DNA of 64,000 nt, taken from Arachidicoccus soli. GTDB lineage: Bacteria > Bacteroidota > Bacteroidia > Chitinophagales > Chitinophagaceae. Each line of letters starts with the position of its first letter. Positions within the stretch are counted from its first letter, which is position 1. The DNA lies in contig NZ_CP032489.1 in the NCBI RefSeq assembly GCF_003600625.1, positions 2,604,001 through 2,668,000 of the forward strand, in the 5' to 3' direction. The position numbers and the translations under genes were made by a program. The notes beneath the pieces are model-generated. The model had not been told where the DNA came from, did not search any database, and saw nothing but the letters and a program-made list of their open reading frames with translations. Below, in pieces: positions 1 through 64,000 of this stretch.

Positions 1-1
1 C

Positions 2-1567
2 TTAGAAAAGGAAGCACGCAATAGTGTAGAATCATACTATAACAGATATTTTGAAAGCAAATTCAACGCGACTACCTTTAGCAGAACGGCACAATTTAGC
101 ATGTTCGTCAATACCATTACCCATGAGATGGATCCTCATTCCGATTATTTTGCTCCGGTAGATCAGCGTGCCTTTAATGAAGATATGAGTAATAGCTTCT
201 ATGGTATCGGCGCACAGCTGCAGGAAAAAGACGGGCAAATAAAGATTGAAAGTGTCATTGTGGGCGGTGCGGCATGGAAGAGTAAGAAAATAGCTGCGGG
301 TGACATTATTTTAAAAGTAGGTGACGGCAAATCTCCTCAAATCGATTTGAGCGGTTATGCGATTACAGATGCGATAAAATTGATAAGGGGGGCTAAAGAT
401 TCTAAAGTCGTACTTACCATGAAAAAAGCCTCTGATGGTTCTATCGAAGATGTAAGTATGATAAGAGAGAAGGTAAACCTTGATCAGGCAGCCGCTAAAA
501 GTGTGATAATTAATGACGGTAAAAATAAAATCGGCTACCTAAACCTTCCGGAATTTTATGCCAATTTCCAAGATCCAAAAGGTGCAAGATGCGCAGCAGA
601 TGTTGCCAAAGAGCTTCAGAAATTAAAAGCAGAAAATATCAATGGTCTTATTATCGACCTTCGCTTTAATCCCGGCGGCTCCTTGTCTGACGTGAATAAA
701 ATGATTGGCTATTTTGTCAATGCAGGCCCTGCAGTGCAGGTAAGGAACCGTAACAATCAACAGCAAGAGTTGATGGACAATGATGATGCCGATTACAAAG
801 GTGTTTTGTACACAGGTCCGCTAGTGGTGATGGTGAATGAATTTAGTGCCTCTGCTTCTGAAATCTTTGCTGCAGCTATGCAGGATTACAACCGTGCCAT
901 TATTGTGGGAAGCACCAGCACTTATGGTAAAGGAACCGTTCAAACACAGTTGCCATTGGGTAAGCCCAATGAAAACGGCGAGCCTGAATATGGTGGGTTG
1001 AAGTTGACAGTAGAAAAATTCTATCGTATCAATGGTGGCTCTACACAAATGAAAGGTGTGTCATCAGATATAGTGATGCCTGATTTATTAGAGTCATTTA
1101 ATAATCGTGAAAAAGATAACCCTTCGGCCTTGCCTTGGGATAAAATTGCCGCTGCAAAATATACAGCCTGGAACCCTACCTATAATAAAGAGACCATCAT
1201 CAAAGATGCCGTAACTAGAATAAATGAAAACCCGGTATTTAAGTCTATAGCTAAGACAAATGCTTGGATGTCTAAAAATGAAAACAAGCCGATTGACTTA
1301 TCTATTGATAAATACAGGGCCAATCAGGATTCTATTCAGAAAATGTTTAATAAGGATGATAATGGAGCCGTGCTCAAAACACCTTTGTCTGTAAATGTTT
1401 TAAAAGTAGATTATGACAAATATTATAAAAACCCGGATAAAACCAAACAGGGTTGGTATCAGGACTTTCTAAAAAGTGTTTCCAAAGATGTCTATATCGA
1501 AGAAAGCACAAAGATTGTATCGGATATGATTGATAGCGGTAAGCAACAAACGGCTGCTGCTAAATAA
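2..1567 (+). CDS. prc: Tail-specific (C-terminal processing) S41 peptidase, 5' partial
   Basis: The reading frame is open from base 2, so the true start lies outside the window; the first ATG (101) is internal. The protein is a periplasmic Tsp/Prc-type serine protease that degrades or trims proteins from the C-terminus. It shows the family signature DPHSDYFAP, a PDZ domain, then the S41 core with the nucleophile in the SASASEIF motif and the general-base lysine in TYGKGTVQ; that loop is one residue longer than in E. coli Tsp as I recall it. The C-terminal 170 or so residues (from ALPWDKI) resemble the DUF3340 helical region of Tsp. A hairpin terminator follows. Family assignment is secure; the in vivo substrate is unknown. 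Confidence 0.9.
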   Translation, partial: LEKEARNSVESYYNRYFESKFNATTFSRTAQFSMFVNTITHEMDPHSDYFAPVDQRAFNEDMSNSFYGIGAQLQEKDGQIKIESVIVGGAAWKSKKIAAGDIILKVGDGKSPQIDLSGYAITDAIKLIRGAKDSKVVLTMKKASDGSIEDVSMIREKVNLDQAAAKSVIINDGKNKIGYLNLPEFYANFQDPKGARCAADVAKELQKLKAENINGLIIDLRFNPGGSLSDVNKMIGYFVNAGPAVQVRNRNNQQQELMDNDDADYKGVLYTGPLVVMVNEFSASASEIFAAAMQDYNRAIIVGSTSTYGKGTVQTQLPLGKPNENGEPEYGGLKLTVEKFYRINGGSTQMKGVSSDIVMPDLLESFNNREKDNPSALPWDKIAAAKYTAWNPTYNKETIIKDAVTRINENPVFKSIAKTNAWMSKNENKPIDLSIDKYRANQDSIQKMFNKDDNGAVLKTPLSVNVLKVDYDKYYKNPDKTKQGWYQDFLKSVSKDVYIEESTKIVSDMIDSGKQQTAAAK

Positions 1568-1572
1568 AATTG

Positions 1573-1602
1573 AAAGAGTTGCGAAAATGCAACTCTTTTT
1601 TT
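1573..1602 (+). terminator. Rho-independent terminator after the S41 protease
   Basis: A 10-bp inverted repeat (AAAGAGTTGC / GCAACTCTTT, loop of 6) is followed by a run of T, five bases after the stop codon. Confidence 0.85.
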
Positions 1603-1652
1603 AGGCAAAATAGGTCCGGCCCGGAAAAGTAGGTATTGTCCGGCTACTATTA

Positions 1653-1684
1653 TTTGTCCATTTCATTATTAACTTATAGGTTTG
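1653..1684 (+). promoter_or_regulatory. Bacteroidota-type promoter for the YfhO gene
   Basis: TTTG at 1653-1656, a 20-nt spacer and TAGGTTTG at 1677-1684 match the -33 TTTG / -7 TAnnTTTG consensus of the primary sigma factor in this phylum. The start codon lies 24 nt beyond the -7 box. Confidence 0.65.
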
Positions 1685-1707
1685 CTATCAATAAAATTCA
1701 TTGAGGA

Positions 1708-4206
1708 ATGCTAAAGAAAATTTCGTGGAACAAAGTATGGCCACACCTTCTGGCAATAGGCGTATTCTTGGTAATCGCCATTGTATACTGTAGCCCTGCA
1801 CTTTCTGGTCAGGTATTGCAACAAGGGGATATCATGCACTGGAAAGGCATGTCACAGGATGCTTTTAATTACAAAGCCATCCATGGTCATTTCCCTTTAT
1901 GGAATACACATTTATTTAGTGGGATGCCGAATTATCAAGTGGCCATGAGCGGGCATTCATTCCTTCCGAATTTCGGTAATATTCTTACGCTCTGGCTTCC
2001 TAAACCTATTTCTTTTTTCTTCTTAGCATGTATTTGCTTCTATATACTTACACAAACCTTTAGCATAAAACCAATTATTGGCACGCTGGCAAGTCTTGCA
2101 TTTGCTTATGCAACGTATACACCTATCATAATCGTTGCAGGTCATGAAACCAAAATGTTGGCAATGGCTTATATGCCTGCACTCTTAGCAGGACTGGTTC
2201 TTTTGTACGAGAAAAAATATGCACTCGGATTAATGGTAAGTACCTTATTTGCCACTTTAGAAATTAGTGCTGGTCATCCGCAAATCACCTATTATTTTCT
2301 GATTTGCATTACCATTATGACTATTTTCTACCTTGTTCATTGGATAAAATCCAAACAGATAAAACATGCTATTGTAGCACTCTCATTAGCATTATTGGCC
2401 GGGCTCATAGGTTTAGGTAGTTCGGCATTGGGAATTTTCCCCTCCTACCAATATGCAAAATATACCATTCGGGGCGGGAGCAATTTAGACGTCACCAGTC
2501 AAGGTATAAAACAAACTGCTAAAACTTCCGGCTTAGATGAAAGCTATGCTTTTCAATACAGCTTAGGTAAAGCTGAGGTATTTGAATTAGCGATGCCCAA
2601 TGCATTTGGCGGGAGTACCGGCAATATGTTTGATGAGAACTCAGATGTTTATAATAATGCCATGCAGTTAGGTCAGCAACTCAATGGGAAAATGTCGCCT
2701 CAACAATTGAACATGGTCATGCGTTCTGTGGTATCAAAATATTGGGGAGGTGTTGTACCATTTACATCAGGGCCTGTATATGCGGGTACGCTTATTGTTC
2801 TTTTAGCTATTATCGGGTGGGTAGTGGTAGAATCCAAACATAAATGGTGGCTATTGACCGCTGCATTATTTACCATACTCATGGCTTGGGGAAGTTATTT
2901 TGAAAGCTTCAATTTATTTTTATTCCACCATCTTCCACTGTATAACAAATTCAGAGCACCTTCTATGGCGATGGTTATACCCCAACTCATACTTCCGTTG
3001 ATGGCGGCAATAGGTTTGCAGAAATTAATCTATGCTGAGGCAGCGCAAGCCTTTCTACAGAAGCACTTCAAGAAAATATTATATACAATCGGTGGCTTTC
3101 TGGCGGTATTGCTCCTCGTATATATTGGCAACGATTACTCGCTTAGTGATGCTTCCTTAAAAGAATTTTTAATGCAGCCACAGATCAATGGCAGTAGTAT
3201 TATTCATTCTATAGAAGATGCGCGCAAAAGCATGTTCTTAGCAGGCATTGGCCGCGTAATCTTCTTTTCTGTTATTGTCATTGTTGGATTGTATTTATAC
3301 GCAAAAAAAATACTAGGCCCTGTGGTTCTTTTAGCAGCTTTCTTAGTTATTAATACGGTAGATTTATTGAAAGTAGATAATACTTACTTAAACTCTTCTA
3401 ACTTTATGCAGCCTGATGAGTTACAGGCAAGCAGTTTCACGCCTACCTCTGCAGACCAAGCTATATTGCAAGATAAATCACCACATTATCGGGTATTGAA
3501 CCTTGCCTCCGGAGATCCGTTTACCGACGCGATTACCTCCTATTTCCACCGTTCTGTGGGAGGATATCATCCGGCTAAATTGAGTATTTATCAGGATCTG
3601 ATCGCGAGTCAATTAACAGGGAAGATCAATCCTTCTGTTTTAAATATGCTAGATACCCGCTACGTCATTTCGACGGATAAACAAGGGCAACCTATTGCCC
3701 AAACTAATCCGGATGCTTTAGGTGCTGCCTGGTTTGTGAAAGGCATTCAATATGTACCCTCAGACCTGCAGGCAATTGAAGCAGTAGGTCATTTTAATCC
3801 AAAAGATACAGCTATTGTTCAGGATAAATATAAGTCTGCAACAGGTGCCATTCGTTTTGACAGTACCGCTTCTATTAAATTATTATCCTATGATAATGAT
3901 ACCATCAAATATGCAACTAATGCGCGCACGCCACAGTTCGCTGTTTTGAGCGAGATTTATTATCCTGCAGGCTGGAACGCTTTTATTGATGGTAAGAAAA
4001 GCAGTTATGTAAAAACAGATTTTGCTTTAAGGGGCATTGCCGTTCCGGCAGGGCAGCATGAAATCACATTCATCTTTGAACCGAGTATTATCAAAATATC
4101 ACAGACGATCGTTTATATCGCCAATATGCTGTTTTGGCTATCTATTGCTTTCTCCATCTTTATCATTTGGAAAAAGGAGAAAGCGCCCGAAAATAAAAAT
4201 GGATGA
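1708..4206 (+). CDS. YfhO family polytopic membrane protein
   Basis: 832 residues with about a dozen predicted membrane helices across residues 10-600 and a soluble C-terminal domain (about 640-800) that contains the YfhO hallmark YPAGWNAFIDGK, then a final helix. YfhO proteins have a GT-C-like fold and are linked to envelope or teichoic-acid glycosylation in Firmicutes; in Bacteroidota they are common but poorly characterised. The stop codon overlaps the start of the next glycosyltransferase by the ATGA arrangement, so the two are translationally coupled, which supports a role in cell-surface glycan assembly. The exact donor and acceptor cannot be read from the sequence. Confidence 0.85.
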   Translation: MLKKISWNKVWPHLLAIGVFLVIAIVYCSPALSGQVLQQGDIMHWKGMSQDAFNYKAIHGHFPLWNTHLFSGMPNYQVAMSGHSFLPNFGNILTLWLPKPISFFFLACICFYILTQTFSIKPIIGTLASLAFAYATYTPIIIVAGHETKMLAMAYMPALLAGLVLLYEKKYALGLMVSTLFATLEISAGHPQITYYFLICITIMTIFYLVHWIKSKQIKHAIVALSLALLAGLIGLGSSALGIFPSYQYAKYTIRGGSNLDVTSQGIKQTAKTSGLDESYAFQYSLGKAEVFELAMPNAFGGSTGNMFDENSDVYNNAMQLGQQLNGKMSPQQLNMVMRSVVSKYWGGVVPFTSGPVYAGTLIVLLAIIGWVVVESKHKWWLLTAALFTILMAWGSYFESFNLFLFHHLPLYNKFRAPSMAMVIPQLILPLMAAIGLQKLIYAEAAQAFLQKHFKKILYTIGGFLAVLLLVYIGNDYSLSDASLKEFLMQPQINGSSIIHSIEDARKSMFLAGIGRVIFFSVIVIVGLYLYAKKILGPVVLLAAFLVINTVDLLKVDNTYLNSSNFMQPDELQASSFTPTSADQAILQDKSPHYRVLNLASGDPFTDAITSYFHRSVGGYHPAKLSIYQDLIASQLTGKINPSVLNMLDTRYVISTDKQGQPIAQTNPDALGAAWFVKGIQYVPSDLQAIEAVGHFNPKDTAIVQDKYKSATGAIRFDSTASIKLLSYDNDTIKYATNARTPQFAVLSEIYYPAGWNAFIDGKKSSYVKTDFALRGIAVPAGQHEITFIFEPSIIKISQTIVYIANMLFWLSIAFSIFIIWKKEKAPENKNG

Positions 4207-5309
4207 AAAATGTATTAGTTATTGCGCCCTATAAATTCCTCCCCGCAAAATCGGGCGGACAAAAAGCTATTTTTCTTTTTTATAAATATCTTGCGAAAGA
4301 GGCAAATATTTTTTGTGTAACTACCAAAAACAATGATTTGTCAGATACGCAAGGAATCAATGTTTCCGCAGTATTCTCTAATTCGTCCTTGCGTTATGCC
4401 AACTTGTTTTATTTTTTCAACCTAAAAAAAATAATTGCAAAAAATAATATTGATACCATTATTATAGAGCATCCTTATATGGGGATGCTTGGCATTTTAT
4501 TGAAAGTTTTTTGCAAAAAAAAACTCATTATTCATTCACATAATATAGAGACCTTACGCTTTAGGGGATTGAAAAAATGGTGGTGGCGTTTATTATTTTT
4601 ATACGAAAAAAATGTACATCGTACAGCTGATTTTTCTTTTTTTATTACAGCAGAAGATAAACATTACGCTATCCATCATTTTCATCTAAAAGAAGCTAAA
4701 ACGGCTGTCATCACCTATGGTACTGAAATAGAAAAAGCATTCTCTTTAGAAGAGAAAAATGAAGCTGTTTTTGCGCTGAAATCACAATATCAGATTGCGC
4801 CGGAACAAACGGTTCTTTTGTTTAATGGTGTATTTGGCTATACCCCCAATGACAACGCATTATATCTATTGGTGCAAAAAATAATGCCTGCATTATTGAC
4901 CAAGGACAAAAACTTTGTATTACTAATTTGCGGAAAAAATATTCCGGAAGAAATCAAAGCATATGGTTCAGCGCAAGTTCTTATTAAGGGCTTTGTTGAT
5001 GATATTGATGCCGTATTTAAGGGTGCCGAAATATTCTTAAACCCTATTTGGACCGGAGGTGGAATCAAAACAAAACTGGTAGAGGCTTTGTCCTTTGGAG
5101 CTTCTGCGGTTTCTTTTAAAAGTGGCGCCATCGGTATACCCGCACAGCTAGCAGCTGACAAATTAAAAATAGTCGAAGACGAAGATATAGCGCAATTTGT
5201 TCAGGCTATTATAGCACAAAAAAATACCATTCAATTAAGTACGCCCGAGCGTTTTTATAGTCATTTTTACTGGGAAAGTATTGCAAAAAAAGCGGCTACA
5301 TTTTTATAA
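4203..5309 (+). CDS. Glycosyltransferase, GT4-like (GT-B fold)
   Basis: 368 residues. An N-terminal acceptor-binding half (start MKNVLVIAPYKFLPAKSGGQ, glycine-rich loop) is followed by a donor-binding half with FNGVFGYTPNDNALYLL and a GGGIKTKLVEALSFG segment, which corresponds to the conserved nucleotide-sugar site of GT4 enzymes. The start codon overlaps the yfhO stop (ATGA), so coupling is likely. It ends convergently with the next gene: the two stop codons sit inside a shared TTATAA. It is likely cytoplasmic, adding a sugar to a lipid-linked glycan. Substrate unknown. Confidence 0.88.
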   Translation: MKNVLVIAPYKFLPAKSGGQKAIFLFYKYLAKEANIFCVTTKNNDLSDTQGINVSAVFSNSSLRYANLFYFFNLKKIIAKNNIDTIIIEHPYMGMLGILLKVFCKKKLIIHSHNIETLRFRGLKKWWWRLLFLYEKNVHRTADFSFFITAEDKHYAIHHFHLKEAKTAVITYGTEIEKAFSLEEKNEAVFALKSQYQIAPEQTVLLFNGVFGYTPNDNALYLLVQKIMPALLTKDKNFVLLICGKNIPEEIKAYGSAQVLIKGFVDDIDAVFKGAEIFLNPIWTGGGIKTKLVEALSFGASAVSFKSGAIGIPAQLAADKLKIVEDEDIAQFVQAIIAQKNTIQLSTPERFYSHFYWESIAKKAATFL

Positions 5310-6305
5310 GACCTTGTAGAAATGCGGTTTATTGCTTAAAATTTTGGGCGCTAATCTCCATAAATAAAAAATATTGCTACTAAACTTTGCTGCTTTGGGA
5401 AAATGTTTAAAAGGGTTTTGCAAAACAAAAATGTGATGTAAAAATCCAACTACAAAAAATACAGGAATGGAAAAAGTATAAATCAATAAATCAAAGAAAA
5501 ACCAGAACAAGCCAAACTGTTTTCTTATCCTAACAAAATTAGAAACCATTATTTGTAATCCTTTTCGATCGTATAGGTTATAGTATCCTTTACCTTCGGA
5601 ATTAAAAGCATCATTAGCTGTTTCTCCTTGTAAATGCATAATCTGACAATTGCCATAGATGCATAGTTGACCTTGCTTTTGCAGCCTCCCGCACCATTCT
5701 GCTTCTTCGGCATACAAGAAGAAATCTTCGTCTAGCAATCCTGCTTTTTCAATTATATTTTTCTTTACCATCAGGAAAGCCCCGTTGATCCAATCCACTT
5801 CAACCAAAGAAGTAGCCTGAGGAATATTGGGTTTCTTTACTTTTAATTGCGCTCCTATCCATTTCAATAAATTGCCTATGTAAGGTAGCGGAAGTAAATA
5901 ATTTAGCCCCCCTTTCATCGCGAAGTTGCCTGATATTTGTGGCGACAAATCTTCATTCAACAATTGCACGCCGCAAGCCACATATTTAGAAGCAGTAAAT
6001 TCCAAATAAGTCCTTTCAATTGAATTATTTATATTTATCGTATCCGGGTTTAACAACAAAATAGTTTCGCCTTTTGCTATTTGTATTCCTTTATTATTTG
6101 CCCTGGCAAAACCCGCATTATAGCCCATATTCAGCCATATCACTTCCGGGAATTTTTGTGTAACCAATCTAGCTCCATCTTCGTCATGGCTATTATCCAC
6201 TACAATAATTTCGTAATTAATTTTTGCCGTTTCATTCTTAATAGATTGAATGCAATTATAAATTAATTCTGCGCTTTTAAAATTGATAATGATAATAGAG
6301 AGCAT
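5304..6305 (-). CDS. Glycosyltransferase family 2 (rhamnosyltransferase-like)
   Basis: 333 residues. A GT-A domain (1-230) has the SIIIINFKSAELIYNCIQSI nucleotide-binding start, IIVVDNS, GYNAGFARANNKG, the LLNPDT acid motif and WINGAFLMVKK, all typical of WbbL/rhamnosyltransferase-like GT2 enzymes. A C-terminal hydrophobic stretch (about 265-300, FWFFFDLLIYTFSIPVFFVV) suggests membrane association. It is the only gene of the block on the minus strand. The AT-rich gap to the methyltransferase (6306-6465) serves both directions and contains CAAATATA (6333-6340), a minus-strand -7 box. Donor sugar unknown. Confidence 0.88.
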   Translation of the reverse strand: MLSIIIINFKSAELIYNCIQSIKNETAKINYEIIVVDNSHDEDGARLVTQKFPEVIWLNMGYNAGFARANNKGIQIAKGETILLLNPDTININNSIERTYLEFTASKYVACGVQLLNEDLSPQISGNFAMKGGLNYLLPLPYIGNLLKWIGAQLKVKKPNIPQATSLVEVDWINGAFLMVKKNIIEKAGLLDEDFFLYAEEAEWCGRLQKQGQLCIYGNCQIMHLQGETANDAFNSEGKGYYNLYDRKGLQIMVSNFVRIRKQFGLFWFFFDLLIYTFSIPVFFVVGFLHHIFVLQNPFKHFPKAAKFSSNIFYLWRLAPKILSNKPHFYKVL

Positions 6306-6465
6306 GCCTTTTGTTTAATCCTTGTAATTAAACAAATATAAAGGCTTTTGGCTATTGCTATGCACAGATTTTCAACAAAGTTCTATTAGCAAGTTTTTAG
6401 CTTAATTTTAATTTGCTTTATAATAAAACATTTATTTTTACCGAATTTAAAGAAAATAGCTTTCA

Positions 6466-7185
6466 ATGAATTATTCACAAGTCCCTAAGGAATTTAATCC
6501 AAGCTTGGTGGCCCCAAATTACCTTACCCGACAAGGCTTATTAAAAGCTATTTCAAAGAATGTACCTTCTTTAAAAGGGAGAATGATGGATTTTGGTTGC
6601 GGGGCAAAGCCTTATCAATCCTTATTTTCTGTAGAGGAATATATTGGTGTTGATTATGCAGGTGAAGGCCATTCACATGAAAATGAAAATGTAGACGTTT
6701 TTTATAATGGGAAAGTAATTCCATTTGAAAATGAATATTTTGACGCTGTATTTTCCACAGAAGTCTTTGAACACATTTTTAATTTAAATGAAATTTTAAA
6801 GGAAATATATAGAGTCTTAAAGCCCGGAGGGCGTTTGCTTATTACTTGCCCCTTTTCAATATGCGAACACGAAATACCCAATGACTTTGCCCGTTATACT
6901 TCTTTTGCCATCAAGCATATCTTGGAGGAAAATGGGTTTGAGGTATTACTGCAAGATAAGATTGGATGCTCTATAACGACTGTTTTTCAACTCTGGGAAA
7001 TGTATATCCATCAGAATATTGCGCCGCGTCTTCAAAAAATTCCAGTGATTAGAAGTGTATTTCGTATAATTACTTATTCTATACTTAATAGTTGTGCCTT
7101 AGTTTTAAAAAGCATTTTACCAAAAGGAAAAGAATTATATCTCAACAATATTGTATTAGCTCAAAAGCCACTTTCTCAAAAATGA
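6466..7185 (+). CDS. Class I SAM-dependent methyltransferase
   Basis: 239 residues with a Methyltransf_11-like core: motif I MDFGCGAKPYQSLF (about 41-54), the acidic GVDYAGE strand, VFSTEVFEHIFN and LKPGGRLLITCPF. The C-terminal part has hydrophobic helices and is not recognisable. It opens a plus-strand run of glycan genes and its stop overlaps the next start (ATGA at 7182-7185). A role in modifying a glycan or its lipid carrier is inferred from context; small-molecule methylation cannot be excluded. Confidence 0.82.
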   Translation: MNYSQVPKEFNPSLVAPNYLTRQGLLKAISKNVPSLKGRMMDFGCGAKPYQSLFSVEEYIGVDYAGEGHSHENENVDVFYNGKVIPFENEYFDAVFSTEVFEHIFNLNEILKEIYRVLKPGGRLLITCPFSICEHEIPNDFARYTSFAIKHILEENGFEVLLQDKIGCSITTVFQLWEMYIHQNIAPRLQKIPVIRSVFRIITYSILNSCALVLKSILPKGKELYLNNIVLAQKPLSQK

Positions 7186-8321
7186 AATTAGTTGTAATAT
7201 CCATGATTCGAGATAATTGGGGAGGCAGTGAAGAGCTTTGGTATGAAATGGTCAAATACGCGCTTCTACACAACAATCAAGCATATCACCTGGCTTATGA
7301 TGTGGGCGATGAACATCCTAAAATAACCGAGTTGAAGTCTCTTGGCTTGGTTCAGTATAAAAGGCCTTCTTATCAAAAGAAAAACAGTTTTTTTATTGAC
7401 TACTTTTTCCTGAAAATATTATTTTTTATAAAAAAAAGAACCAATGGCTCTTTAAGAAAAATATTTAAGCTGACCCCGGATATAGTTTTATATAATGGTA
7501 CTTGTTACTCCATTGCCGAGGAGGATAGATTAATGCAGAAAGTCAAGCAGTCAGCATGTAATTTTTTTATACTTGGGCATCTTAACAATGAGCAATCTTC
7601 GGGGCTGAATGCAGAAAAGACTGAGGCTGTAAAGGAGGCTTATAAAACAGCAAAAAAAGTTTTTTTTGTGTCGGAGAAATCAAAAAAAATAGCAGAAAAA
7701 CATTTGGGTACAAGCATCCCTAATGCTGTTCTTGTTTCCAACCCTGTAAATATGAAAGAGATCTCACCTTTACCTTTTCCAAAAGACGCATTGGTGCAAA
7801 TGGCAATGGTTGCCAATCTTGTCATTTCGCACAAGGGTCAGGATATTGTATTAAATATTTTAAAACAACCACATTGGCAGAAAAGAAATTGGCATCTAAA
7901 TATTTATGGATCTGGTATTGATGAATTATTTTTAAAGACTCTTGTTCAGAAGAATGGCTTAGAAAACCGAGTTAGTTTTCATGGGAGAGTGAATAATATA
8001 AGAGAGTTATGGTCAGTTAATCAATTACTATTAATGCCCTCGCACATGGAAGGAATGCCTTTAGCCTTGATAGAAGCCATGCTTTGTGCAAGAGTGGCTA
8101 TAGTAACAGATGTAGGTGGCAATGCAGAATGTATAGAACATACTAAAAATGGATTTATTGCTAAAAAGCCTACTATTAAAGATTTTGAAGAAGCAATGGA
8201 GCTGGCTTTCTCTAGACAAAAAGATTGGGAGCAGATAGCATCATATGCGCATGAAACAGCAAAACAAAAGTACAATCCACATCCGGGAGAATCTTTATGG
8301 CATTTAATTGCGGAGAACTAA
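7182..8321 (+). CDS. Glycosyltransferase, GT4-like
   Basis: 379 residues from the ATG at 7182. The frame extends upstream to 7092, but that part only reads through the preceding gene; the ATGA overlap and the N-terminus MKLVVISMIRDNWGGSEELW (GG acceptor loop) favour 7182. The C-terminal half carries SHKGQDIVLNIL, FHGRVNNIRELW and the donor-site segment MPSHMEGMPLALIEAM followed by TDVGGNAE, classic for GT4 retaining enzymes. It sits 9 bp upstream of wecB in one operon. Probably cytoplasmic glycan assembly; the sugar is unknown. Confidence 0.88.
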   Translation: MKLVVISMIRDNWGGSEELWYEMVKYALLHNNQAYHLAYDVGDEHPKITELKSLGLVQYKRPSYQKKNSFFIDYFFLKILFFIKKRTNGSLRKIFKLTPDIVLYNGTCYSIAEEDRLMQKVKQSACNFFILGHLNNEQSSGLNAEKTEAVKEAYKTAKKVFFVSEKSKKIAEKHLGTSIPNAVLVSNPVNMKEISPLPFPKDALVQMAMVANLVISHKGQDIVLNILKQPHWQKRNWHLNIYGSGIDELFLKTLVQKNGLENRVSFHGRVNNIRELWSVNQLLLMPSHMEGMPLALIEAMLCARVAIVTDVGGNAECIEHTKNGFIAKKPTIKDFEEAMELAFSRQKDWEQIASYAHETAKQKYNPHPGESLWHLIAEN

Positions 8322-8330
8322 AACATAAAA

Positions 8331-9443
8331 ATGAAAAAATTATTATTCATATTTGGCACGCGACCTGAAGCCATCAAAATGGCTCCTATCATTCATGAAG
8401 CGAAGAAGTTTCCGGATCTATTTGAGGTAAAAATTTGTCTTACCGGGCAACATAAAGAAATGCTGCAACAAGTAATGGAATTCTTCAAGCTGCAAGAAGA
8501 TTTTGATATTTCCTTGATGAAACCCAATCAAACGCTCTTTGACATTACTGCAGATGCCTTAAAAGGAGTTGAGAATGTTTTAGAACAATATACCCCGGAC
8601 CTCGTCCTGGTTCAAGGAGATACTACCACCGCATTTGTAGGTGCTTTGGCAGCCTACTACAAAAAAATAAAAATTGCACATATAGAAGCCGGACTGAGGA
8701 GTTTTGATAAATATGCACCATTCCCCGAAGAAATCAATAGGAAAATGGTATCTTCTCTTGCCGATTTTCATTTTGCGCCAACAATTAAAGCAGTTCAAAA
8801 CTTACAAGCTGAAAATATTAAAGAAAATATTTTTGTCACGGGTAATACCGTCATAGATGCTTTGCTTTGGACGAAAGAAAAAACCTTAGAAGAAAACGGA
8901 TATGCGCAAGATTTCAATTACCTCCATCCGGATAAAAAAATTATTTTAGTTACAGGTCATCGAAGAGAGAGCTTTGGAAAACCATTTGAAGAGATTTGTG
9001 AAGCGCTTTATGAATTAAGTCATTCATTCCCTGCTATACAAATAGTATATCCGGTACATCTTAATCCAAATGTACAGGAAGTAGTCAAACAATATTTAAG
9101 CAATTGTAAGAATATCTTTTTAGTCAACCCCATGGATTATCCTCATTTAGTTTGGCTGATGAACCATAGTTATTTAGTATTGACCGATTCGGGAGGTATT
9201 CAAGAGGAAGCCCCCTCATTAGGTAAACCTGTTTTAGTAATGCGCGAAGTTACTGAACGTACTGAAGGCATTGAAGCCGGAACTGCCATATTAGTGGGTA
9301 CTTCAAAAGAGAAAATAATAGCAGAGGTTACAAGAATATTAAATACTAGCGCATATTATGAAAAAATGTCTCAGGCCGTTAATCCCTATGGCATAGGAGA
9401 CAGTGCAGAAAAAATTATTCGTATTTTGCAAGAAAATTTATAA
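8331..9443 (+). CDS. wecB: UDP-N-acetylglucosamine 2-epimerase (non-hydrolysing)
   Basis: 370 residues, the usual length of the family. Motifs in order: GTRPEAIKMAP, GDTTTAF, HIEAGLRSFD, PFPEEINRK, TGHRRESFG and SGGIQEEAPSLGKPVL. The enzyme interconverts UDP-GlcNAc and UDP-ManNAc in the cytoplasm, supplying ManNAc-type sugars to surface glycans. No UDP-ManNAc dehydrogenase (wecC) lies in the window. The stop and the next start overlap by one base (TAATG), so it is coupled to the glycosyltransferase downstream. Confidence 0.93.
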   Translation: MKKLLFIFGTRPEAIKMAPIIHEAKKFPDLFEVKICLTGQHKEMLQQVMEFFKLQEDFDISLMKPNQTLFDITADALKGVENVLEQYTPDLVLVQGDTTTAFVGALAAYYKKIKIAHIEAGLRSFDKYAPFPEEINRKMVSSLADFHFAPTIKAVQNLQAENIKENIFVTGNTVIDALLWTKEKTLEENGYAQDFNYLHPDKKIILVTGHRRESFGKPFEEICEALYELSHSFPAIQIVYPVHLNPNVQEVVKQYLSNCKNIFLVNPMDYPHLVWLMNHSYLVLTDSGGIQEEAPSLGKPVLVMREVTERTEGIEAGTAILVGTSKEKIIAEVTRILNTSAYYEKMSQAVNPYGIGDSAEKIIRILQENL

Positions 9444-10375
9444 TGTCGACCCCTGCAATCTCCATCATATTACCTACTTTCAATGGAGAACCTTATATTC
9501 GTACTTCTATTGAAAGCTGTCTGAATCAATCTTTTCAAGATTTTGAATTGATAATTGTCAACGATTGTTCTACCGACAATACAAAGAGCATTATTGAAGA
9601 ATATGCTGCAAAAGATACAACTGGGCGAATTAAGATCATTAATAATCTTTTTAATAAAAAACTCCCTCTTTCTTTAAATACCGGGTTCGAAATGGCAGTG
9701 GGTAAATATTTCACCTGGACTTCAGATGATAATTATTACGCACCAAATGCGCTCCAAACATTATTCGATGCAATTGAAGCAGATGAAACAATTGATTTGG
9801 TCTACACCGATTATACCTTGATAGATGATAAGGGAAATATTATTGGGCAACGGACTTTTAATAACGTGTATGAAAGTTTTCATCATTGGAAAGGTTGCGG
9901 AGCTTGTTTTTTATATAAAGCAATAGTCCATAGCAGGCTGAATGGCTATAATCCTTCTGCATTTTTGATTGAAGATTACGATTTCTTTGTAAGAGCTTTT
10001 TTACAATTTCAATTCAAATACCTACAAAATTATAGGCTCTATTATTATAGAGAACATGCAGCCTCTCTAACAGGCACACAAAGTGATTGGGTAAATGATC
10101 TTTCCAAGCTTTTCGTAGAAAGACAGTTAACTGCATTAATAAAAAAACTGCCTAAGAAGGAAGCTGCCTTACTTTATAGAAAGTTCGCAATATATTTTGC
10201 CGTCCAGAAGAATAATACAAGAAAGAGTAATTTGTATATGGAGAAATTATACAAAATTTCAAAAATGGATGCTTGGAAAGCTGTTATTTATATACCTTTC
10301 GTAAAACTGGGTCATTCGTTCAGTCTTGGCTTCAGTGGGCTAAAAACTTTATTAGGCTTAACTTTGAAGAAATAA
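9443..10375 (+). CDS. Glycosyltransferase family 2
   Basis: 310 residues. A GT-A domain occupies residues 1-220: SIILPTFNGEPYIRTSIESC, LIIVNDCSTDNT, the DXD-like TSDDNYYAPNAL and the acceptor-side IEDYDFFVRAF. The C-terminal 80 residues are basic and helical. It is translationally coupled to wecB and is the last glycosyltransferase of the block, so a role in the same glycan is likely. Sugar specificity cannot be read from the sequence. Confidence 0.88.
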   Translation: MSTPAISIILPTFNGEPYIRTSIESCLNQSFQDFELIIVNDCSTDNTKSIIEEYAAKDTTGRIKIINNLFNKKLPLSLNTGFEMAVGKYFTWTSDDNYYAPNALQTLFDAIEADETIDLVYTDYTLIDDKGNIIGQRTFNNVYESFHHWKGCGACFLYKAIVHSRLNGYNPSAFLIEDYDFFVRAFLQFQFKYLQNYRLYYYREHAASLTGTQSDWVNDLSKLFVERQLTALIKKLPKKEAALLYRKFAIYFAVQKNNTRKSNLYMEKLYKISKMDAWKAVIYIPFVKLGHSFSLGFSGLKTLLGLTLKK

Positions 10376-10407
10376 ATATTTGTTCGCTATTTTAAAAACA
10401 ACCTCCA

Positions 10408-11400
10408 TTGACAATTACAGAAATATTTGAAAAATTTCAGACCGTCAAAGTAGCTATACTCGGTGACATCATGTTGGATACTTATTGTTGGGGAAATGTA
10501 GAACGCATATCTCCGGAAGCACCGGTGCCGATAGTTGCCGTAAATAAAGAAGAATATAGAATTGGCGGCGCAGGTAATGTAGCGCTGAATCTTCGGGCTT
10601 TGGGAGCTGAGGCTTTTATTTTCTCTGTTGTTGGAGAAGATATAGAAGCAGAGCGGTTGATGCAGTTAATGGATGAAAAAGAAATCCATACTGAAAATAT
10701 TCTTAGAATAACAAGAAGGCCTACCACGAACAAAACACGCGTGATGGCGCGTAATCAGCAGATAATGCGTCTGGACAGTGAAAGCTGCGAAGACATTGCT
10801 ACCGAACAGGAAGCTTTACTATTAAAGAAGCTTTCCGACTTCATAGTAAGAGAGAAACCACAATTACTTATTTTAGAAGATTATAATAAAGGTGTCCTCA
10901 CAGAAACTTTGATAGCATCAGCTTTAAAAATTGCGAAAGAAAATGACGTAATTATAACCGTAGACCCTAAGAAGAAAAACTTCTTTTCTTATAAAAATGC
11001 AGATATTTTTAAGCCCAATTTAAAAGAAGTTGCTGAAGCCTTACATATCCATGTAGACCTTATTAATAAAGCAAATTTATCTAAGGTACATCAATCCCTG
11101 CATGAAAGACTAGAACATCGTTTCTCTTTAATCACACTTTCTGAAAAAGGAATCTTTTTTCAGGAAACAAATAATACGCCTACCATTTTACCTGCTAAAA
11201 TACGCAATATTGCTGATGTCAGCGGCGCTGGTGATACGGTAATTGCGGTATTATCCCTGGTGTATATTATTACAAAAAATATTCTGATTGCCGCCGAAAT
11301 GGCGAATATTGCAGGTGGTTTGGTTTGTGAACAAGTAGGTACAGCAGCTATTGACAAAGAACTTCTTTTTGCAGAGTGTACCTCTTTATTAAAAATATAA
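10408..11400 (+). CDS. rfaE1: PfkB-family kinase, probable D-glycero-beta-D-manno-heptose-7-phosphate kinase
   Basis: 330 residues, PfkB/ribokinase fold: GDIMLDTYCWG at the start, GGAGNVALNLRALG, ILEDYNKGVL and the anion-hole/catalytic-base motif DVSGAGDTVIAVL. The pattern is that of RfaE domain I (HldE N-terminal half), which phosphorylates heptose-7-phosphate for ADP-heptose synthesis. The nucleotidyltransferase half is absent, as in organisms with separate rfaE1/rfaE2. The only in-frame start after the upstream stop (10393) that keeps the N-terminus is TTG at 10408. Position at the end of the glycan block supports an LPS-core role; another sugar kinase is possible. Confidence 0.78.
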   Translation: MTITEIFEKFQTVKVAILGDIMLDTYCWGNVERISPEAPVPIVAVNKEEYRIGGAGNVALNLRALGAEAFIFSVVGEDIEAERLMQLMDEKEIHTENILRITRRPTTNKTRVMARNQQIMRLDSESCEDIATEQEALLLKKLSDFIVREKPQLLILEDYNKGVLTETLIASALKIAKENDVIITVDPKKKNFFSYKNADIFKPNLKEVAEALHIHVDLINKANLSKVHQSLHERLEHRFSLITLSEKGIFFQETNNTPTILPAKIRNIADVSGAGDTVIAVLSLVYIITKNILIAAEMANIAGGLVCEQVGTAAIDKELLFAECTSLLKI

Positions 11401-11449
11401 GACAGAGAATTTGGGATTTAATATGTATGATTTGAATGCTAAAACTAAC

Positions 11450-11457
11450 TATCTTTG
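11450..11457 (+). promoter_or_regulatory. -7 promoter box upstream of the GH3 gene
   Basis: TATCTTTG matches TAnnTTTG, about 90 nt before the start codon. No good -33 box at the usual spacing. Confidence 0.4.
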
Positions 11458-11546
11458 CGCTTTGCAATATATTTGCCCTATTGCGTTACAGAAGCGCTTT
11501 TTTAATAATTAAAGTTCTTCTAACTTAAAAAATCATTTGCTACCAA

Positions 11547-13076
11547 ATGGCGATATTTGATATAAAACTCCCTAAACGTATTGCGAAAGCATTACGCCTG
11601 TCAAACGGAGATGTACAAAAACAACAGCGACGTGTGCTAAAAAAATTATTGACCAAGGCGCGTTTTACTGATTTTGGTCAGAAGTATCATTTCGATAATA
11701 TCTTAATGCAAGAAGATATTGTTCATTCCTATCAAAAAACTGTCCCTATTTATAATTACAATTCCATTTATAAAGAATGGTGGCATAAGACCCTGGAAGG
11801 CAAGGCTGATATCTGCTGGCCGGGGAAAATAAAGTATTATGCACTTAGCAGTGGTACAAGTGAAGCTTCCAGTAAATACCTGCCTATTACCAACGACTTA
11901 TTACAGGGTAATAAAACGATTATGATCAAGCAACTGCTTAGTTTGCGCAACTACACAGATGTAAATGTCCGTTCTATTGGCAGAGGTTGGCTCATGCTGG
12001 GGGGGAGTACCGATTTAGAAAAAGGCCCCGGTTATTATGCCGGTGACTTAAGTGGCATAAGCGTAAAAAAGTCACCTTTCTGGTTTCAACCTTTTTACAA
12101 GCCTACTAAAAGGATCTCTAAGGAAAAAGATTGGAATAAAAAGTTAGAAGAAATTGTGAGCCATGCAAAAGACTGGGATATTGCCTTTATTGTGGGGGTA
12201 CCGGCCTGGGTACAAATGTGTATGGAGATGGTTATAGAAAGATACCATTTAAACAATATCCATGAAATATGGCCCAATCTTTCTTATTTCGTTCATGGGG
12301 GGGTAAGCCTGGAGCCTTATAGACTTGGATTCAAAAAGTTATTGGGCAAACCCATCGTTTATATTGAGACCTATTTAGCGAGCGAGGGTTTTATTGCCTA
12401 TCAATCCAGACCGAATGCGCAAGGGGGAATGAAACTGGTGGTAAGTGATCATATCTTTTTCGAATTCGTGCCTTTTGATAATGAGAACTTTTTGCCTAAC
12501 GGTGATTTAGTCGATAACCCGGAGACTTTGTTGGTCTCTGATGTCCAGGAAGGGAAAGATTATGCATTATTGATAAGTACGCCTGCCGGTGCCTGGCGTT
12601 ATCTGTTAGGAGACACGGTAAGGTTCACTGATAAGAAGAAATTTGAAGTGATTATCTCAGGGCGTACCAAACATTTTCTGAGTTTGGTTGGTGAACATTT
12701 GAGCGTGGATAATATGAACAGGGCATTACAGCTGGCTTCAGAAGAAATGGATATCAGCATACCTGAATTTACCGTTGCCGGAGAGCCCCATGGGACTTTC
12801 TTTGCACATAAATGGTTTGTCGCCTGTGATCATCCTATTGATGAAAAGAAATTAATTACGCTTATTGATGAAAATATTAAAAAACTAAACGACGATTATG
12901 CCGTCGAACGGAAAAGTGCTTTGAAAGATGTTACCATCAAAGTACTGCCGGAAGAGGCTTTCTTAAACTTCCTGGCATCTCGTGGTAAGATGGGTGCCCA
13001 GCATAAATTCCCCAGGGTTTTAAAGGGGGACATCCTGGAAGCCTGGAACAAATTTCTTATTGAAAAAGAATATTAA
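11547..13076 (+). CDS. GH3 family acyl-adenylate/amide-forming protein
   Basis: 509 residues, full length for the bacterial GH3 (auxin-responsive promoter) family. An ATP-binding P-loop-like segment ALSSGTSEASSKYLP lies at about residue 105, with YIETYLASEGF and the hinge region LLISTPAGAWRYLLGDTVRF and SGRTKHFLSLVGEHLS typical of the adenylate-forming fold. Plant GH3 enzymes conjugate amino acids to jasmonate or indole-acetate; bacterial members are widespread in Bacteroidota and their substrates are mostly unknown. It is a single-gene unit with its own leader. Confidence 0.88.
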   Translation: MAIFDIKLPKRIAKALRLSNGDVQKQQRRVLKKLLTKARFTDFGQKYHFDNILMQEDIVHSYQKTVPIYNYNSIYKEWWHKTLEGKADICWPGKIKYYALSSGTSEASSKYLPITNDLLQGNKTIMIKQLLSLRNYTDVNVRSIGRGWLMLGGSTDLEKGPGYYAGDLSGISVKKSPFWFQPFYKPTKRISKEKDWNKKLEEIVSHAKDWDIAFIVGVPAWVQMCMEMVIERYHLNNIHEIWPNLSYFVHGGVSLEPYRLGFKKLLGKPIVYIETYLASEGFIAYQSRPNAQGGMKLVVSDHIFFEFVPFDNENFLPNGDLVDNPETLLVSDVQEGKDYALLISTPAGAWRYLLGDTVRFTDKKKFEVIISGRTKHFLSLVGEHLSVDNMNRALQLASEEMDISIPEFTVAGEPHGTFFAHKWFVACDHPIDEKKLITLIDENIKKLNDDYAVERKSALKDVTIKVLPEEAFLNFLASRGKMGAQHKFPRVLKGDILEAWNKFLIEKEY

Positions 13077-13093
13077 TTTTCTTTTCAATCATT

Positions 13094-13101
13094 TATATTT
13101 G
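13094..13101 (+). promoter_or_regulatory. -7 promoter box upstream of the LysE-type gene
   Basis: TATATTTG matches TAnnTTTG. The leader of about 150 nt that follows holds a 6-bp hairpin (AGTATC 13130-13135 / GATACT 13147-13152); no known riboswitch was recognised. Confidence 0.35.
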
Positions 13102-13258
13102 TTTTCAACACATTATTTTATACTTTTAAAGTATCGGTTTATTGTTGATACTGTTTATTACTTATTTTAATGGACAGTTTATAAAGAAATTTTATTGTCA
13201 AAATAATAATAAAAATTACCGGGTAAAACATAGGGATATGCTTTCCGGGAAATAAAAA

Positions 13259-13918
13259 ATGTTATTCTCCTCAATAATAAAGGGCATTGCGATAGGTTTA
13301 ATGTTGAGTGTGTCGGTGGGCCCGGTAATCTTTGCTATCATTAAGCAGAGTATCAATAACGGCCACCGGGGTGGCATAGCATTTATTGCGGGCGTATCCA
13401 TGTCCGACATTATCCTGGTTTCACTCTGTAACTTTTTTACCCAGCTATTCAGTTCTACCGGCGCTTTTGAAAAAATCATAGGATTTGGCGGTAGTTTTTT
13501 TCTGATAGGATTAGGGTTATATAATCTGTTTTTAAAAAAATCAATTACCAAACAAGATGAGGAAGTCATCAAGGTAAAATTGAGTAAACGCGGCATCGTT
13601 TCCATCTTTTTCTCCGGATTTCTGATGAATACCCTAAACCCAGCTGTCATCTTATTTTGGATTGCTACTTCTGCCAGTATCATGGTATCTGCCAAAACTT
13701 TTCCTCACGAAATTCAATACCGTATTTTAGTATTCCTTACTTGCCTGATCTTTAATTTGTGTGTAGATATTTCAAAGGTCTTTTTAGCGGGTAAAATACG
13801 CAATCGCCTTACACCGCATAATATCCATATTATCAATCGCATTTCTGGCGTTATATTTATTATATTTGGTTGCGTATTGCTATATGGTATTTATACGGGT
13901 CATGTTTTGAGCCATTAA
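13259..13918 (+). CDS. LysE family translocator
   Basis: 219 residues and six hydrophobic segments, matching the LysE/RhtB exporter fold. The N-terminal KGIAIGLMLSVSVGPVIFAI motif with its conserved glycine-proline is diagnostic, as is FMNTLNPAVILFWI in the middle. Such inner-membrane proteins export amino acids or related small molecules. It is followed at 40 bp by marC, another small multi-pass membrane protein; substrate unknown. Confidence 0.85.
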   Translation: MLFSSIIKGIAIGLMLSVSVGPVIFAIIKQSINNGHRGGIAFIAGVSMSDIILVSLCNFFTQLFSSTGAFEKIIGFGGSFFLIGLGLYNLFLKKSITKQDEEVIKVKLSKRGIVSIFFSGFLMNTLNPAVILFWIATSASIMVSAKTFPHEIQYRILVFLTCLIFNLCVDISKVFLAGKIRNRLTPHNIHIINRISGVIFIIFGCVLLYGIYTGHVLSH

Positions 13919-13957
13919 TTAAAAAATGTTCGCATCCGTACTTTAAAATAAAATCCG

Positions 13958-14626
13958 ATGAACGAAGTTTTTTCTTTTTTACATCTAGCCTTTATTGCTT
14001 TTATCACACTTTTTCCGCCTGTAAACCCAGTAGGCACTGCATTTATAATTGATCCTTTATTAAGTGGCTTAGACAGAAGAGGGCGTGTGATAGCAGCTAG
14101 GAAAGTAGCTTTTTATGGATTATGTATTAGTATCGTTTCGGTATTGGCCGGTAGCTGGATATTGAAACTTTTTGGACTTTCCCTGCCCGTAGTACAAGTA
14201 GCGGGAGGATTGATTATTTGCAATATGGGCTGGCAGCTTTTAGGTTCTAAAAATGGTAACGAACGTACCCCCGAACGAAAAACACAACCGGAGGATAACC
14301 TCAAGGAGACTGAGAATCTATTGTTTTATCCTATCACTTTCCCGATGACAACAGGTGCAGGAACCATCTCAGTACTACTTACCCTTAGCGCCTCCAGTGC
14401 TTCTATAGATAAGAAGCAATATCTTATTAATACCGGCTCACTTATCGTAGGTGTGCTGTTTATGTCCTTGCTCATTTATATATGTGTCGCTAATACCCAT
14501 TTACTCATCAAACGAATTGGTCAGCGGGGTCAGCAAGTGGTTAACAGAATTAGTGCTTTCTTGGTTTTATGTGTAGGATTACAAATCGTTTGGGAAGGCG
14601 TTGAACAACTGCTTAAAGGAGGTTGA
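13958..14626 (+). CDS. MarC family integral membrane protein
   Basis: 222 residues, six membrane segments, with the family motif LFPPVNPVGTAFII near the N-terminus, GGLIICNMGWQLL in the third segment and FPMTTGAGTISVLL at the start of the second half. Despite the name, MarC is not shown to cause antibiotic resistance and its role is unknown. Its last codons overlap the minus-strand end of a transposase remnant (14613), so an old insertion reached the very end of this gene; the coding sequence appears complete. Confidence 0.85.
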   Translation: MNEVFSFLHLAFIAFITLFPPVNPVGTAFIIDPLLSGLDRRGRVIAARKVAFYGLCISIVSVLAGSWILKLFGLSLPVVQVAGGLIICNMGWQLLGSKNGNERTPERKTQPEDNLKETENLLFYPITFPMTTGAGTISVLLTLSASSASIDKKQYLINTGSLIVGVLFMSLLIYICVANTHLLIKRIGQRGQQVVNRISAFLVLCVGLQIVWEGVEQLLKGG

Positions 14627-14864
14627 TCACTTCATCCATGCGTACCACCGCTGTATGGCTGAATCGGAAGCAACCTATCCAAAGACTTACCCAAAAACTT
14701 TCAATAATATCAAGCGTCGATATGCTGTAATTACTATTGCTGATAGGAAGAGGAAGTCCTTCAAGTTTACTTCGAATGTCCGTCTTTTCCAGCAACATCT
14801 TCATCTCCTGCATCCCACCCCATGGAGTTACAGGTCTATAGTCGTATTGCTGCTCTAAAATCAT
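14613..14864 (-). pseudogene. Truncated IS1380-like transposase, N-terminus only
   Basis: 83 residues starting MILEQQYDYRPVTPWGGMQE, with KMLLEKTDIRSKLEGLPLP and IIESFWVSLWIGCFRFSHT. This is the N-terminal region I associate with Bacteroidota IS1380/IS4-type DDE transposases of some 400 residues. The frame runs into the end of marC and stops, so the catalytic core is missing. It is one of three different transposase fragments around the hip operon. Confidence 0.6.
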
Positions 14865-14870
14865 CCGCTA

Positions 14871-15014
14871 ATTTATGACATCCTGACCGCATTTACCTCA
14901 ACTGCAAAATTTGGGTTTACTAAGATTTGGTATAACAGAAAAAGAAGGTATTCTTCTCTTAATTATCAAACACCTTATGAAAAGGAAATAAAATATCTTA
15001 AACGATATGCATAG
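14871..15014 (+). pseudogene. IS3-family transposase (OrfB) C-terminal remnant
   Basis: The plus-strand frame ending in TAG at 15012-15014 reads KFGFTKIWYNRKRRYSSLNY then QTPYEKE, which matches the end of IS3-family integrase cores (typical form YNRKRRHSSLGY.SP). Only about the last 40 residues can be recognised; there is no start and no DDE core. Short and AT-rich, but the motif is distinctive. Confidence 0.65.
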
Positions 15015-15095
15015 ATTTTTTTTCACTAGCAAAATAAATGTCTCCAACTTATGGGGTTAATTCCAGAAAAACCTACAATGTGTAACTGCGGATTG

Positions 15096-16019
15096 TCAAT
15101 TAAACAACTGTTGTTTTTTATGCCAGATTTCCAGGTATTGCTCCCTTTTTTCGGGACTTAGGAATGATGCCTTAATCATCTCACCAACCTCCTTATTACC
15201 GGAGGAGAATTTATTATAGGTATTCCTAACGGCGGTTTCAGGTATATTCATACTTCTTGCGAATACATCAAAATCAGATAATCTGATCCTTTTCTTTTTT
15301 CCGTTTATCGTCAGGGCCAGTTCTTCATCGTCCTGAGGATTAACAAGATTCACATTGAGCAGGTCATAGGCGGGACTTAGACTTACTCCTTCGTCCTTAT
15401 ATAGTACAGAAAAGTTCTTCAGGTGCATATCATTGTTACCTGTCAAAAAAGAAAATAACACCAGTTCAAAATAGGTCAATGCATCAAAACCTGTTTGAGT
15501 GCAATATTTTAGGATAAGCTTACCGATCTTTTCATAAGATCCCTTGTATTTATTTTCCGTTAAAAATTCAGAAAGCTGGCAGAAATCTTCCATGTGAACT
15601 TTATGGCCTTTCACCCGGTCAAACCTCCGCGCAAGATAAACCAAACTACCGTCTGACGCCTCCATTAAAGTATGATCACAAGTTGGCATTTTAAACAGGC
15701 CTGCCAAATGCATGGTCAGATCTTCTGATTGCGGCATTTCCGGAAAATCAGGATGCTGCGGTTTAAGTATATATTCTCCCCAAAGTCCTACTATAGTCAG
15801 GCGGTTCTGCTCCTTCGTCTTTTCCAGGGTAACAGAAAGCTTGGGCTGAACTCCGGTCACAGCGATCCTTTCGTTGATCGTCTGTTCAGCCAACGTTTTC
15901 AAAAGTTTATTATTCAATTCCAACTCAGGTACTTTTGCCGTACCGAAAAATCGCCTTGAACATTTTTCATGGTAAGACGACGTACCTGCATCCTGATAAC
16001 AAAACCAACAATTTGCCAT
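15096..16019 (-). CDS. hipT: HipT-like Ser/Thr kinase toxin (HipA C-terminal kinase, separate protein)
   Basis: 307 residues, a HipA-type kinase lacking the N-terminal subdomain, which is encoded as the neighbouring small protein. Kinase features: glycine-rich loop AVTGVQPKLSV (53-63), FILE-like ILKPQHPDFPEMP, catalytic TGNNDMHLKNF and metal-binding SPAYDLLN. HipA kinases phosphorylate aminoacyl-tRNA synthetases; E. coli HipT targets TrpS, the target here is unknown. The N-terminus has CxxC (4,7) and HxxC (17,20), a possible zinc knuckle not present in E. coli HipT as I recall it. The loop that reads SIS (both serines phosphorylated) in E. coli HipT appears to be AVT here, leaving one phosphorylatable residue. 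Starts 3 nt after hipS. Confidence 0.85.
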   Translation of the reverse strand: MANCWFCYQDAGTSSYHEKCSRRFFGTAKVPELELNNKLLKTLAEQTINERIAVTGVQPKLSVTLEKTKEQNRLTIVGLWGEYILKPQHPDFPEMPQSEDLTMHLAGLFKMPTCDHTLMEASDGSLVYLARRFDRVKGHKVHMEDFCQLSEFLTENKYKGSYEKIGKLILKYCTQTGFDALTYFELVLFSFLTGNNDMHLKNFSVLYKDEGVSLSPAYDLLNVNLVNPQDDEELALTINGKKKRIRLSDFDVFARSMNIPETAVRNTYNKFSSGNKEVGEMIKASFLSPEKREQYLEIWHKKQQLFN

Positions 16020-16022
16020 AGC

Positions 16023-16349
16023 TCAATCTATTTCAGGAATAACCGTTACAGCTCCGATTGAATCCCGGCATGTTAATAGTAATAATTCAAACCGGTCATT
16101 GCTTTTGACCTTCCAGTGTGTTGTTGCCAGATCCAGCAACCAGCCTTCAGGTATCAAGCCATCGAAAAAAGCAAACAATACTTTGCTTTCATATTTCTGG
16201 GTTGACAACGGTAGCGTTAAGCTTACCGGTTTTGCGCTCTTATTTTCTAAATAATCCGCCTGGTAAGTAAATTCGTAACCCTCATCGGTTTCCGCAAGCA
16301 CACCGGCCAGCGTATCCTGAAAATAAACCCAACCCTTTCTACTCATCAT
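16023..16349 (-). CDS. hipS: HipS-like protein (HipA N-terminal subdomain)
   Basis: 108 residues. The pattern GWVYFQDTLAGVLAET, YLENKSAKPVSLTLPL and LFAFFDGLIPEGWLLD is that of the N-terminal subdomain 1 of HipA (HipA_N). In the tripartite HipBST system this small protein, not HipB, is the main antitoxin, blocking the kinase active site with a tryptophan; W70 in the PEGW motif is a candidate equivalent. It overlaps hipB by 11 nt and lies 3 nt from hipT, so the three are one operon. An alternative view is a broken hipA, but both halves are intact with clean starts and stops. Confidence 0.82.
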   Translation of the reverse strand: MMSRKGWVYFQDTLAGVLAETDEGYEFTYQADYLENKSAKPVSLTLPLSTQKYESKVLFAFFDGLIPEGWLLDLATTHWKVKSNDRFELLLLTCRDSIGAVTVIPEID

Positions 16350-16542
16350 TTTTTACTTTTGATACCACTCCGAGTTCTGCACCAAATAACATCAACACCT
16401 GATTCACTTTATCCATCCGCAATGTTGGTTTTCCCTGTTCCATCTCACGAACAACCCTAAGTCCGACTCCCGCCTTGGATGCCAGGTCTTCCTGTGTGAG
16501 ATTTAGTGATTTTCTTTTTTTCTTCAAATATTCTGACAACAT
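16339..16542 (-). CDS. hipB: HipB-like XRE-type HTH regulator
   Basis: 67 residues, almost entirely a lambda-repressor-like helix-turn-helix: KSLNLTQEDLASKAGVGLRV then VREMEQGKPTLRMDKV. It matches HipB, the DNA-binding member of HipBA/HipBST operons, which represses its own operon through upstream operators. The operator-like repeats begin 5 nt before its start codon. Overlap with hipS suggests translational coupling. Confidence 0.88.
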   Translation of the reverse strand: MLSEYLKKKRKSLNLTQEDLASKAGVGLRVVREMEQGKPTLRMDKVNQVLMLFGAELGVVSKVKNDE

Positions 16543-16547
16543 ATTTA

Positions 16548-16681
16548 TACCCTTTCGGGTACAAATATAAGTAAATTTTATTAATTATACCCCATCGGGC
16601 ATATATTTGTTTTCATTTAATTAATTATACCCTATCGGGACTATAATGCATAGCTATACTTATTTTATACCCTATCGGGAT
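16548..16681 (-). promoter_or_regulatory. Four HipB operator-like repeats with 40-bp spacing
   Basis: TACCCnnTCGGG occurs at 16548-16561 (TACCCTTTCGGGTA, a palindrome with TACCC/GGGTA arms), 16588-16601, 16628-16641 and 16668-16681. Each starts exactly 40 bp after the last. A minus-strand -7 box TATATTTG (complement at 16562-16569) lies between the first two, so copy 1 would cover the start of transcription and copy 2 the -33 region. Binding by HipB is inferred from position and symmetry. Confidence 0.8.
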
Positions 16682-16724
16682 TAGCGGCAAACTAAAAAAT
16701 AACACCCTCCATCCTTAACATTAA

Positions 16725-16913
16725 TATAAGGAGTTAGACCGGCAGCTTAAAGAAAAAAAGTCGATGCTAAGTGGGGAAAAGACCATAGATCTTTTAAAAA
16801 CCATTTATAAAATATCTATCCAGACTCCCTTCTCGTTGAACAAACACCAGCGATTAATCCTAAAAACTCAGGAACAAAAAGACTTAATTGACCTTTTTGA
16901 CCTTAAATTATAA
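16725..16913 (+). pseudogene. IS1634/IS4-like transposase C-terminal remnant
   Basis: The plus-strand frame ending at TAA 16911-16913 reads YKELDRQLKEKKSMLSGEK, then KTIYKI, and ends EQKDLIDLFDLKL. This looks like the tail of IS1634-type DDE transposases (KELD..LKEKKS.LS.EK, a KTIY-like stretch, a closing LxxLF). No core domain is left. Family placement is from memory of the motif and is uncertain. Confidence 0.5.
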
Positions 16914-16971
16914 CTTGGGTGTCCCAATGCACAAAACGGGAGAATTTTTATGTTTCAGGAGTAATGGTATG

Positions 16972-17640
16972 CTATTTCTCAGTAGGGTTTTTCTTTCCTG
17001 CTAATAATTTCTCCAAAGTAGAGGTCAGCCTTTTTTGTTTTGTTTCTGCTCTTTTAGCACCTTCAATCCAGGTGACAAATTCTTTTTGATTGGAGGAGGA
17101 CAGAGAAGAGAAGAACTCTTTTGCTTTTTTATGTTTGAGAAACAGGGTATCTAGCTCATCCGGGATAATAGATAATTTTTTGTCGAAACTCTTCGCACGT
17201 GATTTAGATAAGGTATCTTCTTCCACGGCATTGCAAGTTAAATCTTCTATATTCACTGCTTTCTTAAAATTAATGGCGCACCAGACATTATCCAGGATCA
17301 CTTCATCACCGCCAGCAAAATTGCTTTTACTTAATATTTCCCAACTACAAGCCCTGTTAAGGTCGCTGACTATTTTGCTGGAAGATTTTGGATAAGCCAC
17401 CCATAACTTGCTGTCGATATGTAAGGCTGGAAATACGTCTCTTAAAATTGTGCAAAGCTGGTTGTGGTTGATAGCAAAAATAAGTGCAAAGTCTATTTTC
17501 TTATTTTTCAATAACGGCGTTACATTTTTACTGAAAGAAAGCTTTATAAATTGTTTCTCAATTGATGAGGGTAAGCCTTGGATCAAAATATTTTTTTCGT
17601 TGTCGTACTGAAGTTTCTCTAAAAGGTCTGGATTGGACAT
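16972..17640 (-). CDS. YdeI/OmpD-associated family protein with DUF3052-like N-terminus
   Basis: 222 residues. The N-terminal half (1-115: NILIQGLPSSIEKQF, IDFALIFAINHNQL, LWVAYPKSSSK, NVWCAINF) resembles DUF3052-type proteins; the C-terminal half (about 150-215: IPDELDTLFLKHKKAKEFF, SSSNQKEFVTWIEGAKRAET, KRLTSTLEKL) is the OmdA/YdeI-associated helical domain with its conserved WIEGAKRAETK stretch. Members have been linked to bacteriocin protection and cell-envelope stress, but no biochemical role is settled. It is a monocistronic gene just outside the hip island. Confidence 0.75.
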   Translation of the reverse strand: MSNPDLLEKLQYDNEKNILIQGLPSSIEKQFIKLSFSKNVTPLLKNKKIDFALIFAINHNQLCTILRDVFPALHIDSKLWVAYPKSSSKIVSDLNRACSWEILSKSNFAGGDEVILDNVWCAINFKKAVNIEDLTCNAVEEDTLSKSRAKSFDKKLSIIPDELDTLFLKHKKAKEFFSSLSSSNQKEFVTWIEGAKRAETKQKRLTSTLEKLLAGKKNPTEK

Positions 17641-17829
17641 TCCTTAAAATTATTTTAAGGTTAACAATAGAATTACGTGCAAAAATACATTATTTTAGTC
17701 AATTTTTCCGGGCCTTTATGTAATAATTACCTTTACCGGGATCGTATTAACTTTTATTTAGATGTTTTCATCCGTGGAAAACAGCATACAGCTTTATAGT
17801 ATGTATCTAGGGGGAGCAGTTAATTATCG

Positions 17830-18495
17830 CTAATCATTATCGTTACGGCGCCTTCTATTTTTGCGTCTGTCTCTAAATTTCAGAATGGGAACCTTATTCT
17901 CCGTTCCTTTAAGAATACGGTTAATATTTTTCTGATGGGTAAGTACTAACATTAATGCGACTGCAATGGAAAAGACTCTGTAAAAAGTAGAATCATCATT
18001 AAATATAAAAAGAATCATGACGGCAAAAGCCAGACCGGAGAATATAGAACTAAGTGATACAAAGCGTGTAAGATATAAAACCAATAAGAAAACACCTACG
18101 CAACAGCCGGCGACTGCAGGTTGTATGGCTAAGATCATTCCAAATAAAGTAGCGACTCCTTTACCTCCTTTAAAATTCGCCCAGAGCGGAAAAATATGCC
18201 CAATGACGGCGGCAAGGCCTAAGCCTATCATCAAATTCGTGCGCTGTAAGCTATCTGTTGCAGCGTACTTATGCAGAAGGAAAACAAGTAAAGCGGCTGC
18301 AGCACCCTTAGACATATCTACGATCATAACAAGGGTACCCCACTTAGAGCCTAATACCCTAAATGTATTAGTAGCACCAGCGTTGCCACTTCCATAATCT
18401 CGGATATCTATTCCAAAAAAATACTTACTGACCCATACAGAAGTAGGAATAGAACCCAACATATAAGCGATAATCAATAATATTAATTCTTGCAT
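17830..18495 (-). CDS. plsY: Acyl-phosphate:glycerol-3-phosphate acyltransferase
   Basis: 221 residues from the ATG at 18493-18495. The longer frame to 18693 would run back into prmA and gives no family-like sequence. Five membrane segments and the three PlsY motifs are visible: GSIPTSVWVSKYFFG, RDYGSGNAGATNTFRVLG and HIFPLWANFKGGKGVATLFG. The enzyme transfers acyl groups from acyl-phosphate to glycerol-3-phosphate at the inner membrane, the first step of phospholipid synthesis. The basic tail (DRRKNRRRRN) is unusual in its density of arginine. A promoter lies just upstream. Confidence 0.93.
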   Translation of the reverse strand: MQELILLIIAYMLGSIPTSVWVSKYFFGIDIRDYGSGNAGATNTFRVLGSKWGTLVMIVDMSKGAAAALLVFLLHKYAATDSLQRTNLMIGLGLAAVIGHIFPLWANFKGGKGVATLFGMILAIQPAVAGCCVGVFLLVLYLTRFVSLSSIFSGLAFAVMILFIFNDDSTFYRVFSIAVALMLVLTHQKNINRILKGTENKVPILKFRDRRKNRRRRNDND

Positions 18496-18525
18496 TAATT
18501 CTCTTTCGTCTAAATATACGAGTAG

Positions 18526-18556
18526 CAAATATAGTTTCTTTTGTACTAAAAAACAA
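18526..18556 (-). promoter_or_regulatory. Promoter of plsY
   Basis: On the minus strand TTG (18554-18556), 20 nt, then TATATTTG (18526-18533) match the -33/-7 Bacteroidota consensus; the plsY start is 30 nt downstream. Confidence 0.6.
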
Positions 18557-18574
18557 TCTAATGTCGAAGAGTTC

Positions 18575-19393
18575 TTATTCCTTCTTCCACAACATAGAAA
18601 TCCATTGGGCCCTTTTTTCCGTGTTGGTATGATGGAGTTTAAAGCTTGAAAATGTTTGGATAATATCCTGCTCATCCTCCGACAATAAACCACTCAGGAG
18701 CAAAATACCCCCTTCAATCAATTGGTTAGCCAGCGTTTCGGCATTTGCAAGAATGACATTTTTATTAATGTTGGCTAAAATGATAGCAAACTTATTTTCA
18801 GTTAAAGCACTGTGTGCTTTCCTGACAGTTATTTTTTTGCAATGATTGGCCTTTACATTTTCTATTCCATTCTCAATCGACCAATCATCATTATCCAGCG
18901 CCAGGACTTCGGACGCACCCAATTGCTCAGCCAATATAGCCAAAACGCCGGTGCCTGTACCAAAATCCAAGACATTTTTATTCTCAAAATTCAAATGTCT
19001 CATCTGTTGCATCATCATAAAGGTGGTAGCATGATGTCCCGTTCCAAAGCTCATCTTAGGGGTAATCAATATCTCATGTTCTACCTTAAATTTTTCCTGA
19101 TGAAATATAGCTCTTACGGCTACAAAGTCGTCCACAACAACAGGTTCAAAATTTGATTCCCATAAAGCATTCCAGTTTTGCTCTTCAATATTTTGCAAAC
19201 GAAAGCTAAACCCTTCCTTAGCAGCCAAATCATTCAATAAATGCTCCTTATAAAGTTCCTTATCAATAAAGGCTTTTAAAGAACTATTTGTTTCTTCAAA
19301 CCCTTCAAAACCCTGTTCAGATAATAAAGCAAGTAGAATGTCGGATTTTTCATTGTCAATATGCTCAATTATAATTTCTATATAGGTTTTCAT
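18575..19393 (-). CDS. prmA: Ribosomal protein L11 methyltransferase
   Basis: 272 residues. An N-terminal substrate-recognition domain (1-95) precedes a Rossmann methyltransferase domain: ITPKMSFGTGHHATTFMM, NVLDFGTGTGVLAILAEQLG, VLALDNDDWSIENGIENV and the catalytic-site-like IILANINKNVI. The FGTGHHATT motif is specific to PrmA, which trimethylates ribosomal protein L11 in the cytoplasm. It lies upstream of plsY in the same direction with about 80 nt between, and that gap contains a separate plsY promoter. Confidence 0.92.
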   Translation of the reverse strand: MKTYIEIIIEHIDNEKSDILLALLSEQGFEGFEETNSSLKAFIDKELYKEHLLNDLAAKEGFSFRLQNIEEQNWNALWESNFEPVVVDDFVAVRAIFHQEKFKVEHEILITPKMSFGTGHHATTFMMMQQMRHLNFENKNVLDFGTGTGVLAILAEQLGASEVLALDNDDWSIENGIENVKANHCKKITVRKAHSALTENKFAIILANINKNVILANAETLANQLIEGGILLLSGLLSEDEQDIIQTFSSFKLHHTNTEKRAQWISMLWKKE

Positions 19394-19414
19394 GTCTTAC
19401 GGGTGTATTTGTTA

Positions 19415-19422
19415 CAAAAATA
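19415..19422 (-). promoter_or_regulatory. -7 promoter box of prmA
   Basis: The complement reads TATTTTTG (TAnnTTTG), about 22 nt before the prmA start; it is back to back with the box at 19456-19463. Confidence 0.4.
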
Positions 19423-19455
19423 TTACTAGTCGTCCACAATTCATCATTCATTCCC

Positions 19456-19463
19456 TATTTTTG
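19456..19463 (+). promoter_or_regulatory. -7 promoter box of the RlmK-like gene
   Basis: TATTTTTG (TAnnTTTG), 19 nt before the ATG at 19483. Confidence 0.45.
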
Positions 19464-19482
19464 ATTTTAATTAATTATAAAA

Positions 19483-20439
19483 ATGCCAGAGGAAGAAAAA
19501 TTACAGATGTTTGAGAACCGCTTGCTGAAGGTGTTTAAACATAAGAGTAAATTAGCAAGAAGGCAACAAATCTCTTGTTATCGCGTATATGATCACGACT
19601 TGACCGAGTATCCTTTCTCCATTGAGATTTATGGAGACAAAATATATCTGGCAGAATACCTTCGCCGTCACGGCATGGAAGATGAGGAACATGAGCTATG
19701 GCTGAGCGCATGCCTGGAAATCATTTCAAAAGTTCTAGGAATAGCTGTCGAGCATATTTTTGTCCGCCAACGAAAACGCATGTCACACCGAAGCTCTGGT
19801 GCTCAATATGAAAAACTGGATACTGAAAGCCATTTCTTCACTGTAGAGGAAAACGGATTAAAGTTTCGTGTAAATCTTACAGATTATTTAGATACCGGTT
19901 TATTTCTCGATCACCGCATTACACGCAAAATCGTGCAACAAGAAAGTGATGCAAAACGTGTCTTGAATTTATTTTCTTATACCGGCTCATTTTCTGTATA
20001 TGCCGCCGCCGCCAATGCTGCAACGGTGACTTCTGTAGATTTATCAAAAACATATTTAGGCTGGGCAGAAGACAATTTCAACATTAATAAACTTAGAGAT
20101 AAACAGAAATATCATTTTATCCATGCGGATGTAAAACAATATTTAAAAACACTGCAACCGGATAGTTTTGATTTGGTGATAATGGATCCACCTACTTTCA
20201 GTAATAGTAAAAGAATGAAGGATATTCTTGATATCCAAGCCGATCATGTGGAACTAATCAATGATGTTTTAAAAGCGCTCTCTTCAAATGGAATCTTGTA
20301 CTTCAGCACCAATTTCACAAAATTTATTTTAGATGCGGAGAAAATAAATGCTTCGGCAATTAAAGATATTACCAAGGCCACTACCCCATTTGATTTTGAA
20401 GGAAAATTAAAACGTTGGTGTTATAAAATCGGGAAGTAA
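19483..20439 (+). CDS. Stand-alone RlmK-like rRNA methyltransferase
   Basis: 318 residues corresponding to the C-terminal (RlmK) half of E. coli RlmKL: ENRLLKVFKHKSKLARRQQI, CYRVYDHDLTEYPFSIEIYG, LTDYLDTGLFLDHRITRK, VLNLFSYTGSFSVYAAAANA (SAM site), SVDLSKTYLGWAEDN and the catalytic MDPPTFSNSKRMKDI. RlmK makes m7G2069 in 23S rRNA (E. coli numbering). The N-terminal RlmL/THUMP half is absent here. The start ATG fits the promoter and family N-terminus. Whether the specificity is the same as in E. coli is inferred. Confidence 0.85.
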   Translation: MPEEEKLQMFENRLLKVFKHKSKLARRQQISCYRVYDHDLTEYPFSIEIYGDKIYLAEYLRRHGMEDEEHELWLSACLEIISKVLGIAVEHIFVRQRKRMSHRSSGAQYEKLDTESHFFTVEENGLKFRVNLTDYLDTGLFLDHRITRKIVQQESDAKRVLNLFSYTGSFSVYAAAANAATVTSVDLSKTYLGWAEDNFNINKLRDKQKYHFIHADVKQYLKTLQPDSFDLVIMDPPTFSNSKRMKDILDIQADHVELINDVLKALSSNGILYFSTNFTKFILDAEKINASAIKDITKATTPFDFEGKLKRWCYKIGK

Positions 20440-20787
20440 CCAAAAAATATATGCATCGCAATCTATTTTCGAAGGTCCTGTTTTGCGCAGTGGGCCACCA
20501 AAGCTATAATGGCGCTACGACCCAGAGTCCGACTCAATAATAAATTCTCTTGCCACCGGAGAAAAAGCGCCAAAAAGAGCGGTGTATTGAAATACTTGCC
20601 GGAACCTACAAACAAGTTGTGCACCCTCGGCAATCAGCCTCCTTACATACTTCTTGGTTCGCGGCCATAAAACGGATGGGCTGGATTTTCCTATTGCAAC
20701 GAATGGACTGCAACACGTACTGTTTTAGATCTTCGCTTTCCTGTAGCCTGTACCACTCCAAGTTTTCAACCCTTTTAACTTCTACAA
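20440..20787 (+). other. Intergenic stretch without recognisable gene
   Basis: This 348-bp gap between the methyltransferase gene and the AbiEii gene looks GC-richer than its surroundings. Frames on both strands were read; none gives a family-like protein, and no tRNA or hairpin terminator was found. It may be decayed accessory DNA that came with the toxin-antitoxin pair. Confidence 0.4.
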
Positions 20788-21576
20788 TTATTCTTTCAGC
20801 GTGTTTGTGAAACTACCGAAGCGCAAAATCTTTTCGCTGTTTGCTTTATTAAACAGTAAATGTTCAAAATCTTTTTGCTTTACATTTAAGTCAATGGTCT
20901 TTAGTCGCTCCTTTGTTGCTTCTTTAAATTCTTTCAAGTTATTGATGCCACAACGTTTTGCGAGAAAATCATAATCGGGTTTTGCTTGTGATAATAAAAA
21001 CATTAAATCGTAAAAATCACGTCCTTTGGAACGCGCTAACATCGCTGCGATTTTCATGCTGCACACTACTCCGTCGGAGGGAGCGGGAAACGGAAAGAAA
21101 AATCCGCAACCGCTTATATCAATAATATTCGGTTTATAATTTATACCTTGATCTTGACTTTCAACTTTGATTAAAAACCTTTCTTCCTTGTGTCCGCTCA
21201 GCTCCATATCAAACAACAACTCGGGAAAATAAATACTCCGCCTGAATGCTGTGAGTTTTGCGTTATACTTATCCTTTGTTTCCACTCGCCAACCTGAACG
21301 TTTCAAAAACAGCATAATATTGTTTGTCATTTCCATGAACTCATTTTCCGACAAGTCTTTACAATCAAAATCTATATTTTCTGAAAATCGGTCAATACCT
21401 TTTGCCAAACGCAAATTTGTGCCGCCAATAAATACAATCTTTTTCGTATAAGGAGTAGATGACAAATAATCCAATATCATTAATTGCAGATATTCCTTTA
21501 GCATGTGTTTGTAAAACACAGCGTTGTCTCGTATCTGCATCGGAAAATAATTTTTAATTTGTTCTATTTTTATCAT
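20788..21576 (-). CDS. abiEii: AbiEii/AbiGii-type nucleotidyltransferase toxin
   Basis: 262 residues of the AbiEii (type IV toxin, DNA polymerase beta-like nucleotidyltransferase) family. The active-site signature IGGTNLRLAKGIDRFSENID (about 50-69) has the GG(T/S) loop, the conserved arginine and serine, and an N-I-D-F in place of the usual D-I-D-F. Later, MKIAAMLARSKGRDFYDLMF is the conserved helical motif. Such proteins inhibit growth by nucleotidyl transfer (tRNA or other acceptors in studied members). Its start overlaps the antitoxin stop by ATGA (21573-21576). The first aspartate replaced by asparagine may affect metal binding. Confidence 0.87.
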   Translation of the reverse strand: MIKIEQIKNYFPMQIRDNAVFYKHMLKEYLQLMILDYLSSTPYTKKIVFIGGTNLRLAKGIDRFSENIDFDCKDLSENEFMEMTNNIMLFLKRSGWRVETKDKYNAKLTAFRRSIYFPELLFDMELSGHKEERFLIKVESQDQGINYKPNIIDISGCGFFFPFPAPSDGVVCSMKIAAMLARSKGRDFYDLMFLLSQAKPDYDFLAKRCGINNLKEFKEATKERLKTIDLNVKQKDFEHLLFNKANSEKILRFGSFTNTLKE

Positions 21577-22190
21577 AGTCCATAAGTTTTGAAAAGAATC
21601 TTTACTCTTTGTTCCAGTGCATTACTTTGGAATCTCGAAAGATATTCCATTAATTGCTCTTTGTTTAAATCATCGTGCAAATAATCTTCATCCAATCGTA
21701 AAGCCCCGATTTCCTCTTCATTATTGTAAAACGAATAGAGATATAGCAAATCAAGCAACGCCTTCTCGGGCGTTGCAAACTGTAGGGTACGGTTATTTGC
21801 CATCGGTTTTAATTCATATCCAAAGACCAAACTTTCCTTTACACTCTTATATGAATATTCTCCGAATTCATTGGTGAAAGAAATTGTTTTTAATGGAGTT
21901 AAACTCGTAATCTGTGACACCGCTTCGGGTATCATGCCGTAAAAAGCCAATGCCGTATGCAGGCTGATGTATGAAGGACGATATATTCTGTTGGCAAAAT
22001 AAAAAGCGTAATCGCTTTTGTTTTTATATTCGGGAAATGTAAAGTATCCTTGTCTTAGTCTTATGAGATAACCTTTCTTAGTCCAACGGGTTAGGTTATT
22101 TCTGTCGAAATCAGGCTTCCAGGCATACACTTGATTAATATTAAAGCAAGCCAAGTCAAACATCTTATCCTTAAACTCTAGCAGGTTCAT
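21573..22190 (-). CDS. abiEi: AbiEi-type antitoxin
   Basis: 205 residues, with an N-terminal winged-helix region (FDRNNLTRWTKKGYLIRLRQ, GYFTFPEY) and the conserved IYRPSYISLHTALAFYGMIP segment typical of AbiEi antitoxins. AbiEi represses the operon and counteracts AbiEii without direct binding (type IV). It is the promoter-proximal gene and is translationally coupled to the toxin. A -7 box lies upstream. Confidence 0.87.
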   Translation of the reverse strand: MNLLEFKDKMFDLACFNINQVYAWKPDFDRNNLTRWTKKGYLIRLRQGYFTFPEYKNKSDYAFYFANRIYRPSYISLHTALAFYGMIPEAVSQITSLTPLKTISFTNEFGEYSYKSVKESLVFGYELKPMANNRTLQFATPEKALLDLLYLYSFYNNEEEIGALRLDEDYLHDDLNKEQLMEYLSRFQSNALEQRVKILFKTYGL

Positions 22191-22215
22191 TGTTCATTTT
22201 ATTTCTGTTATGCAG

Positions 22216-22223
22216 CAAAAATA
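22216..22223 (-). promoter_or_regulatory. -7 promoter box of the abiE operon
   Basis: The complement reads TATTTTTG (TAnnTTTG), about 25 nt before the abiEi start. No -33 box at standard spacing. Confidence 0.4.
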
Positions 22224-22348
22224 CAGCATTTTGGAAACAAAATAATCATTTTACATTCTTGAAACTCATTTTCAAATCAACACCCTTTGCTTCCCATCTA
22301 AGAAAACACACTCTGGTTGGGAAAAATTTTCACCCGGAATCAACTGCA

Positions 22349-22424
22349 ACCGTTAATCTGAGTCATTAGGCAGAGCCTGGGAGTTGCAAAGCCCACTCAT
22401 CGTTTAATCTGAGTGGGCAGTTCA
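22349..22424 (+). mobile_element. Solo right end of an IS200/IS605-family element (tnpB tail plus terminal hairpin)
   Basis: This 76-bp stretch aligns without gaps to the right end of the element at 29463-29538 (opposite orientation): 58 of 76 bases identical by hand count. It keeps the tnpB ending TVNLSH-stop (stop 22367-22369; the intact copy ends TVNVSH-stop) and the terminal hairpin GCCCACTCA / TGAGTGGGC (22391-22399 and 22410-22418). Similarity ends at AGTTCA (22424), marking the element terminus. The rest of tnpB and tnpA are gone. Confidence 0.8.
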
Positions 22425-22471
22425 ATTATTGAAAATTTAAAAATGCAAAGGCATCTTTTAATGTGATGATT

Positions 22472-22500
22472 AAAGCATCGCAATTTAATTACGATGCTTT
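22472..22500 (-). terminator. Terminator after dnaJ
   Basis: Inverted repeat AAAGCATCG / CGATGCTTT (loop of 11) 20 nt beyond the dnaJ stop, with flanking A/T on both sides. Confidence 0.65.
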
Positions 22501-22520
22501 AACTGTTGAATATCCGTTTT

Positions 22521-23681
22521 CTATGAAAACACTTCTTTTAATTTATCGAAGAATCCTTTTTCGCTTTTAGAAGGATGTGGTTGAAAATTTTCACTTTCAC
22601 GCATTGATTCCAAATAGGCTTTTTCTTCTGTAGAAAGTGTCTGTGGTGTCCAGACGTTTACATTAATCAGCTGATCCCCTTTTCTTCCATAACCATTTAT
22701 TTCAGGGAACCCTTTTCCTTTTAAACGGAAAATTTTGCCACTCTGTGTACCCTGCGGAATTTTTATTTTAGCTCGACCGTCAATAGTAGGCACTTCTACC
22801 TGAGCGCCAAAAACAGCATCCGTAAAAGAGATAAATAAATCATAGCCCACATTCAGTCCATCACGATGCAGGTCTTTATGCGCTTCTTCTTCAATAGCAA
22901 TAATCAAATCACCGGGAGCACCACCTCTTGTACCTGCATTACCTTTACCACTCATACTCAATTGCATACCTTCATAAACACCAGCAGGGATATTGATACT
23001 AACGGTTTCTTCATCATAGGTACGACCATCACCTTTACAGGTAGTACATTTTGCGGAAATAGTAGAGCCTTCACCATGACAGGTCGGACACACAACCACT
23101 GTTTGCATTTGCCCCAAAAAGGTAGATTGTACTTTACGTACCTGCCCGCTTCCACCACAGGTTTTACAACTATGAATACTGCTTGCATCTTTGGCACCAT
23201 TTCCTTTGCAAGAATTACAAACAATATATTTTTTAATTTTAATATTTTTTGTAACCCCATTGGCCATTTCCTCATAATTAAGTCTAATCTTCACACGAAG
23301 ATTGCTACCCCGGGCTCCTTGTGAGCGTCCACCACCATGGGAACTGCCGCCACCAAAGAAATCAGAGAAACCACCACCGCCAAATATATCCCCAAATTGG
23401 CTGAAAATATCGTTCATATCCATTCCGCCGCCGAAGGGATTACCCCCACCCATTCCCGGACCAAATGCCTGATGTCCGTATCTATCGTATTTAGCACGTT
23501 TATCAGCATCGCTTAATATTTCATAGGCTTCAGCCGCCTCTTTAAATTTCTCTTCCGCTTCCGCATCACCGGGATTTCTATCCGGATGAAACTGCATAGC
23601 CACTTTTCGATAGGCTTTTTTTATTTCATCACCACTCGCTGTTTTGGTAACACTTAATATTTCGTAATAGTCTCTTTTCAT
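22521..23681 (-). CDS. dnaJ: Chaperone protein DnaJ
   Basis: 386 residues with all type I features: J domain with the HPD tripeptide ([10 protein letters not shown], about residue 32), a Gly/Phe-rich linker (about 75-120), a zinc-binding domain with four CxxCxGxG-type repeats ([32 protein letters not shown]) and the C-terminal substrate-binding domain. It stimulates DnaK ATPase and delivers unfolded clients in the cytoplasm. It lies 9 nt after grpE in one operon; dnaK is not in the window. The start codon follows directly from the J-domain start MKRDYYEIL. Confidence 0.97.
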
Positions 23682-23690
23682 CTTAATAAA

Positions 23691-24248
23691 TTATTTTCCT
23701 ACAACCACTTTCGCAAAGCGAATAAGTTTATCATTTAATAAATAACCTTTTTGTACTTCATCAATTACTTTTCCGCTTAACTCGGGTGTAGGTGCCGGAA
23801 TCTCAGCAATAGCTTCATGTTGTTCCACATCAAAATCCTTGGATGCACTCTCCAATGGTGCAACGCCTTTGGCTTGCATAATATTACGAAACTTATTAAA
23901 AACCAAAGAAGCTCCTTCTTTAACATGTTTAATGTCAGTATCGGTTTGCATTTGTTTTTCAGCACGGTCACAATCATCTAAAACATCCAAAAGAGAAACG
24001 ATTATATCTTTGCCTGCAGTTTGAATTAACTCGATGCGTTCTTTAGCCGTTCTTCTCTTGTAATTCTCAAATTCTGCTAAAAGACGTACAAATTTATCTT
24101 TCTGTTCATCCAGTTCTTGTTGCAATTTCTCTGTTTCAGAAAACTGTTCTTCTTCAACTGGTTGATTTTCGTTGTGCTCAGCTGACATATTTTCACTTAT
24201 TTCCTCTAAAGGCTCTTGCTCTTTTCCTTGGTTTTCTTGTTTACTCAT
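23691..24248 (-). CDS. grpE: Nucleotide exchange factor GrpE
   Basis: 185 residues: an acidic, disordered N-terminus (1-45), a long coiled coil (LQQELDEQKDKFVRLLAEFE, NYKRRTAKER) and the C-terminal beta domain (GVAPLESASKDFDVEQHEAI, VQKGYLLNDKLIRFAKVVVG). GrpE releases ADP from DnaK. The first gene of a grpE-dnaJ operon. Upstream, at 24284-24310, an inverted repeat TTTTGCCG / CGGCAAAA could be a regulatory hairpin or operator; no CIRCE element was seen. Confidence 0.95.
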   Translation of the reverse strand: MSKQENQGKEQEPLEEISENMSAEHNENQPVEEEQFSETEKLQQELDEQKDKFVRLLAEFENYKRRTAKERIELIQTAGKDIIVSLLDVLDDCDRAEKQMQTDTDIKHVKEGASLVFNKFRNIMQAKGVAPLESASKDFDVEQHEAIAEIPAPTPELSGKVIDEVQKGYLLNDKLIRFAKVVVGK

Positions 24249-24452
24249 GATATCAAATATTAATTGATTAATGAAGACAAATTTTTTGCCGATTTACTAA
24301 AACGGCAAAATTGACATAAATAACTGAGATTCTGTGACAGTTTTTATAATTTTAATTGTCATTCAACTGTCAATAATTAAAATGTTTCCCTAAAACTTAC
24401 GGAAACAGCATTTGATTGATTAATTTTGCCAAAATTTTAATTACATACAAAG

Positions 24453-25460
24453 ATGATTGAGACCGATATATGTATCATCGGCACAGGTCCGGTGGGATTA
24501 TTTGCAGTGTTTGAAGCTGGTTTATTAAAAATGCGTTGCCATTTAATTGATGCGCTACCACAAGTAGGTGGCCAACTTTCTGAAATCTATCCACATAAAC
24601 CTATTTATGATATTCCGGGTTATCCTTCCATTAATGCACAGGAATTAGTTGATAATTTACTATTACAGATAGCCCCTTTTCATCCAACCTATACACTTGG
24701 AGAAAGGGTGGAGACGATTAACAGACAAGAGGATAAATCTTTTATTATAGGCACAAATGAAGACACACAAGTGCATTGCAAGGTAATTGTGATTGCCGGC
24801 GGACTGGGTTGTTTTGAGCCGAGAAAGCCTGCAATAGAGCGTTTGGAGGAATTTGAGCATGGTAAAGGTGTAGCTTATATGGTAAAAAACCCGGAGACCT
24901 TTCGGGACAAAGAGATTGTATTAGCCGGCGGGGGTGATTCCGCACTTGATTGGGCAATCTTCCTTTCCAATGTTTCTAAAAAAGTAACCTTAGTGCATCG
25001 TGGTGAAACTTTCAGAGGCGCTCCCGATTCGGCAGAGAAAGTATTTAACCTTGCCAAAGAAGGAAAAATAAACTTAATTCTTAAGGCGAATCTTACTAAA
25101 ATAGATGGTAACGGTACCCTTAAAAAAGTGTTTTATGAAGATGCGCTTAAACAAATGCAATCTATTCAGGCTGATTATCTAATACCGCTATTTGGATTAA
25201 GCCCCAAACTTGGACCCATTGCAAATTGGGGACTAGGAATAGAAAAATCACAAATAATTGTGGACACAACCGACTACGCTACAAATGTGGAAGGTATCTA
25301 TGCTATCGGCGATATCAACACTTATCCCGGAAAGTTAAAGCTGATTCTTTGTGGTTTTCATGAAGGTGCCATTATGATGCAAAGTGCCTTTAAGCATGTT
25401 TTCCCTGATAAACATTTGAGCTTTAAATACACCACTGTAAACGGAGTTCACGAGTTCTAA
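24453..25460 (+). CDS. Ferredoxin--NADP(+) reductase, type 2 (thioredoxin-reductase-like)
   Basis: 335 residues with two Rossmann domains: FAD site IIGTGPVGLFAVFEAGLLKM (8-27) and NADP site IVLAGGGDSALDWAIFLSNV (about 155-174), plus the FAD-closing YAIGDINTYPGKLKLI. The thioredoxin-reductase CxxC is absent, and GGQLSEIYPHKPIYDIPGYP is typical of YumC-type ferredoxin/flavodoxin reductases. It moves electrons between NADPH and ferredoxin in the cytoplasm. A [2Fe-2S] ferredoxin gene at 29129 is a possible partner. A strong terminator follows. Confidence 0.9.
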   Translation: MIETDICIIGTGPVGLFAVFEAGLLKMRCHLIDALPQVGGQLSEIYPHKPIYDIPGYPSINAQELVDNLLLQIAPFHPTYTLGERVETINRQEDKSFIIGTNEDTQVHCKVIVIAGGLGCFEPRKPAIERLEEFEHGKGVAYMVKNPETFRDKEIVLAGGGDSALDWAIFLSNVSKKVTLVHRGETFRGAPDSAEKVFNLAKEGKINLILKANLTKIDGNGTLKKVFYEDALKQMQSIQADYLIPLFGLSPKLGPIANWGLGIEKSQIIVDTTDYATNVEGIYAIGDINTYPGKLKLILCGFHEGAIMMQSAFKHVFPDKHLSFKYTTVNGVHEF

Positions 25461-25480
25461 TTGTTAAATTATAATATAAG

Positions 25481-25520
25481 GAAAGGCCTTTCGAGTTAAA
25501 TTTCGAAAGGCCTTTCTTTT
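25481..25520 (+). terminator. Strong terminator after ferredoxin-NADP reductase
   Basis: A 14-bp perfect inverted repeat (GAAAGGCCTTTCGA at 25481-25494, TCGAAAGGCCTTTC at 25503-25516) is followed by TTTT. Confidence 0.9.
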
Positions 25521-25684
25521 CTTCAAAACCTTCAGTTCTCCAATTACGTATATCCTTATACAGAAAAATAAGTCTTAACAATCGGATAAATTTCTGTTAA
25601 TGACGAAAATCGGCGTAAGGAATTTGTTTTTTCACGACTAATATTGTGTAAGGACTAAACCATTACTTTTTAAAAATATCTTTT

Positions 25685-26326
25685 ATGAAGAAAATAATTT
25701 CATTTCTCCTGGTAACGATGGTTATTTCAACGGCAATATTTGCCAGTTCTAATAAATCAAATACAGGTCACACAACATATACAAAATTAGATACTGCCAC
25801 ATTCGCTTTGGGATGTTTCTGGTGTACAGAAGCAAAATTTAAGGAATTGCAAGGCGTAGTAAAAGTGACTTCAGGCTTTTCGGGTGGACATACCGTTAAT
25901 CCCACTTACGAAGAAGTATGTACAGGGACAACCGGTCATGCAGAAGCTTGTAATATTATTTACGATCCAAAGCAAATCAGTTATGCCGAATTATTGCAAG
26001 TATTCTTTACCACACATGATCCTACCCAACTCAATAGACAAGGAAATGATATAGGCACCCAGTATCGTTCGGCTATTTTTTATCATAATGCTGCTCAAAA
26101 ACAAGCTTCAGAATATTATATCAAAAGACTCAATCAAGAAAAAGCGTATCCCAGACCCATTGTAACACAAGTGGTACCTTTTACCGTTTTTTATAAAGCT
26201 GAAGGCTATCACCAAGATTATTTCAGCAGAAACGGCAATCAGCCTTATTGCAAATATGTCATTCAACCCGAATTGGATAAATTTAGAAAAGCTTTTGCCA
26301 GCAAATTAAAAACACAATATAAATAA
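25685..26326 (+). CDS. msrA: Peptide-methionine (S)-S-oxide reductase MsrA, exported
   Basis: 213 residues with a Sec signal peptide (about 1-20, KKIISFLLVTMVISTAIFAS). The catalytic motif is ALGCFWCTEAKFKELQGV, with the nucleophilic cysteine in GCFWC; GTTGHAEACNIIYDP and the YHQDYF tail complete the MsrA domain. It repairs methionine-S-sulfoxide, here in the periplasm. msrB follows after 7 nt, giving a two-gene unit that covers both sulfoxide epimers, as in periplasmic MsrAB fusions of other bacteria. Confidence 0.95.
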   Translation: MKKIISFLLVTMVISTAIFASSNKSNTGHTTYTKLDTATFALGCFWCTEAKFKELQGVVKVTSGFSGGHTVNPTYEEVCTGTTGHAEACNIIYDPKQISYAELLQVFFTTHDPTQLNRQGNDIGTQYRSAIFYHNAAQKQASEYYIKRLNQEKAYPRPIVTQVVPFTVFYKAEGYHQDYFSRNGNQPYCKYVIQPELDKFRKAFASKLKTQYK

Positions 26327-26333
26327 TACAGTC

Positions 26334-26846
26334 ATGAAATCACTTATCTTTTTATCTACACTCTTTTTATTTGTCTTTGCAAGTTGTTCAGCACAAAATA
26401 AAAAATCAGAAAATATGCATCAGAAAAACCCTTATTATTCTCGCACCGATACCGATAAATTGCATGTTTCCAATGCAGAATGGAAGAAAATTTTATCTCC
26501 TGCTGTATATGCTACTGCTCGTGAAGCAGCCACGGAAAGACCTTTTACAGGAAAGTATTGGAATGCGGATGCAAAAGGCACTTATTATTGTGCTGTTTGT
26601 GGCAACAAACTTTTTAGATCAGACGCTAAATTTGCAAGTACTTGTGGATGGCCCAGTTTTTTTGAACCCTCCAGAAAAAATAGTGTAATTTACCGGGAAG
26701 ATAACTCGCTTGGGATGGAGCGCACTGAGGTACTTTGCGCTCGCTGCGGTTCACATCTCGGGCATGTTTTTGATGATGGGCCTGCGCCTACTTATAAACG
26801 CTTCTGTATGAACTCTATCGTGCTGGATTTTGTGCCGGATAAATAA
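26334..26846 (+). CDS. msrB: Peptide-methionine (R)-S-oxide reductase MsrB, lipoprotein
   Basis: 170 residues. A signal peptide ends in the lipobox-like VFASCSAQ (cysteine at about residue 18), so the protein is probably a lipoprotein. The SelR/MsrB domain has two zinc CxxC pairs (CAVCGNKL and CARCGSHLGH), TCGWPSFFEP and the catalytic cysteine in KRFCMNSIVLDF. It reduces methionine-R-sulfoxide, complementing msrA just upstream. Electron donor for the exported pair is not encoded nearby. Confidence 0.95.
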   Translation: MKSLIFLSTLFLFVFASCSAQNKKSENMHQKNPYYSRTDTDKLHVSNAEWKKILSPAVYATAREAATERPFTGKYWNADAKGTYYCAVCGNKLFRSDAKFASTCGWPSFFEPSRKNSVIYREDNSLGMERTEVLCARCGSHLGHVFDDGPAPTYKRFCMNSIVLDFVPDK

Positions 26847-27031
26847 TGGTACATAGAAAAGTATAAGAAGAGAAATTTTAATAGAGTCAGAAACTTCTAT
26901 GGTTCATCATCCTAATTCTCAGCTCATTCTAGGTGACATAAAATTCTATGTTCTTTTCCCTTCAATAAGACCAACCCTACTCGTTTTTAGGCAAAAGCCC
27001 CTCTAAGTAGCTAAAAGTAGAAGTATTAATA

Positions 27032-27069
27032 ACATTAAGCTAAATATAACTATATATTTAGCTTAATGT
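27032..27069. promoter_or_regulatory. 38-bp palindrome within a GCTAAA-rich region upstream of the ATPase gene
   Basis: Perfect 17-bp arms (ACATTAAGCTAAATATA and its complement) are separated by 4 bases. The 360-bp gap between msrB and the ATPase holds further GCTAAA/TTTAGC copies at about 27010, 27086-27091, 27112-27118 and 27171-27177. No gene was seen there. It could be an operator array for the ATPase gene, or a terminator; the arms lack a GC core and a clear U tract on one side. Confidence 0.5.
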
Positions 27070-27206
27070 GTTATTTGTATTTACATTTAGCAAATTATAT
27101 AAATATAAATAGCTAAATGATATATTTTTTAACACATATAGCAAAATATGGCTCTATATTCCGCTATATTGCTAAATTCAACTAACTTTACTGCAAAATT
27201 CATCAG

Positions 27207-28628
27207 ATGGATAAGCTCGTTGGACGAGAAAAAGAATACCAATTGCTTTCTTCATTAAAAGAAAACACCGCATCTTCTTTCATCGCAATATATGGAAGAA
27301 GAAGGGTCGGAAAAACCTACCTGATCCGCAATGCTTTTAATAATAAGTTTGAGTTCCAATTAACAGGTATTGCCAACAGCAATACAGCTCAACAATTATT
27401 AAATTTCAACATTGCAATAAATAAATATGACTTTTCAGAAAATCACCCCATAGCAAAAAATTGGCGAGAAGCATTTCAACAATTAATTACCTTATTAGAA
27501 AAAAGTAAAAGTAAAAAAAAGATTGTATTTCTTGATGAACTACCATGGTTAGATACTGCAAGGTCAGGCTTTATTCAAGCACTGGAACATTTTTGGAATG
27601 CATGGGTCAGTTCGAGGAATGACATCATTTTAGTGGTATGCGGATCTGCTGCAGCCTGGATGATAAATAAATTGATCAACAACAAGGGTGGCCTTCATAA
27701 TAGAATTACCCATCGAATCCGTCTTAATCCATTTACCCTCAATCAGTGTGAGGCTTATTTTAAGAATCGATCGGCCAAATTTGATCGTTATCAAATTCTA
27801 TTAATATACATGGTGATGGGTGGTATACCCTTTTATCTGGATCAGATTGATACCAGTCAGAGCGCAGACCAAAATATTGATCGATTATGCTTCCAACAGG
27901 ATGGTCTTCTTCGAAGGGAATTCAACAACCTATTTCACGCACTCTTTCAGAAGGCTGAAGGTCATATTTCAATTATTGAAGCACTGAGTGTAAAAGGCAG
28001 AGGCCTTACGCGCAATGAAATTATAAAGGCTGCCCATATAACCAATAATGGAGCAGCGACCCTTATGTTGAAAGAACTGGAGGAGAGCCATTTCATTCGT
28101 AAATATGCGCCTTTTAGTAATAAAGAAAAAATGAGCCTCTACCAATTAACGGATCCTTATTCACTTTTTTATTTAAAATGGATAAAAAATTCAAGCGAAT
28201 TAGACCAAAATAATTGGATCAAGCAATTAGATAATCCTAAAAAAAGAGCTTGGACTGGTTACGCTTTTGAACAAGTTTGTCTTGAGCATATTGTTCAAAT
28301 CAAAGATGCATTGGGTATATCCGCTATTGAAACGAGGACCTCCTCTTGGGTTGGTCACGGAGACAATCAAGGGGCACAAATCGATCTTATAATTGATAGA
28401 AGGGATAGAGTAATCAATCTATGTGAGATGAAATTTTCCATTCACCCATTCACCATCACTAAATCCTATGCCGATACTTTAGCCACAAAAATTGCAGCAT
28501 TTAAGGAACAAACAAAAACGAAATCAGCCATATATCTTACACTTATTTCAACTTTTGGTTTAGTATCAAATAGCTATGCTTCATCTATGATCCAAAATGA
28601 TCTGCAAATGGATATTTTATTTAAATAG
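27207..28628 (+). CDS. DUF234-type AAA ATPase (archaeal-ATPase-like)
   Basis: 473 residues. The Walker A P-loop is AIYGRRRVGKTYLIRNAF (about 28-45) and Walker B is IVFLDELPWLDT (about 107-118); NDIILVVCGSAAAWMINKLI and GGLHNRITHRIRLNPFTLNQ are sensor regions typical of this family. A winged-helix region follows (RGLTRNEIIKAAHITNNGAA), then a C-terminal DUF234 region in which QIDLIIDRRDRVINLCEMKF has the D...E.K spacing of a PD-(D/E)XK nuclease fold. Very common in Bacteroidota and archaea, function unknown. It stands alone behind a palindrome-rich leader, suggesting its own regulation. Confidence 0.85.
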   Translation: MDKLVGREKEYQLLSSLKENTASSFIAIYGRRRVGKTYLIRNAFNNKFEFQLTGIANSNTAQQLLNFNIAINKYDFSENHPIAKNWREAFQQLITLLEKSKSKKKIVFLDELPWLDTARSGFIQALEHFWNAWVSSRNDIILVVCGSAAAWMINKLINNKGGLHNRITHRIRLNPFTLNQCEAYFKNRSAKFDRYQILLIYMVMGGIPFYLDQIDTSQSADQNIDRLCFQQDGLLRREFNNLFHALFQKAEGHISIIEALSVKGRGLTRNEIIKAAHITNNGAATLMLKELEESHFIRKYAPFSNKEKMSLYQLTDPYSLFYLKWIKNSSELDQNNWIKQLDNPKKRAWTGYAFEQVCLEHIVQIKDALGISAIETRTSSWVGHGDNQGAQIDLIIDRRDRVINLCEMKFSIHPFTITKSYADTLATKIAAFKEQTKTKSAIYLTLISTFGLVSNSYASSMIQNDLQMDILFK

Positions 28629-29112
28629 TCTTTTTAAAAAGTGACTTTGCTTTTAGTACTGGAGTTTGCTTGCAAAAAACCAAAAAGGACTCTTTCCAAT
28701 GGAGGTGCTTTCCAAATTTACATATTCAATATTTTTCTATTCCCTTCTACCAAACTCCCGTATGAGTCAGGTCTTTCCAACCGGCCTAATGCTTTTTATG
28801 ATTAACGATTTTCTATTTTTTGAACCTTTTCAGAAAATAATTCCTTGCATTACCTATCTTATCATAGCATTATATTTTCATGATTGGACTATTCATTATT
28901 TAAATACAGTATTATACTGTACTATGACTCATTTTTTGCAATAATGGGGTCTATTCGCAGATTATATCCATTTTTGACTTACCCTGCCACGAATCTTACC
29001 ACAAATTTTTTCCTCTGTCAAACAGCCTTAAATTTTTGCCATCAAATTTGTGCTATCCTCCAGTAAATGCATGATCAATTTATCAAATAGATGAATTATC
29101 AATTTATCAAAT
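28629..29112. other. Intergenic region with a palindrome and direct repeats, no supported gene
   Basis: Frames here encode hydrophobic, low-complexity peptides without family resemblance. Visible structure: a perfect 17-bp palindrome TACAGTATTATACTGTA (28905-28921) and a 15-bp direct repeat ATCAATTTATCAAAT (29074-29088 and 29098-29112) just upstream of the ferredoxin -7 box. These could be regulator sites for the ferredoxin gene. Confidence 0.5.
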
Positions 29113-29120
29113 TATCTTTG
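29113..29120 (+). promoter_or_regulatory. -7 promoter box of the ferredoxin gene
   Basis: TATCTTTG (TAnnTTTG), 8 nt before the start codon; it directly follows the second copy of the 15-bp direct repeat. The leader would be almost absent, so the match might be fortuitous. Confidence 0.35.
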
Positions 29121-29128
29121 CGAGCATT

Positions 29129-29449
29129 ATGGTAAAATTTACAGTTGAAGATAGGAATGGCTCACGTAAAGAATTGGAAGCACCGGATGACATGAACTTA
29201 AGTCTGATGGAAACTTTGAAAGCTTTCGAGTACAATATTATGGCTACTTGCGGAGGCATGGCTTTATGTGCAACCTGTCATGTAAAATTCTCTGAAGGAT
29301 TAGAAAATTTACCTGAAAAGAATGATGCAGAAATGGACATGCTGGATACTTTACCGGATGCAGATGGAACTAGTCGTTTAGCCTGCCAGCTAAGGGTAGA
29401 CGCAAGTTTGGAAAATGCTGCATTTAAGATTTGTGGAGAAGAAGAATAA
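29129..29449 (+). CDS. [2Fe-2S] ferredoxin, adrenodoxin type
   Basis: 106 residues. The cluster ligands are the cysteines of ATCGGMALCATCHV (C-x5-C-x2-C, about residues 41-50) and of RLACQLRV near the C-terminus, the adrenodoxin/ISC-ferredoxin pattern. It carries electrons in the cytoplasm, possibly for Fe-S assembly or a P450-like or other oxidoreductase; the type 2 reductase at 24453 is a candidate partner. The IS200/IS605 element starts 14 nt after its stop codon. Confidence 0.92.
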   Translation: MVKFTVEDRNGSRKELEAPDDMNLSLMETLKAFEYNIMATCGGMALCATCHVKFSEGLENLPEKNDAEMDMLDTLPDADGTSRLACQLRVDASLENAAFKICGEEE

Positions 29450-29462
29450 ATTATTTCTATTG

Positions 29463-29640
29463 TGAACTACCCATTCACGCAAAGCGATGAGTGGGCTTCT
29501 CAACCCATACGCACAGCCTAATGGCTCACGTTAACGGTTGAAGGCTTTATCCGAAGCCCGAATGTTTTAATATTCAAAGCGGCATTTTCATCTCTTTCGT
29601 GATGAGTGCCGCATGATTGACAAGTCCAAGACCTGTCCTT
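29463..29640 (-). ncRNA. Predicted omega RNA (reRNA) of TnpB
   Basis: In IS200/IS605 elements the TnpB guide RNA spans the 3' end of tnpB and the right end, with the guide read from host DNA just outside. Here that places the scaffold from about 29640 down to 29463, with the hairpin 29470-29495, and the guide from 29462 downward into the end of the ferredoxin gene. The 5' limit is a guess from typical lengths. Confidence 0.4.
29470..29495 (-). repeat. Right-end hairpin of the IS605 element
   Basis: CCCATTC (29470-29476) and GAGTGGG (29489-29495) form a 7-bp stem with one wobble. The counterpart in the solo end pairs perfectly. Confidence 0.6.
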
Positions 29641-30651
29641 CAAACTTAGTTCTTTGAAAATATGTCCGCAATGTGAACACAATTTGGACGATGGTTGAAA
29701 CCTGCCGATGTACAGGATATTCTTTCCGTACCATTCGGCTTTGTATTCCAGCATCGTTTTGAATTTGTGCCATCCTACTTCACCAATAGCAAGGGCAAGT
29801 TTTTCGTTTTGCATCATGCCTTTGATGTTTAAATCTTCAAGGCAAATGCTGTTGTAAGAACGAATGATGTGCGTACTTGCTTTGTGTAAGTAGTCCTCAC
29901 GTTGGTTTTTGATGTGTTCGTGAAGTTTAGCAACTACCAGTTTTTGTTTCAGGAAGTTTTTGCTTTGCTCCTTCGCACCCCTTTTAAATCTACGGCTCAA
30001 CTTTCTTTGTTCTACCCGAAGCCTTCTAAGATTATTTCTTAGATGCTTTGGATTGTCAAAGGTTGTTCCGTCTGAAAGGGTAGCAAAAGTTTTCACGCCC
30101 ATATCTATTCCAACGGTTGTTTTCTGCATTACAGGTTTTTTCTTCGGCAACTGCTTTTGGTTCTCAACCAGTATGCTTACGAAGTATTTGCCTGTTGAAG
30201 TCCTGGAAACGGTTACTGTTTTAATCTCGCCTTTAAATTGGCGATGAAAAATACAGGTTACATTTTTCAGCTTCGGGAGGAAGATGATACTGTTCTCAAA
30301 GTCTGTATTCACACCTTGCGGAAACTGTATGGATTGTTTGCGATGCTTTGATTTAAACTTAGGGAAGCCGCCACCTTTAAAGAATTGGGTGTAGGCATTG
30401 TCTAAGTTTCTCAAACTCATTTGAAGCGTTTGTGAAGGGCACTCCTGCAACCATGTTGCTTCGGTGTCTTTCAGTTCCTTCATCTGGTTCGCAAGGTCTA
30501 TACAGGTTAAATGCTTACGTGCGGTAGTCCATGCTTGCATTTTTGTTTCCAGTCCAAGATTGAAAACAAAACGACAGCTACCAAAGAACTTAGCCAGTTG
30601 TTGCTTTTGTTCTTCGGTAGGCAGGAGGCAATATTTGTAGGCTTTGAGCAT
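29518..30651 (-). CDS. tnpB: TnpB RNA-guided endonuclease of the IS200/IS605 element
   Basis: 377 residues, typical length. An N-terminal helix-turn-helix/OrfB region (KAYKYCLLPTEEQKQQLAKF, CRFVFNLGL) is followed by the RuvC-like nuclease with all three acidic residues in place: D in GIDMGVKTFATL, E in ICLEDLNIKGM and D in RDENAALNIK. The zinc ribbon has CSHCG and CQSCG. TnpB cuts DNA at the site matching the omega RNA guide next to a transposon-adjacent motif, favouring retention of the element. It is divergent from tnpA, as in IS608/ISDra2. No truncation is visible. Confidence 0.95.
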   Translation of the reverse strand: MLKAYKYCLLPTEEQKQQLAKFFGSCRFVFNLGLETKMQAWTTARKHLTCIDLANQMKELKDTEATWLQECPSQTLQMSLRNLDNAYTQFFKGGGFPKFKSKHRKQSIQFPQGVNTDFENSIIFLPKLKNVTCIFHRQFKGEIKTVTVSRTSTGKYFVSILVENQKQLPKKKPVMQKTTVGIDMGVKTFATLSDGTTFDNPKHLRNNLRRLRVEQRKLSRRFKRGAKEQSKNFLKQKLVVAKLHEHIKNQREDYLHKASTHIIRSYNSICLEDLNIKGMMQNEKLALAIGEVGWHKFKTMLEYKAEWYGKNILYIGRFQPSSKLCSHCGHIFKELSLKDRSWTCQSCGTHHERDENAALNIKTFGLRIKPSTVNVSH

Positions 30652-30690
30652 TGATGTAAAGGTAATGATTTTTCTTACAAAACCCGATAC

Positions 30691-30738
30691 GTTTTTGTAA
30701 ACCCTTCCCTATTCAGGTAAAAAGGGATTTACAAAAAC
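30691..30738. repeat. Imperfect inverted repeat between tnpB and tnpA
   Basis: GTTTTTGTAAACCC (30691-30704) and GGGATTTACAAAAAC (30724-30738) are complementary except for one extra A. Lying in the 96-bp divergent gap, it may hold overlapping promoters or a control site for both genes. Confidence 0.5.
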
Positions 30739-30747
30739 TACGCTACT

Positions 30748-31158
30748 ATGTCTCAAAAATCTAACTACCAGTCCACCAATCATTCAAAGCACTACTTAAA
30801 ATGCCATCTCATTTTTGTTTGTAAGTACCGTAAGGCAATGCTTGTCGGTCAGCTTAATGATGATGTTAAGCGTATCTTTCTCTCTATCGCTGAAAATTCA
30901 GATTTTGAAATTGAAGTGATGGAGACAGATACAGACCATGTACATTTCCTTATTCGCTACATTCCTCGCCTGTCTATTGTGCAAATTGTTCGCAGGTTAA
31001 AGCAGGAAAGCACTCGTCAGTTGTGGTTGCTGCATGGCAAAATACTCCGTAAGCAATATTGGTATCAGAAATTACTTTGGTCGGATGGCTATTTCGTTTG
31101 TTCCATTGGTGAAGCATCACCTGAAACAGTCAGGCAATACATCCTTTCACAAGGTTAA
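30748..31158 (+). CDS. tnpA: IS200/IS605 Y1 transposase TnpA
   Basis: 136 residues, the family size. The HUH metal-binding motif is DTDHVHFLIRY (H-V-H, about 67-69) and the catalytic tyrosine is in the C-terminal TVRQYILSQG (Y-x3-Q). Intact frame, with LKCHLIFVCKYRKAML as the conserved first strand. The enzyme cuts and joins single-stranded element ends through a 5'-phosphotyrosine link during replication, recognising the subterminal hairpins. Confidence 0.95.
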   Translation: MSQKSNYQSTNHSKHYLKCHLIFVCKYRKAMLVGQLNDDVKRIFLSIAENSDFEIEVMETDTDHVHFLIRYIPRLSIVQIVRRLKQESTRQLWLLHGKILRKQYWYQKLLWSDGYFVCSIGEASPETVRQYILSQG

Positions 31159-31202
31159 TCATTTTCAATCATTATGTAAGTGTAACGGAGTGTCGCTTAC
31201 AT

Positions 31203-31227
31203 CCCATCCACGTAAACGATGGACGGG
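31203..31227. repeat. Left-end hairpin of the IS605 element
   Basis: CCCATCCA (31203-31210) pairs with TGGACGGG (31220-31227) with one mismatch around a 9-nt loop. The apparent start codon of mlaE (31219-31221) sits in the loop-stem junction. Confidence 0.55.
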
Positions 31228-32037
31228 TTTTACGCTCCATCATATAAAAAACAAAAATTCCCAAGGGAGTTTTTTTATTTAAAAGACCTGAAAAAACTTA
31301 GTAATATATTCACCGAGTTTGGCCGATATGTTTTGATGATAAAAAATATGTTTTCAAGGCCGGACAACTGGCGGATGTATAGAAAACAGTTTTTTGAACA
31401 ATGCAATTTCATTGGCATGCAAGCGCTGCCCGTCGTGGCTATTATATCTCTATTTTTAGGGATGGTAATGACGCTGCAGGCCGCCTATATGCTCAACAAT
31501 CCTATTGTTCCTAAATCAGTGATAGCCACTGTAGTGCGCGACAGTATGTTACTAGAGATAGCACCCACGGGTATTTCAGCTATTCTAGCCGGGATTGTTG
31601 GCTTTAAAATAACTTCTGAGATTGGCTACATGCGCCTTTATGAGCAAATTGATGCAATGGAAATGATGGGTGTGCATTCTCTTAATTATATCGTATTGCC
31701 ACGTATAGCAGCTGCAATGCTCACCATCCCCTGTCTGATTATTTTTGCACTTACACTCAGTATGTTTGGTGGATATGTAGTGGCCTTATTTTCCGGCCGT
31801 GTGCCTATTGACTATTATCTCACCGGTTTGGTCACAAATTTTAAACCTTATGAGGTATTAGTTGCTGGCGTAAAAACAATTACCTTTTCTTTTGTTATAT
31901 CAAGTGTAGCCTGTTATTTAGGTTATTACTTTAAAGGGAGTAGCGTAGAATTAAGCAATACTTCAACACGCTCTGTCACACTGAATTGTGTTATCATTCT
32001 CGCCTTAGATTATATTATTACAAGTTATATGTTGTAA
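31219..32037 (+). CDS. mlaE: MlaE-type ABC transporter permease
   Basis: 272 residues from the only ATG that includes the whole conserved domain. The domain starts at about residue 24 (LKKLSNIFTEFGRYVLMIKN) and continues with ALPVVAIISLFLGMVMTLQA, RDSMLLEIAPTGISAILAGI, GFKITSEIGYMRLYEQIDAM and five or so membrane segments. MlaE is the inner-membrane permease of the phospholipid or organic-solvent-tolerance transporter. Residues 1-20 are encoded by the left end of the insertion element, so the native start seems lost. The next in-frame ATG is 31336 (residue 40) and would remove the first helix. No ATPase or MCE gene follows in the window, which is unusual. Confidence 0.85.
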   Translation: MDGFYAPSYKKQKFPREFFYLKDLKKLSNIFTEFGRYVLMIKNMFSRPDNWRMYRKQFFEQCNFIGMQALPVVAIISLFLGMVMTLQAAYMLNNPIVPKSVIATVVRDSMLLEIAPTGISAILAGIVGFKITSEIGYMRLYEQIDAMEMMGVHSLNYIVLPRIAAAMLTIPCLIIFALTLSMFGGYVVALFSGRVPIDYYLTGLVTNFKPYEVLVAGVKTITFSFVISSVACYLGYYFKGSSVELSNTSTRSVTLNCVIILALDYIITSYML

Positions 32038-32119
32038 TAACAGCCCTGCGGACATCGCCGGTTATCCACAAAATGCAAAACATCTTTGAATTATCTTTTT
32101 AATATTGCCCGCAATATTG

Positions 32120-32127
32120 TAAATTTG
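32120..32127 (+). promoter_or_regulatory. -7 promoter box of the carB-like gene
   Basis: TAAATTTG (TAnnTTTG), 22 nt before the start codon. No standard -33 box. Confidence 0.45.
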
Positions 32128-32149
32128 CGCAATTTATATTTTTACCATT

Positions 32150-33796
32150 ATGCCAAAAGACAATTCTATAAAATCGGTTTTAATTATCGGATCTGGACCT
32201 ATCGTTATTGGTCAGGCTTGTGAGTTTGATTATTCAGGTTCACAGGCAGCAAGAAGCCTTACGGAAGAAGGAATTAAAGTAACACTTATCAATAGTAATC
32301 CGGCCACCATTATGACCGATCCTATGATGGCAGATAAAGTTTATTTGTTACCATTGGAAGTAGAAAGTATAGAAAAGATCTTGCAAGAGAATGAAATAGA
32401 TGCGGTATTGCCTACCATGGGAGGGCAAACAGCGTTGAACCTTTGTAAGGAAGTGGATGAATTGGGTATTTGGGAGAAATATAATATTCGTTTAATCGGG
32501 GTTGATATCAAAGCTATAGACAAAGCAGAAGACCGGGAACTATTCCGTCAATGGATGATAAGAATGGGTATTCAAGTGGCCCCGGCCAAGACGGCGAATA
32601 GTTTTTTAGAAGGAAAGGAATTTGCACAAGAAATAGGCTTTCCATTGGTTATACGCCCTTCCTATACTTTAGGTGGTACAGGGGGTGGATTTGTTCATAC
32701 AAAAGATGATTTGGACGAAGCTTTGAACCGAGGCTTGCAAGCTTCCCCTATTCATGAAGTATTGGTAGAAAAAGCTGTTTTAGGCTGGAAAGAATTTGAA
32801 TTGGAATTGTTGCGCGATGCCGCAGATAATGTTGCTATTATTTGTACGGTGGAAAACTTTGACCCGATGGGTATTCACACAGGTGATAGTGTGACGGTCG
32901 CACCGGCAATGACATTGAGCGATACAGCCTTTCAAGATATGCGTAATACGGCCATAAGAATTATGCGTGATCTGGGAAATTTTGCCGGAGGATGTAATAT
33001 TCAATTTTCACTTAACCCCGTAACAGAAGAATTGATCGCCATTGAGATTAACCCGCGCGTAAGTCGTTCTTCTGCCTTAGCTTCTAAGGCGACTGGTTAC
33101 CCTATCGCAAAAATTGCTGCAAAATTAGCCATTGGCTATAATCTAGATGAGCTTAAAAATCAAATTACAAAAACAACTTCGGCTTATTTTGAGCCTGCAT
33201 TAGACTACGTAATTGTAAAAATACCCCGTTGGAACTTCGATAAGTTTAAAGGAGCTGATGATACTTTAGGCCTTCAAATGAAAAGTGTTGGAGAAGTAAT
33301 GGGCATTGGCCGCAGCTTTACAGAAGCGATTCAAAAAGCTTGTCAAAGTCTGGAAAACGATGCATTGGGCTTAGGCTATTACGGTAAGAATCAGATGAAG
33401 GCTGCCGAGCTGGTAGAATATATAAAAATTCCGAAATGGGATAGGATTTTCCGCATCAAGGATGCTTTGATGTTGGGTGTAACCATTAAAACGATCGTCC
33501 AGGCTACCCTTATTGACCGTTGGTTTATTTACCAGATACAACAACTTTGCGACATTGAAAAAGAGATAGCCAAACATTCTGTAGATACCCTTCCTTTGGA
33601 TTTACTGAAGACGGCTAAAAAGAATGGCTTCAGTGATGCGCAAATCGCAAAAATCGTTCACGGTGATTGCAACGATGAACAGATTTATGAAAAACGTAAG
33701 GCAGCAGGAATAACAAGGGTTTACAAAATGGTAGATACTTGTAGTGCAGAATTTGAAGCTAAGACTCCATATTTTTATAGTAGCTTTGAGGGATAA
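32150..33796 (+). CDS. carB: Carbamoyl-phosphate synthase large subunit, N-terminal half as separate gene
   Basis: 548 residues corresponding to the first half of the usual 1,070-residue CarB: a pre-ATP-grasp domain (VLIIGSGPIVIGQACEFDYS), the carboxyphosphate ATP-grasp domain (FPLVIRPSYTLGGTGGGFVH, AIEINPRVSRSSALASKATG) and the oligomerisation domain (to KMVDTCSAEFEAKTPYFYSS). The stop comes exactly at the junction where full CarB continues into the carbamoyl-phosphate half, and a terminator follows at 22 nt. The second half is not in the window. Split carB genes are known in some archaea and in Aquifex. Alternatively a deletion, but the ending is clean. Confidence 0.9.
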   Translation: MPKDNSIKSVLIIGSGPIVIGQACEFDYSGSQAARSLTEEGIKVTLINSNPATIMTDPMMADKVYLLPLEVESIEKILQENEIDAVLPTMGGQTALNLCKEVDELGIWEKYNIRLIGVDIKAIDKAEDRELFRQWMIRMGIQVAPAKTANSFLEGKEFAQEIGFPLVIRPSYTLGGTGGGFVHTKDDLDEALNRGLQASPIHEVLVEKAVLGWKEFELELLRDAADNVAIICTVENFDPMGIHTGDSVTVAPAMTLSDTAFQDMRNTAIRIMRDLGNFAGGCNIQFSLNPVTEELIAIEINPRVSRSSALASKATGYPIAKIAAKLAIGYNLDELKNQITKTTSAYFEPALDYVIVKIPRWNFDKFKGADDTLGLQMKSVGEVMGIGRSFTEAIQKACQSLENDALGLGYYGKNQMKAAELVEYIKIPKWDRIFRIKDALMLGVTIKTIVQATLIDRWFIYQIQQLCDIEKEIAKHSVDTLPLDLLKTAKKNGFSDAQIAKIVHGDCNDEQIYEKRKAAGITRVYKMVDTCSAEFEAKTPYFYSSFEG

Positions 33797-33817
33797 ACTC
33801 AATTAACTAATTTTAGA

Positions 33818-33866
33818 GGATGCTAAATATTGAATGAGTTTTCATTTAATATTTAGCATCCTTCAT
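33818..33866 (+). terminator. Terminator after the carB half gene
   Basis: 14-bp perfect inverted repeat GGATGCTAAATATT (33818-33831) / AATATTTAGCATCC (33848-33861), followed by a T-rich stretch. Confidence 0.75.
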
Positions 33867-33882
33867 TTATTTATTCAATAAA

Positions 33883-34470
33883 ATGTTTACAGGTATTATT
33901 GAAACAGTGGGTATTATAACGGATATGACTATCCAAGGCAGTAATAAATCTTTTTGGATAAAATCTGACTTGGCTCCAGCATTTAAAATTGACCAGAGCA
34001 TTAGTCATGAAGGTGTTTGTCTGACCGTTGAGGAGATTCAAAATGATATTTATAAAGTAACGGCAATCGAGGAAACCCTAAAAAAGACCAATTTAAATAA
34101 TTGGGAAATAGGTGAGAAAATAAATATCGAACGCTGCATGATAATGAATGGGCGGCTTGACGGACATATTGTTCAAGGACATGTGGACACAACAGCCAAC
34201 TGTATTGCAAGAAAGGAAAATAATGGTAGTTGGGAATTCAGTTTTGCCTATCCTAAAGCTTTTGCGCAATTATTAATTGAAAAAGGTTCTGTGGCCATCA
34301 ATGGCACGAGCTTAACCTGTTTTAATCTAGAAGAAAATAAATTTACGGTAGCCATCATTCCTTATACCTTTGAACATACCAGTATTAATAAAATAGTTGC
34401 TGGGAGTATTGTAAACATTGAGTTTGATGTCATTGGAAAATATATTGCACGCATGCAATCCCTGAAATAA
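33883..34470 (+). CDS. ribE: Riboflavin synthase alpha subunit
   Basis: 195 residues with the typical duplicated lumazine-binding fold: start MFTGIIETVGII, first-domain motif SISHEGVCLTVEEI, the GHIVQGHVDTTANC segment and the second-domain SVAINGTSLTCFNLEENKFT. It converts two 6,7-dimethyl-8-ribityllumazine molecules to riboflavin. It stands apart from other rib genes. The space upstream is filled by the carB terminator, so there is no room for an FMN riboswitch. The DUF721 gene follows at 27 nt and is probably cotranscribed. Confidence 0.95.
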   Translation: MFTGIIETVGIITDMTIQGSNKSFWIKSDLAPAFKIDQSISHEGVCLTVEEIQNDIYKVTAIEETLKKTNLNNWEIGEKINIERCMIMNGRLDGHIVQGHVDTTANCIARKENNGSWEFSFAYPKAFAQLLIEKGSVAINGTSLTCFNLEENKFTVAIIPYTFEHTSINKIVAGSIVNIEFDVIGKYIARMQSLK

Positions 34471-34497
34471 TTTATCAGAATCAGTAAAAAAATATTT

Positions 34498-34779
34498 ATG
34501 CCGGAACTTTCAATAGGAGATGCAATGAAAAATTTTCTGCAAAAAAGCAGATTAAAAAATGGCGTAAGAACGGCTCAGTTAGAAGAAGTATGGAAAGAAA
34601 TGATGGGTGAAGTAATTGCGAAATATACGGACAAGCTCCAGATCCTGAATCAAAAGCTTTTTATAAAAACGAATAACGGTGCTTTAAAAAATGAATTACT
34701 TTTTCAAAAGCTTCAGATCATATCACTTATCAACGAAAAAATGGGGGAAGGTACAATTACTGAAGTCATAGTCAGTTAG
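34498..34779 (+). CDS. DUF721 (DciA-like) domain protein
   Basis: 93 residues. The pattern SIGDAMKNFLQKSRLKNGVR, LEEVWKEMMGEVIAKYTDKL and LFIKTNNGALKNELLFQK matches DUF721, a KH-like nucleic-acid-binding domain; DciA members load the replicative helicase DnaB. In Bacteroidota these small versions are usual. Probably cotranscribed with ribE; function by homology only. Confidence 0.8.
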   Translation: MPELSIGDAMKNFLQKSRLKNGVRTAQLEEVWKEMMGEVIAKYTDKLQILNQKLFIKTNNGALKNELLFQKLQIISLINEKMGEGTITEVIVS

Positions 34780-34915
34780 TCCCTTTTCCATGTACTGATT
34801 TACGGTATCTGAATCAACTATTCGGTTAATATTGCAATTTGAACATTTGCAATAATCATCTCCTGATTAAGAAAATGGAGAACGCGGATCAACATGACAG
34901 GTAGTTATTTATCAT

Positions 34916-34949
34916 AAAAAGCATCGCGAAAAATTTCACGATGCTTTTT
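34916..34949. terminator. Bidirectional terminator between the DUF721 and SDR genes
   Basis: AAAAAGCATCG (34916-34926) and CGATGCTTTTT (34939-34949) form an 11-bp stem with A/T tracts on both sides, between convergent genes. Confidence 0.85.
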
Positions 34950-34983
34950 ATGGGATTTGCAGGTAGGCTTACAACAATAAAAT

Positions 34984-35739
34984 CTACATGCCGTAGATAC
35001 CCCCAGAAACCGTCACCTTTTCTCCGGTAACCCAGCCAGCATCATTGGAAGCAAGAAAAGCCGCAACTTTTGCTATATCTTCCGGCTGACCAATACGGCC
35101 TAGTGGTGTATTTTCGACCATCTTAGTTTCCATTTCACTCCCTATTATTCCACCACTGCGTGCACCTTCTGTTGCTACACCTCCTGGCAAAATGGAATTG
35201 ATGCGAATATTTTTTCCACCTAATTCTTTAGATAAAGAAATCGTGATGGCATCCAATGCTGCCTTTGTAGCAGAATAAACAGAAGCCGCCGCAATAGGTG
35301 TATTGCTTACAGCTGAACTGATATTGATGATATTACCCCCTCTTTCACCAAAGGATTTTACAGCTTCGCGAATGGTCAGCAAAGAACCCAAAACATTGAC
35401 ATTGAAGTGTTGATGAAAAGATGCTTCAGACACCAATTCAATCGGTGCAAATTGATAGACCCCTGCATTGTTTACAAGAATATCTAAAGCACCAAATGCT
35501 CTATCAGTCTCATCAAATAATCTTATCACATCAACCTCTTTAGCGACATCACCCTGTATGGCAATTGCTGTACCACCCATTTCAGTGATGGCTTTCACGA
35601 CGTTATCGGCGTCTTCTTTGCTCGATGCATAATTAACCACCACTTTGGCACCTTCGGCAGCAAAATGTTTTGCTATAGATGCTCCTATCCCTTTGGATGC
35701 GCCTGTAACGATGGCGACTTTTTTTTCTAATTTACCCAT
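34984..35739 (-). CDS. SDR family NAD(P)-dependent oxidoreductase
   Basis: 251 residues, classical short-chain dehydrogenase: cofactor site VTGASKGIGASIAKHFAAEG, DILVNNAGVYQFAPIE, catalytic serine in IINISSAVSN, YSATKAALD (YxxxK) and RINSILPGGVATEG. The residues before the glycine loop with KVVVNYASSKEDAD suggest NADP preference. It ends with the ADAGWVTGE-like SNDAGWVTGEKVTVSGG. It is 40 nt downstream of the efflux outer-membrane gene and may share its transcript. Substrate unknown. Confidence 0.9.
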   Translation of the reverse strand: MGKLEKKVAIVTGASKGIGASIAKHFAAEGAKVVVNYASSKEDADNVVKAITEMGGTAIAIQGDVAKEVDVIRLFDETDRAFGALDILVNNAGVYQFAPIELVSEASFHQHFNVNVLGSLLTIREAVKSFGERGGNIINISSAVSNTPIAAASVYSATKAALDAITISLSKELGGKNIRINSILPGGVATEGARSGGIIGSEMETKMVENTPLGRIGQPEDIAKVAAFLASNDAGWVTGEKVTVSGGIYGM

Positions 35740-35778
35740 TTGATCAGATATTTTAATTGTTATATGATAAAGATTTTA

Positions 35779-37191
35779 TTACCAGCCTCCGCCCACACTG
35801 CTATATAAACTCACAGTGGCAATCAGCTGCTGGCAATGATTCGAAACTAAATTAAGTTGAGATTGTAAAGAGTTGTTCTGCGCAGTAATCACCTCGAGAT
35901 AATTTGCCATACCGCTCTTGTATAATAAAGACGCATTGTTTGTTGCTTGCGCCAAAGTTGCCACTTGTGAGGATGCAATTTTCTCTTGCTCATCAAGTTT
36001 TTCCAGTTGCACTAAAGCATTAGATACGTCGGTGACCGCAACCACTACGGACTGACGAAATTTTATCACAGCCTGCTCTCTTTGGATTTTTGCCACCTCA
36101 TAATCTGTTTTCAGGCTCCTTTGATTGAGCAGGGGCTGCACCAATGAACCGCTGACGATGCCAAACAATGAACCAGGGATATTCAACCAATTGCTGGTCT
36201 TCAAAGATTCCAACCCACCATTTGCAGTGATGTTCAGGTTGGGGTACATATTTGCTTGCGCTATACCGACTTTTTGATTGGCAATTTCAACATCCATTTC
36301 GGCAGCGCGTACATCAGGTCGATGACTTACCACCGCCGCCGGAATACCGACCGTTAATTGCGCCGGTATTTGAATAGATGATAGCTGAGCATGTCTTTCT
36401 ATACTTTGAGGAAACTGTCCTGTAAGCTGACTCAGCGCATTTTCTTGCAAGGCCAACTTTTCTTGCAATTGGGGGAGCAACAACGCAACTGACTCCATTT
36501 GCGCCTTTGTCTGTTCTACCGACAATGAAGTAGATTCACCTGCATCTTTGAGCAACTGTGTTTGACGCAAGGTATTCTTGGCTAATGCAAGGCTAGAATC
36601 AGCTATATGCAACTGTTCGTCCAACATCAGCAGATTATAATAACCATTGGCGATGGCAGCCACCAATTGCGTTTGGACCATTTTCTTTGCTTCATAAGTT
36701 CGCAGATACGCTAATAAAGCTTCTTTTTTCCGGCTACGCAATTTCCCCCATATATCTGCTTCCCAGCTGAGATTGAGCCCTACCATATAATCCTCATAAT
36801 CTTTGCTTCCGGTAAGTCCGGCAAAACTGCCATTCAAGCTATTTTCTGAAGGGCGATTATATTGCCCGCTGATCGTTCCATTAATCGTCGGCAACAGAAG
36901 GTTTTTTGACTGCAACAATTGTTGCTTTGCTATTTCGATGCGCTTTACGGCCGTTTGCAAGTCAAAATTATAATCGATACCTTTCCTAATCAATGATTTT
37001 AAGGTGGTATCAGTAAAGAAATACTCCCAGGAAAGGTTGGCAATATTAGCGGTATCACTGTAGACCACCTCCTTGTATTGTTGAGGTAAATTCAAGGCAG
37101 GACGTTGATAGGGCTTTGTTACATTGCAGGCAAAGAAACTAATGCCAATTATGGCTAAGAAATAAACGGCTTTTTTAGTCTTCATATCCAT
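35779..37191 (-). CDS. Efflux outer-membrane channel (OprM/NodT family lipoprotein)
   Basis: 470 residues. The signal peptide ends in FFACNVTKPYQRP, a lipobox with cysteine at about residue 22. The two OEP repeats are visible (LSWEYFFTDTTLKSLIRKGI, LQTAVKRIEIAKQQLLQ and later SHRPDVRAAEMDVEIANQKV, GIAQANMYPNLNITANGG), with the long coiled helices of TolC-type channels between. It forms the trimeric outer-membrane duct of the RND pump encoded just upstream. A 13-bp inverted repeat lies in the 94-bp gap to the permease gene. Confidence 0.93.
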   Translation of the reverse strand: MDMKTKKAVYFLAIIGISFFACNVTKPYQRPALNLPQQYKEVVYSDTANIANLSWEYFFTDTTLKSLIRKGIDYNFDLQTAVKRIEIAKQQLLQSKNLLLPTINGTISGQYNRPSENSLNGSFAGLTGSKDYEDYMVGLNLSWEADIWGKLRSRKKEALLAYLRTYEAKKMVQTQLVAAIANGYYNLLMLDEQLHIADSSLALAKNTLRQTQLLKDAGESTSLSVEQTKAQMESVALLLPQLQEKLALQENALSQLTGQFPQSIERHAQLSSIQIPAQLTVGIPAAVVSHRPDVRAAEMDVEIANQKVGIAQANMYPNLNITANGGLESLKTSNWLNIPGSLFGIVSGSLVQPLLNQRSLKTDYEVAKIQREQAVIKFRQSVVVAVTDVSNALVQLEKLDEQEKIASSQVATLAQATNNASLLYKSGMANYLEVITAQNNSLQSQLNLVSNHCQQLIATVSLYSSVGGGW

Positions 37192-37212
37192 AGATAATTT
37201 TTATTTTATAAG

Positions 37213-37266
37213 TGTTGAACGAAACTTTTCTCAACACGCTATTGCTTTAATCCGTTTCGTTCAACA
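37213..37266 (-). repeat. 13-bp inverted repeat inside the efflux operon
   Basis: TGTTGAACGAAAC (37213-37225) and GTTTCGTTCAACA (37254-37266) are perfect complements around a 28-nt loop, between the permease and channel genes. No T tract follows, so an mRNA stability or attenuation hairpin is more likely than a simple terminator. Confidence 0.65.
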
Positions 37267-37285
37267 ATCAATTGAATCATTTTTA

Positions 37286-40200
37286 TTATTCGTGCACCGT
37301 GGTTTTATTCGTTCGCTTTGGATCTTTCTTTACTACCTTTTCTTGTAAATATTGGAAGATGACAAATAGAACGGGGATTACGAAGATGCCAAACAATACA
37401 CCGGTCAACATCCCGCCAACTGCGCCTGTTCCAATGGAACGATTACCCAATGCAGACGCACCGGTGGCCCGCATCAAAGGAATCAATCCGGCAATAAATG
37501 CAAAAGAAGTCATTAGAATCGGGCGAAGTCTTAGCCTTGAAGCCTCTAATACCGAGGCAAACAAAGACATCCCGCCTCGCCTTCGCTGTACGGCAAACTC
37601 AACGATCAAAATCGCATTTTTAGCCAGCAATCCGACGAGCATGATCAAACATACCTGTACATAAATATTATTATCAATGCCAAACAGATTAATAAATAGC
37701 ATCACCCCGAATACGCCTAAAGGTATGGTGGTCACGATCGCTAGTGGCAGGATATAACTTTCGTATTGCGCGGACAATAAGAAGTATACGAATACAAGAC
37801 TCATTATAAAGATGATTGTTGTTTGCGAGCCCGCATTAATCTCTTCCCTGGTCATACCGGTCCATTCATAACCGTAGGTTTTTGGCAGTACCTGAGCAGC
37901 CGTTTCTTCAATAGCTTTGATAGCATCACCCGTACTATAACCCGGGGCCGGTGTACCATTAATGGTCACTGCATTGTATAGGTTATTTCTTGTCACAGTC
38001 TCGGGACCGTATACCCGCTTGAATGTTACCAATGCGTTGGCCGGCACCATCAATCCTTGTGTATTTTTTACATAGATATTATCCAGTGATGCGGTGTTCA
38101 ACCGATACTGTGCATCTGATTGTACGACTACACGATAATATTTTCCGAACCGGTTAAAATCGTCTACAAAGCTGCTCCCATAATCGGTTTGTAAGGTCTT
38201 TAAAAGCTCACTAACGCTTACCCCTAACTGCATTGCTTTTGCGTTATCAACCTCCAATAGGTATTGAGGATTGCCTGCCGCATAAGTTGTAAATGCTGCA
38301 GCAATTTCTTTTCGCTTCATTAATGCACCAATAAACTGATGTGCGGTGGTATCCAATTTTCCTAATGACCCGTTACCTCTATCTTGGAGCATAAATTCAA
38401 AGCCACTTACGTTTCCAAATCCTTGAATAGTAGGGAATGTAAAGAAAAATGCACCTGCGCCTTTTACTTTTTGCGCAACCTGTTGGGTCATATTTGCAGC
38501 AATCTGGTCAAAACTTTTTATGGGTCCGCGTTCATCCTGTGGTTTCATACGAACAAATCCCGCCCCATAAGAAGAGGCATTCGCATTCGTAATAAAGTTC
38601 AAACCATCTACCTGATAATGATTTTGTACAAAAGGTTGTTTTTTTACAATACTATCAATTTCGGCCATCGCTTTATGTGTTCTATCCAGAGAACTTCCCG
38701 GTGGTGTATTGACTGCATACAAGAGAAAGCTCTGATCTTCTGTAGGAATGAAACCCGTAGGTGTTTTTTCAATCATAAAGATGGTAACCGCCGAGACCAG
38801 TACCAGCCCGGACAGCGCTATCCATTTTCTTTTAATTAAAAACTTTATTGCCTGGGTATATTTCTCAGTCATTGCCTTAAAGCCTGTATTAAATGCAGCA
38901 AAAAACCTTCCAAAGAACCCTTTCTTTTGGCGCGTATTTTCCGCTGCATGCGGGTTTTTTAAAATCAAAGCACATAATGCAGGGCTCAGCGTAAGCGCAT
39001 TCACAGCAGATATTAAAATAGCGATGGCCAGGGTAAAGGCAAACTGCCTATAAAATACGCCTGCAGGACCTTTCATAAAGCCCACAGGGATAAACACGGC
39101 AGCCATCACCAATGTGATAGAAATAATGGCACCTGATATTTCACTCATGGAGTGTTCAGTCGCCTTGCGTGCCGGCAAGCCGGTCTGCTCCATTTTTGCA
39201 TGGACGGCCTCCACCACTACAATCGCATCATCCACGACTATTCCGATGGCTAATACAAGGGCAAATAATGTCAATAAATTGATGCTGAAACCAAAAAGCT
39301 GCATAAAGAAAAAAGTCCCGATGATCGCAACAGGCACAGCTACTGCCGGTATCAACGTGGAACGAAAATCCTGCAAGAAAACAAACACAACGATAAATAC
39401 CAGGATAAATGCTTCCAATAAAGTTTCTATCACCTGATGGATAGAGGAATCCAAAAAGTCTTTTGAATTATAGATAATGGTTGTTTTCAATCCTTTAGGC
39501 AATCTTTTATTAAAAGCACTTAATTGCTTCTGTGCTTCAGTAAGAATATCGTTGGCATTGGAACCGGCGGTTTGAAAGATGGCCACACCGGAAGTAGGAT
39601 TTCCATTTAACCTGCTGTTTGAGGCATAACTATAAGAACCTAATTCCACACGCGCCACATCCTTCAATTTGATAACAGAACCATCACTATTTGCCTTGAT
39701 AATAATATTTTCATATTCTTCTGGCGTATTGAGTTTCCCTTTATATTTCAATACATATTCAAACACTTTATTGCTTTGTTGTCCCAGTCTTCCGGGAGCA
39801 GCTTCCAGGCTTTGGTCCTTAATAGCATTGTTTACGTCCTGAGGAGAAAGACCATATGCATTTAATCTGTCAGGCTTCAACCAGATGCGCATAGAATAAT
39901 CCCTGTTTCCGAAAGGCTGCGCCTGTCCCACGCCCGGTATTCTTTGCAATTGCGAAATAAGATTTATCTTAATATAGTTCTGCAGAAATGCTTCATCATA
40001 GCTGGTATCGCTACTGGATAAGGCGACAAACATGATGATACTGTTCTGCTGTTTCTGCGTGGAGACCCCAGCCTGCACTACTTCCTGTGGAATCTGGCTC
40101 ATCGCTTTCGATACCCTGTTCTGCACGTTAACGGCATCGATGTCCGGGTTGGTACCCTGTTTAAAATAAACGTTTAAAGTCATGCTTCCGTCGTTACTAG

Positions 40201-40444
40201 AATTGGAAGTCATATAGGTCATATTTTCCACGCCATTTACGGCTTCTTCTATGGGGTTGGCAACAGAGCGTGCTACTGTTTCAGCGCTTGCCCCAGGGTA
40301 GTTGGCTGTTACCTGTACTGTAGGCGGTGCAATATCCGGAAATTGGGTAATGGGCAAGGTCGTCAAAGAAATCAGCCCCAGCAATAATAATATCGCCGAC
40401 ACCACAGTAGAAAGTACGGGGCGCTGAATGAATTTTTTTAACAT
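37286..40444 (-). CDS. RND efflux transporter permease (HAE1/AcrB type)
   Basis: 1,052 residues, full length for AcrB-like pumps. It has twelve membrane segments in the usual 1+5+1+5 layout, two large periplasmic domains, and the proton-relay aspartates in IGIVVDDAIVVVEAVHAKME in the fourth helix. The start FIQRPVLSTVVSAILLLLGL and PITQFPDIAPPTVQVTANYP are hallmarks of the HAE1 family. It exports drugs or hydrophobic compounds using the proton gradient. Second of three pump genes; the adaptor is 152 nt upstream. The substrate range is unknown. Confidence 0.96.
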   Translation of the reverse strand: MLKKFIQRPVLSTVVSAILLLLGLISLTTLPITQFPDIAPPTVQVTANYPGASAETVARSVANPIEEAVNGVENMTYMTSNSSNDGSMTLNVYFKQGTNPDIDAVNVQNRVSKAMSQIPQEVVQAGVSTQKQQNSIIMFVALSSSDTSYDEAFLQNYIKINLISQLQRIPGVGQAQPFGNRDYSMRIWLKPDRLNAYGLSPQDVNNAIKDQSLEAAPGRLGQQSNKVFEYVLKYKGKLNTPEEYENIIIKANSDGSVIKLKDVARVELGSYSYASNSRLNGNPTSGVAIFQTAGSNANDILTEAQKQLSAFNKRLPKGLKTTIIYNSKDFLDSSIHQVIETLLEAFILVFIVVFVFLQDFRSTLIPAVAVPVAIIGTFFFMQLFGFSINLLTLFALVLAIGIVVDDAIVVVEAVHAKMEQTGLPARKATEHSMSEISGAIISITLVMAAVFIPVGFMKGPAGVFYRQFAFTLAIAILISAVNALTLSPALCALILKNPHAAENTRQKKGFFGRFFAAFNTGFKAMTEKYTQAIKFLIKRKWIALSGLVLVSAVTIFMIEKTPTGFIPTEDQSFLLYAVNTPPGSSLDRTHKAMAEIDSIVKKQPFVQNHYQVDGLNFITNANASSYGAGFVRMKPQDERGPIKSFDQIAANMTQQVAQKVKGAGAFFFTFPTIQGFGNVSGFEFMLQDRGNGSLGKLDTTAHQFIGALMKRKEIAAAFTTYAAGNPQYLLEVDNAKAMQLGVSVSELLKTLQTDYGSSFVDDFNRFGKYYRVVVQSDAQYRLNTASLDNIYVKNTQGLMVPANALVTFKRVYGPETVTRNNLYNAVTINGTPAPGYSTGDAIKAIEETAAQVLPKTYGYEWTGMTREEINAGSQTTIIFIMSLVFVYFLLSAQYESYILPLAIVTTIPLGVFGVMLFINLFGIDNNIYVQVCLIMLVGLLAKNAILIVEFAVQRRRGGMSLFASVLEASRLRLRPILMTSFAFIAGLIPLMRATGASALGNRSIGTGAVGGMLTGVLFGIFVIPVLFVIFQYLQEKVVKKDPKRTNKTTVHE

Positions 40445-40596
40445 AAAAAAATATCTTTTTGTTTGTTTAGTGATAGATGATTAGCAGACATAGAACGCCT
40501 TATACGAAGACCATTTCTTAAAACAGGAATGGACTCGTCTTGGTTAACTCTTACTATTGTCTCATTTTGAAAAATTAAGGCAAAGTCATGAGGCCA

Positions 40597-41775
40597 TTAT
40601 TCCAATGGAGAAGCTTTTAGCAGGCTATCCATAGAAATCTGTTCCGGTTGAATGGCCGTACCGTCAGAAAGCCTGTCAAATCCGGCATAGACAATTTTAT
40701 CATTGGATTTTACGCCCTTGTTGACAACAAAATAATTCCCAGAACTTTCTTCAATACCTATTTGTTTACTAGTCACTTTATTACTATCATTGACAATAAA
40801 AACGTAGGTTTTATTTTGAATTTCGAAAGTTGCTTCCTGTGGAACAACAACCCCATCCACCGTTTGGTCAGGAATACGAATCCTTCCTGTATTACCTGAT
40901 CGTAATAACCCATTCGGATTTAAGAATACAGCCCGGAAACTAATGGCACCCATGCTTTTATCAAACTGACCTTCCACTATTTCCACTTTACCTTTCTCTG
41001 GATAAACAGTGTTGTCGGCCAGCAAAAGAGTTACAGGCGGTATATGTGAAATTTTTTCTTCTAAGGTCTTTCCGGGTACGGAAGAAGTGAAATGAAGAAA
41101 ATCTATTTCACTCATCGAGAAGTATACATACACCTCCTTAGTTTGTGATAGCACCGTTAATGCTTCCGGGGAATTTATACCGACCAGGCTTCCTGTTTTA
41201 TAGGGAATGCGGCCAATATAGCCATCAGCAGGTGCCTTAATGGTCGTAAACCCGACATTGATCCCCGCTGAGGATTCTGCAGCTTCCGCGACGGCCACAT
41301 TTGCTTTTGCCTGCTCATATTGTGCCTGTGCAGATTCTAATTGGACTTTAGAAACTACATTATTTTTAACTAATGGCAACAATTTATCCATATTGATTTT
41401 TGCATTTTGCAAAGCTGCTTTAGAGGCAAGCAAATCAGCATGAGCGCTCTTCTGCTGTTCATTGTATGGTCTTCCGTCAATTTTAAAAATTACTTGTCCT
41501 TTATGGACATAGGCGCCTTCATCAACATAAATATTGGTTAAGATTCCATTTACTTGCGGCCGAAGCTCAATATCCTTACTCCCTTCCAATGAAGCTGTGA
41601 ACTCCTTGTATGTATGGATATTCTTATTTTCCAATTCCAATACCGGCAAGGTTGGCAGTGGCATGGTTGCTGTCTGATTTGCAGACGATTTTGAAATACA
41701 ACCAGACAGAGCGATCATTGAAAAGGCTATCAAGCCCAGCAAATATTCATTCTTATAATTTTTCATATTTCCCAT
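40597..41775 (-). CDS. RND efflux periplasmic adaptor (membrane fusion protein)
   Basis: 392 residues. A signal peptide with the lipobox LSGCISKS (cysteine at about residue 26) makes it a lipoprotein; MKNYKNEYLLG at 41766 is an equally good start. Order of domains: lipoyl half (YVDEGAYVHKGQVIFKIDGR), helical hairpin (LLASKAALQNAKINMDKLLP), second lipoyl half (TTIKAPADGYIGRIPYKTGS) and beta-barrel/membrane-proximal domains. It links the pump to the outer-membrane channel. First gene of the pump operon, preceded by two TetR operator candidates. Confidence 0.94.
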   Translation of the reverse strand: MGNMKNYKNEYLLGLIAFSMIALSGCISKSSANQTATMPLPTLPVLELENKNIHTYKEFTASLEGSKDIELRPQVNGILTNIYVDEGAYVHKGQVIFKIDGRPYNEQQKSAHADLLASKAALQNAKINMDKLLPLVKNNVVSKVQLESAQAQYEQAKANVAVAEAAESSAGINVGFTTIKAPADGYIGRIPYKTGSLVGINSPEALTVLSQTKEVYVYFSMSEIDFLHFTSSVPGKTLEEKISHIPPVTLLLADNTVYPEKGKVEIVEGQFDKSMGAISFRAVFLNPNGLLRSGNTGRIRIPDQTVDGVVVPQEATFEIQNKTYVFIVNDSNKVTSKQIGIEESSGNYFVVNKGVKSNDKIVYAGFDRLSDGTAIQPEQISMDSLLKASPLE

Positions 41776-41810
41776 TTGTGATTGTTTATTTGTTTTTAGT
41801 TGATAAAACT

Positions 41811-41839
41811 TAACATTGTTAGTATTTATAACACCGTTA
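41811..41839. promoter_or_regulatory. Two TetR operator candidates before the efflux operon
   Basis: TAACATTGTTA (41811-41821) and TAACACCGTTA (41829-41839) are palindromes of the form TAACnnnGTTA, 18 bp apart, in the gap between tetR and the adaptor gene. A weak minus-strand -7 box (complement of 41805-41812, TAAGTTTT) lies against the first copy. Confidence 0.7.
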
Positions 41840-41859
41840 ATTATTAAAGAAAAAAAATC

Positions 41860-42456
41860 CTATAAATTTTTAATAAATGAAGCTACTGAATCGTTCATTA
41901 CTTTCTTATTGAAGGTTGCGTCTATATCTGAATCACGCATCAGCATAATGGAAATCAATCCATGTAATACAGACCAGAATGCATAGGTTTTAAAACAGAG
42001 TTCATTGGTATCTGAATGCTTTTGGTGCATAATTTTCTCAATAGCTTCTGAAACAAAATCTCTAAATGTATTTACTTCAGGCTTCATTTTTCCCGCACCA
42101 CAACAGGGGATGCCAAGTCCATACATCAACTGATAATATTCCTTATTTTTAAAAGCAAAATTCCAGTAAGTATCCGCATATGCCTTCAATTGTTCTTGAG
42201 GAGTGTTATATTTTTTCGCGGCAATTCCCAATAACTTTTGTAACTGACCAAAAGCCTCGATGGATAAATCATATAAAATAGCTTCCTTATTTTCAAAATG
42301 CCCATAGATCACGGGTGCACTATATTCTATCGCATCTGCAATTTTGCGCATGGAAAGGGCCTGCCAACCATCTTCTTTGACAATCTTCCATGCGACTTCC
42401 AGAATATTGGACTTCACATTTTCTTTATGCCTGATTTTTCTTTCCGCGATACCCAT
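41860..42456 (-). CDS. TetR/AcrR family transcriptional regulator
   Basis: 198 residues. The N-terminal HTH reads KSNILEVAWKIVKEDGWQAL, SMRKIADAIEYSAPVIYGHF, ENKEAILYDL, the TetR signature; the C-terminal ligand-binding part contains TetR_C-like KEYYQLMYGLGIPCCGAGKM with an unusual CC pair that could sense ligands or oxidation. It is divided from the pump operon by 84 bp on the same strand and has its own promoter with an operator over the start point. It is the likely repressor of both itself and the pump. Confidence 0.92.
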   Translation of the reverse strand: MGIAERKIRHKENVKSNILEVAWKIVKEDGWQALSMRKIADAIEYSAPVIYGHFENKEAILYDLSIEAFGQLQKLLGIAAKKYNTPQEQLKAYADTYWNFAFKNKEYYQLMYGLGIPCCGAGKMKPEVNTFRDFVSEAIEKIMHQKHSDTNELCFKTYAFWSVLHGLISIMLMRDSDIDATFNKKVMNDSVASFIKNL

Positions 42457-42470
42457 AATCTATTATTTTC

Positions 42471-42483
42471 CTAACACCGTTAG
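42471..42483. promoter_or_regulatory. TetR operator candidate at the tetR start point
   Basis: CTAACACCGTTAG, a 13-bp palindrome identical in its core to 41829-41839. It lies directly downstream of the tetR -7 box, 15-27 nt before the start codon, where bound repressor would block initiation. Confidence 0.75.
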
Positions 42484-42514
42484 CAAAAATAAGTATGTTT
42501 TTTGTTTCAACAAA
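42484..42514 (-). promoter_or_regulatory. Promoter of tetR
   Basis: On the minus strand TTTG (42511-42514), exactly 19 nt, then TATTTTTG (42484-42491): a full match to the Bacteroidota consensus. Confidence 0.75.
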
Positions 42515-42713
42515 AAAAATTTCAAAATTATTTCGACCCAGGTATTCCAGATGGCCTTTCAACAAACGCTATTACTTACTGTCATTGAATCTTCGTGTTT
42601 ATTTACAAAATACAGATTTTGTTTGGTAAAAGTAGTTCTCTTTTCATGCTTTCTTTTGCACTTTAAGGTTTAAAATTTGGGCTAAAGAGTGCCTTGAATT
42701 AGCCATCATCTTA

Positions 42714-44858
42714 TTATTGTATGACAACCCATTTTTTTATTATATATCGCTCCGCTTTAAATTGTCCTTTACGGGTAACGGTACCTTTGTTTTTATTCCA
42801 TGTTAATGTTACAGTATTATAATGTCCTTCCTTGTAATTAAAAGTTACACCATCATCTTCAAATAAATTAGCAGCTGCAGCCTTGGAGCCATATACATAA
42901 CAGGTAAGCTCAAATTGCGTATTTGGCATTATATATTCAACTGGTTTGGCCAAGGGTAATATAGTACCTTCCTTGATAAAAAGAGGCAGTTGAGTTAATG
43001 TTGGGCTAATTGTATACGTTTTACCTCCTTGGTATTTTTGATTTGTGTTATAGTCATACCAGATGCCGGCGGGCAAATAAACAGATCTTTCCTTATCCTT
43101 TTCCGTTAGAGGTGCAGCTAATATGCTTTTACCAATCATGTATTCATTAGAAAGGTTATAAGTATTTTTATCCTCGGGGTAGTCCACTACTAAAGCCCTG
43201 AATGGAGGAATACCTTTAAAATGATAATCCGCAAATGCATTATATAAGTAGGGAACAAGACTCATCCGGAAAGCTAATAATTGACGGACGTCCCCTTCTA
43301 TTTCTTTGGCATTATCCATCAACTGATTTTCATTGTTCTTTTCTTTATTAATTTGTAGCCATGGTGGGTTTTGAAGATACCAAGAATTAAAAACCATCTG
43401 CGCTGATAAGGCCGCTGTTTGGCACCTTCTCATAAAATCCGTTATCGAATTAGACTCCCTTACCTCTGGCGACCAGATCAGCCCAGAAAAGCCAGTGTTT
43501 AGAATCATTTTAATATATTGATCATGATCGTAAGTATCACTATATAATGCTACTGGAAAGGAAGAAGCGAAGGAGCCTGAAGATCGCACATCCATGAAAG
43601 TGCGCAGATTGGCTTTTTTGTAAATATTGTAAATGGCTTCTTGATACAATATCCCAAACATTTGATGCATCTTCTCTCCGTCTATGCCTGAAGGAAATTC
43701 ACTTAGTTCGGGGAAGCTCCAAGAATTGCTACCAAATGCCAAATTAGAATTATCACATTCGTCCATTTTAAAGCCAGAAATACCGTTCTCTACAAAAGTT
43801 TTCCGGTGGTAGTTTCCGAAAATATTACGGGTAGCAGCATCTGCAAAATCAGGTACTAGACCATTCCAAACTAAATAATTACCGGATTTGTTTTTTAAAG
43901 GCTCATATAAAGGTGATTGAGGAGAGACAAAGGCATGTTCCCATAAATTTATATGAAAGCCTTTCTTTTTCATAGAATCAATAAATCTATTGGGCGTTGG
44001 AAAATAATCCTTATTCCATACATAAGAACAAGAATAGGCCGCTGTTTGCCATTTTGGCTCTAAGCCTAATACGTCGCAAGGAATATGATTACGGCGAAAG
44101 TAATCAGCCATTTTATCAACTTGTCCTTGATTAAAATCAGCTTTTACGCGGTATTTTACTCCGAGCCCCCAGAGTGCGGGTAGGGCGCCTCCTCCTGAGA
44201 ATAGGTTATAACGCTGCAATACATTCATCAGACTAGGCCCTTCAAATACAAATACATCTATTCCTTTTGCTCCCGGAATATCCACAGTTACTTCGCCAGA
44301 TGATTTATTGCTAGTTTTATATAATTCTGCTACGGAATTGCCGTCAGCTTTTGTTGAATTAGAACGAGCGTTGTCCATCAATTTTGCAGTATTGCCACAA
44401 TAAAAAGTTGTATATCGCGCTGTATTTATTAAAATTCCGTATCCTTTGTTGGATACATAGAATGTTTCAGGAGCATGTGTATAACCTCGATCATTCAAGG
44501 GATTGTCATTAACAATAGGTTGTATTTTTAAACCCCGTTGATTAAAAGAACCCATCTGTAAGCCAAACCCATATAATTGTTCATCTTGACCTAAGGGAAC
44601 TTCAACGATTACGCCCCTATTATTAATGTTGATTTTAATATCGTTGATATTGAAAGGTAGCTTGGCTTGTGGCAATGCACCTATTGCTGTTTTCATCGGT
44701 GCTTCCTCGCAAAATCCATAAGGCGTATATTTGTCAGGGGCACCCACTGTAATCATTTTTATACCCGATGCCATGGTTTTAATTTGTGCAAAGGATCTGG
44801 CATTCGTTATCAGTATTAATAAACATAAGGACACCCCAGTGATAATATATTTTTTCAT
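42714..44858 (-). CDS. Glycoside hydrolase family 31 enzyme, exported
   Basis: 714 residues with a signal peptide (about 1-24, ending SFAQ). An N-terminal beta-sandwich precedes the TIM barrel: CDVLGLEPKWQTAAYSCSYV, FHINLWEHAFVSPQSPLYEP and the nucleophile region GISGFKMDECDNSNLAFGS, where the aspartate of KMDE is the expected catalytic nucleophile. ALYSDTYDHDQYIKMIL probably holds the acid/base. A C-terminal beta domain follows. GH31 enzymes cleave alpha-glucosides or alpha-xylosides with retention. Last gene of the SusCD locus. The KxDE form, not WxDxxE, places it in a divergent subgroup, so the exact bond is unclear. Confidence 0.9.
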   Translation of the reverse strand: MKKYIITGVSLCLLILITNARSFAQIKTMASGIKMITVGAPDKYTPYGFCEEAPMKTAIGALPQAKLPFNINDIKININNRGVIVEVPLGQDEQLYGFGLQMGSFNQRGLKIQPIVNDNPLNDRGYTHAPETFYVSNKGYGILINTARYTTFYCGNTAKLMDNARSNSTKADGNSVAELYKTSNKSSGEVTVDIPGAKGIDVFVFEGPSLMNVLQRYNLFSGGGALPALWGLGVKYRVKADFNQGQVDKMADYFRRNHIPCDVLGLEPKWQTAAYSCSYVWNKDYFPTPNRFIDSMKKKGFHINLWEHAFVSPQSPLYEPLKNKSGNYLVWNGLVPDFADAATRNIFGNYHRKTFVENGISGFKMDECDNSNLAFGSNSWSFPELSEFPSGIDGEKMHQMFGILYQEAIYNIYKKANLRTFMDVRSSGSFASSFPVALYSDTYDHDQYIKMILNTGFSGLIWSPEVRESNSITDFMRRCQTAALSAQMVFNSWYLQNPPWLQINKEKNNENQLMDNAKEIEGDVRQLLAFRMSLVPYLYNAFADYHFKGIPPFRALVVDYPEDKNTYNLSNEYMIGKSILAAPLTEKDKERSVYLPAGIWYDYNTNQKYQGGKTYTISPTLTQLPLFIKEGTILPLAKPVEYIMPNTQFELTCYVYGSKAAAANLFEDDGVTFNYKEGHYNTVTLTWNKNKGTVTRKGQFKAERYIIKKWVVIQ

Positions 44859-44897
44859 AATTTTATTTTATGATGAAAGTAAGGCAACAATTCAGTT

Positions 44898-47057
44898 TTA
44901 AGGTGCTTTTTTTAAATCTTCCCATTTTACGACCCAGGAACCATCTTTAGGCCATCCGGGTTCATGAACTCCGTTATCTCCCTCCCAACCTGCGGTCATC
45001 ATGGCCACAGCATAGAGTAAGCCACCATTAGAAGGCAAATAAGGATAGGGATTACCACCTCCCACAAAGCCATGTTCATCAAAGTTGAATTTTTTATAGG
45101 GATGCAAGAGGATGTTTACGGCTTCCTCCGGATGCCCAAGTCTGGCAGCACACATTGATAACATAGGAAAATCCCAGCCCCAACCGGTATCAAACCTCCA
45201 AACCGCCATTACTTTTTGAAATGTTTTTTCCATTATTTTTTGATTGACGCCGTCCCCCGGTAGCATCCCAAAAATACCAGTCATAGCCGGATGTTCAAAA
45301 TTGTATTTGGTCCACATACTATCTATATTCTCCCACTGCAAATAAAGACTGTCTTTTACAGGTATAGGTGCTAATTTCTTCAGAACATCTGCCCATTTAT
45401 TGTTAGGTGGAAGATGTAGGCGTTTACGCCACCGCTCCGCAGTGCGGAGGCCAAAGCGCCAATAGGAAAGCTCAAAAGCCGGGTTCTCCGTTGTTAGGGG
45501 ATCATTGTTCTCTGGAACTGTCTTTATTGGTGGGCCTAAAACATATTGCTTTCTTTTTTTATCAAAATACGCATAGGAGGCCAGAAAATCTGCTGTCTGT
45601 TCCACAATCTTATCCCAGTTTTTAAGGGTTTGCAGACTGGGATGTGCACGGTAATCAAGTTCTGCAAAAAATATGGGATGAGGCTGTTGCCAAATTAAAA
45701 AAGCATGGGTTACATCAGGCCATTCACGTCCATTAGGACCTGTACACTTGGGCCATCTTGCCCCTTTATAACCCTGTAATTCTGCCCTTTGAATGGAGGA
45801 CTTAAGATTGTCGGCATAAACATGAATACTCTTGTTTAACAATGGCCAGCGATCCCATAGCGCATAGTGTGCAGCGTGCCACCAATACATTTCATAATGG
45901 AATCTACCATACCAGCTGTTGTTCACGAGTCCTGTTTCTGCCGGCGGATAATTACCAGCTGCATTTATTGCCATAATATACTCTGACAATACGACTCTGC
46001 GTTCCAGCTCAAACCATCTCGAGTCTTTACTCCCTGAGAGATCAATAGCTCCTCCTTTATTCCAAAAAGCCGCCCAATGTTTTGCACTGCTATATTTGAT
46101 AGCACTAAAACTGGGAAGCGGGAAGGTTATTTTTGAAGGAGAAAAATCAAAAGTATATTCTACTGAATTTTCATTTCCGGCCGGTATCAGCATATAATGA
46201 TGAGCTGCTAATTGCTGCACCCTTCCATCACCTGTCCAATAGCAACCTACCCGATAGCTTGTACTATCTAATCTCCTATGAAATAATATAGAGTTCTTAT
46301 GAACTAAAGATAATGTGGTTTGATGTAAAAAAGGTTTTGTATAATCAGACCCATTGCTAAAATAATCTAGGCTTGCATAAGGGAATTTTATAAACACACT
46401 TAATCTATGTTGAGATATAAGTGCTGATTCTATTCTGAACCCGAGTATATCCTTGTTTCCATCGCATATGGTCATAACTTTCACCTTCTCCCCTTCGATG
46501 GTGAAATTACTTTCTGCCATGCCATTCCATAAATTTAAACGCTGGGATGGATTAACTAAATCAGCAATTTTTGCGATGCTGCCGTCCTTCTTTTTTAATA
46601 CCAACCCGATACTCCCTAAATTAAAACGGTGTGGATTACTAGCTAACCATCTCGTTAATAAAGGTTCTTGAGGATTAGGCAGGTCGTAAGGTATCATTCT
46701 CCCATGAGTCGCAACAAGGGTCTTTTTAAAAGAGGCCGGGTTCTTGCCCTTAGGGGGTGGGGTGCTATGCCAACTCCACTGAGACATTGTTGTGAACTGA
46801 TCATTGAAAGTCTGCATACCAGTAATATCAAACCCATAGGCAAAATTGCCGTTACCCACTTGTGTAGGACCAGCGAAATTCGGATTTGTCAGCACTAAAT
46901 TGTGGCGGGTAACGACAGCTTTCCGGTTAATTGTCCCATAGGGGACTTCTTGTGCTTGCGCCTCATTGCCGAATAAAAACAGCAGCAGGAGCGTACTAAT
47001 AAGGATATTAATATTGGTCAGGTGGATACGTTCCATCATATATAAGATAAAATACAA
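44898..47057 (-). CDS. Exported (alpha/alpha)6-barrel glycosidase-like protein, GH65/GH95-like
   Basis: 719 residues. A signal peptide ends at EAQAQ; MERIHLTNIN (47036) is the more natural start. The N-terminal part (40-340) looks like a beta-sandwich; the second half has helical-barrel motifs: WYGRFHYEMYWWHAAHYALW, LQGYKGARWPKCTGPNGREW and PDVTHAFLIWQQPHPIFFAE. The GYKGARWPK stretch recalls GH65 (GYKGARFPW) and the two-domain layout recalls GH65/GH95. I cannot assign a family with certainty. It sits between SusD and GH31 in the locus, so it should act on the same glycan outside the cytoplasm. Confidence 0.6.
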   Translation of the reverse strand: MYFILYMMERIHLTNINILISTLLLLFLFGNEAQAQEVPYGTINRKAVVTRHNLVLTNPNFAGPTQVGNGNFAYGFDITGMQTFNDQFTTMSQWSWHSTPPPKGKNPASFKKTLVATHGRMIPYDLPNPQEPLLTRWLASNPHRFNLGSIGLVLKKKDGSIAKIADLVNPSQRLNLWNGMAESNFTIEGEKVKVMTICDGNKDILGFRIESALISQHRLSVFIKFPYASLDYFSNGSDYTKPFLHQTTLSLVHKNSILFHRRLDSTSYRVGCYWTGDGRVQQLAAHHYMLIPAGNENSVEYTFDFSPSKITFPLPSFSAIKYSSAKHWAAFWNKGGAIDLSGSKDSRWFELERRVVLSEYIMAINAAGNYPPAETGLVNNSWYGRFHYEMYWWHAAHYALWDRWPLLNKSIHVYADNLKSSIQRAELQGYKGARWPKCTGPNGREWPDVTHAFLIWQQPHPIFFAELDYRAHPSLQTLKNWDKIVEQTADFLASYAYFDKKRKQYVLGPPIKTVPENNDPLTTENPAFELSYWRFGLRTAERWRKRLHLPPNNKWADVLKKLAPIPVKDSLYLQWENIDSMWTKYNFEHPAMTGIFGMLPGDGVNQKIMEKTFQKVMAVWRFDTGWGWDFPMLSMCAARLGHPEEAVNILLHPYKKFNFDEHGFVGGGNPYPYLPSNGGLLYAVAMMTAGWEGDNGVHEPGWPKDGSWVVKWEDLKKAP

Positions 47058-47286
47058 ATCATTAATAAAGACATTAAATATTTAATTTTCCAGAAAATGC
47101 ATGTCCAAACAATACTAAGGTTTTTCTCTAAACTCCGGTCTAAGAATGGGAAGACAGATCCACTTTAAATGTATACCTGCAAGGCCATTAAAATTATTCA
47201 AAACTACGGACAACAATAGTTGTCCGTAAATAATAATTTCAAATAATATGCGCCATTAGGGCTTTCATTAAAGGTACGGTCAAATT

Positions 47287-48915
47287 TCAATATCCTGGAT
47301 TTTGAATAAGAGAACCTTGGCTTTTAGAAATTTCGGAACGTGGTATTGGCATCAAATAATGTTGCGGGAGAAAAGACCTCTTTTCAAGCGTATCTATTTG
47401 GTAAACCTTTGTTCCGTTTGACTGTTTGGTTATATGCATACGAAGTATCGGAATATTCTCCGTTACTTCAGCTATTTTCCAACGACGTACGTCAAAGAAG
47501 CGAAGCCCTTCAAAAGCAAATTCAACTCGGCGCTCTTCTTGAATGTCTGCCCTTAAAGCATCCCCTGAACTGGTTACAGGAGGCATATGTACACTAGGAC
47601 GCGCCCGAACGAGATTGATATATTGGCGTGCAACGGCTTCATTACCCAATTCAAACTCTGCTTCAGCATAATTTAGGAGAACCTCCGCATATCGAAAAAA
47701 TATCCAGGGATTTGTCGGTTTTACTGTAGAGCCTGTTGGCGGGATACTTTCTACCACCCCTTTCTTATAGGCATATGAAGTCAAGGAAGCGTTCCATGGC
47801 TGTACGCTGCTGCCGGGGGAATCTAATCCTCCATCAAAAGTTTCCGTTACCCGTCCTTGCCAAAGTGAACCATCATGCAAAATAGACGCGTCTAACCTTG
47901 GATCACGACCTACATAAGGATTATTGGGATCATAACCTGATCCGGGGTTCAACACAAGGCTGCCATCGGGCTGCTGTTTGTAAGGCAGCATACCGGTTGC
48001 AGCCATTTCATAAGCATTAACCTGGTTTTGAGACGGGTTTTGGGAGGTCCAGCCATTTGAGCCATTACGACCTTCTTCCAGCGAAAAATTCGTTGAATTA
48101 GCCTGAGTAAAATACCGCGCGAAAATGATTTCATTATTATCTGTCAGAAAAGTACTTTGGTAATCAGGATTTAATGAATATCCTGCATTTAACAATGCAG
48201 CTGAAGCATCTGCAGCGGCTTGCCATTTTGTATTATCATGATTAGGATTATTCAGTAGACTGGCATCATACAGCAGTACACGTGCTTTAAGTGCCAGGCA
48301 AGCATTAGCAGATGCTCTTCCTTTTTCATCTGCAGGCTGATTAGGAGGTAGATCGGCGGCAGCGGAATCCAATTGAGAATCGATAAACTTCACACAAGCA
48401 TCATAAGATGACTGAGTGACTTTAAAATCATCATGAAGCCCGAATACGTGGGTAATTATAGGTACCCCGCCATAGCGCCAGATCAGATTCGCATAGATAT
48501 AGGCCCTAAGAAATCTCATTTCCGCAATTGCGCCTGCTTTAAATGTAGCATCGACTGGGGCAGCATCTATTTTCGAAAAGAAAACATTGATATTGTAAAT
48601 ATAGCCGTAGGCAAAGTTCCAGTAATCAATCTTATTAGAAAAATTAGTGACATTGTCTTGTGTCAATTGCCCCCTTTGTACCATATACAAATTGCCAAAT
48701 TGATGGATATTGAATGCCTCATCATCTGCTGCGGCAAGAAGATCGTTCTGATATCCATGTAACAATACGTTATACTGCGCATTTACATACAGCTGGATAA
48801 GGTTCTGATTACTCCAGGTATTGGCATCAGAAATTGTATCCAAAGGTGTTAATTCAAGTTTATTACAAGATATTGCCGTAAGAACAACGGCTAATATATA
48901 AATAATTTTTTTCAT
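47287..48915 (-). CDS. SusD/RagB family outer-membrane lipoprotein
   Basis: 542 residues. The signal peptide has the lipobox LTAISCNKLEL (cysteine at about residue 17). SusD features: NTWSNQNLIQLYVNAQYNVL, FAYGYIYNINVFFSKIDAAP, AEMRFLRAYIYANLIWRYGG, ALKARVLLYDASLLNNPNHD and the C-terminal IQEERRVEFAFEGLRFFDVR, with a closing YLMPIPRSEISKSQG. SusD is a glycan-binding lid on the SusC transporter at the cell surface. It follows susC by 27 nt. Confidence 0.95.
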   Translation of the reverse strand: MKKIIYILAVVLTAISCNKLELTPLDTISDANTWSNQNLIQLYVNAQYNVLLHGYQNDLLAAADDEAFNIHQFGNLYMVQRGQLTQDNVTNFSNKIDYWNFAYGYIYNINVFFSKIDAAPVDATFKAGAIAEMRFLRAYIYANLIWRYGGVPIITHVFGLHDDFKVTQSSYDACVKFIDSQLDSAAADLPPNQPADEKGRASANACLALKARVLLYDASLLNNPNHDNTKWQAAADASAALLNAGYSLNPDYQSTFLTDNNEIIFARYFTQANSTNFSLEEGRNGSNGWTSQNPSQNQVNAYEMAATGMLPYKQQPDGSLVLNPGSGYDPNNPYVGRDPRLDASILHDGSLWQGRVTETFDGGLDSPGSSVQPWNASLTSYAYKKGVVESIPPTGSTVKPTNPWIFFRYAEVLLNYAEAEFELGNEAVARQYINLVRARPSVHMPPVTSSGDALRADIQEERRVEFAFEGLRFFDVRRWKIAEVTENIPILRMHITKQSNGTKVYQIDTLEKRSFLPQHYLMPIPRSEISKSQGSLIQNPGY

Positions 48916-48942
48916 ATCTTTATTATTAAAAGATTACATTAA

Positions 48943-51900
48943 TTAAAAGGTTACATTAACGCCAAAACTTATGACACGTTGTGGTGGATAATACCAGTAA
49001 TCTGTCGTTTCCGGATCAAATCCCATTGCTTTCATGTGATCATAGATTAGGAATAAATTACTCGCACTGACAGAAAACCGTAAATTTTGTATGCCTATTT
49101 TTTTGATTTTATTTTGAGGTAGATTATAACCAAAAGATACGTTTTTAACCCTTAAAAATCCGGCATTAATGAGCCATTGTGTAGAATTTATGGTATTGTT
49201 ATTCATGACCTCATAGCTTGCCCTTGGCATAGTTGCATTTGTATTTGTTGGTGTCCATCGATCAGTGGCTCTCCAATTTAGAAAATTACCTAATGAATAA
49301 CTCATTACCGGGAAATAACCGCCAAAAAACTGTTTGGCATCTCCCTGCCCTTGCAAGAGTATGGATAAGTCAAACCCTTCATATCTAAAGCTGGCATTAA
49401 ACCCAAAGGTCAACTGTGGAATATTTGTTTGATCTTCTAAAATTTGATCGCGGGAATCAATCGATCCGTCATGATTTATATCTGCATAGATAATATCACC
49501 TGGTACAGTGCCGGGCAGATGCGGCAGAGCAGTGATTTCAGCGGCATCTTTGAAAATACCAATAGCCTTGTAATAAAGGCCAGCACCAATTGGATGACCT
49601 TCAGCTAGTTGATATGGTTCTAAGCCAGGCTGTGCGTTGCCGTATATGACTTTGTTTCTAGAATAAGCTAGATTTCCGGAAAGATTATATTTAAACTTAT
49701 GTTGGTTATTGGCATGCGTAAGAACCAATTCAAACCCTTTATTGTCAACGATACCAATATTTTCGTCTGGCAATGTTAGCCCAGTGTAACCTGGGACTAC
49801 TGATGCAGCAGTAGTTAAAATATTTGATCTTCTGGTTTGAAAATAATCAAATGTAATACCTAAAAGGCCTTTCCACAATGTAGCGTCTAAACCAATATTT
49901 CCTGTTTTCGCAGTTTCCCAGGTAATATTGGGGTTGGGAACACCTGTTTGCACTAAACCAGTAACATCACTTCCTCCTATCACATAGTTATTCCCATATC
50001 CATAGGTTGTCAAATATTGAAAAGCACTGACCAAATCATTACCCATTACACCATAGGAAGCGCGAAGTTTAAGTTCATTTATAAAAGTGTATTTTTTCAT
50101 AAACGGCTCTTCTGATAACCGCCAGCCAGCGGAAGCACTTGGAAAGTATCCCCACCGTTTATTAGCCGGAAAATTGGGAGATCCGTCGCGTCTCATTGTA
50201 AATTCGGCTAAATATTTTCCGGCATAATCATAGTTAATTCTTCCAAATTCACTCTTTCTGGCTGTTTGCGAGGCAGAGCCATTATTAGACTGCTGCGTGG
50301 GATCACTACTTCCTGCAAATATCTGGGGAAGCACAATTGACGCAAAATTACTCCTATACGCCTCATCGAAGTTGCTATATGTTGAAGTTTGTTCATAACC
50401 CAATAATGCTTTTATGTTATGTAATCCAAATTTTCGTTCATAATGAATTTTGGCAGTTAAATATAGCAACGACCCGAGCGATATATTATCATCCAAATTC
50501 GCTTGATCCGTTCCCACTCCGGAGCGACCTTGCGTTAATGCACCGGTTGCTGGATCCTTGTAATACACATAATCGGGCGTCAAGAAGGTCTTCCGAAAGG
50601 TGCTGTTGGGATCATAACTACCGCTACCTTCTAGGGATAAGCCTTTCACCCAGGGCAGCTGCCAATTCATATACCCCGTACTTTGAAATGTATTAACCTT
50701 ACTATTTTGATATCCGGCGTTATCATTTACCCAGTTGAGAATATTTTCACTCCCTCTAAGTGGTTGAAGATATTTGGTGCCTGGCCAGTATGGCTGCCAG
50801 TTAGGTTGATAAAGAAAAATATGACTATTAAGTTCATTTGCGCTCCGATAAGGTGCATCCGTAGATGGGTAATGATTATTATCCACCCGCCCTGCTAAAT
50901 TCACACCTACTTTCAGATATTTTGTTACTTGAACATCAATATTTGCTCTAAGATTGTATTGTTGTATATTTTCTGTACCATTCTTATATTGTCCATCTTG
51001 ATAAACCTGGCCAAAGGAAAGAAAATAGGTTGTGCCATTCTTGCCTCCCGATACAGAGAGATTAGCCCTATGCTGGGGTGTCCAGTTCTTAACAATAAAA
51101 TTGTACCAATCTGTATTGGGAAAATTCGGGTCATTCCCCGCTTTATATTTTGCCAAATCTGAATCTGAATAAGCTGGACTCAGCCCCTGCTGCGCATTAA
51201 TTTCATTGGACACCTGTCCAAAAGTATAAGAATTTGCCATTATAGGATTTCTCGTGGGTTGGCTTATTCCTTCGTTATAAGAGAAATTAATTTTTGGAGA
51301 AGCACCTGGAGTTCCTTTTTTTGTAGTCACCAATATCACTCCGTTAGCAGCTTCTGCGCCATAGATGGCTGCAGAAGCATCTTTCAAAACAGAGATACTT
51401 TCTATATCATTTGGATTAAGCTGTCCTAACCCTCCTCTTTCTACCCCATCAATAATGACAAGTGGTGAAGTATTTCCAGTTGTGCTCATACCTCTGATGA
51501 GAATAGATGGATTGTCTCTGCCTGGCTCACCTGTTGGAGAATTGATAATCACGCCAGGTAATTGCCCTGCCAGTGAGCTTGCAATGTTGATGGCCGGATT
51601 TTTAGTAATATCATCCCCTTTGACTTCTGTTACAGACCCTGTTAATGTAGCTTTCTTTTGCACTCCATAACCTACGACAACAAAGTCATTTAGTTCTGAT
51701 GGTAAAAGGTGCAATTGAGCGGTATATTGTGCATTATGATTAAGCGTAATCCGCAGAGTTCTGTAGCCAACATAGCTAATAAGTAATATGCCATCATTGG
51801 GAACGTTATCTAAGGATACATCCCCATTTTTGTCAGTTTTTCCTCCAAACCCCGTACCCTCAATTTGTACGCTGGCATTTTCCATTGCGGCACCAGTTGT

Positions 51901-52422
51901 GTCCGTGACGTGCACCAATATATGTTTATTTGGAAGGTCAAGGTATTCTGATTTAATCATTTTAGGATCTATTATAAAAGGCTTTTCCTTAATGACGACA
52001 ACTGTTCCAATTTTCGAGTATGTGAGTTGAGGTTGTTGCTCGAAAAATTTTTCCAAAACCTCATCAAGGCTCACATTCTTTAAATTGATAGATACCGGTG
52101 ATACAGCCAATCTGAGCGATGATTGATCATAAATAAAATTGCATCCACTTGCCTTTTCAATTGTGGTGATCACTTTTTCAAAGGGTGCTTTTTTCTCAGA
52201 AATAGTTATTTTCTGGCCGACGATATTTGCAGATGCATGTAAACATACGATCGTCAAAAAAAAGGCTGTTAATTTCATCTTAAGCCATTTTTTGTTAATA
52301 GTGACATGATAGGAGCCTATTATAGGCTTCGCTTTTTTGTCAAAAAGATTTAAAGGCATACTTTTGTTTTGTTTGGGTGAAACAATGAATCTTCCTAAAA
52401 CTATATTTATTGAGCAATCCAA
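48943..52422 (-). CDS. SusC/RagA TonB-dependent outer-membrane transporter with STN domain
   Basis: 1,159 residues as drawn; the true start is probably one of the inner ATGs (MPLNLFDKK at 52359 or MKLTAFFLT at 52278, the start of the signal peptide). Domains: STN sensor (ISEKKAPFEKVITTIEKASG), carboxypeptidase-D-like domain (DTTGAAMENASVQIEGTGFG), plug with GYGVQKKATLTGSVTEVKGD and the SusC motif SVLKDASAAIYGAEAANGVI, and a 22-strand barrel ending in RVISFGVNVTF. It imports oligosaccharides powered by TonB. The STN domain is the part that signals to the FecR anti-sigma factor next door. Confidence 0.95.
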   Translation of the reverse strand: MDCSINIVLGRFIVSPKQNKSMPLNLFDKKAKPIIGSYHVTINKKWLKMKLTAFFLTIVCLHASANIVGQKITISEKKAPFEKVITTIEKASGCNFIYDQSSLRLAVSPVSINLKNVSLDEVLEKFFEQQPQLTYSKIGTVVVIKEKPFIIDPKMIKSEYLDLPNKHILVHVTDTTGAAMENASVQIEGTGFGGKTDKNGDVSLDNVPNDGILLISYVGYRTLRITLNHNAQYTAQLHLLPSELNDFVVVGYGVQKKATLTGSVTEVKGDDITKNPAINIASSLAGQLPGVIINSPTGEPGRDNPSILIRGMSTTGNTSPLVIIDGVERGGLGQLNPNDIESISVLKDASAAIYGAEAANGVILVTTKKGTPGASPKINFSYNEGISQPTRNPIMANSYTFGQVSNEINAQQGLSPAYSDSDLAKYKAGNDPNFPNTDWYNFIVKNWTPQHRANLSVSGGKNGTTYFLSFGQVYQDGQYKNGTENIQQYNLRANIDVQVTKYLKVGVNLAGRVDNNHYPSTDAPYRSANELNSHIFLYQPNWQPYWPGTKYLQPLRGSENILNWVNDNAGYQNSKVNTFQSTGYMNWQLPWVKGLSLEGSGSYDPNSTFRKTFLTPDYVYYKDPATGALTQGRSGVGTDQANLDDNISLGSLLYLTAKIHYERKFGLHNIKALLGYEQTSTYSNFDEAYRSNFASIVLPQIFAGSSDPTQQSNNGSASQTARKSEFGRINYDYAGKYLAEFTMRRDGSPNFPANKRWGYFPSASAGWRLSEEPFMKKYTFINELKLRASYGVMGNDLVSAFQYLTTYGYGNNYVIGGSDVTGLVQTGVPNPNITWETAKTGNIGLDATLWKGLLGITFDYFQTRRSNILTTAASVVPGYTGLTLPDENIGIVDNKGFELVLTHANNQHKFKYNLSGNLAYSRNKVIYGNAQPGLEPYQLAEGHPIGAGLYYKAIGIFKDAAEITALPHLPGTVPGDIIYADINHDGSIDSRDQILEDQTNIPQLTFGFNASFRYEGFDLSILLQGQGDAKQFFGGYFPVMSYSLGNFLNWRATDRWTPTNTNATMPRASYEVMNNNTINSTQWLINAGFLRVKNVSFGYNLPQNKIKKIGIQNLRFSVSASNLFLIYDHMKAMGFDPETTDYWYYPPQRVISFGVNVTF

Positions 52423-52485
52423 ATTCGCCGGAAGTGCTTGAGCTCACTTTCGGCTTTTTAATGGATAATGTCCCTGGCTAAAATC

Positions 52486-53682
52486 CTATGGCAAAACAAT
52501 TATTTTTCCTGCCATAACTGAATTTGGTTTTTCATGTTGAATTTCAAAATGTACGCCCAACTGTTGCAGAATTTTCAAAACTTCCGCTAATGGCATATCT
52601 CTGGGAATTTTTCCAGAAAAAAAGCGAGGACTAAGATTTCCTTTGTAGGCTATACTTACATTATACCACCGACCTATTTGATTCATAATGGTTTCCAAAT
52701 CAGCATTATCAAATTGAAAGAGATTTCTTTTCCATGCAATCACTGCATCAGTATTTACGTCAAATTTCAGATGTATAAAATTATCAGACTGGGCTTGCCA
52801 ACCGGGCTTTAGCACTACTGCTTGATTTCCTACACGAACCCTTAAGGCTCCGCTTAATAAAGTTGTTGCTACCCGTCGATTTTCTTTATAGGCATTAATA
52901 TTAAAAGAAGTCCCAATGTCTTCGACAATTTGGTTATTTACTTTCACTTTAAAAGGTTGTTGTTTATTATGTACAACCTCGAAATAAGCTTCTCCAGTAA
53001 TTGTCACAACTCTATCTTTTCCATTAAAAGAAAGAGGATAGCTGATAGAACTTTCTGCATTTAACCACACTTTTGTACCATCAGATAAAGTGAGTTGCCA
53101 TTGTTGACCTCTGTTAGTCGTAATGGTATTATATATCATTTTGTTAGAAGTGCCGATATATTGAATCGTTCCATTTTTCTTAATTACTGTTACATTTTCC
53201 AAAGAAGCCAAATTACCGTTCTTGGCAGTATCGAGTCTTATCATTTTCCCATTGGCCAAGTGTAATATTGCACCGCTATGACCAGGCAATATCGCTTTAT
53301 TAACCAGTTGGCTCTGGTTTTGTCTATCTTTTGATTTGGTTGAAAAAATTAGATAGCTTCCGACAAAAACAATTATCATTGCGGCAGCGATAGTAGACCA
53401 TCTGCGCCATATTGGAAGTATCTTTTTAGCTGATGATTCCTGCGGGCTTTGCTTATGTATTTCTTTTAGAATAAATTCCAATCGTTGTTTATCAGCATCT
53501 GTATAAGCAGGCGAGGATTCTATTAACGTAAAAAGCCAATCATTAGCCCAAAGTTCTACTAAAGGATCATTAAGCCCAATACGCAGCTCTTCTAATTCTT
53601 CCCTGCTGGCTCTACCTTCGCTATATCTTTGTAAAAGGTATTCAATTCTCTTTTTATTGCTCATGTCATCTACTGATTTCAT
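52486..53682 (-). CDS. FecR family anti-sigma factor
   Basis: 398 residues: a cytoplasmic N-terminus (MSNKKRIEYLLQRYSEGRAS, which may be the real start at 53664), one membrane helix (WSTIAAAMIIVFVGSYLIF, about 95-113), the FecR domain (RGQQWQLTLSDGTKVWLNAE, SSISYPL, GEAYFEVVHNKQQPFKV, IEDIGTSFNINAY) and the C-terminal DUF4974 (FDNADLETIMNQIGRWYNVS). It receives a signal from the STN domain of SusC and controls the adjacent ECF sigma factor. A decayed copy of its beginning lies at 54350-54586. Confidence 0.94.
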   Translation of the reverse strand: MKSVDDMSNKKRIEYLLQRYSEGRASREELEELRIGLNDPLVELWANDWLFTLIESSPAYTDADKQRLEFILKEIHKQSPQESSAKKILPIWRRWSTIAAAMIIVFVGSYLIFSTKSKDRQNQSQLVNKAILPGHSGAILHLANGKMIRLDTAKNGNLASLENVTVIKKNGTIQYIGTSNKMIYNTITTNRGQQWQLTLSDGTKVWLNAESSISYPLSFNGKDRVVTITGEAYFEVVHNKQQPFKVKVNNQIVEDIGTSFNINAYKENRRVATTLLSGALRVRVGNQAVVLKPGWQAQSDNFIHLKFDVNTDAVIAWKRNLFQFDNADLETIMNQIGRWYNVSIAYKGNLSPRFFSGKIPRDMPLAEVLKILQQLGVHFEIQHEKPNSVMAGKIIVLP

Positions 53683-53731
53683 ATAGTAGACAATTTAAAA
53701 TTGATATTGAACTAGTTCTTAATCAATTTTT

Positions 53732-54328
53732 TCAATAGAGGGATAGGATAAATATTAAAAAGAGTATAATCTGATCTTGTTTTTCAATACGTGTACGGAT
53801 CGTATGCAGAGCTTTAACCAAATGATTACGAACTGTATTAGAGGATATTTTCATTGTCGAAGAAATCTCATTATAATTTAATCCTTGTTCTCTACTTAAT
53901 TGGTAAATACGTTTCTGTTGTGGTGGAAGAGCCTCAACAATATCTAAAATTAAGGCTTCACTATCATGTAAAAGCAATGTATTATCAGCATTGTACGCAT
54001 TATTCTGTCGCTGAATAGTTTGGAGCATTTCTTTTATGTGGGCCTCTCTCAAGCTTTTTTTGATCTGATTTAAAGTGAGATTGGAAGCTATTGTAAAGAT
54101 ATATGCTTCCGCATTGTGTATGTCTACTAATAGTTCCCTTTTCTTCCAGATTTTTATAAATACTTCTTGTGTTATATCTGTTGCGATGTTATCATCTTTT
54201 ACCATCTTAAAGATAAACTTGTAAATCCGTTTATCATATCTAAAGAATATTTCAGTAAAAGCCCTTTCATCACTACATCGTAGTAATTCAAAAAGCTGTT
54301 CATTAGAATATAACTGAAATTCTTGCAT
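53732..54328 (-). CDS. ECF RNA polymerase sigma factor (SusCD-associated)
   Basis: 198 residues. Region 2: FTEIFFRYDKRIYKFIFKMV, DITQEVFIKIWKKRELLVDI; region 4: IVEALPPQQKRIYQLSREQG, LNYNEISSTMKISSNTVRNH. This is the Bacteroidota FecI-like sigma-70 group that activates the SusCD locus when glycan is sensed. It ends in a hydrophobic segment (IILFLIFILSLY), which is frequent in this group. It is the first gene of the locus, 49 nt before fecR. Confidence 0.94.
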   Translation of the reverse strand: MQEFQLYSNEQLFELLRCSDERAFTEIFFRYDKRIYKFIFKMVKDDNIATDITQEVFIKIWKKRELLVDIHNAEAYIFTIASNLTLNQIKKSLREAHIKEMLQTIQRQNNAYNADNTLLLHDSEALILDIVEALPPQQKRIYQLSREQGLNYNEISSTMKISSNTVRNHLVKALHTIRTRIEKQDQIILFLIFILSLY

Positions 54329-54349
54329 TAAATATGAATCATATAATCG

Positions 54350-54586
54350 TTAGTGTGAAGTTAATTTAAATATATTCCTTCTACTTAAAAAACTATTTTC
54401 TGTGTTACGAAATAGAAGAAAATAAATAAAAGAGCTGGGGGCGACAAGCAGCTTCTTCAGTTGCCCTATCTCTATGGGAACTCTTTTATGATTGATATTT
54501 CGAGATTTCTCAATAAAGATATTACCAGCCGAAATATTTATTAAATATTGCTGTGAAAGATGTTTTATTCTCTCTTTATTACTCAT
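54350..54586 (-). pseudogene. Decayed fecR 5' fragment
   Basis: The frame starts MSNKERIKHLSQQYL, matching the start of the intact FecR (MSNKKRIEYLLQRYS), and then loses resemblance. The DNA before both starts is also alike: GTAGACAATT followed, after similar bases, by TTGAACTAGT occurs upstream of each (about 53685-53715 and 54607-54637). This is best read as the remains of a second anti-sigma gene or a partial duplication. Confidence 0.6.
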
Positions 54587-54668
54587 GGCATGTATATACT
54601 TCTCTTTGTAGACAATTCAAAAATGATTTTGAACTAGTCTACTATTAAATAATCATAATTTTTTTCTT

Positions 54669-54782
54669 TCAAACTATTACCCCAAACTGGAAAGCCTCCC
54701 CGATGATGAAAAAAAACGCATCTTCGATTATATGGGCTTAATCATCAGGGATTATAAAACTAAAACAACTTATAACAAATAA
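54669..54782 (+). pseudogene. C-terminal remnant of an HTH regulator
   Basis: The frame ending at TAA 54780-54782 reads YPKLESLPDDEKKRIFDYMG then LIIRDYKTKTTYNK. This resembles the short helical tail of Bacteroidota XRE-family regulators (LPEEDKK..F..IDGFLRD.KTK). There is no start and no HTH left. The terminator that follows directly fits an old gene end. Confidence 0.45.
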
Positions 54783-54817
54783 AACAAAGCCCGGCACGAT
54801 GTGCCGGGCTTTGTTTT
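54781..54817. terminator. Strong bidirectional terminator
   Basis: AAAACAAAGCCCGGCAC (54781-54797) and its perfect complement (54801-54817) around a 3-nt loop: a GC-rich stem with A and T tracts on the two sides, lying between the HTH remnant and the immunity-like gene. Confidence 0.92.
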
Positions 54818-54832
54818 ATGTTCTTTTTGCAA

Positions 54833-55147
54833 TTATTCTAAAGCATTAATTATTCTTACTGTACCAATAATTTCCTGTCCTCTTAAAACTTCGTAAGCCT
54901 GATTTAGATTGATAATATCTTGCACAGCTTCTATCATAGTAAATGCTAAGTCGGCTTTAAAAGGACTGCCATATCTGGCTTCTAATGGATTCCCAATTTT
55001 ATAAACAAAACTGAATTGCCGTTCTCCAGTATTTAAGAAAAGCCAATTTACTTTATCATCCTTAGGTTGGTGTGGGGCATTTGCAATATTGCTTTTATGC
55101 AAGGTTAATTCACCAACAAAATTATATTTTCTGTTCTCTGTAAGCAT
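54833..55147 (-). CDS. Small protein, probable immunity partner of a polymorphic toxin
   Basis: 104 residues, acidic-to-neutral, no signal peptide or membrane segment. I recognise no named family; GSPFKADLAFTMIEAVQDII followed by YEVLRGQEIIGTVRII is similar in style to small immunity proteins that end with a beta-strand rich segment. It begins 6 nt after the stop of a toxin-like C-terminal domain, the arrangement of toxin-immunity cassettes, so an immunity role is inferred from position. It has a terminator directly after it. Confidence 0.5.
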   Translation of the reverse strand: MLTENRKYNFVGELTLHKSNIANAPHQPKDDKVNWLFLNTGERQFSFVYKIGNPLEARYGSPFKADLAFTMIEAVQDIINLNQAYEVLRGQEIIGTVRIINALE

Positions 55148-55153
55148 AATAAT

Positions 55154-55459
55154 TTAATGAGGGGTGATGTAAGGCAATGTTTCTTTAGGGAAAACATACG
55201 CTCCAATATCTACATGAGGAAACCAATGTTCAGCAGCATTAACTGGGGCTCGTACTGTTCCCTTTATGATTGAGTAGCCATTAGGATAAAGCCTTTGTCC
55301 ATACCAATGTGCATCTTCAAGAGACTGCGCAAAATACTTGGCTTCTACTCCTCCTTGTTGTAAAGAAAATTTGCCTGTACTTTTTATTATTGTGGATTCC
55401 GTGACATCTACAGCTCTAAATACTGTTGTTCCCCCCTTAGCGGCAACTATTATTTTTTT
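55154..55459 (-). pseudogene. Start-less polymorphic-toxin C-terminal domain (ART-like candidate), in frame behind the CNNM stop codon
   Basis: 101 codons without any ATG or GTG, beginning right after the TAG stop (55460-55462) of the CNNM gene and in the same frame. The peptide has KGGTTVFRAVDVTESTIIKS, then GVEAKYFAQSLEDAHWYGQR and IKGTVRAP, an arrangement I associate with toxin tips of RHS-like and other polymorphic toxins; an ADP-ribosyltransferase-like fold is a guess. Without a start it could only be made by reading through the amber codon, or it is a dead cassette fragment. The immunity-like gene follows at 6 nt. Confidence 0.55.
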
Positions 55460-56818
55460 CTATTCTTCCTTTTCCTTTAATTCATTATTTTCTCTTTCTA
55501 ATAAACGCATTCTCACTTTTTCCACTGAACTTCTATACATTTTCAAAATAGTAATTTCATACCCATCATAATTAATGACTTCTCCTTCAACAGGTACACT
55601 TCCATGTTGATAGGTAATCAAACCTGATAATGTTGAATAATCATCAATCTCAGGTAATTCCACCGGTAAAAATTCATTAATATCTTCAATGGTCTCATGC
55701 GACTGAACCAAGAAACTTCCGTCTGTCTGTACTTCTACAATCGGTTGCTCGGCATCGTGTTCGTCTTGGATATCACCCACTAACTCTTCCAAGATATCTT
55801 CCATTGTCACAATACCGGCAATATCTCCATATTCATCTGTAACGACAGCAATTTGTAAATGATCTTTCTGGAAAGACTTTAAAAGGTCTTTAATCTTCAT
55901 ACTATCAGGAATATAAAAAACAGGCCGGAGTATTTTTTCAATTTCACCTGACTTCCCCTCATTGACAAATTGTAGAATGTCTTTTATAGTCAAAATACCT
56001 ACCAGATCATTGAGTGTTTCGCGATATACAGGATAACGCGAATACCCTTCTTCTACCACCGTATTTACAATCTCATCAAAGCTTACATCAATATCCAAGG
56101 CCACAATATCTTTTCGGTGCGTAAGAATGTCCCTTACCCGACTTGAGTCAAAGTCAAAAACATTGTTGATTAACTCACGTTCCGAATCTTCGATTTCACC
56201 CCCTTCTTCACTCTCTGAAATAATCATTTTTATTTCTTCTTCAGTATGAATATCCTGATCTTTTACCGGATCAATACCCAGCATACGCAGAACAAGGTTA
56301 GCCAAGGAATTAAGTAAGAAAATAAAAGGACGGAAAATAAAGTAAAACGCCCTTAATGGCAATGCCGTTAATAAAGTCGTAGAGGCAGCCTTACGTATGG
56401 CAATAGATTTAGGGGCTAATTCTCCGAATACAATATGAAGAATAGTAATTAATACAAAGGCCAAGACAATAGCAATTTTATCTGCTGTTGCTGCCGCAAT
56501 GGAAAAATTGAAAAGAGAGAATAATTTTTGCACATAAGCAGTCATCACCGATTCGCCAACCCAGCCTAATCCCAAAGATGCCAAGGTTATACCCAATTGT
56601 GTTGCAGCCAGATAATTATCTAAATTATTGGTAACAGTCTTTGCAACATTAATTACTTTAGGAGAAACGCCTTTGACGCTATTAAGTTGAGAGGAACGAA
56701 CTTTTACTATGGCAAACTCTGCGGCTACAAAAAAACCGTTTAACAACACCAGAAAAATAGTCAGGAAAACTTTATATAATTCAGCTGTATTCTCAGCCGG
56801 AGGTATATCTGCAATCAT
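55460..56818 (-). CDS. CNNM/CorC (hemolysin C-like) transporter-associated protein
   Basis: 452 residues: an N-terminal DUF21/CNNM membrane domain with about four helices (FFVAAEFAIVKVRSSQLNSV, LAATQLGITLASLGLGWVGE), two CBS domains (about 215-340; MTHRKDIVALD-like ILTHRKDIVALDIDVSFDEI and GIVTMEDILEELVGDIQDEH) and a C-terminal CorC_HlyC domain (ALIDGR-like VELPEIDDYSTLSGLITYQH). The family takes part in divalent cation, mostly magnesium, handling. The end is highly charged (RENNELKEKEE). The reading frame continues beyond the stop into a toxin-like domain. Confidence 0.93.
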   Translation of the reverse strand: MIADIPPAENTAELYKVFLTIFLVLLNGFFVAAEFAIVKVRSSQLNSVKGVSPKVINVAKTVTNNLDNYLAATQLGITLASLGLGWVGESVMTAYVQKLFSLFNFSIAAATADKIAIVLAFVLITILHIVFGELAPKSIAIRKAASTTLLTALPLRAFYFIFRPFIFLLNSLANLVLRMLGIDPVKDQDIHTEEEIKMIISESEEGGEIEDSERELINNVFDFDSSRVRDILTHRKDIVALDIDVSFDEIVNTVVEEGYSRYPVYRETLNDLVGILTIKDILQFVNEGKSGEIEKILRPVFYIPDSMKIKDLLKSFQKDHLQIAVVTDEYGDIAGIVTMEDILEELVGDIQDEHDAEQPIVEVQTDGSFLVQSHETIEDINEFLPVELPEIDDYSTLSGLITYQHGSVPVEGEVINYDGYEITILKMYRSSVEKVRMRLLERENNELKEKEE

Positions 56819-56922
56819 TTTTTATTGAATGGATAAATACAATATTAAGCTATTTGCCATTAAAGATAAAATATTTTCAATTATATAACAATTTAATTAT
56901 ATTTATTTCACAGTAATCTTAA

Positions 56923-57480
56923 CTAAAAATCTTCTGTTTCAGACTCTTCCGTCTGCTCCTCTTCTGTGTCAGCAGAATCGCCTTCTTCTCCAAACCCCTC
57001 AGTGCCTTTATTGAGATCATATTTTTCCTCAATATCTAAAAATTGATTATTTAACACATTGCCTACACCATATTGTTGCGGACCGATGCCTTCTACCCTA
57101 CTTACGTAAGGAATTTCATTATGGCCGCTTTCATCTTTCTGTACATTAATTAACTCAATCTGAAAAAACCAGTTTTTGACAAAATCATACTCATAAATAA
57201 AATGCTGATTCGTATCACGGATTTCTGATCCGATGATCGTTTCTGCCATCAGCAAGGGTTCGGTACGATAAACTTTATCATATTTTTCCAGCGTTATCTC
57301 ACGGCCGTGCTGCCAAGCATCATTGCTGCGATAAAAGGTAGCCTGATGCTTTTGGTCAAATCCATATGCACTCAAAATACAAGTATGCAATTGCTTAAAA
57401 TTTTGTGTATGTTTAATTACCACATCACGATAAACACCGTAGTCATCTTCGAAATAAACACGAAATTTAAGTAAGGCCAT
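56923..57480 (-). CDS. Plasmid pRiA4b ORF-3-like family protein
   Basis: 185 residues. The stretch LLKFRVYFEDDYGVYRDVVI, LHTCILSAYGFDQKHQATFY and FIYEYDFVKNWFFQIELINV is the PRiA4_ORF3-like pattern. The last 35 residues are strongly acidic (EEGDSADTEEEQTEESETED). No function is established for the family, although members occur near mobile elements. Here it sits between housekeeping genes with no mobile signature. Confidence 0.8.
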   Translation of the reverse strand: MALLKFRVYFEDDYGVYRDVVIKHTQNFKQLHTCILSAYGFDQKHQATFYRSNDAWQHGREITLEKYDKVYRTEPLLMAETIIGSEIRDTNQHFIYEYDFVKNWFFQIELINVQKDESGHNEIPYVSRVEGIGPQQYGVGNVLNNQFLDIEEKYDLNKGTEGFGEEGDSADTEEEQTEESETEDF

Positions 57481-57542
57481 TTTATTCTATATTAATTATA
57501 ATAAGATCATTTTCTATAATAACAGCAAAAACTATGCACAGT

Positions 57543-58961
57543 TTATGGGACAGGCTTCAATCCTAATGCAGCTGCTTTTTCAAGCATTAATTGAAAAGCG
57601 GCATCAAAATCATTCGGAATTTCTCCATCCAAGATAGCTTCCCGTATTGCATCTTTAATAATACCCACATTTTTACTAGGGACGAGATTAAATGTTTGCA
57701 TAATCAGCTCTCCGGAAATAGGTGGTTGCCAATTGCGCATTCTATCAGTCTGTTCTACTTCCTCCATTCGTTTACGCACGAGCTCGAAATTTTGCATATA
57801 ACGACGGACTTTATTCGGGTTTTTGCTCGTAATATCTGCCTCACAAAGTGTCATTAAATCATCTACATTTTCGCCCACATCAAATAATAAACGACGTATG
57901 GCGCTATCCGTAATATTTTCTTTTGTAAGACTCACCGGCCGCATATGCAAAGAAACAAGCTGTTGGACAAACTTCATTTTGTCGTTCAACGGCAATTTTA
58001 ACTGCGCAAAAATTTTAGGAACCATCTTAGCGCCTACTATCTCATGTCCATGAAAAGTCCATCCGTGTCCTTTTTCAAACCTCTTTGTAGCAGGTTTCCC
58101 AATATCGTGCAACAAAGCTGCCCACCTCAACCAGAGATCATTCGTCTTTGCAGCAATGTTATCAATCACCTGAATAGTATGATAAAAATTATCTTTATGG
58201 CCAATCCCTTCGATATTTTCTGCACCGGCTAAAGCCGTCATCTGCGGGAAGATGATCTCCAACAATCCAGTTCTAAACAACAAATCCCAACCTACTGATG
58301 GCCGTTTGGCAAGCATAATCTTATTCAATTCATCTGCAATGCGCTCTTTAGAAATGATTCTAATTCTTTCCTTTTCGGTGACGATTGCTTGTAAGGTATT
58401 GGCTTCAATTGTAAAATTCAACTGTGTCGCAAACCGGATGGCGCGCAACATACGCAGCGGATCGTCACTAAAAGTTTCTTCTGGGCTTAATGGCGTACGG
58501 ATTATTTTGAACTGCAAATCTTTGACCCCTTTAAATGGATCAATCAATTCACCATAATCGCCTTTATTCAAACTAACAGATAGTGCATTAATGGTAAAAT
58601 CTCTCCTGTTTTGATCCTCTTGCAAAGTACCGGGCGACACTTCTGGCTTGCGACTATCGTTGCGATAGCTCTCCGTTCTTGCCCCCACTACCTCTATCTC
58701 TGTGTCTAATAATTTTATTTGTGCAGTACCAAAGGTTTTAAAAATAGTTACATGGGGCTTTGGTTTAAATTTATCGGCAATTTTGTTCGCAAAATCAATT
58801 CCGTTTCCAATGCAGACAATATCTATATCTTTGGTAGCTCGACCAATAATTTTATCACGAACAAAACCACCCACCACATAAGCTGGCGTGTTTGTTTCTG
58901 CTGCAACTGTTGCAACTTTTTTAAAAATAAATAATTCTTTATCAGTACAAGGTATTTGCAT
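57543..58961 (-). CDS. cca: CCA tRNA nucleotidyltransferase with HD domain
   Basis: 472 residues. The nucleotidyltransferase head has AYVVGGFVRDKIIGRATKDI followed by the D-x-D metal motif (DIDIVC); FGTAQIKLLDTEIEVVGART and RRDFTINALSVSLNKG are the next class II motifs; SPEETFSDDPLRMLRAIRFA and the neck follow. An HD hydrolase domain (WAALLHDIGKPATK, about 285-298) adds phosphatase or phosphodiesterase activity. It builds or repairs the 3' CCA of tRNA. The start is set by the family N-terminus. Confidence 0.93.
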   Translation of the reverse strand: MQIPCTDKELFIFKKVATVAAETNTPAYVVGGFVRDKIIGRATKDIDIVCIGNGIDFANKIADKFKPKPHVTIFKTFGTAQIKLLDTEIEVVGARTESYRNDSRKPEVSPGTLQEDQNRRDFTINALSVSLNKGDYGELIDPFKGVKDLQFKIIRTPLSPEETFSDDPLRMLRAIRFATQLNFTIEANTLQAIVTEKERIRIISKERIADELNKIMLAKRPSVGWDLLFRTGLLEIIFPQMTALAGAENIEGIGHKDNFYHTIQVIDNIAAKTNDLWLRWAALLHDIGKPATKRFEKGHGWTFHGHEIVGAKMVPKIFAQLKLPLNDKMKFVQQLVSLHMRPVSLTKENITDSAIRRLLFDVGENVDDLMTLCEADITSKNPNKVRRYMQNFELVRKRMEEVEQTDRMRNWQPPISGELIMQTFNLVPSKNVGIIKDAIREAILDGEIPNDFDAAFQLMLEKAAALGLKPVP

Positions 58962-58970
58962 TATTTCTTT

Positions 58971-59513
58971 TTAATTACCGGCTTTTTGTTCTCTGTAGTT
59001 ATCTAATAGTTCCACTATTTTGTATCTGCTTAGATTTAATAAATTGAAAGGCAATACAGCAAAACCTGAGTTTTTTCTTAAGCTTTGCCAGAAAATAATT
59101 TTCCATAAAATATTTTTTGCCTGATTATATACCACTGAATCGTCAAAAACTTTTAATGCCAAACAATTGTAACTACCCCGTCTTACTTCTCTTATACTAA
59201 TTTGCGCTATTTCATTCCAAGATAATTGAATATTTTCTATGTTAGAAATATATAATTCCGTAGTTAATTCTATAGGTGGTATTTTTTTTAGATATAACTT
59301 AAATGCTTTAATATGAAAGTAGGTAAGTGGCATATAAAATAAAAAAATACCTATGCCTAAGATAATTGCGGGTATAATTAAGTGGATATTTTCATTCTGG
59401 TGAATTATGCAATATGGAACTGCAAAAAATAAAATGAAAATTTCAAATGCGACAAGAAGCACAAAGGGAGCAATTACACCCACTTTATTAAACTCTACCT
59501 GAGTATTCTTCAT
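58971..59513 (-). CDS. Small membrane protein, STM3941-like
   Basis: 180 residues with two adjacent membrane helices (about 12-35 and 43-65, VIAPFVLLVAFEIFILFFAV and IIPAIILGIGIFLFYMPLTY) and a soluble PH-like tail: IELTTELYISNIENIQLSWN, EIAQISI, NSGFAVLPFNLLNLSRYKIV. This resembles the STM3941 family, which has no known role. It lies 4 nt after the glutaminyl cyclotransferase gene, so the two are cotranscribed. Confidence 0.6.
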   Translation of the reverse strand: MKNTQVEFNKVGVIAPFVLLVAFEIFILFFAVPYCIIHQNENIHLIIPAIILGIGIFLFYMPLTYFHIKAFKLYLKKIPPIELTTELYISNIENIQLSWNEIAQISIREVRRGSYNCLALKVFDDSVVYNQAKNILWKIIFWQSLRKNSGFAVLPFNLLNLSRYKIVELLDNYREQKAGN

Positions 59514-59517
59514 AACC

Positions 59518-60324
59518 CTAATTCAATTTTATTTCAAAAATCTTCGGCCAGTTTTTTCCGGTGACTAAAAACGTATTTTTTGCAGAATCATAAGCGATGC
59601 CATTTAATACATCATCTTCTACCACCGGCACACTATTTTGCTGACGGATATTTGTCAAATCAATTGTACCTATTACAGCACCCGTTTTTGGATCTATTTT
59701 CACAATGCTATTGGTTTCCCAAATATTTGCATAAACCACACCATCTACATATTCCAACTCATTAATCATAGGCAAAGGTCCATAACTGTTGGACACAGCA
59801 ATAGTTTTAATGACACTAAAATCTTCCGGGTTCACATAATATAAATTACTGCTACCAGTGCTGATAATTAAATTTTTCCCGTCAGTTGTCATACCCCATC
59901 CTTCATAGGGCCAAGTCATTTCTTTTACTTTATTTAGAGAGGGTAAATCATACACAAAAACCTTATGTTTTTGCCAGGTTAACTGATATAATTTGTTGTT
60001 GACGATACTGATACCTTCTCCAAAGTAAACTGAAGGAAGAGAAACGGATTGCGCCACTTTACCAGTTTGTAAATCGTAAACCAATAATTTACTAGTCCCT
60101 GTATTACCCTTTAACCCGGTACTTTCAAACACTTTACCGTCGTGTAAGAAAAATCCTTCGGTAAATGAATTGGGATCATGTGGAAATACATTCACCACTT
60201 TATAAGAAATACTCGTTGGGGTTTTTACAGTTGCATCATCATTATTGTTTTGACTGTTGCTTTTATTGTTCTTGCAACCAAATCCCAATAATACTAAAGA
60301 TACAATTAAATATTTTTTCATCAA
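59518..60324 (-). CDS. Glutaminyl-peptide cyclotransferase, lipoprotein
   Basis: 268 residues. The signal peptide has the lipobox LLGFGCKNN (cysteine at about residue 17). The body is the five-bladed beta-propeller of plant-type glutaminyl cyclases: VNVFPHDPNSFTEGFFLHDG, KVFESTGLKGNTGTSKLLVY, YFGEGISIVNNKLYQLTWQK and NELEYVDGVVYANIWETNSI, ending with VLNGIAYDSAKNTFLVTGKN. It converts N-terminal glutamine to pyroglutamate, which protects exported proteins; SusD and other surface lipoproteins in this phylum often carry such ends. Confidence 0.92.
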   Translation of the reverse strand: MMKKYLIVSLVLLGFGCKNNKSNSQNNNDDATVKTPTSISYKVVNVFPHDPNSFTEGFFLHDGKVFESTGLKGNTGTSKLLVYDLQTGKVAQSVSLPSVYFGEGISIVNNKLYQLTWQKHKVFVYDLPSLNKVKEMTWPYEGWGMTTDGKNLIISTGSSNLYYVNPEDFSVIKTIAVSNSYGPLPMINELEYVDGVVYANIWETNSIVKIDPKTGAVIGTIDLTNIRQQNSVPVVEDDVLNGIAYDSAKNTFLVTGKNWPKIFEIKLN

Positions 60325-60375
60325 TTGGTTTTTATGACAGGATTTTTGGTAAAATATTATCTTGCTTTAAGAGCG

Positions 60376-60383
60376 CAAAAATA
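60376..60383 (-). promoter_or_regulatory. -7 promoter box of the glutaminyl cyclotransferase operon
   Basis: The complement reads TATTTTTG (TAnnTTTG), about 50 nt before the start codon. Confidence 0.4.
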
Positions 60384-60429
60384 GGAACTCTACGTTACAT
60401 TTATGCATTATTCACAAATCTTAAATGAC

Positions 60430-60840
60430 TTAGTGTTCCGTATCATTAAACACTTCTTCCACTTTTACTTTTGTAAGTCCTAAGTGCAAAAAACCAAGTT
60501 TCCCAGCAGCCTTTCTAGATAAATCAATCGCCCTGCCTTTTTTTGCCATATATGAAGGCATGCGGTCGTTGATATAAACGATTATAGATTTTCCTGTCGC
60601 CAACCTTGTTACACGCACCCAGCTGCGTAGCTTGAAAAAATTGCTTGCGCCTGTCATTTTTTCATGACTAAACTTTGTTCCAATAGCTGTTCGGGAACCA
60701 TCCAGACTTCGACTATAAAAAGATGCTTTACCGTAAACTATTTTACTGGAATCGGTATATTTTATCTGCACTTTATTTTGTGCAAGTACAATATTTGTAC
60801 AGAAAACTAAAGCCATAATTATCAAAATAGAATACTTCAT
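60430..60840 (-). CDS. RlpA-like double-psi beta-barrel protein
   Basis: 136 residues with a signal peptide (MKYSILIIMALVFCTNIVLA). The DPBB domain has VYGKASFYSRSLDGSRTAIG, KFSHEKMTGASNFFKLRSWV, RVTRLATGKSIIVYINDRMP and RAIDLSRKAAGKLGFLHLGL, the RlpA/septal-ring lytic transglycosylase pattern. There is no SPOR domain, so the septum-targeting part of E. coli RlpA is missing. It acts in the cell envelope, perhaps on denuded glycan strands. Confidence 0.88.
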   Translation of the reverse strand: MKYSILIIMALVFCTNIVLAQNKVQIKYTDSSKIVYGKASFYSRSLDGSRTAIGTKFSHEKMTGASNFFKLRSWVRVTRLATGKSIIVYINDRMPSYMAKKGRAIDLSRKAAGKLGFLHLGLTKVKVEEVFNDTEH

Positions 60841-60886
60841 TCGTAACTAAATTTCATTTGAAAATTTATTCAAAAAGAATGCCTTA

Positions 60887-61657
60887 ATGAGTAGCTTTCT
60901 CATTTCGTATCAAATCATATATCTTTATCCAATGCTAAAGCAAATATTTATTTCCCAAATATTATTCTTAAGTCTGTTCTGCAATAATACAACTGCTCAA
61001 ACCTACACAAAAAATAGATATGGGCTTGAAATAATTGACGATATTAAAAGTTATCAATTATTAATTGAAAAAGATAGTACACAAGAATTAGTACCACTCC
61101 AGCAATATATTAAGAATTTAAAAGTAGATTTTGTCTACGCAACCAACAAAAATTTTACGCATAGGGTTTTATACAAAAACCCAAAAGCTTATCTAAGGTT
61201 ACCTGTTGCAAAAGCATTACAACAGGTGGCAGCATCTTTAAAAGAAAGAGGTTTGGGACTCCTGATATTTGATGCATATCGCCCTTATTCTATTACGGAA
61301 AAAATGTGGCAAGTTGTCCCAGATGCCCGTTATGCTGCCAATCCAAAACATGGAAGTGGTCATAATAGAGGAATTGCCGTAGACATAAGCTTATATTATC
61401 TATCCTCAGGAAAACCATTGACAATGCCTACAGCTTTTGATAATTTCACAAATAAAGCACATCAGGATTATATGGAATTATCTAAAAAAATAATCGATAA
61501 CCGGAATTTATTAAAGCATATCATGAAGCAATATGGTTTTGCACCACTGTCCACTGAATGGTGGCATTTTAGTTTTCCCAACCCAACTGAAAAATATAAA
61601 ATCCTTAATCTGAATTTCGATGAACTGAATACATTTGTGAAAGAAAATAAAAATTAG
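60887..61657 (+). CDS. D-Ala-D-Ala dipeptidase (VanX/M15D type)
   Basis: 256 residues; the ATG at 60932 (MLKQIFISQILFLSLFCNNT) gives a normal signal peptide and is the likelier start. The zinc-peptidase motifs are SGHNRGIAVDISL (SxHxxGxAxD) and the catalytic STEWWHFSF (E-x2-H); GLLIFDAYRPYSITEKMW is also typical. It hydrolyses D-Ala-D-Ala dipeptides in the periplasm, probably for cell-wall recycling; vancomycin resistance is not implied because no vanH/A genes are nearby. Confidence 0.9.
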   Translation: MSSFLISYQIIYLYPMLKQIFISQILFLSLFCNNTTAQTYTKNRYGLEIIDDIKSYQLLIEKDSTQELVPLQQYIKNLKVDFVYATNKNFTHRVLYKNPKAYLRLPVAKALQQVAASLKERGLGLLIFDAYRPYSITEKMWQVVPDARYAANPKHGSGHNRGIAVDISLYYLSSGKPLTMPTAFDNFTNKAHQDYMELSKKIIDNRNLLKHIMKQYGFAPLSTEWWHFSFPNPTEKYKILNLNFDELNTFVKENKN

Positions 61658-61701
61658 ACTAACAACTGTTTTCATTCTATTCAACATAACGTCAGAAACC
61701 C

Positions 61702-61709
61702 TATCTTTG
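61702..61709 (+). promoter_or_regulatory. -7 promoter box of the C1 peptidase gene
   Basis: TATCTTTG (TAnnTTTG), about 95 nt before the start codon; the leader contains no recognised riboswitch. Confidence 0.45.
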
Positions 61710-61804
61710 GCAACTCGTTTTCTACCCAAGAAACGAAAAAGTACAAAGCTGAAAGCACTGTATGCAGACAGCAACGAATAATTTAATTAAAAAAAACAAT
61801 TTGA

Positions 61805-63001
61805 ATGAAAAAAATTTTCCTTTCAGCACTTGCTATTTCAGCAACTATATTAGCGGCTAATGCGCAAGTAGACTTAGTGAAAAAGGCAAGTGAAAATGCA
61901 ACGGAGGCTGCAAACAAAGGCTTCCATTTTACCAATCTAATTGACCTTTCCACTACTCCTATAGAAAACCAGGGTAGTTCAGGTACTTGCTGGAGTTATT
62001 CAGCTAATTCCTTTTTGGAATCTGAGATGATAAAAAATGGTGGTGACCCAATTCATCTTTCTAAAATTTACACCGTTCGTCATGCATATATGGATAAAGC
62101 CAATGCTTTTATATTAATGCAGGGCGGTCTTTCATGGGGTGATGGTGGAGAAGGGCATGATGTTATCAATATGTATGCAAAATATGGTGCAATACCGGAA
62201 TCAGATTATACGGGTTTGGTAGATGGCAGAAAAATTAATCGTTTTGGTCCTATGCAGAAAGTACTGAAAAATATGTTAGATTCAGTAACTAAAATAAAAG
62301 GACAAATAGACCCGCTTGCATGGAAAGCTGCATTCAAGAAGGTGTTGGATGATAGCTTGGGTGTAGTTCCTCAGAGTTTTCAATACAAGGGAAAAACATA
62401 TACACCAGAAACTTTTGCAAAAGAAGTAGTACGCATAAACCCGGATAATTATGTAGAATTCATTTCTCAAAATACAACTCCTTATTATAAGAAGGCTATG
62501 ATGATGGCTTCAGACAACTGGGCCTATCAATGGGATTATAACATTACCCCAACGGACATGACAGATATTATTGACAATGCACTCAAACATGGTTATACTG
62601 TTGGTTGGGGCGCGGATGTTTCCGAACCCTATTTTAGTTGGCCAAATGGAGTTGCTTTTGTGCCTAAAAATGCATTAACCTTAGAGGGCAAAAATCTTAC
62701 AAGAGATGAAAAAGCAGCTATTTATAATGGAGACAAAACAGAGATGCAGATCACTCCTGAAAATCGCCAAGAGGGCTTGGAAGACTATACGACCACCGAT
62801 GATCATGGTATGCATATTGTTGGATTAGCAAAAGACCAAGACGGTAAAGAATTCTACATTGTAAAAAATTCTTGGGGAGTAACCAATCAGTACAAAGGCT
62901 TTTTGTATGTTTCTAAAGCATATGTGCAATACAAGACCACTTCTATGTTGGTCAATAAAAATGCTGTCCCGAAATCTCTGCGCAGGAAAATGGAATTATA
63001 A
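61805..63001 (+). CDS. Exported C1 family peptidase (aminopeptidase C/bleomycin hydrolase-like)
   Basis: 398 residues with a signal peptide (MKKIFLSALAISATILAANA). The papain-like triad is visible: ENQGSSGTCWSYSANSFLES (oxyanion-hole glutamine and catalytic cysteine), DDHGMHIVGLAKDQDGKEFY (histidine) and YIVKNSWGVTNQYKGFLYVS (asparagine). YVEFISQNTTPYYKKAMMMA and SDNWAYQWDYNITPTDMTDI fit the bleomycin hydrolase branch. Cytoplasmic in most bacteria, this version is exported, as is often the case in Bacteroidota. It probably trims peptides in the periplasm. Its own promoter and a terminator make it monocistronic. Confidence 0.92.
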   Translation: MKKIFLSALAISATILAANAQVDLVKKASENATEAANKGFHFTNLIDLSTTPIENQGSSGTCWSYSANSFLESEMIKNGGDPIHLSKIYTVRHAYMDKANAFILMQGGLSWGDGGEGHDVINMYAKYGAIPESDYTGLVDGRKINRFGPMQKVLKNMLDSVTKIKGQIDPLAWKAAFKKVLDDSLGVVPQSFQYKGKTYTPETFAKEVVRINPDNYVEFISQNTTPYYKKAMMMASDNWAYQWDYNITPTDMTDIIDNALKHGYTVGWGADVSEPYFSWPNGVAFVPKNALTLEGKNLTRDEKAAIYNGDKTEMQITPENRQEGLEDYTTTDDHGMHIVGLAKDQDGKEFYIVKNSWGVTNQYKGFLYVSKAYVQYKTTSMLVNKNAVPKSLRRKMEL

Positions 63002-63023
63002 AAAATAAATACAGGATATTATT

Positions 63024-63064
63024 AAAACGCCGGCAAACAGAAGTTGTTGCCGGCGTTTTTTTAT
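63024..63064 (+). terminator. Terminator after the C1 peptidase gene
   Basis: AAAACGCCGGCAA (63024-63036) pairs with TTGCCGGCGTTTT (63047-63059), followed by more T. Confidence 0.92.
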
Positions 63065-63073
63065 CTTTACCTA

Positions 63074-64000
63074 ATGATGAAAACAAACGACACCTATCAT
63101 AAAAAAGCTAAACAACTCAAAAAGCACAAGACGCTTGCTACTTCCTTCTTTGTAATAATGCTCGTATTGTATATAACCATGGAAGTTACAATCCGAAACC
63201 ATACGGCTATCTGGATGGGCTATGTAAAAGCCTTCGCAGAGGCTGCAATGGTGGGCGCATTGGCAGATTGGTTCGCCGTTACCGCCTTGTTTCATCATCC
63301 TATGGGATTAAGGATTCCACATACAAATTTAATTGAAAAAAAGAAACAGGATATTGGCGATAACCTGGGAGCATTTGTAGTGGATAATTTCTTAAACCCG
63401 GAAACCATTCGTCCTTATATCGAGCAAATGGATATTTCTGTGACGCTTACCAAATGGCTGGATAAGGAAAGTAACAAACAAATTATTATTGAAGAAACGT
63501 CTATTATACTAAATAAAATATTAGAAGATCTAAATGATGAAGAGATTGCCCGTTTTATTGCAAAAAAAGGTAATGAGCTGATACAAAAAGTAGCATTGAA
63601 TAAAGTATTCGCCTCCATTCTTCAATACTTACTCGAAAGAAAGGAACATGAAAAAATACTCTCTTTCCTTTTAGAAAAAATAAAATATTATATCGTGGAG
63701 AATGAAGACACGGTAAAACAACGTGTGAAAAAAGAAAGTGGATTCTTCGTTCCGGGATTTGTAGATAATATGCTGGCAAACCGTATCACCGTCGGCATTG
63801 CCAATTTTTTACATGAAATTGAAGAAGATAAAAATCATAGAATCAGGCAAGAAATCACTGAACATTTGTATAAATTTTCGACACAGTTAAAAGAAGAAAA
63901 TAAATGGAATGAAGATTTCGAAAAGATAAAATCCGGATTACTGTCTCCCGAAAATTTAAATCAATATGCCAATGATATTTGGCAGAATATAAAGGCAACC
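63074..64000 (+). CDS. DUF445 family membrane protein, 3' partial
   Basis: 309 codons from the ATG at 63074 (63077 is also possible) to the end of the window, still open. The N-terminal helix (LATSFFVIMLVLYITMEVTI) and the conserved block FAEAAMVGALADWFAVTALF, HHPMGLRIPHTNLI, then GAFVVDNFLNPETIRPYIEQ match DUF445 proteins, which have an N-terminal membrane region, a long helical middle and usually a second helix at the C-terminus. Function unknown. The start lies right behind the terminator of the previous gene and has a poor Shine-Dalgarno sequence, as usual here. Confidence 0.88.
   Translation, partial: MMKTNDTYHKKAKQLKKHKTLATSFFVIMLVLYITMEVTIRNHTAIWMGYVKAFAEAAMVGALADWFAVTALFHHPMGLRIPHTNLIEKKKQDIGDNLGAFVVDNFLNPETIRPYIEQMDISVTLTKWLDKESNKQIIIEETSIILNKILEDLNDEEIARFIAKKGNELIQKVALNKVFASILQYLLERKEHEKILSFLLEKIKYYIVENEDTVKQRVKKESGFFVPGFVDNMLANRITVGIANFLHEIEEDKNHRIRQEITEHLYKFSTQLKEENKWNEDFEKIKSGLLSPENLNQYANDIWQNIKAT

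What the first reader, a model, noticed from the sequence alone, without database searches (positions are those of the whole stretch)
22349..22424. Solo IS605 right end 7 kb from an intact element, fixing the element terminus
76 bp align without gaps to 29463-29538 in inverse orientation (58 of 76 identical), covering the last codons of tnpB, its stop and the terminal hairpin. Identity stops at AGTTCA in both, which places the right cleavage site at or next to that point. The hairpin is preserved although its sequence changed (perfect stem in the solo copy, one mismatch in the other), consistent with selection on structure before decay. It could still act as a trap or recombination site for TnpA.
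Basis: seen in the sequence. Interest (0 to 1): 0.6.

Follow-up and report, generated by a model that had tools for sequence, protein, structure and literature searches.

The report
Decayed IS605 right-end fragment
A 90-base leftover of the right end of an IS605-type jumping gene sits between dnaJ and an AbiE toxin-antitoxin pair; it is ordinary, decayed debris, although copies elsewhere in the genome fix exactly where the working element ends.

Summary
The alignment is real: 58 of 76 identical without gaps, and the fragment matches 16 other right ends in its own genome (best E 7e-14). The intact element (29462-31243, 1782 bp) has 12 nearly identical copies in this 4.1-Mb genome. Relatives in other bacteria end the same way while their terminal hairpin changes by compensatory substitutions. 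The solo copy is not a detached end of that element but a diverged lineage, 76-81% identical to all known relatives. It has no left end, no tnpA, no open tnpB, a 14-bp insertion, a 1-bp deletion and eight changes at otherwise invariant sites, including the end itself (TTCAA for TTCAC) and its guide bases (AAAG for GAAG), so their pairing is lost. Its 'perfect' stem is the older state; the C.A mismatch belongs to the 12 copies that spread. Best reading: a dead remnant with a degenerate guide-RNA scaffold. A role as a TnpA trap is unlikely. Known kind, low interest.

The parts
22336..22425 (+). Solo, decayed right end: last tnpB codons, stop, guide-RNA scaffold remnant, terminal hairpin and would-be terminus
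   Evidence: BLAST to 16 right ends in the genome, best E 7e-14; covariance-model match 22300-22425
22391..22418 (+). Hairpin of the solo copy, GCCCACTCA / TGAGTGGGC, 9 pairs, 10-base loop
   Evidence: DNA fold -9.7 kcal/mol, z -6.0
22421..22425 (+). Would-be right cleavage site, TTCAA instead of TTCAC
29462..31243 (-). Intact IS605-group element, 1782 bp, 12 copies in the genome
29462..29495 (-). Right-end hairpin and terminus GTAGTTCAC of the intact element; stem with one C.A mismatch
29518..30651 (-). tnpB, 377 aa (OrfB_IS605, Cas12f1-like TNB)
30748..31158 (+). tnpA, 136 aa (Y1_Tnp, IS200-like)
31244..31248 (-). Left target TTTAT (expected TAM)
   Evidence: Same in all 11 copies with a readable left end

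Best explanation
The feature is a dead relic: the 3' end of a tnpB gene, its guide-RNA scaffold and the right-end hairpin of an IS605-group element from a lineage related to, but different from, the intact copies. The parent would have inserted 3' of TTTAT by single-strand 'peel and paste' and later lost its left end, tnpA and almost all of tnpB. The remnant then drifted: insertion, deletion, and mutation of the cleavage site and of its pairing guide. In living copies the same region works twice: as single-stranded DNA, where the hairpin, with guide GAA pairing to TTC, positions the right cleavage after TTCAC; and as RNA, the scaffold that TnpB carries, with the flanking host DNA as guide. Shown here: homology, exact ends and TTTAT target of the intact family, covariation of hairpin and scaffold, loss of guide-cleavage pairing in the solo copy, no left end found nearby. 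Inferred: the original insertion, the order of losses, and the lack of function.
For: Homology; terminus GTAGTTCAC in 12 of 12 copies and in L081, L082, L083, L097; TTTAT left of all testable copies; the solo copy alone lacks GAA-TTC pairing and has eight private changes at columns where the other eight sequences agree, against 0-3 for all others but the far outgroup L083; 14-base insertion and 1-base deletion in the former tnpB end; no tnpA, tnpB or left end around it; other decay stages of the family in the same genome.
Against: The hairpin arms are unchanged from L081 while 17 of 73 aligned bases differ (P 0.008, post hoc), which could mean continued constraint. One same-genus copy (L129) also ends GCAGTTCAC, so the T to C change alone is tolerated. 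The parent lineage was not found, so its own functional end could in principle have been TTCAA.
Confidence: 0.92

Rival explanations
1. The solo end is still a TnpA substrate: resident TnpA binds its hairpin, so it acts as a trap, or it pairs with a distant left end to mobilise the DNA between.
For: The hairpin is stable; TnpA of 12 copies is present; orphan left ends exist elsewhere in the genome.
Against: Guide and cleavage bases are both changed and do not pair; no left end nearby; orphan left ends lie hundreds of kilobases away.
Confidence: 0.04
2. A stand-alone guide RNA: the scaffold is transcribed and loaded into resident TnpB in trans with the flank (TTATTGAAAATTTAAAA...) as guide.
For: Four helices recognisable by the covariance model; its size resembles the 106-nt scaffold of a studied TnpB (PMC10278001); other orphan right ends have a similar size.
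Against: Helix 3 has three of eight pairs broken; insertion in helix 1; no target with TTTAT plus guide beyond the reversed-pattern control in its own genome; no evidence of a promoter.
Confidence: 0.03
3. The hairpin was taken over by the host, for example as a transcription terminator or RNA stabiliser downstream of dnaJ.
For: Perfect GC-rich stem downstream of dnaJ and upstream of the co-oriented AbiE pair; arms conserved (P 0.008).
Against: Not called as a terminator; only TTT follows the stem on the dnaJ strand; dnaJ already has a closer palindrome with T-run at about 22472-22502 (seen in the sequence).
Confidence: 0.03
4. Chance similarity.
For: Short sequence with a palindrome.
Against: E 7e-14 by sequence; the similarity includes the stop codon, scaffold helices, hairpin and their spacing.
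Confidence: 0.001

Closest known systems
Decayed IS605 elements and the ends-only (PATE-like) sequence of Halanaerobium hydrogeniformans (PMC7290912)
   Same: Series of decay stages of an IS605 element with divergent tnpA and tnpB, down to pieces that keep the last ~60 bases of tnpB and the right end.
   Different: There the ends-only piece keeps a left end; the window's solo piece has none (the 138-bp L124 elsewhere in this genome is the closer match).
ISDra2 of Deinococcus radiodurans, with TnpB and reRNA (PMC8612924)
   Same: Y1 transposase, TnpB, pentanucleotide target left of the element; the right end doubles as the 3' part of the guide-RNA scaffold and the flank is the guide.
   Different: tnpA and tnpB are divergent here; the target is TTTAT, not TTGAT; at the solo locus no tnpB is left and the scaffold is damaged; no RNA or cleavage was tested here.
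IS608 of Helicobacter pylori (PMC5934647)
   Same: Guide sequence 5' of each hairpin pairs with the cleavage site; right guide GAAT with TCAA there, GAA(G) with TTCAC here.
   Different: Target TTAC there; in the solo copy guide and cleavage site no longer pair.

Membership tests
IS200/IS605 family, IS605 group (intact element 29462-31243) | Y1 HUH transposase TnpA | tested here: met
   Y1_Tnp E 3.6e-33; HVH motif visible in the ORF
IS200/IS605 family, IS605 group (intact element 29462-31243) | TnpB with OrfB_IS605 and TNB domains | tested here: met
   E 3.3e-28 and 5.4e-24
IS200/IS605 family, IS605 group (intact element 29462-31243) | Subterminal hairpins, no terminal inverted repeats, insertion 3' of a fixed short target without duplication | tested here: met
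   TTTAT left of 11 of 11 copies, variable right flank, hairpins at both ends
IS200/IS605 family, IS605 group (intact element 29462-31243) | Single-strand transposition activity | not testable with these tools
   Near-identity of 12 copies (0-8 differences) suggests recent activity
Functional IS605 right end (solo copy 22336-22425) | Terminal hairpin | tested here: met
   9-pair stem
Functional IS605 right end (solo copy 22336-22425) | Cleavage site at the terminus and matching guide bases | tested here: not met
   TTCAA and AAAG in place of TTCAC and GAAG; no pairing in the fold
PATE / non-autonomous IS605 derivative (solo copy) | Left end plus right end | tested here: not met
   No left end nearby
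TnpB guide RNA (reRNA / omegaRNA), solo copy | Intact scaffold fold and transcription | tested here: inconclusive
   Scaffold recognisable (81 bits) but helix 3 broken at 3 of 8 pairs; transcription not testable

The most novel reading that the evidence does not exclude
The orphan right ends of this genome (solo, L002, L015, and the tnpB-less L016 and L017) are kept as guide-RNA-sized units of about 105-115 nt that supply guides in trans to the resident TnpB copies, so that decayed elements remain a distributed set of guides.
Probability: 0.04. Interest if true: 0.65.

Novelty: new member of a known kind. Interest (0 to 1): 0.14.

Why it matters
By itself it matters little: debris of IS605 elements is common. 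The comparison it started is useful: it fixes both ends of an active-looking element in a Chitinophagaceae-like genome to the base (TTTAT| and GTAGTTCAC|), predicts TTTAT as the TAM of its TnpB, and shows covariation for a four-helix guide-RNA scaffold.

Tried and rejected
Left end near the solo copy (an AbiE-carrying element bounded by two ends was considered): five left-end variants aligned across the window gave no hit above background in the right orientation. Parent element of the solo lineage: none found in 395 genomes of the phylum by DNA (two short hits judged chance), in 398 genomes of the order by TnpB, or in 296 genomes of the family by the structure model (run with stricter filters that did not list even the solo itself, so weak relatives could be missed). 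Empty site by synteny: the region downstream of dnaJ differs in all same-genus genomes, so the pre-insertion state was not seen. Guide match of the solo flank in its own genome: hits no more frequent than the reversed-pattern control allows to interpret (29 against 21). Rfam: nothing meaningful at 20-32 kb.

Full report
Observation. Window 22349-22424 aligns without gaps to the reverse complement of 29463-29538 with 58 of 76 identities; the 40 bases on either side match at 12 and 11 positions, near background. Searched against the whole genome (G000, 4.10 Mb in one contig), the solo sequence matches 16 other right ends, the best at 79% and E 7e-14, and a covariance model of the right end finds it at 81.3 bits, E 1.6e-22 (the solo sequence was one of the nine used to build the model, so this figure is partly by construction).

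The intact element. At 29462-31243 lies a 1782-bp element with divergent tnpA (Y1_Tnp) and tnpB (OrfB_IS605 with a Cas12f-like TNB domain). The genome holds 12 full copies. Ten are 1782 bp and differ pairwise at 0 to 8 positions; one is 1729 bp; one has extra DNA between left end and tnpA. All 11 copies with a readable left end follow TTTAT.

Hairpin and scaffold. Across nine right ends (resident element, four of a second lineage, three from other bacteria, and the solo), four helices hold 91.6% of cells as standard pairs; 13 of 29 pairs show changes on both sides; the covariation score is 0.324 against 0.127 for shuffles and at most 0.057 when the partner is slid. The structure was derived from the same alignment, which favours it on these counts. 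It agrees with what is established for TnpB elements: the right end and the end of tnpB encode the guide-RNA scaffold, and the flank is the guide (PMC8612924, PMC10278001). The terminal hairpin changes both arms in L082 (CCCATTGG/CCAATGGG) and L083. Between the solo and the resident copy, however, there is no compensatory change: the left arm is identical and the right arm differs by one base. L081, whose TnpB is 91% identical to the resident one, has the solo's perfect stem, so the C.A mismatch is most simply derived in the resident lineage, and that lineage is the one that multiplied. The mismatch is not decay.

State of the solo copy. In minimum-energy folds of single-stranded DNA, the five other right ends tested also pair GAA at the hairpin foot with TTC of the terminus, as expected of guide and cleavage sequences in this family (IS608: PMC5934647). 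The solo copy has AAA and TTCAA and forms no such pair; 2 of 5 positions pair against 4 of 5 in the resident copies. It has eight private changes at columns where the other eight sequences agree; the others have 0 to 3, except the far outgroup L083 with 14. It carries a 14-base insertion and a 1-base deletion in the former tnpB end and breaks three of eight pairs in scaffold helix 3. No tnpA, tnpB or left-end similarity was found around it. The arms of the hairpin are unchanged from L081 while 17 of 73 aligned bases differ (P 0.008, chosen after the fact), a hint that the hairpin was kept for some time, not evidence of present use.

Origin. Identity of the solo copy to the known lineages is flat (76-81%), so it belongs to none of them. 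Its parent was not found in 395 genomes of the phylum by DNA, 398 of the order by TnpB or 296 of the family by structure model. The genome shows a series of decay stages of related elements: a truncated tnpA-tnpB pair (L043), two tnpB-less mini-elements of 324 and 328 bp that share one deletion and lie at different TTTAT sites (L016, L017), a 138-bp ends-only element (L124), left-end-only pieces (L074, L075) and right-end-only pieces (L002, L015, the solo). A comparable series is published for Halanaerobium hydrogeniformans (PMC7290912).

Judgement. A decayed right end of an IS605-group element (0.92). Trap or recombination site, stand-alone guide RNA and host-adopted hairpin are each left at 0.03-0.04. 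What is solid and useful is the definition of the family: ends, target and scaffold. Steps not shown here: transposition, transcription, TnpB activity and the TAM.

Noticed in passing
L016 (G000 185825-186154) and L017 (G000 2720026-2720359): Two tnpB-less mini-elements (324 and 328 bp, 94.6% identical) of a second lineage: left end and 3' part of tnpA fused by the same deletion to the guide-RNA scaffold and right end, each after TTTAT. Look mobilised in trans.
   Followed up: partly
L124 (G000 1810163-1810300): 138-bp ends-only (PATE-like) element: degenerate left end joined directly to a right end, after TTTAT.
   Followed up: partly
L002 (G000 2335038-2335151) and L015 (G000 3591529-3591642): Right-end-only pieces whose left edges lie close together, about 103-114 bases from the terminus, near where a 106-nt TnpB scaffold would begin. 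Unexplained; could be coincidence.
   Followed up: partly
L074 (G000 3016337-3016439) and L075 (G000 3329145-3329173): Left-end-only pieces of the second lineage (103 and 29 bp).
   Followed up: no
L041 (G000 2710534-2711664, left end at 2708463): One full copy has about 1.5 kb of other DNA between its left end and tnpA.
   Followed up: no
window 20788-22190: AbiEii/AbiEi toxin-antitoxin pair (PADLOC E 6.6e-113 and 1.7e-89) directly beside the solo right end; the order of genes after dnaJ differs in the same-genus genomes.
   Followed up: partly
window 27207-28628: ATPase matching PADLOC candidate defence family PDC-S27 over its whole length (E 3.9e-203).
   Followed up: no
L128, L129, L132 (genome G003, same genus): Another lineage with a different scaffold but the same terminus; one copy ends GCAGTTCAC, the others GTAGTTCAC.
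   Followed up: no
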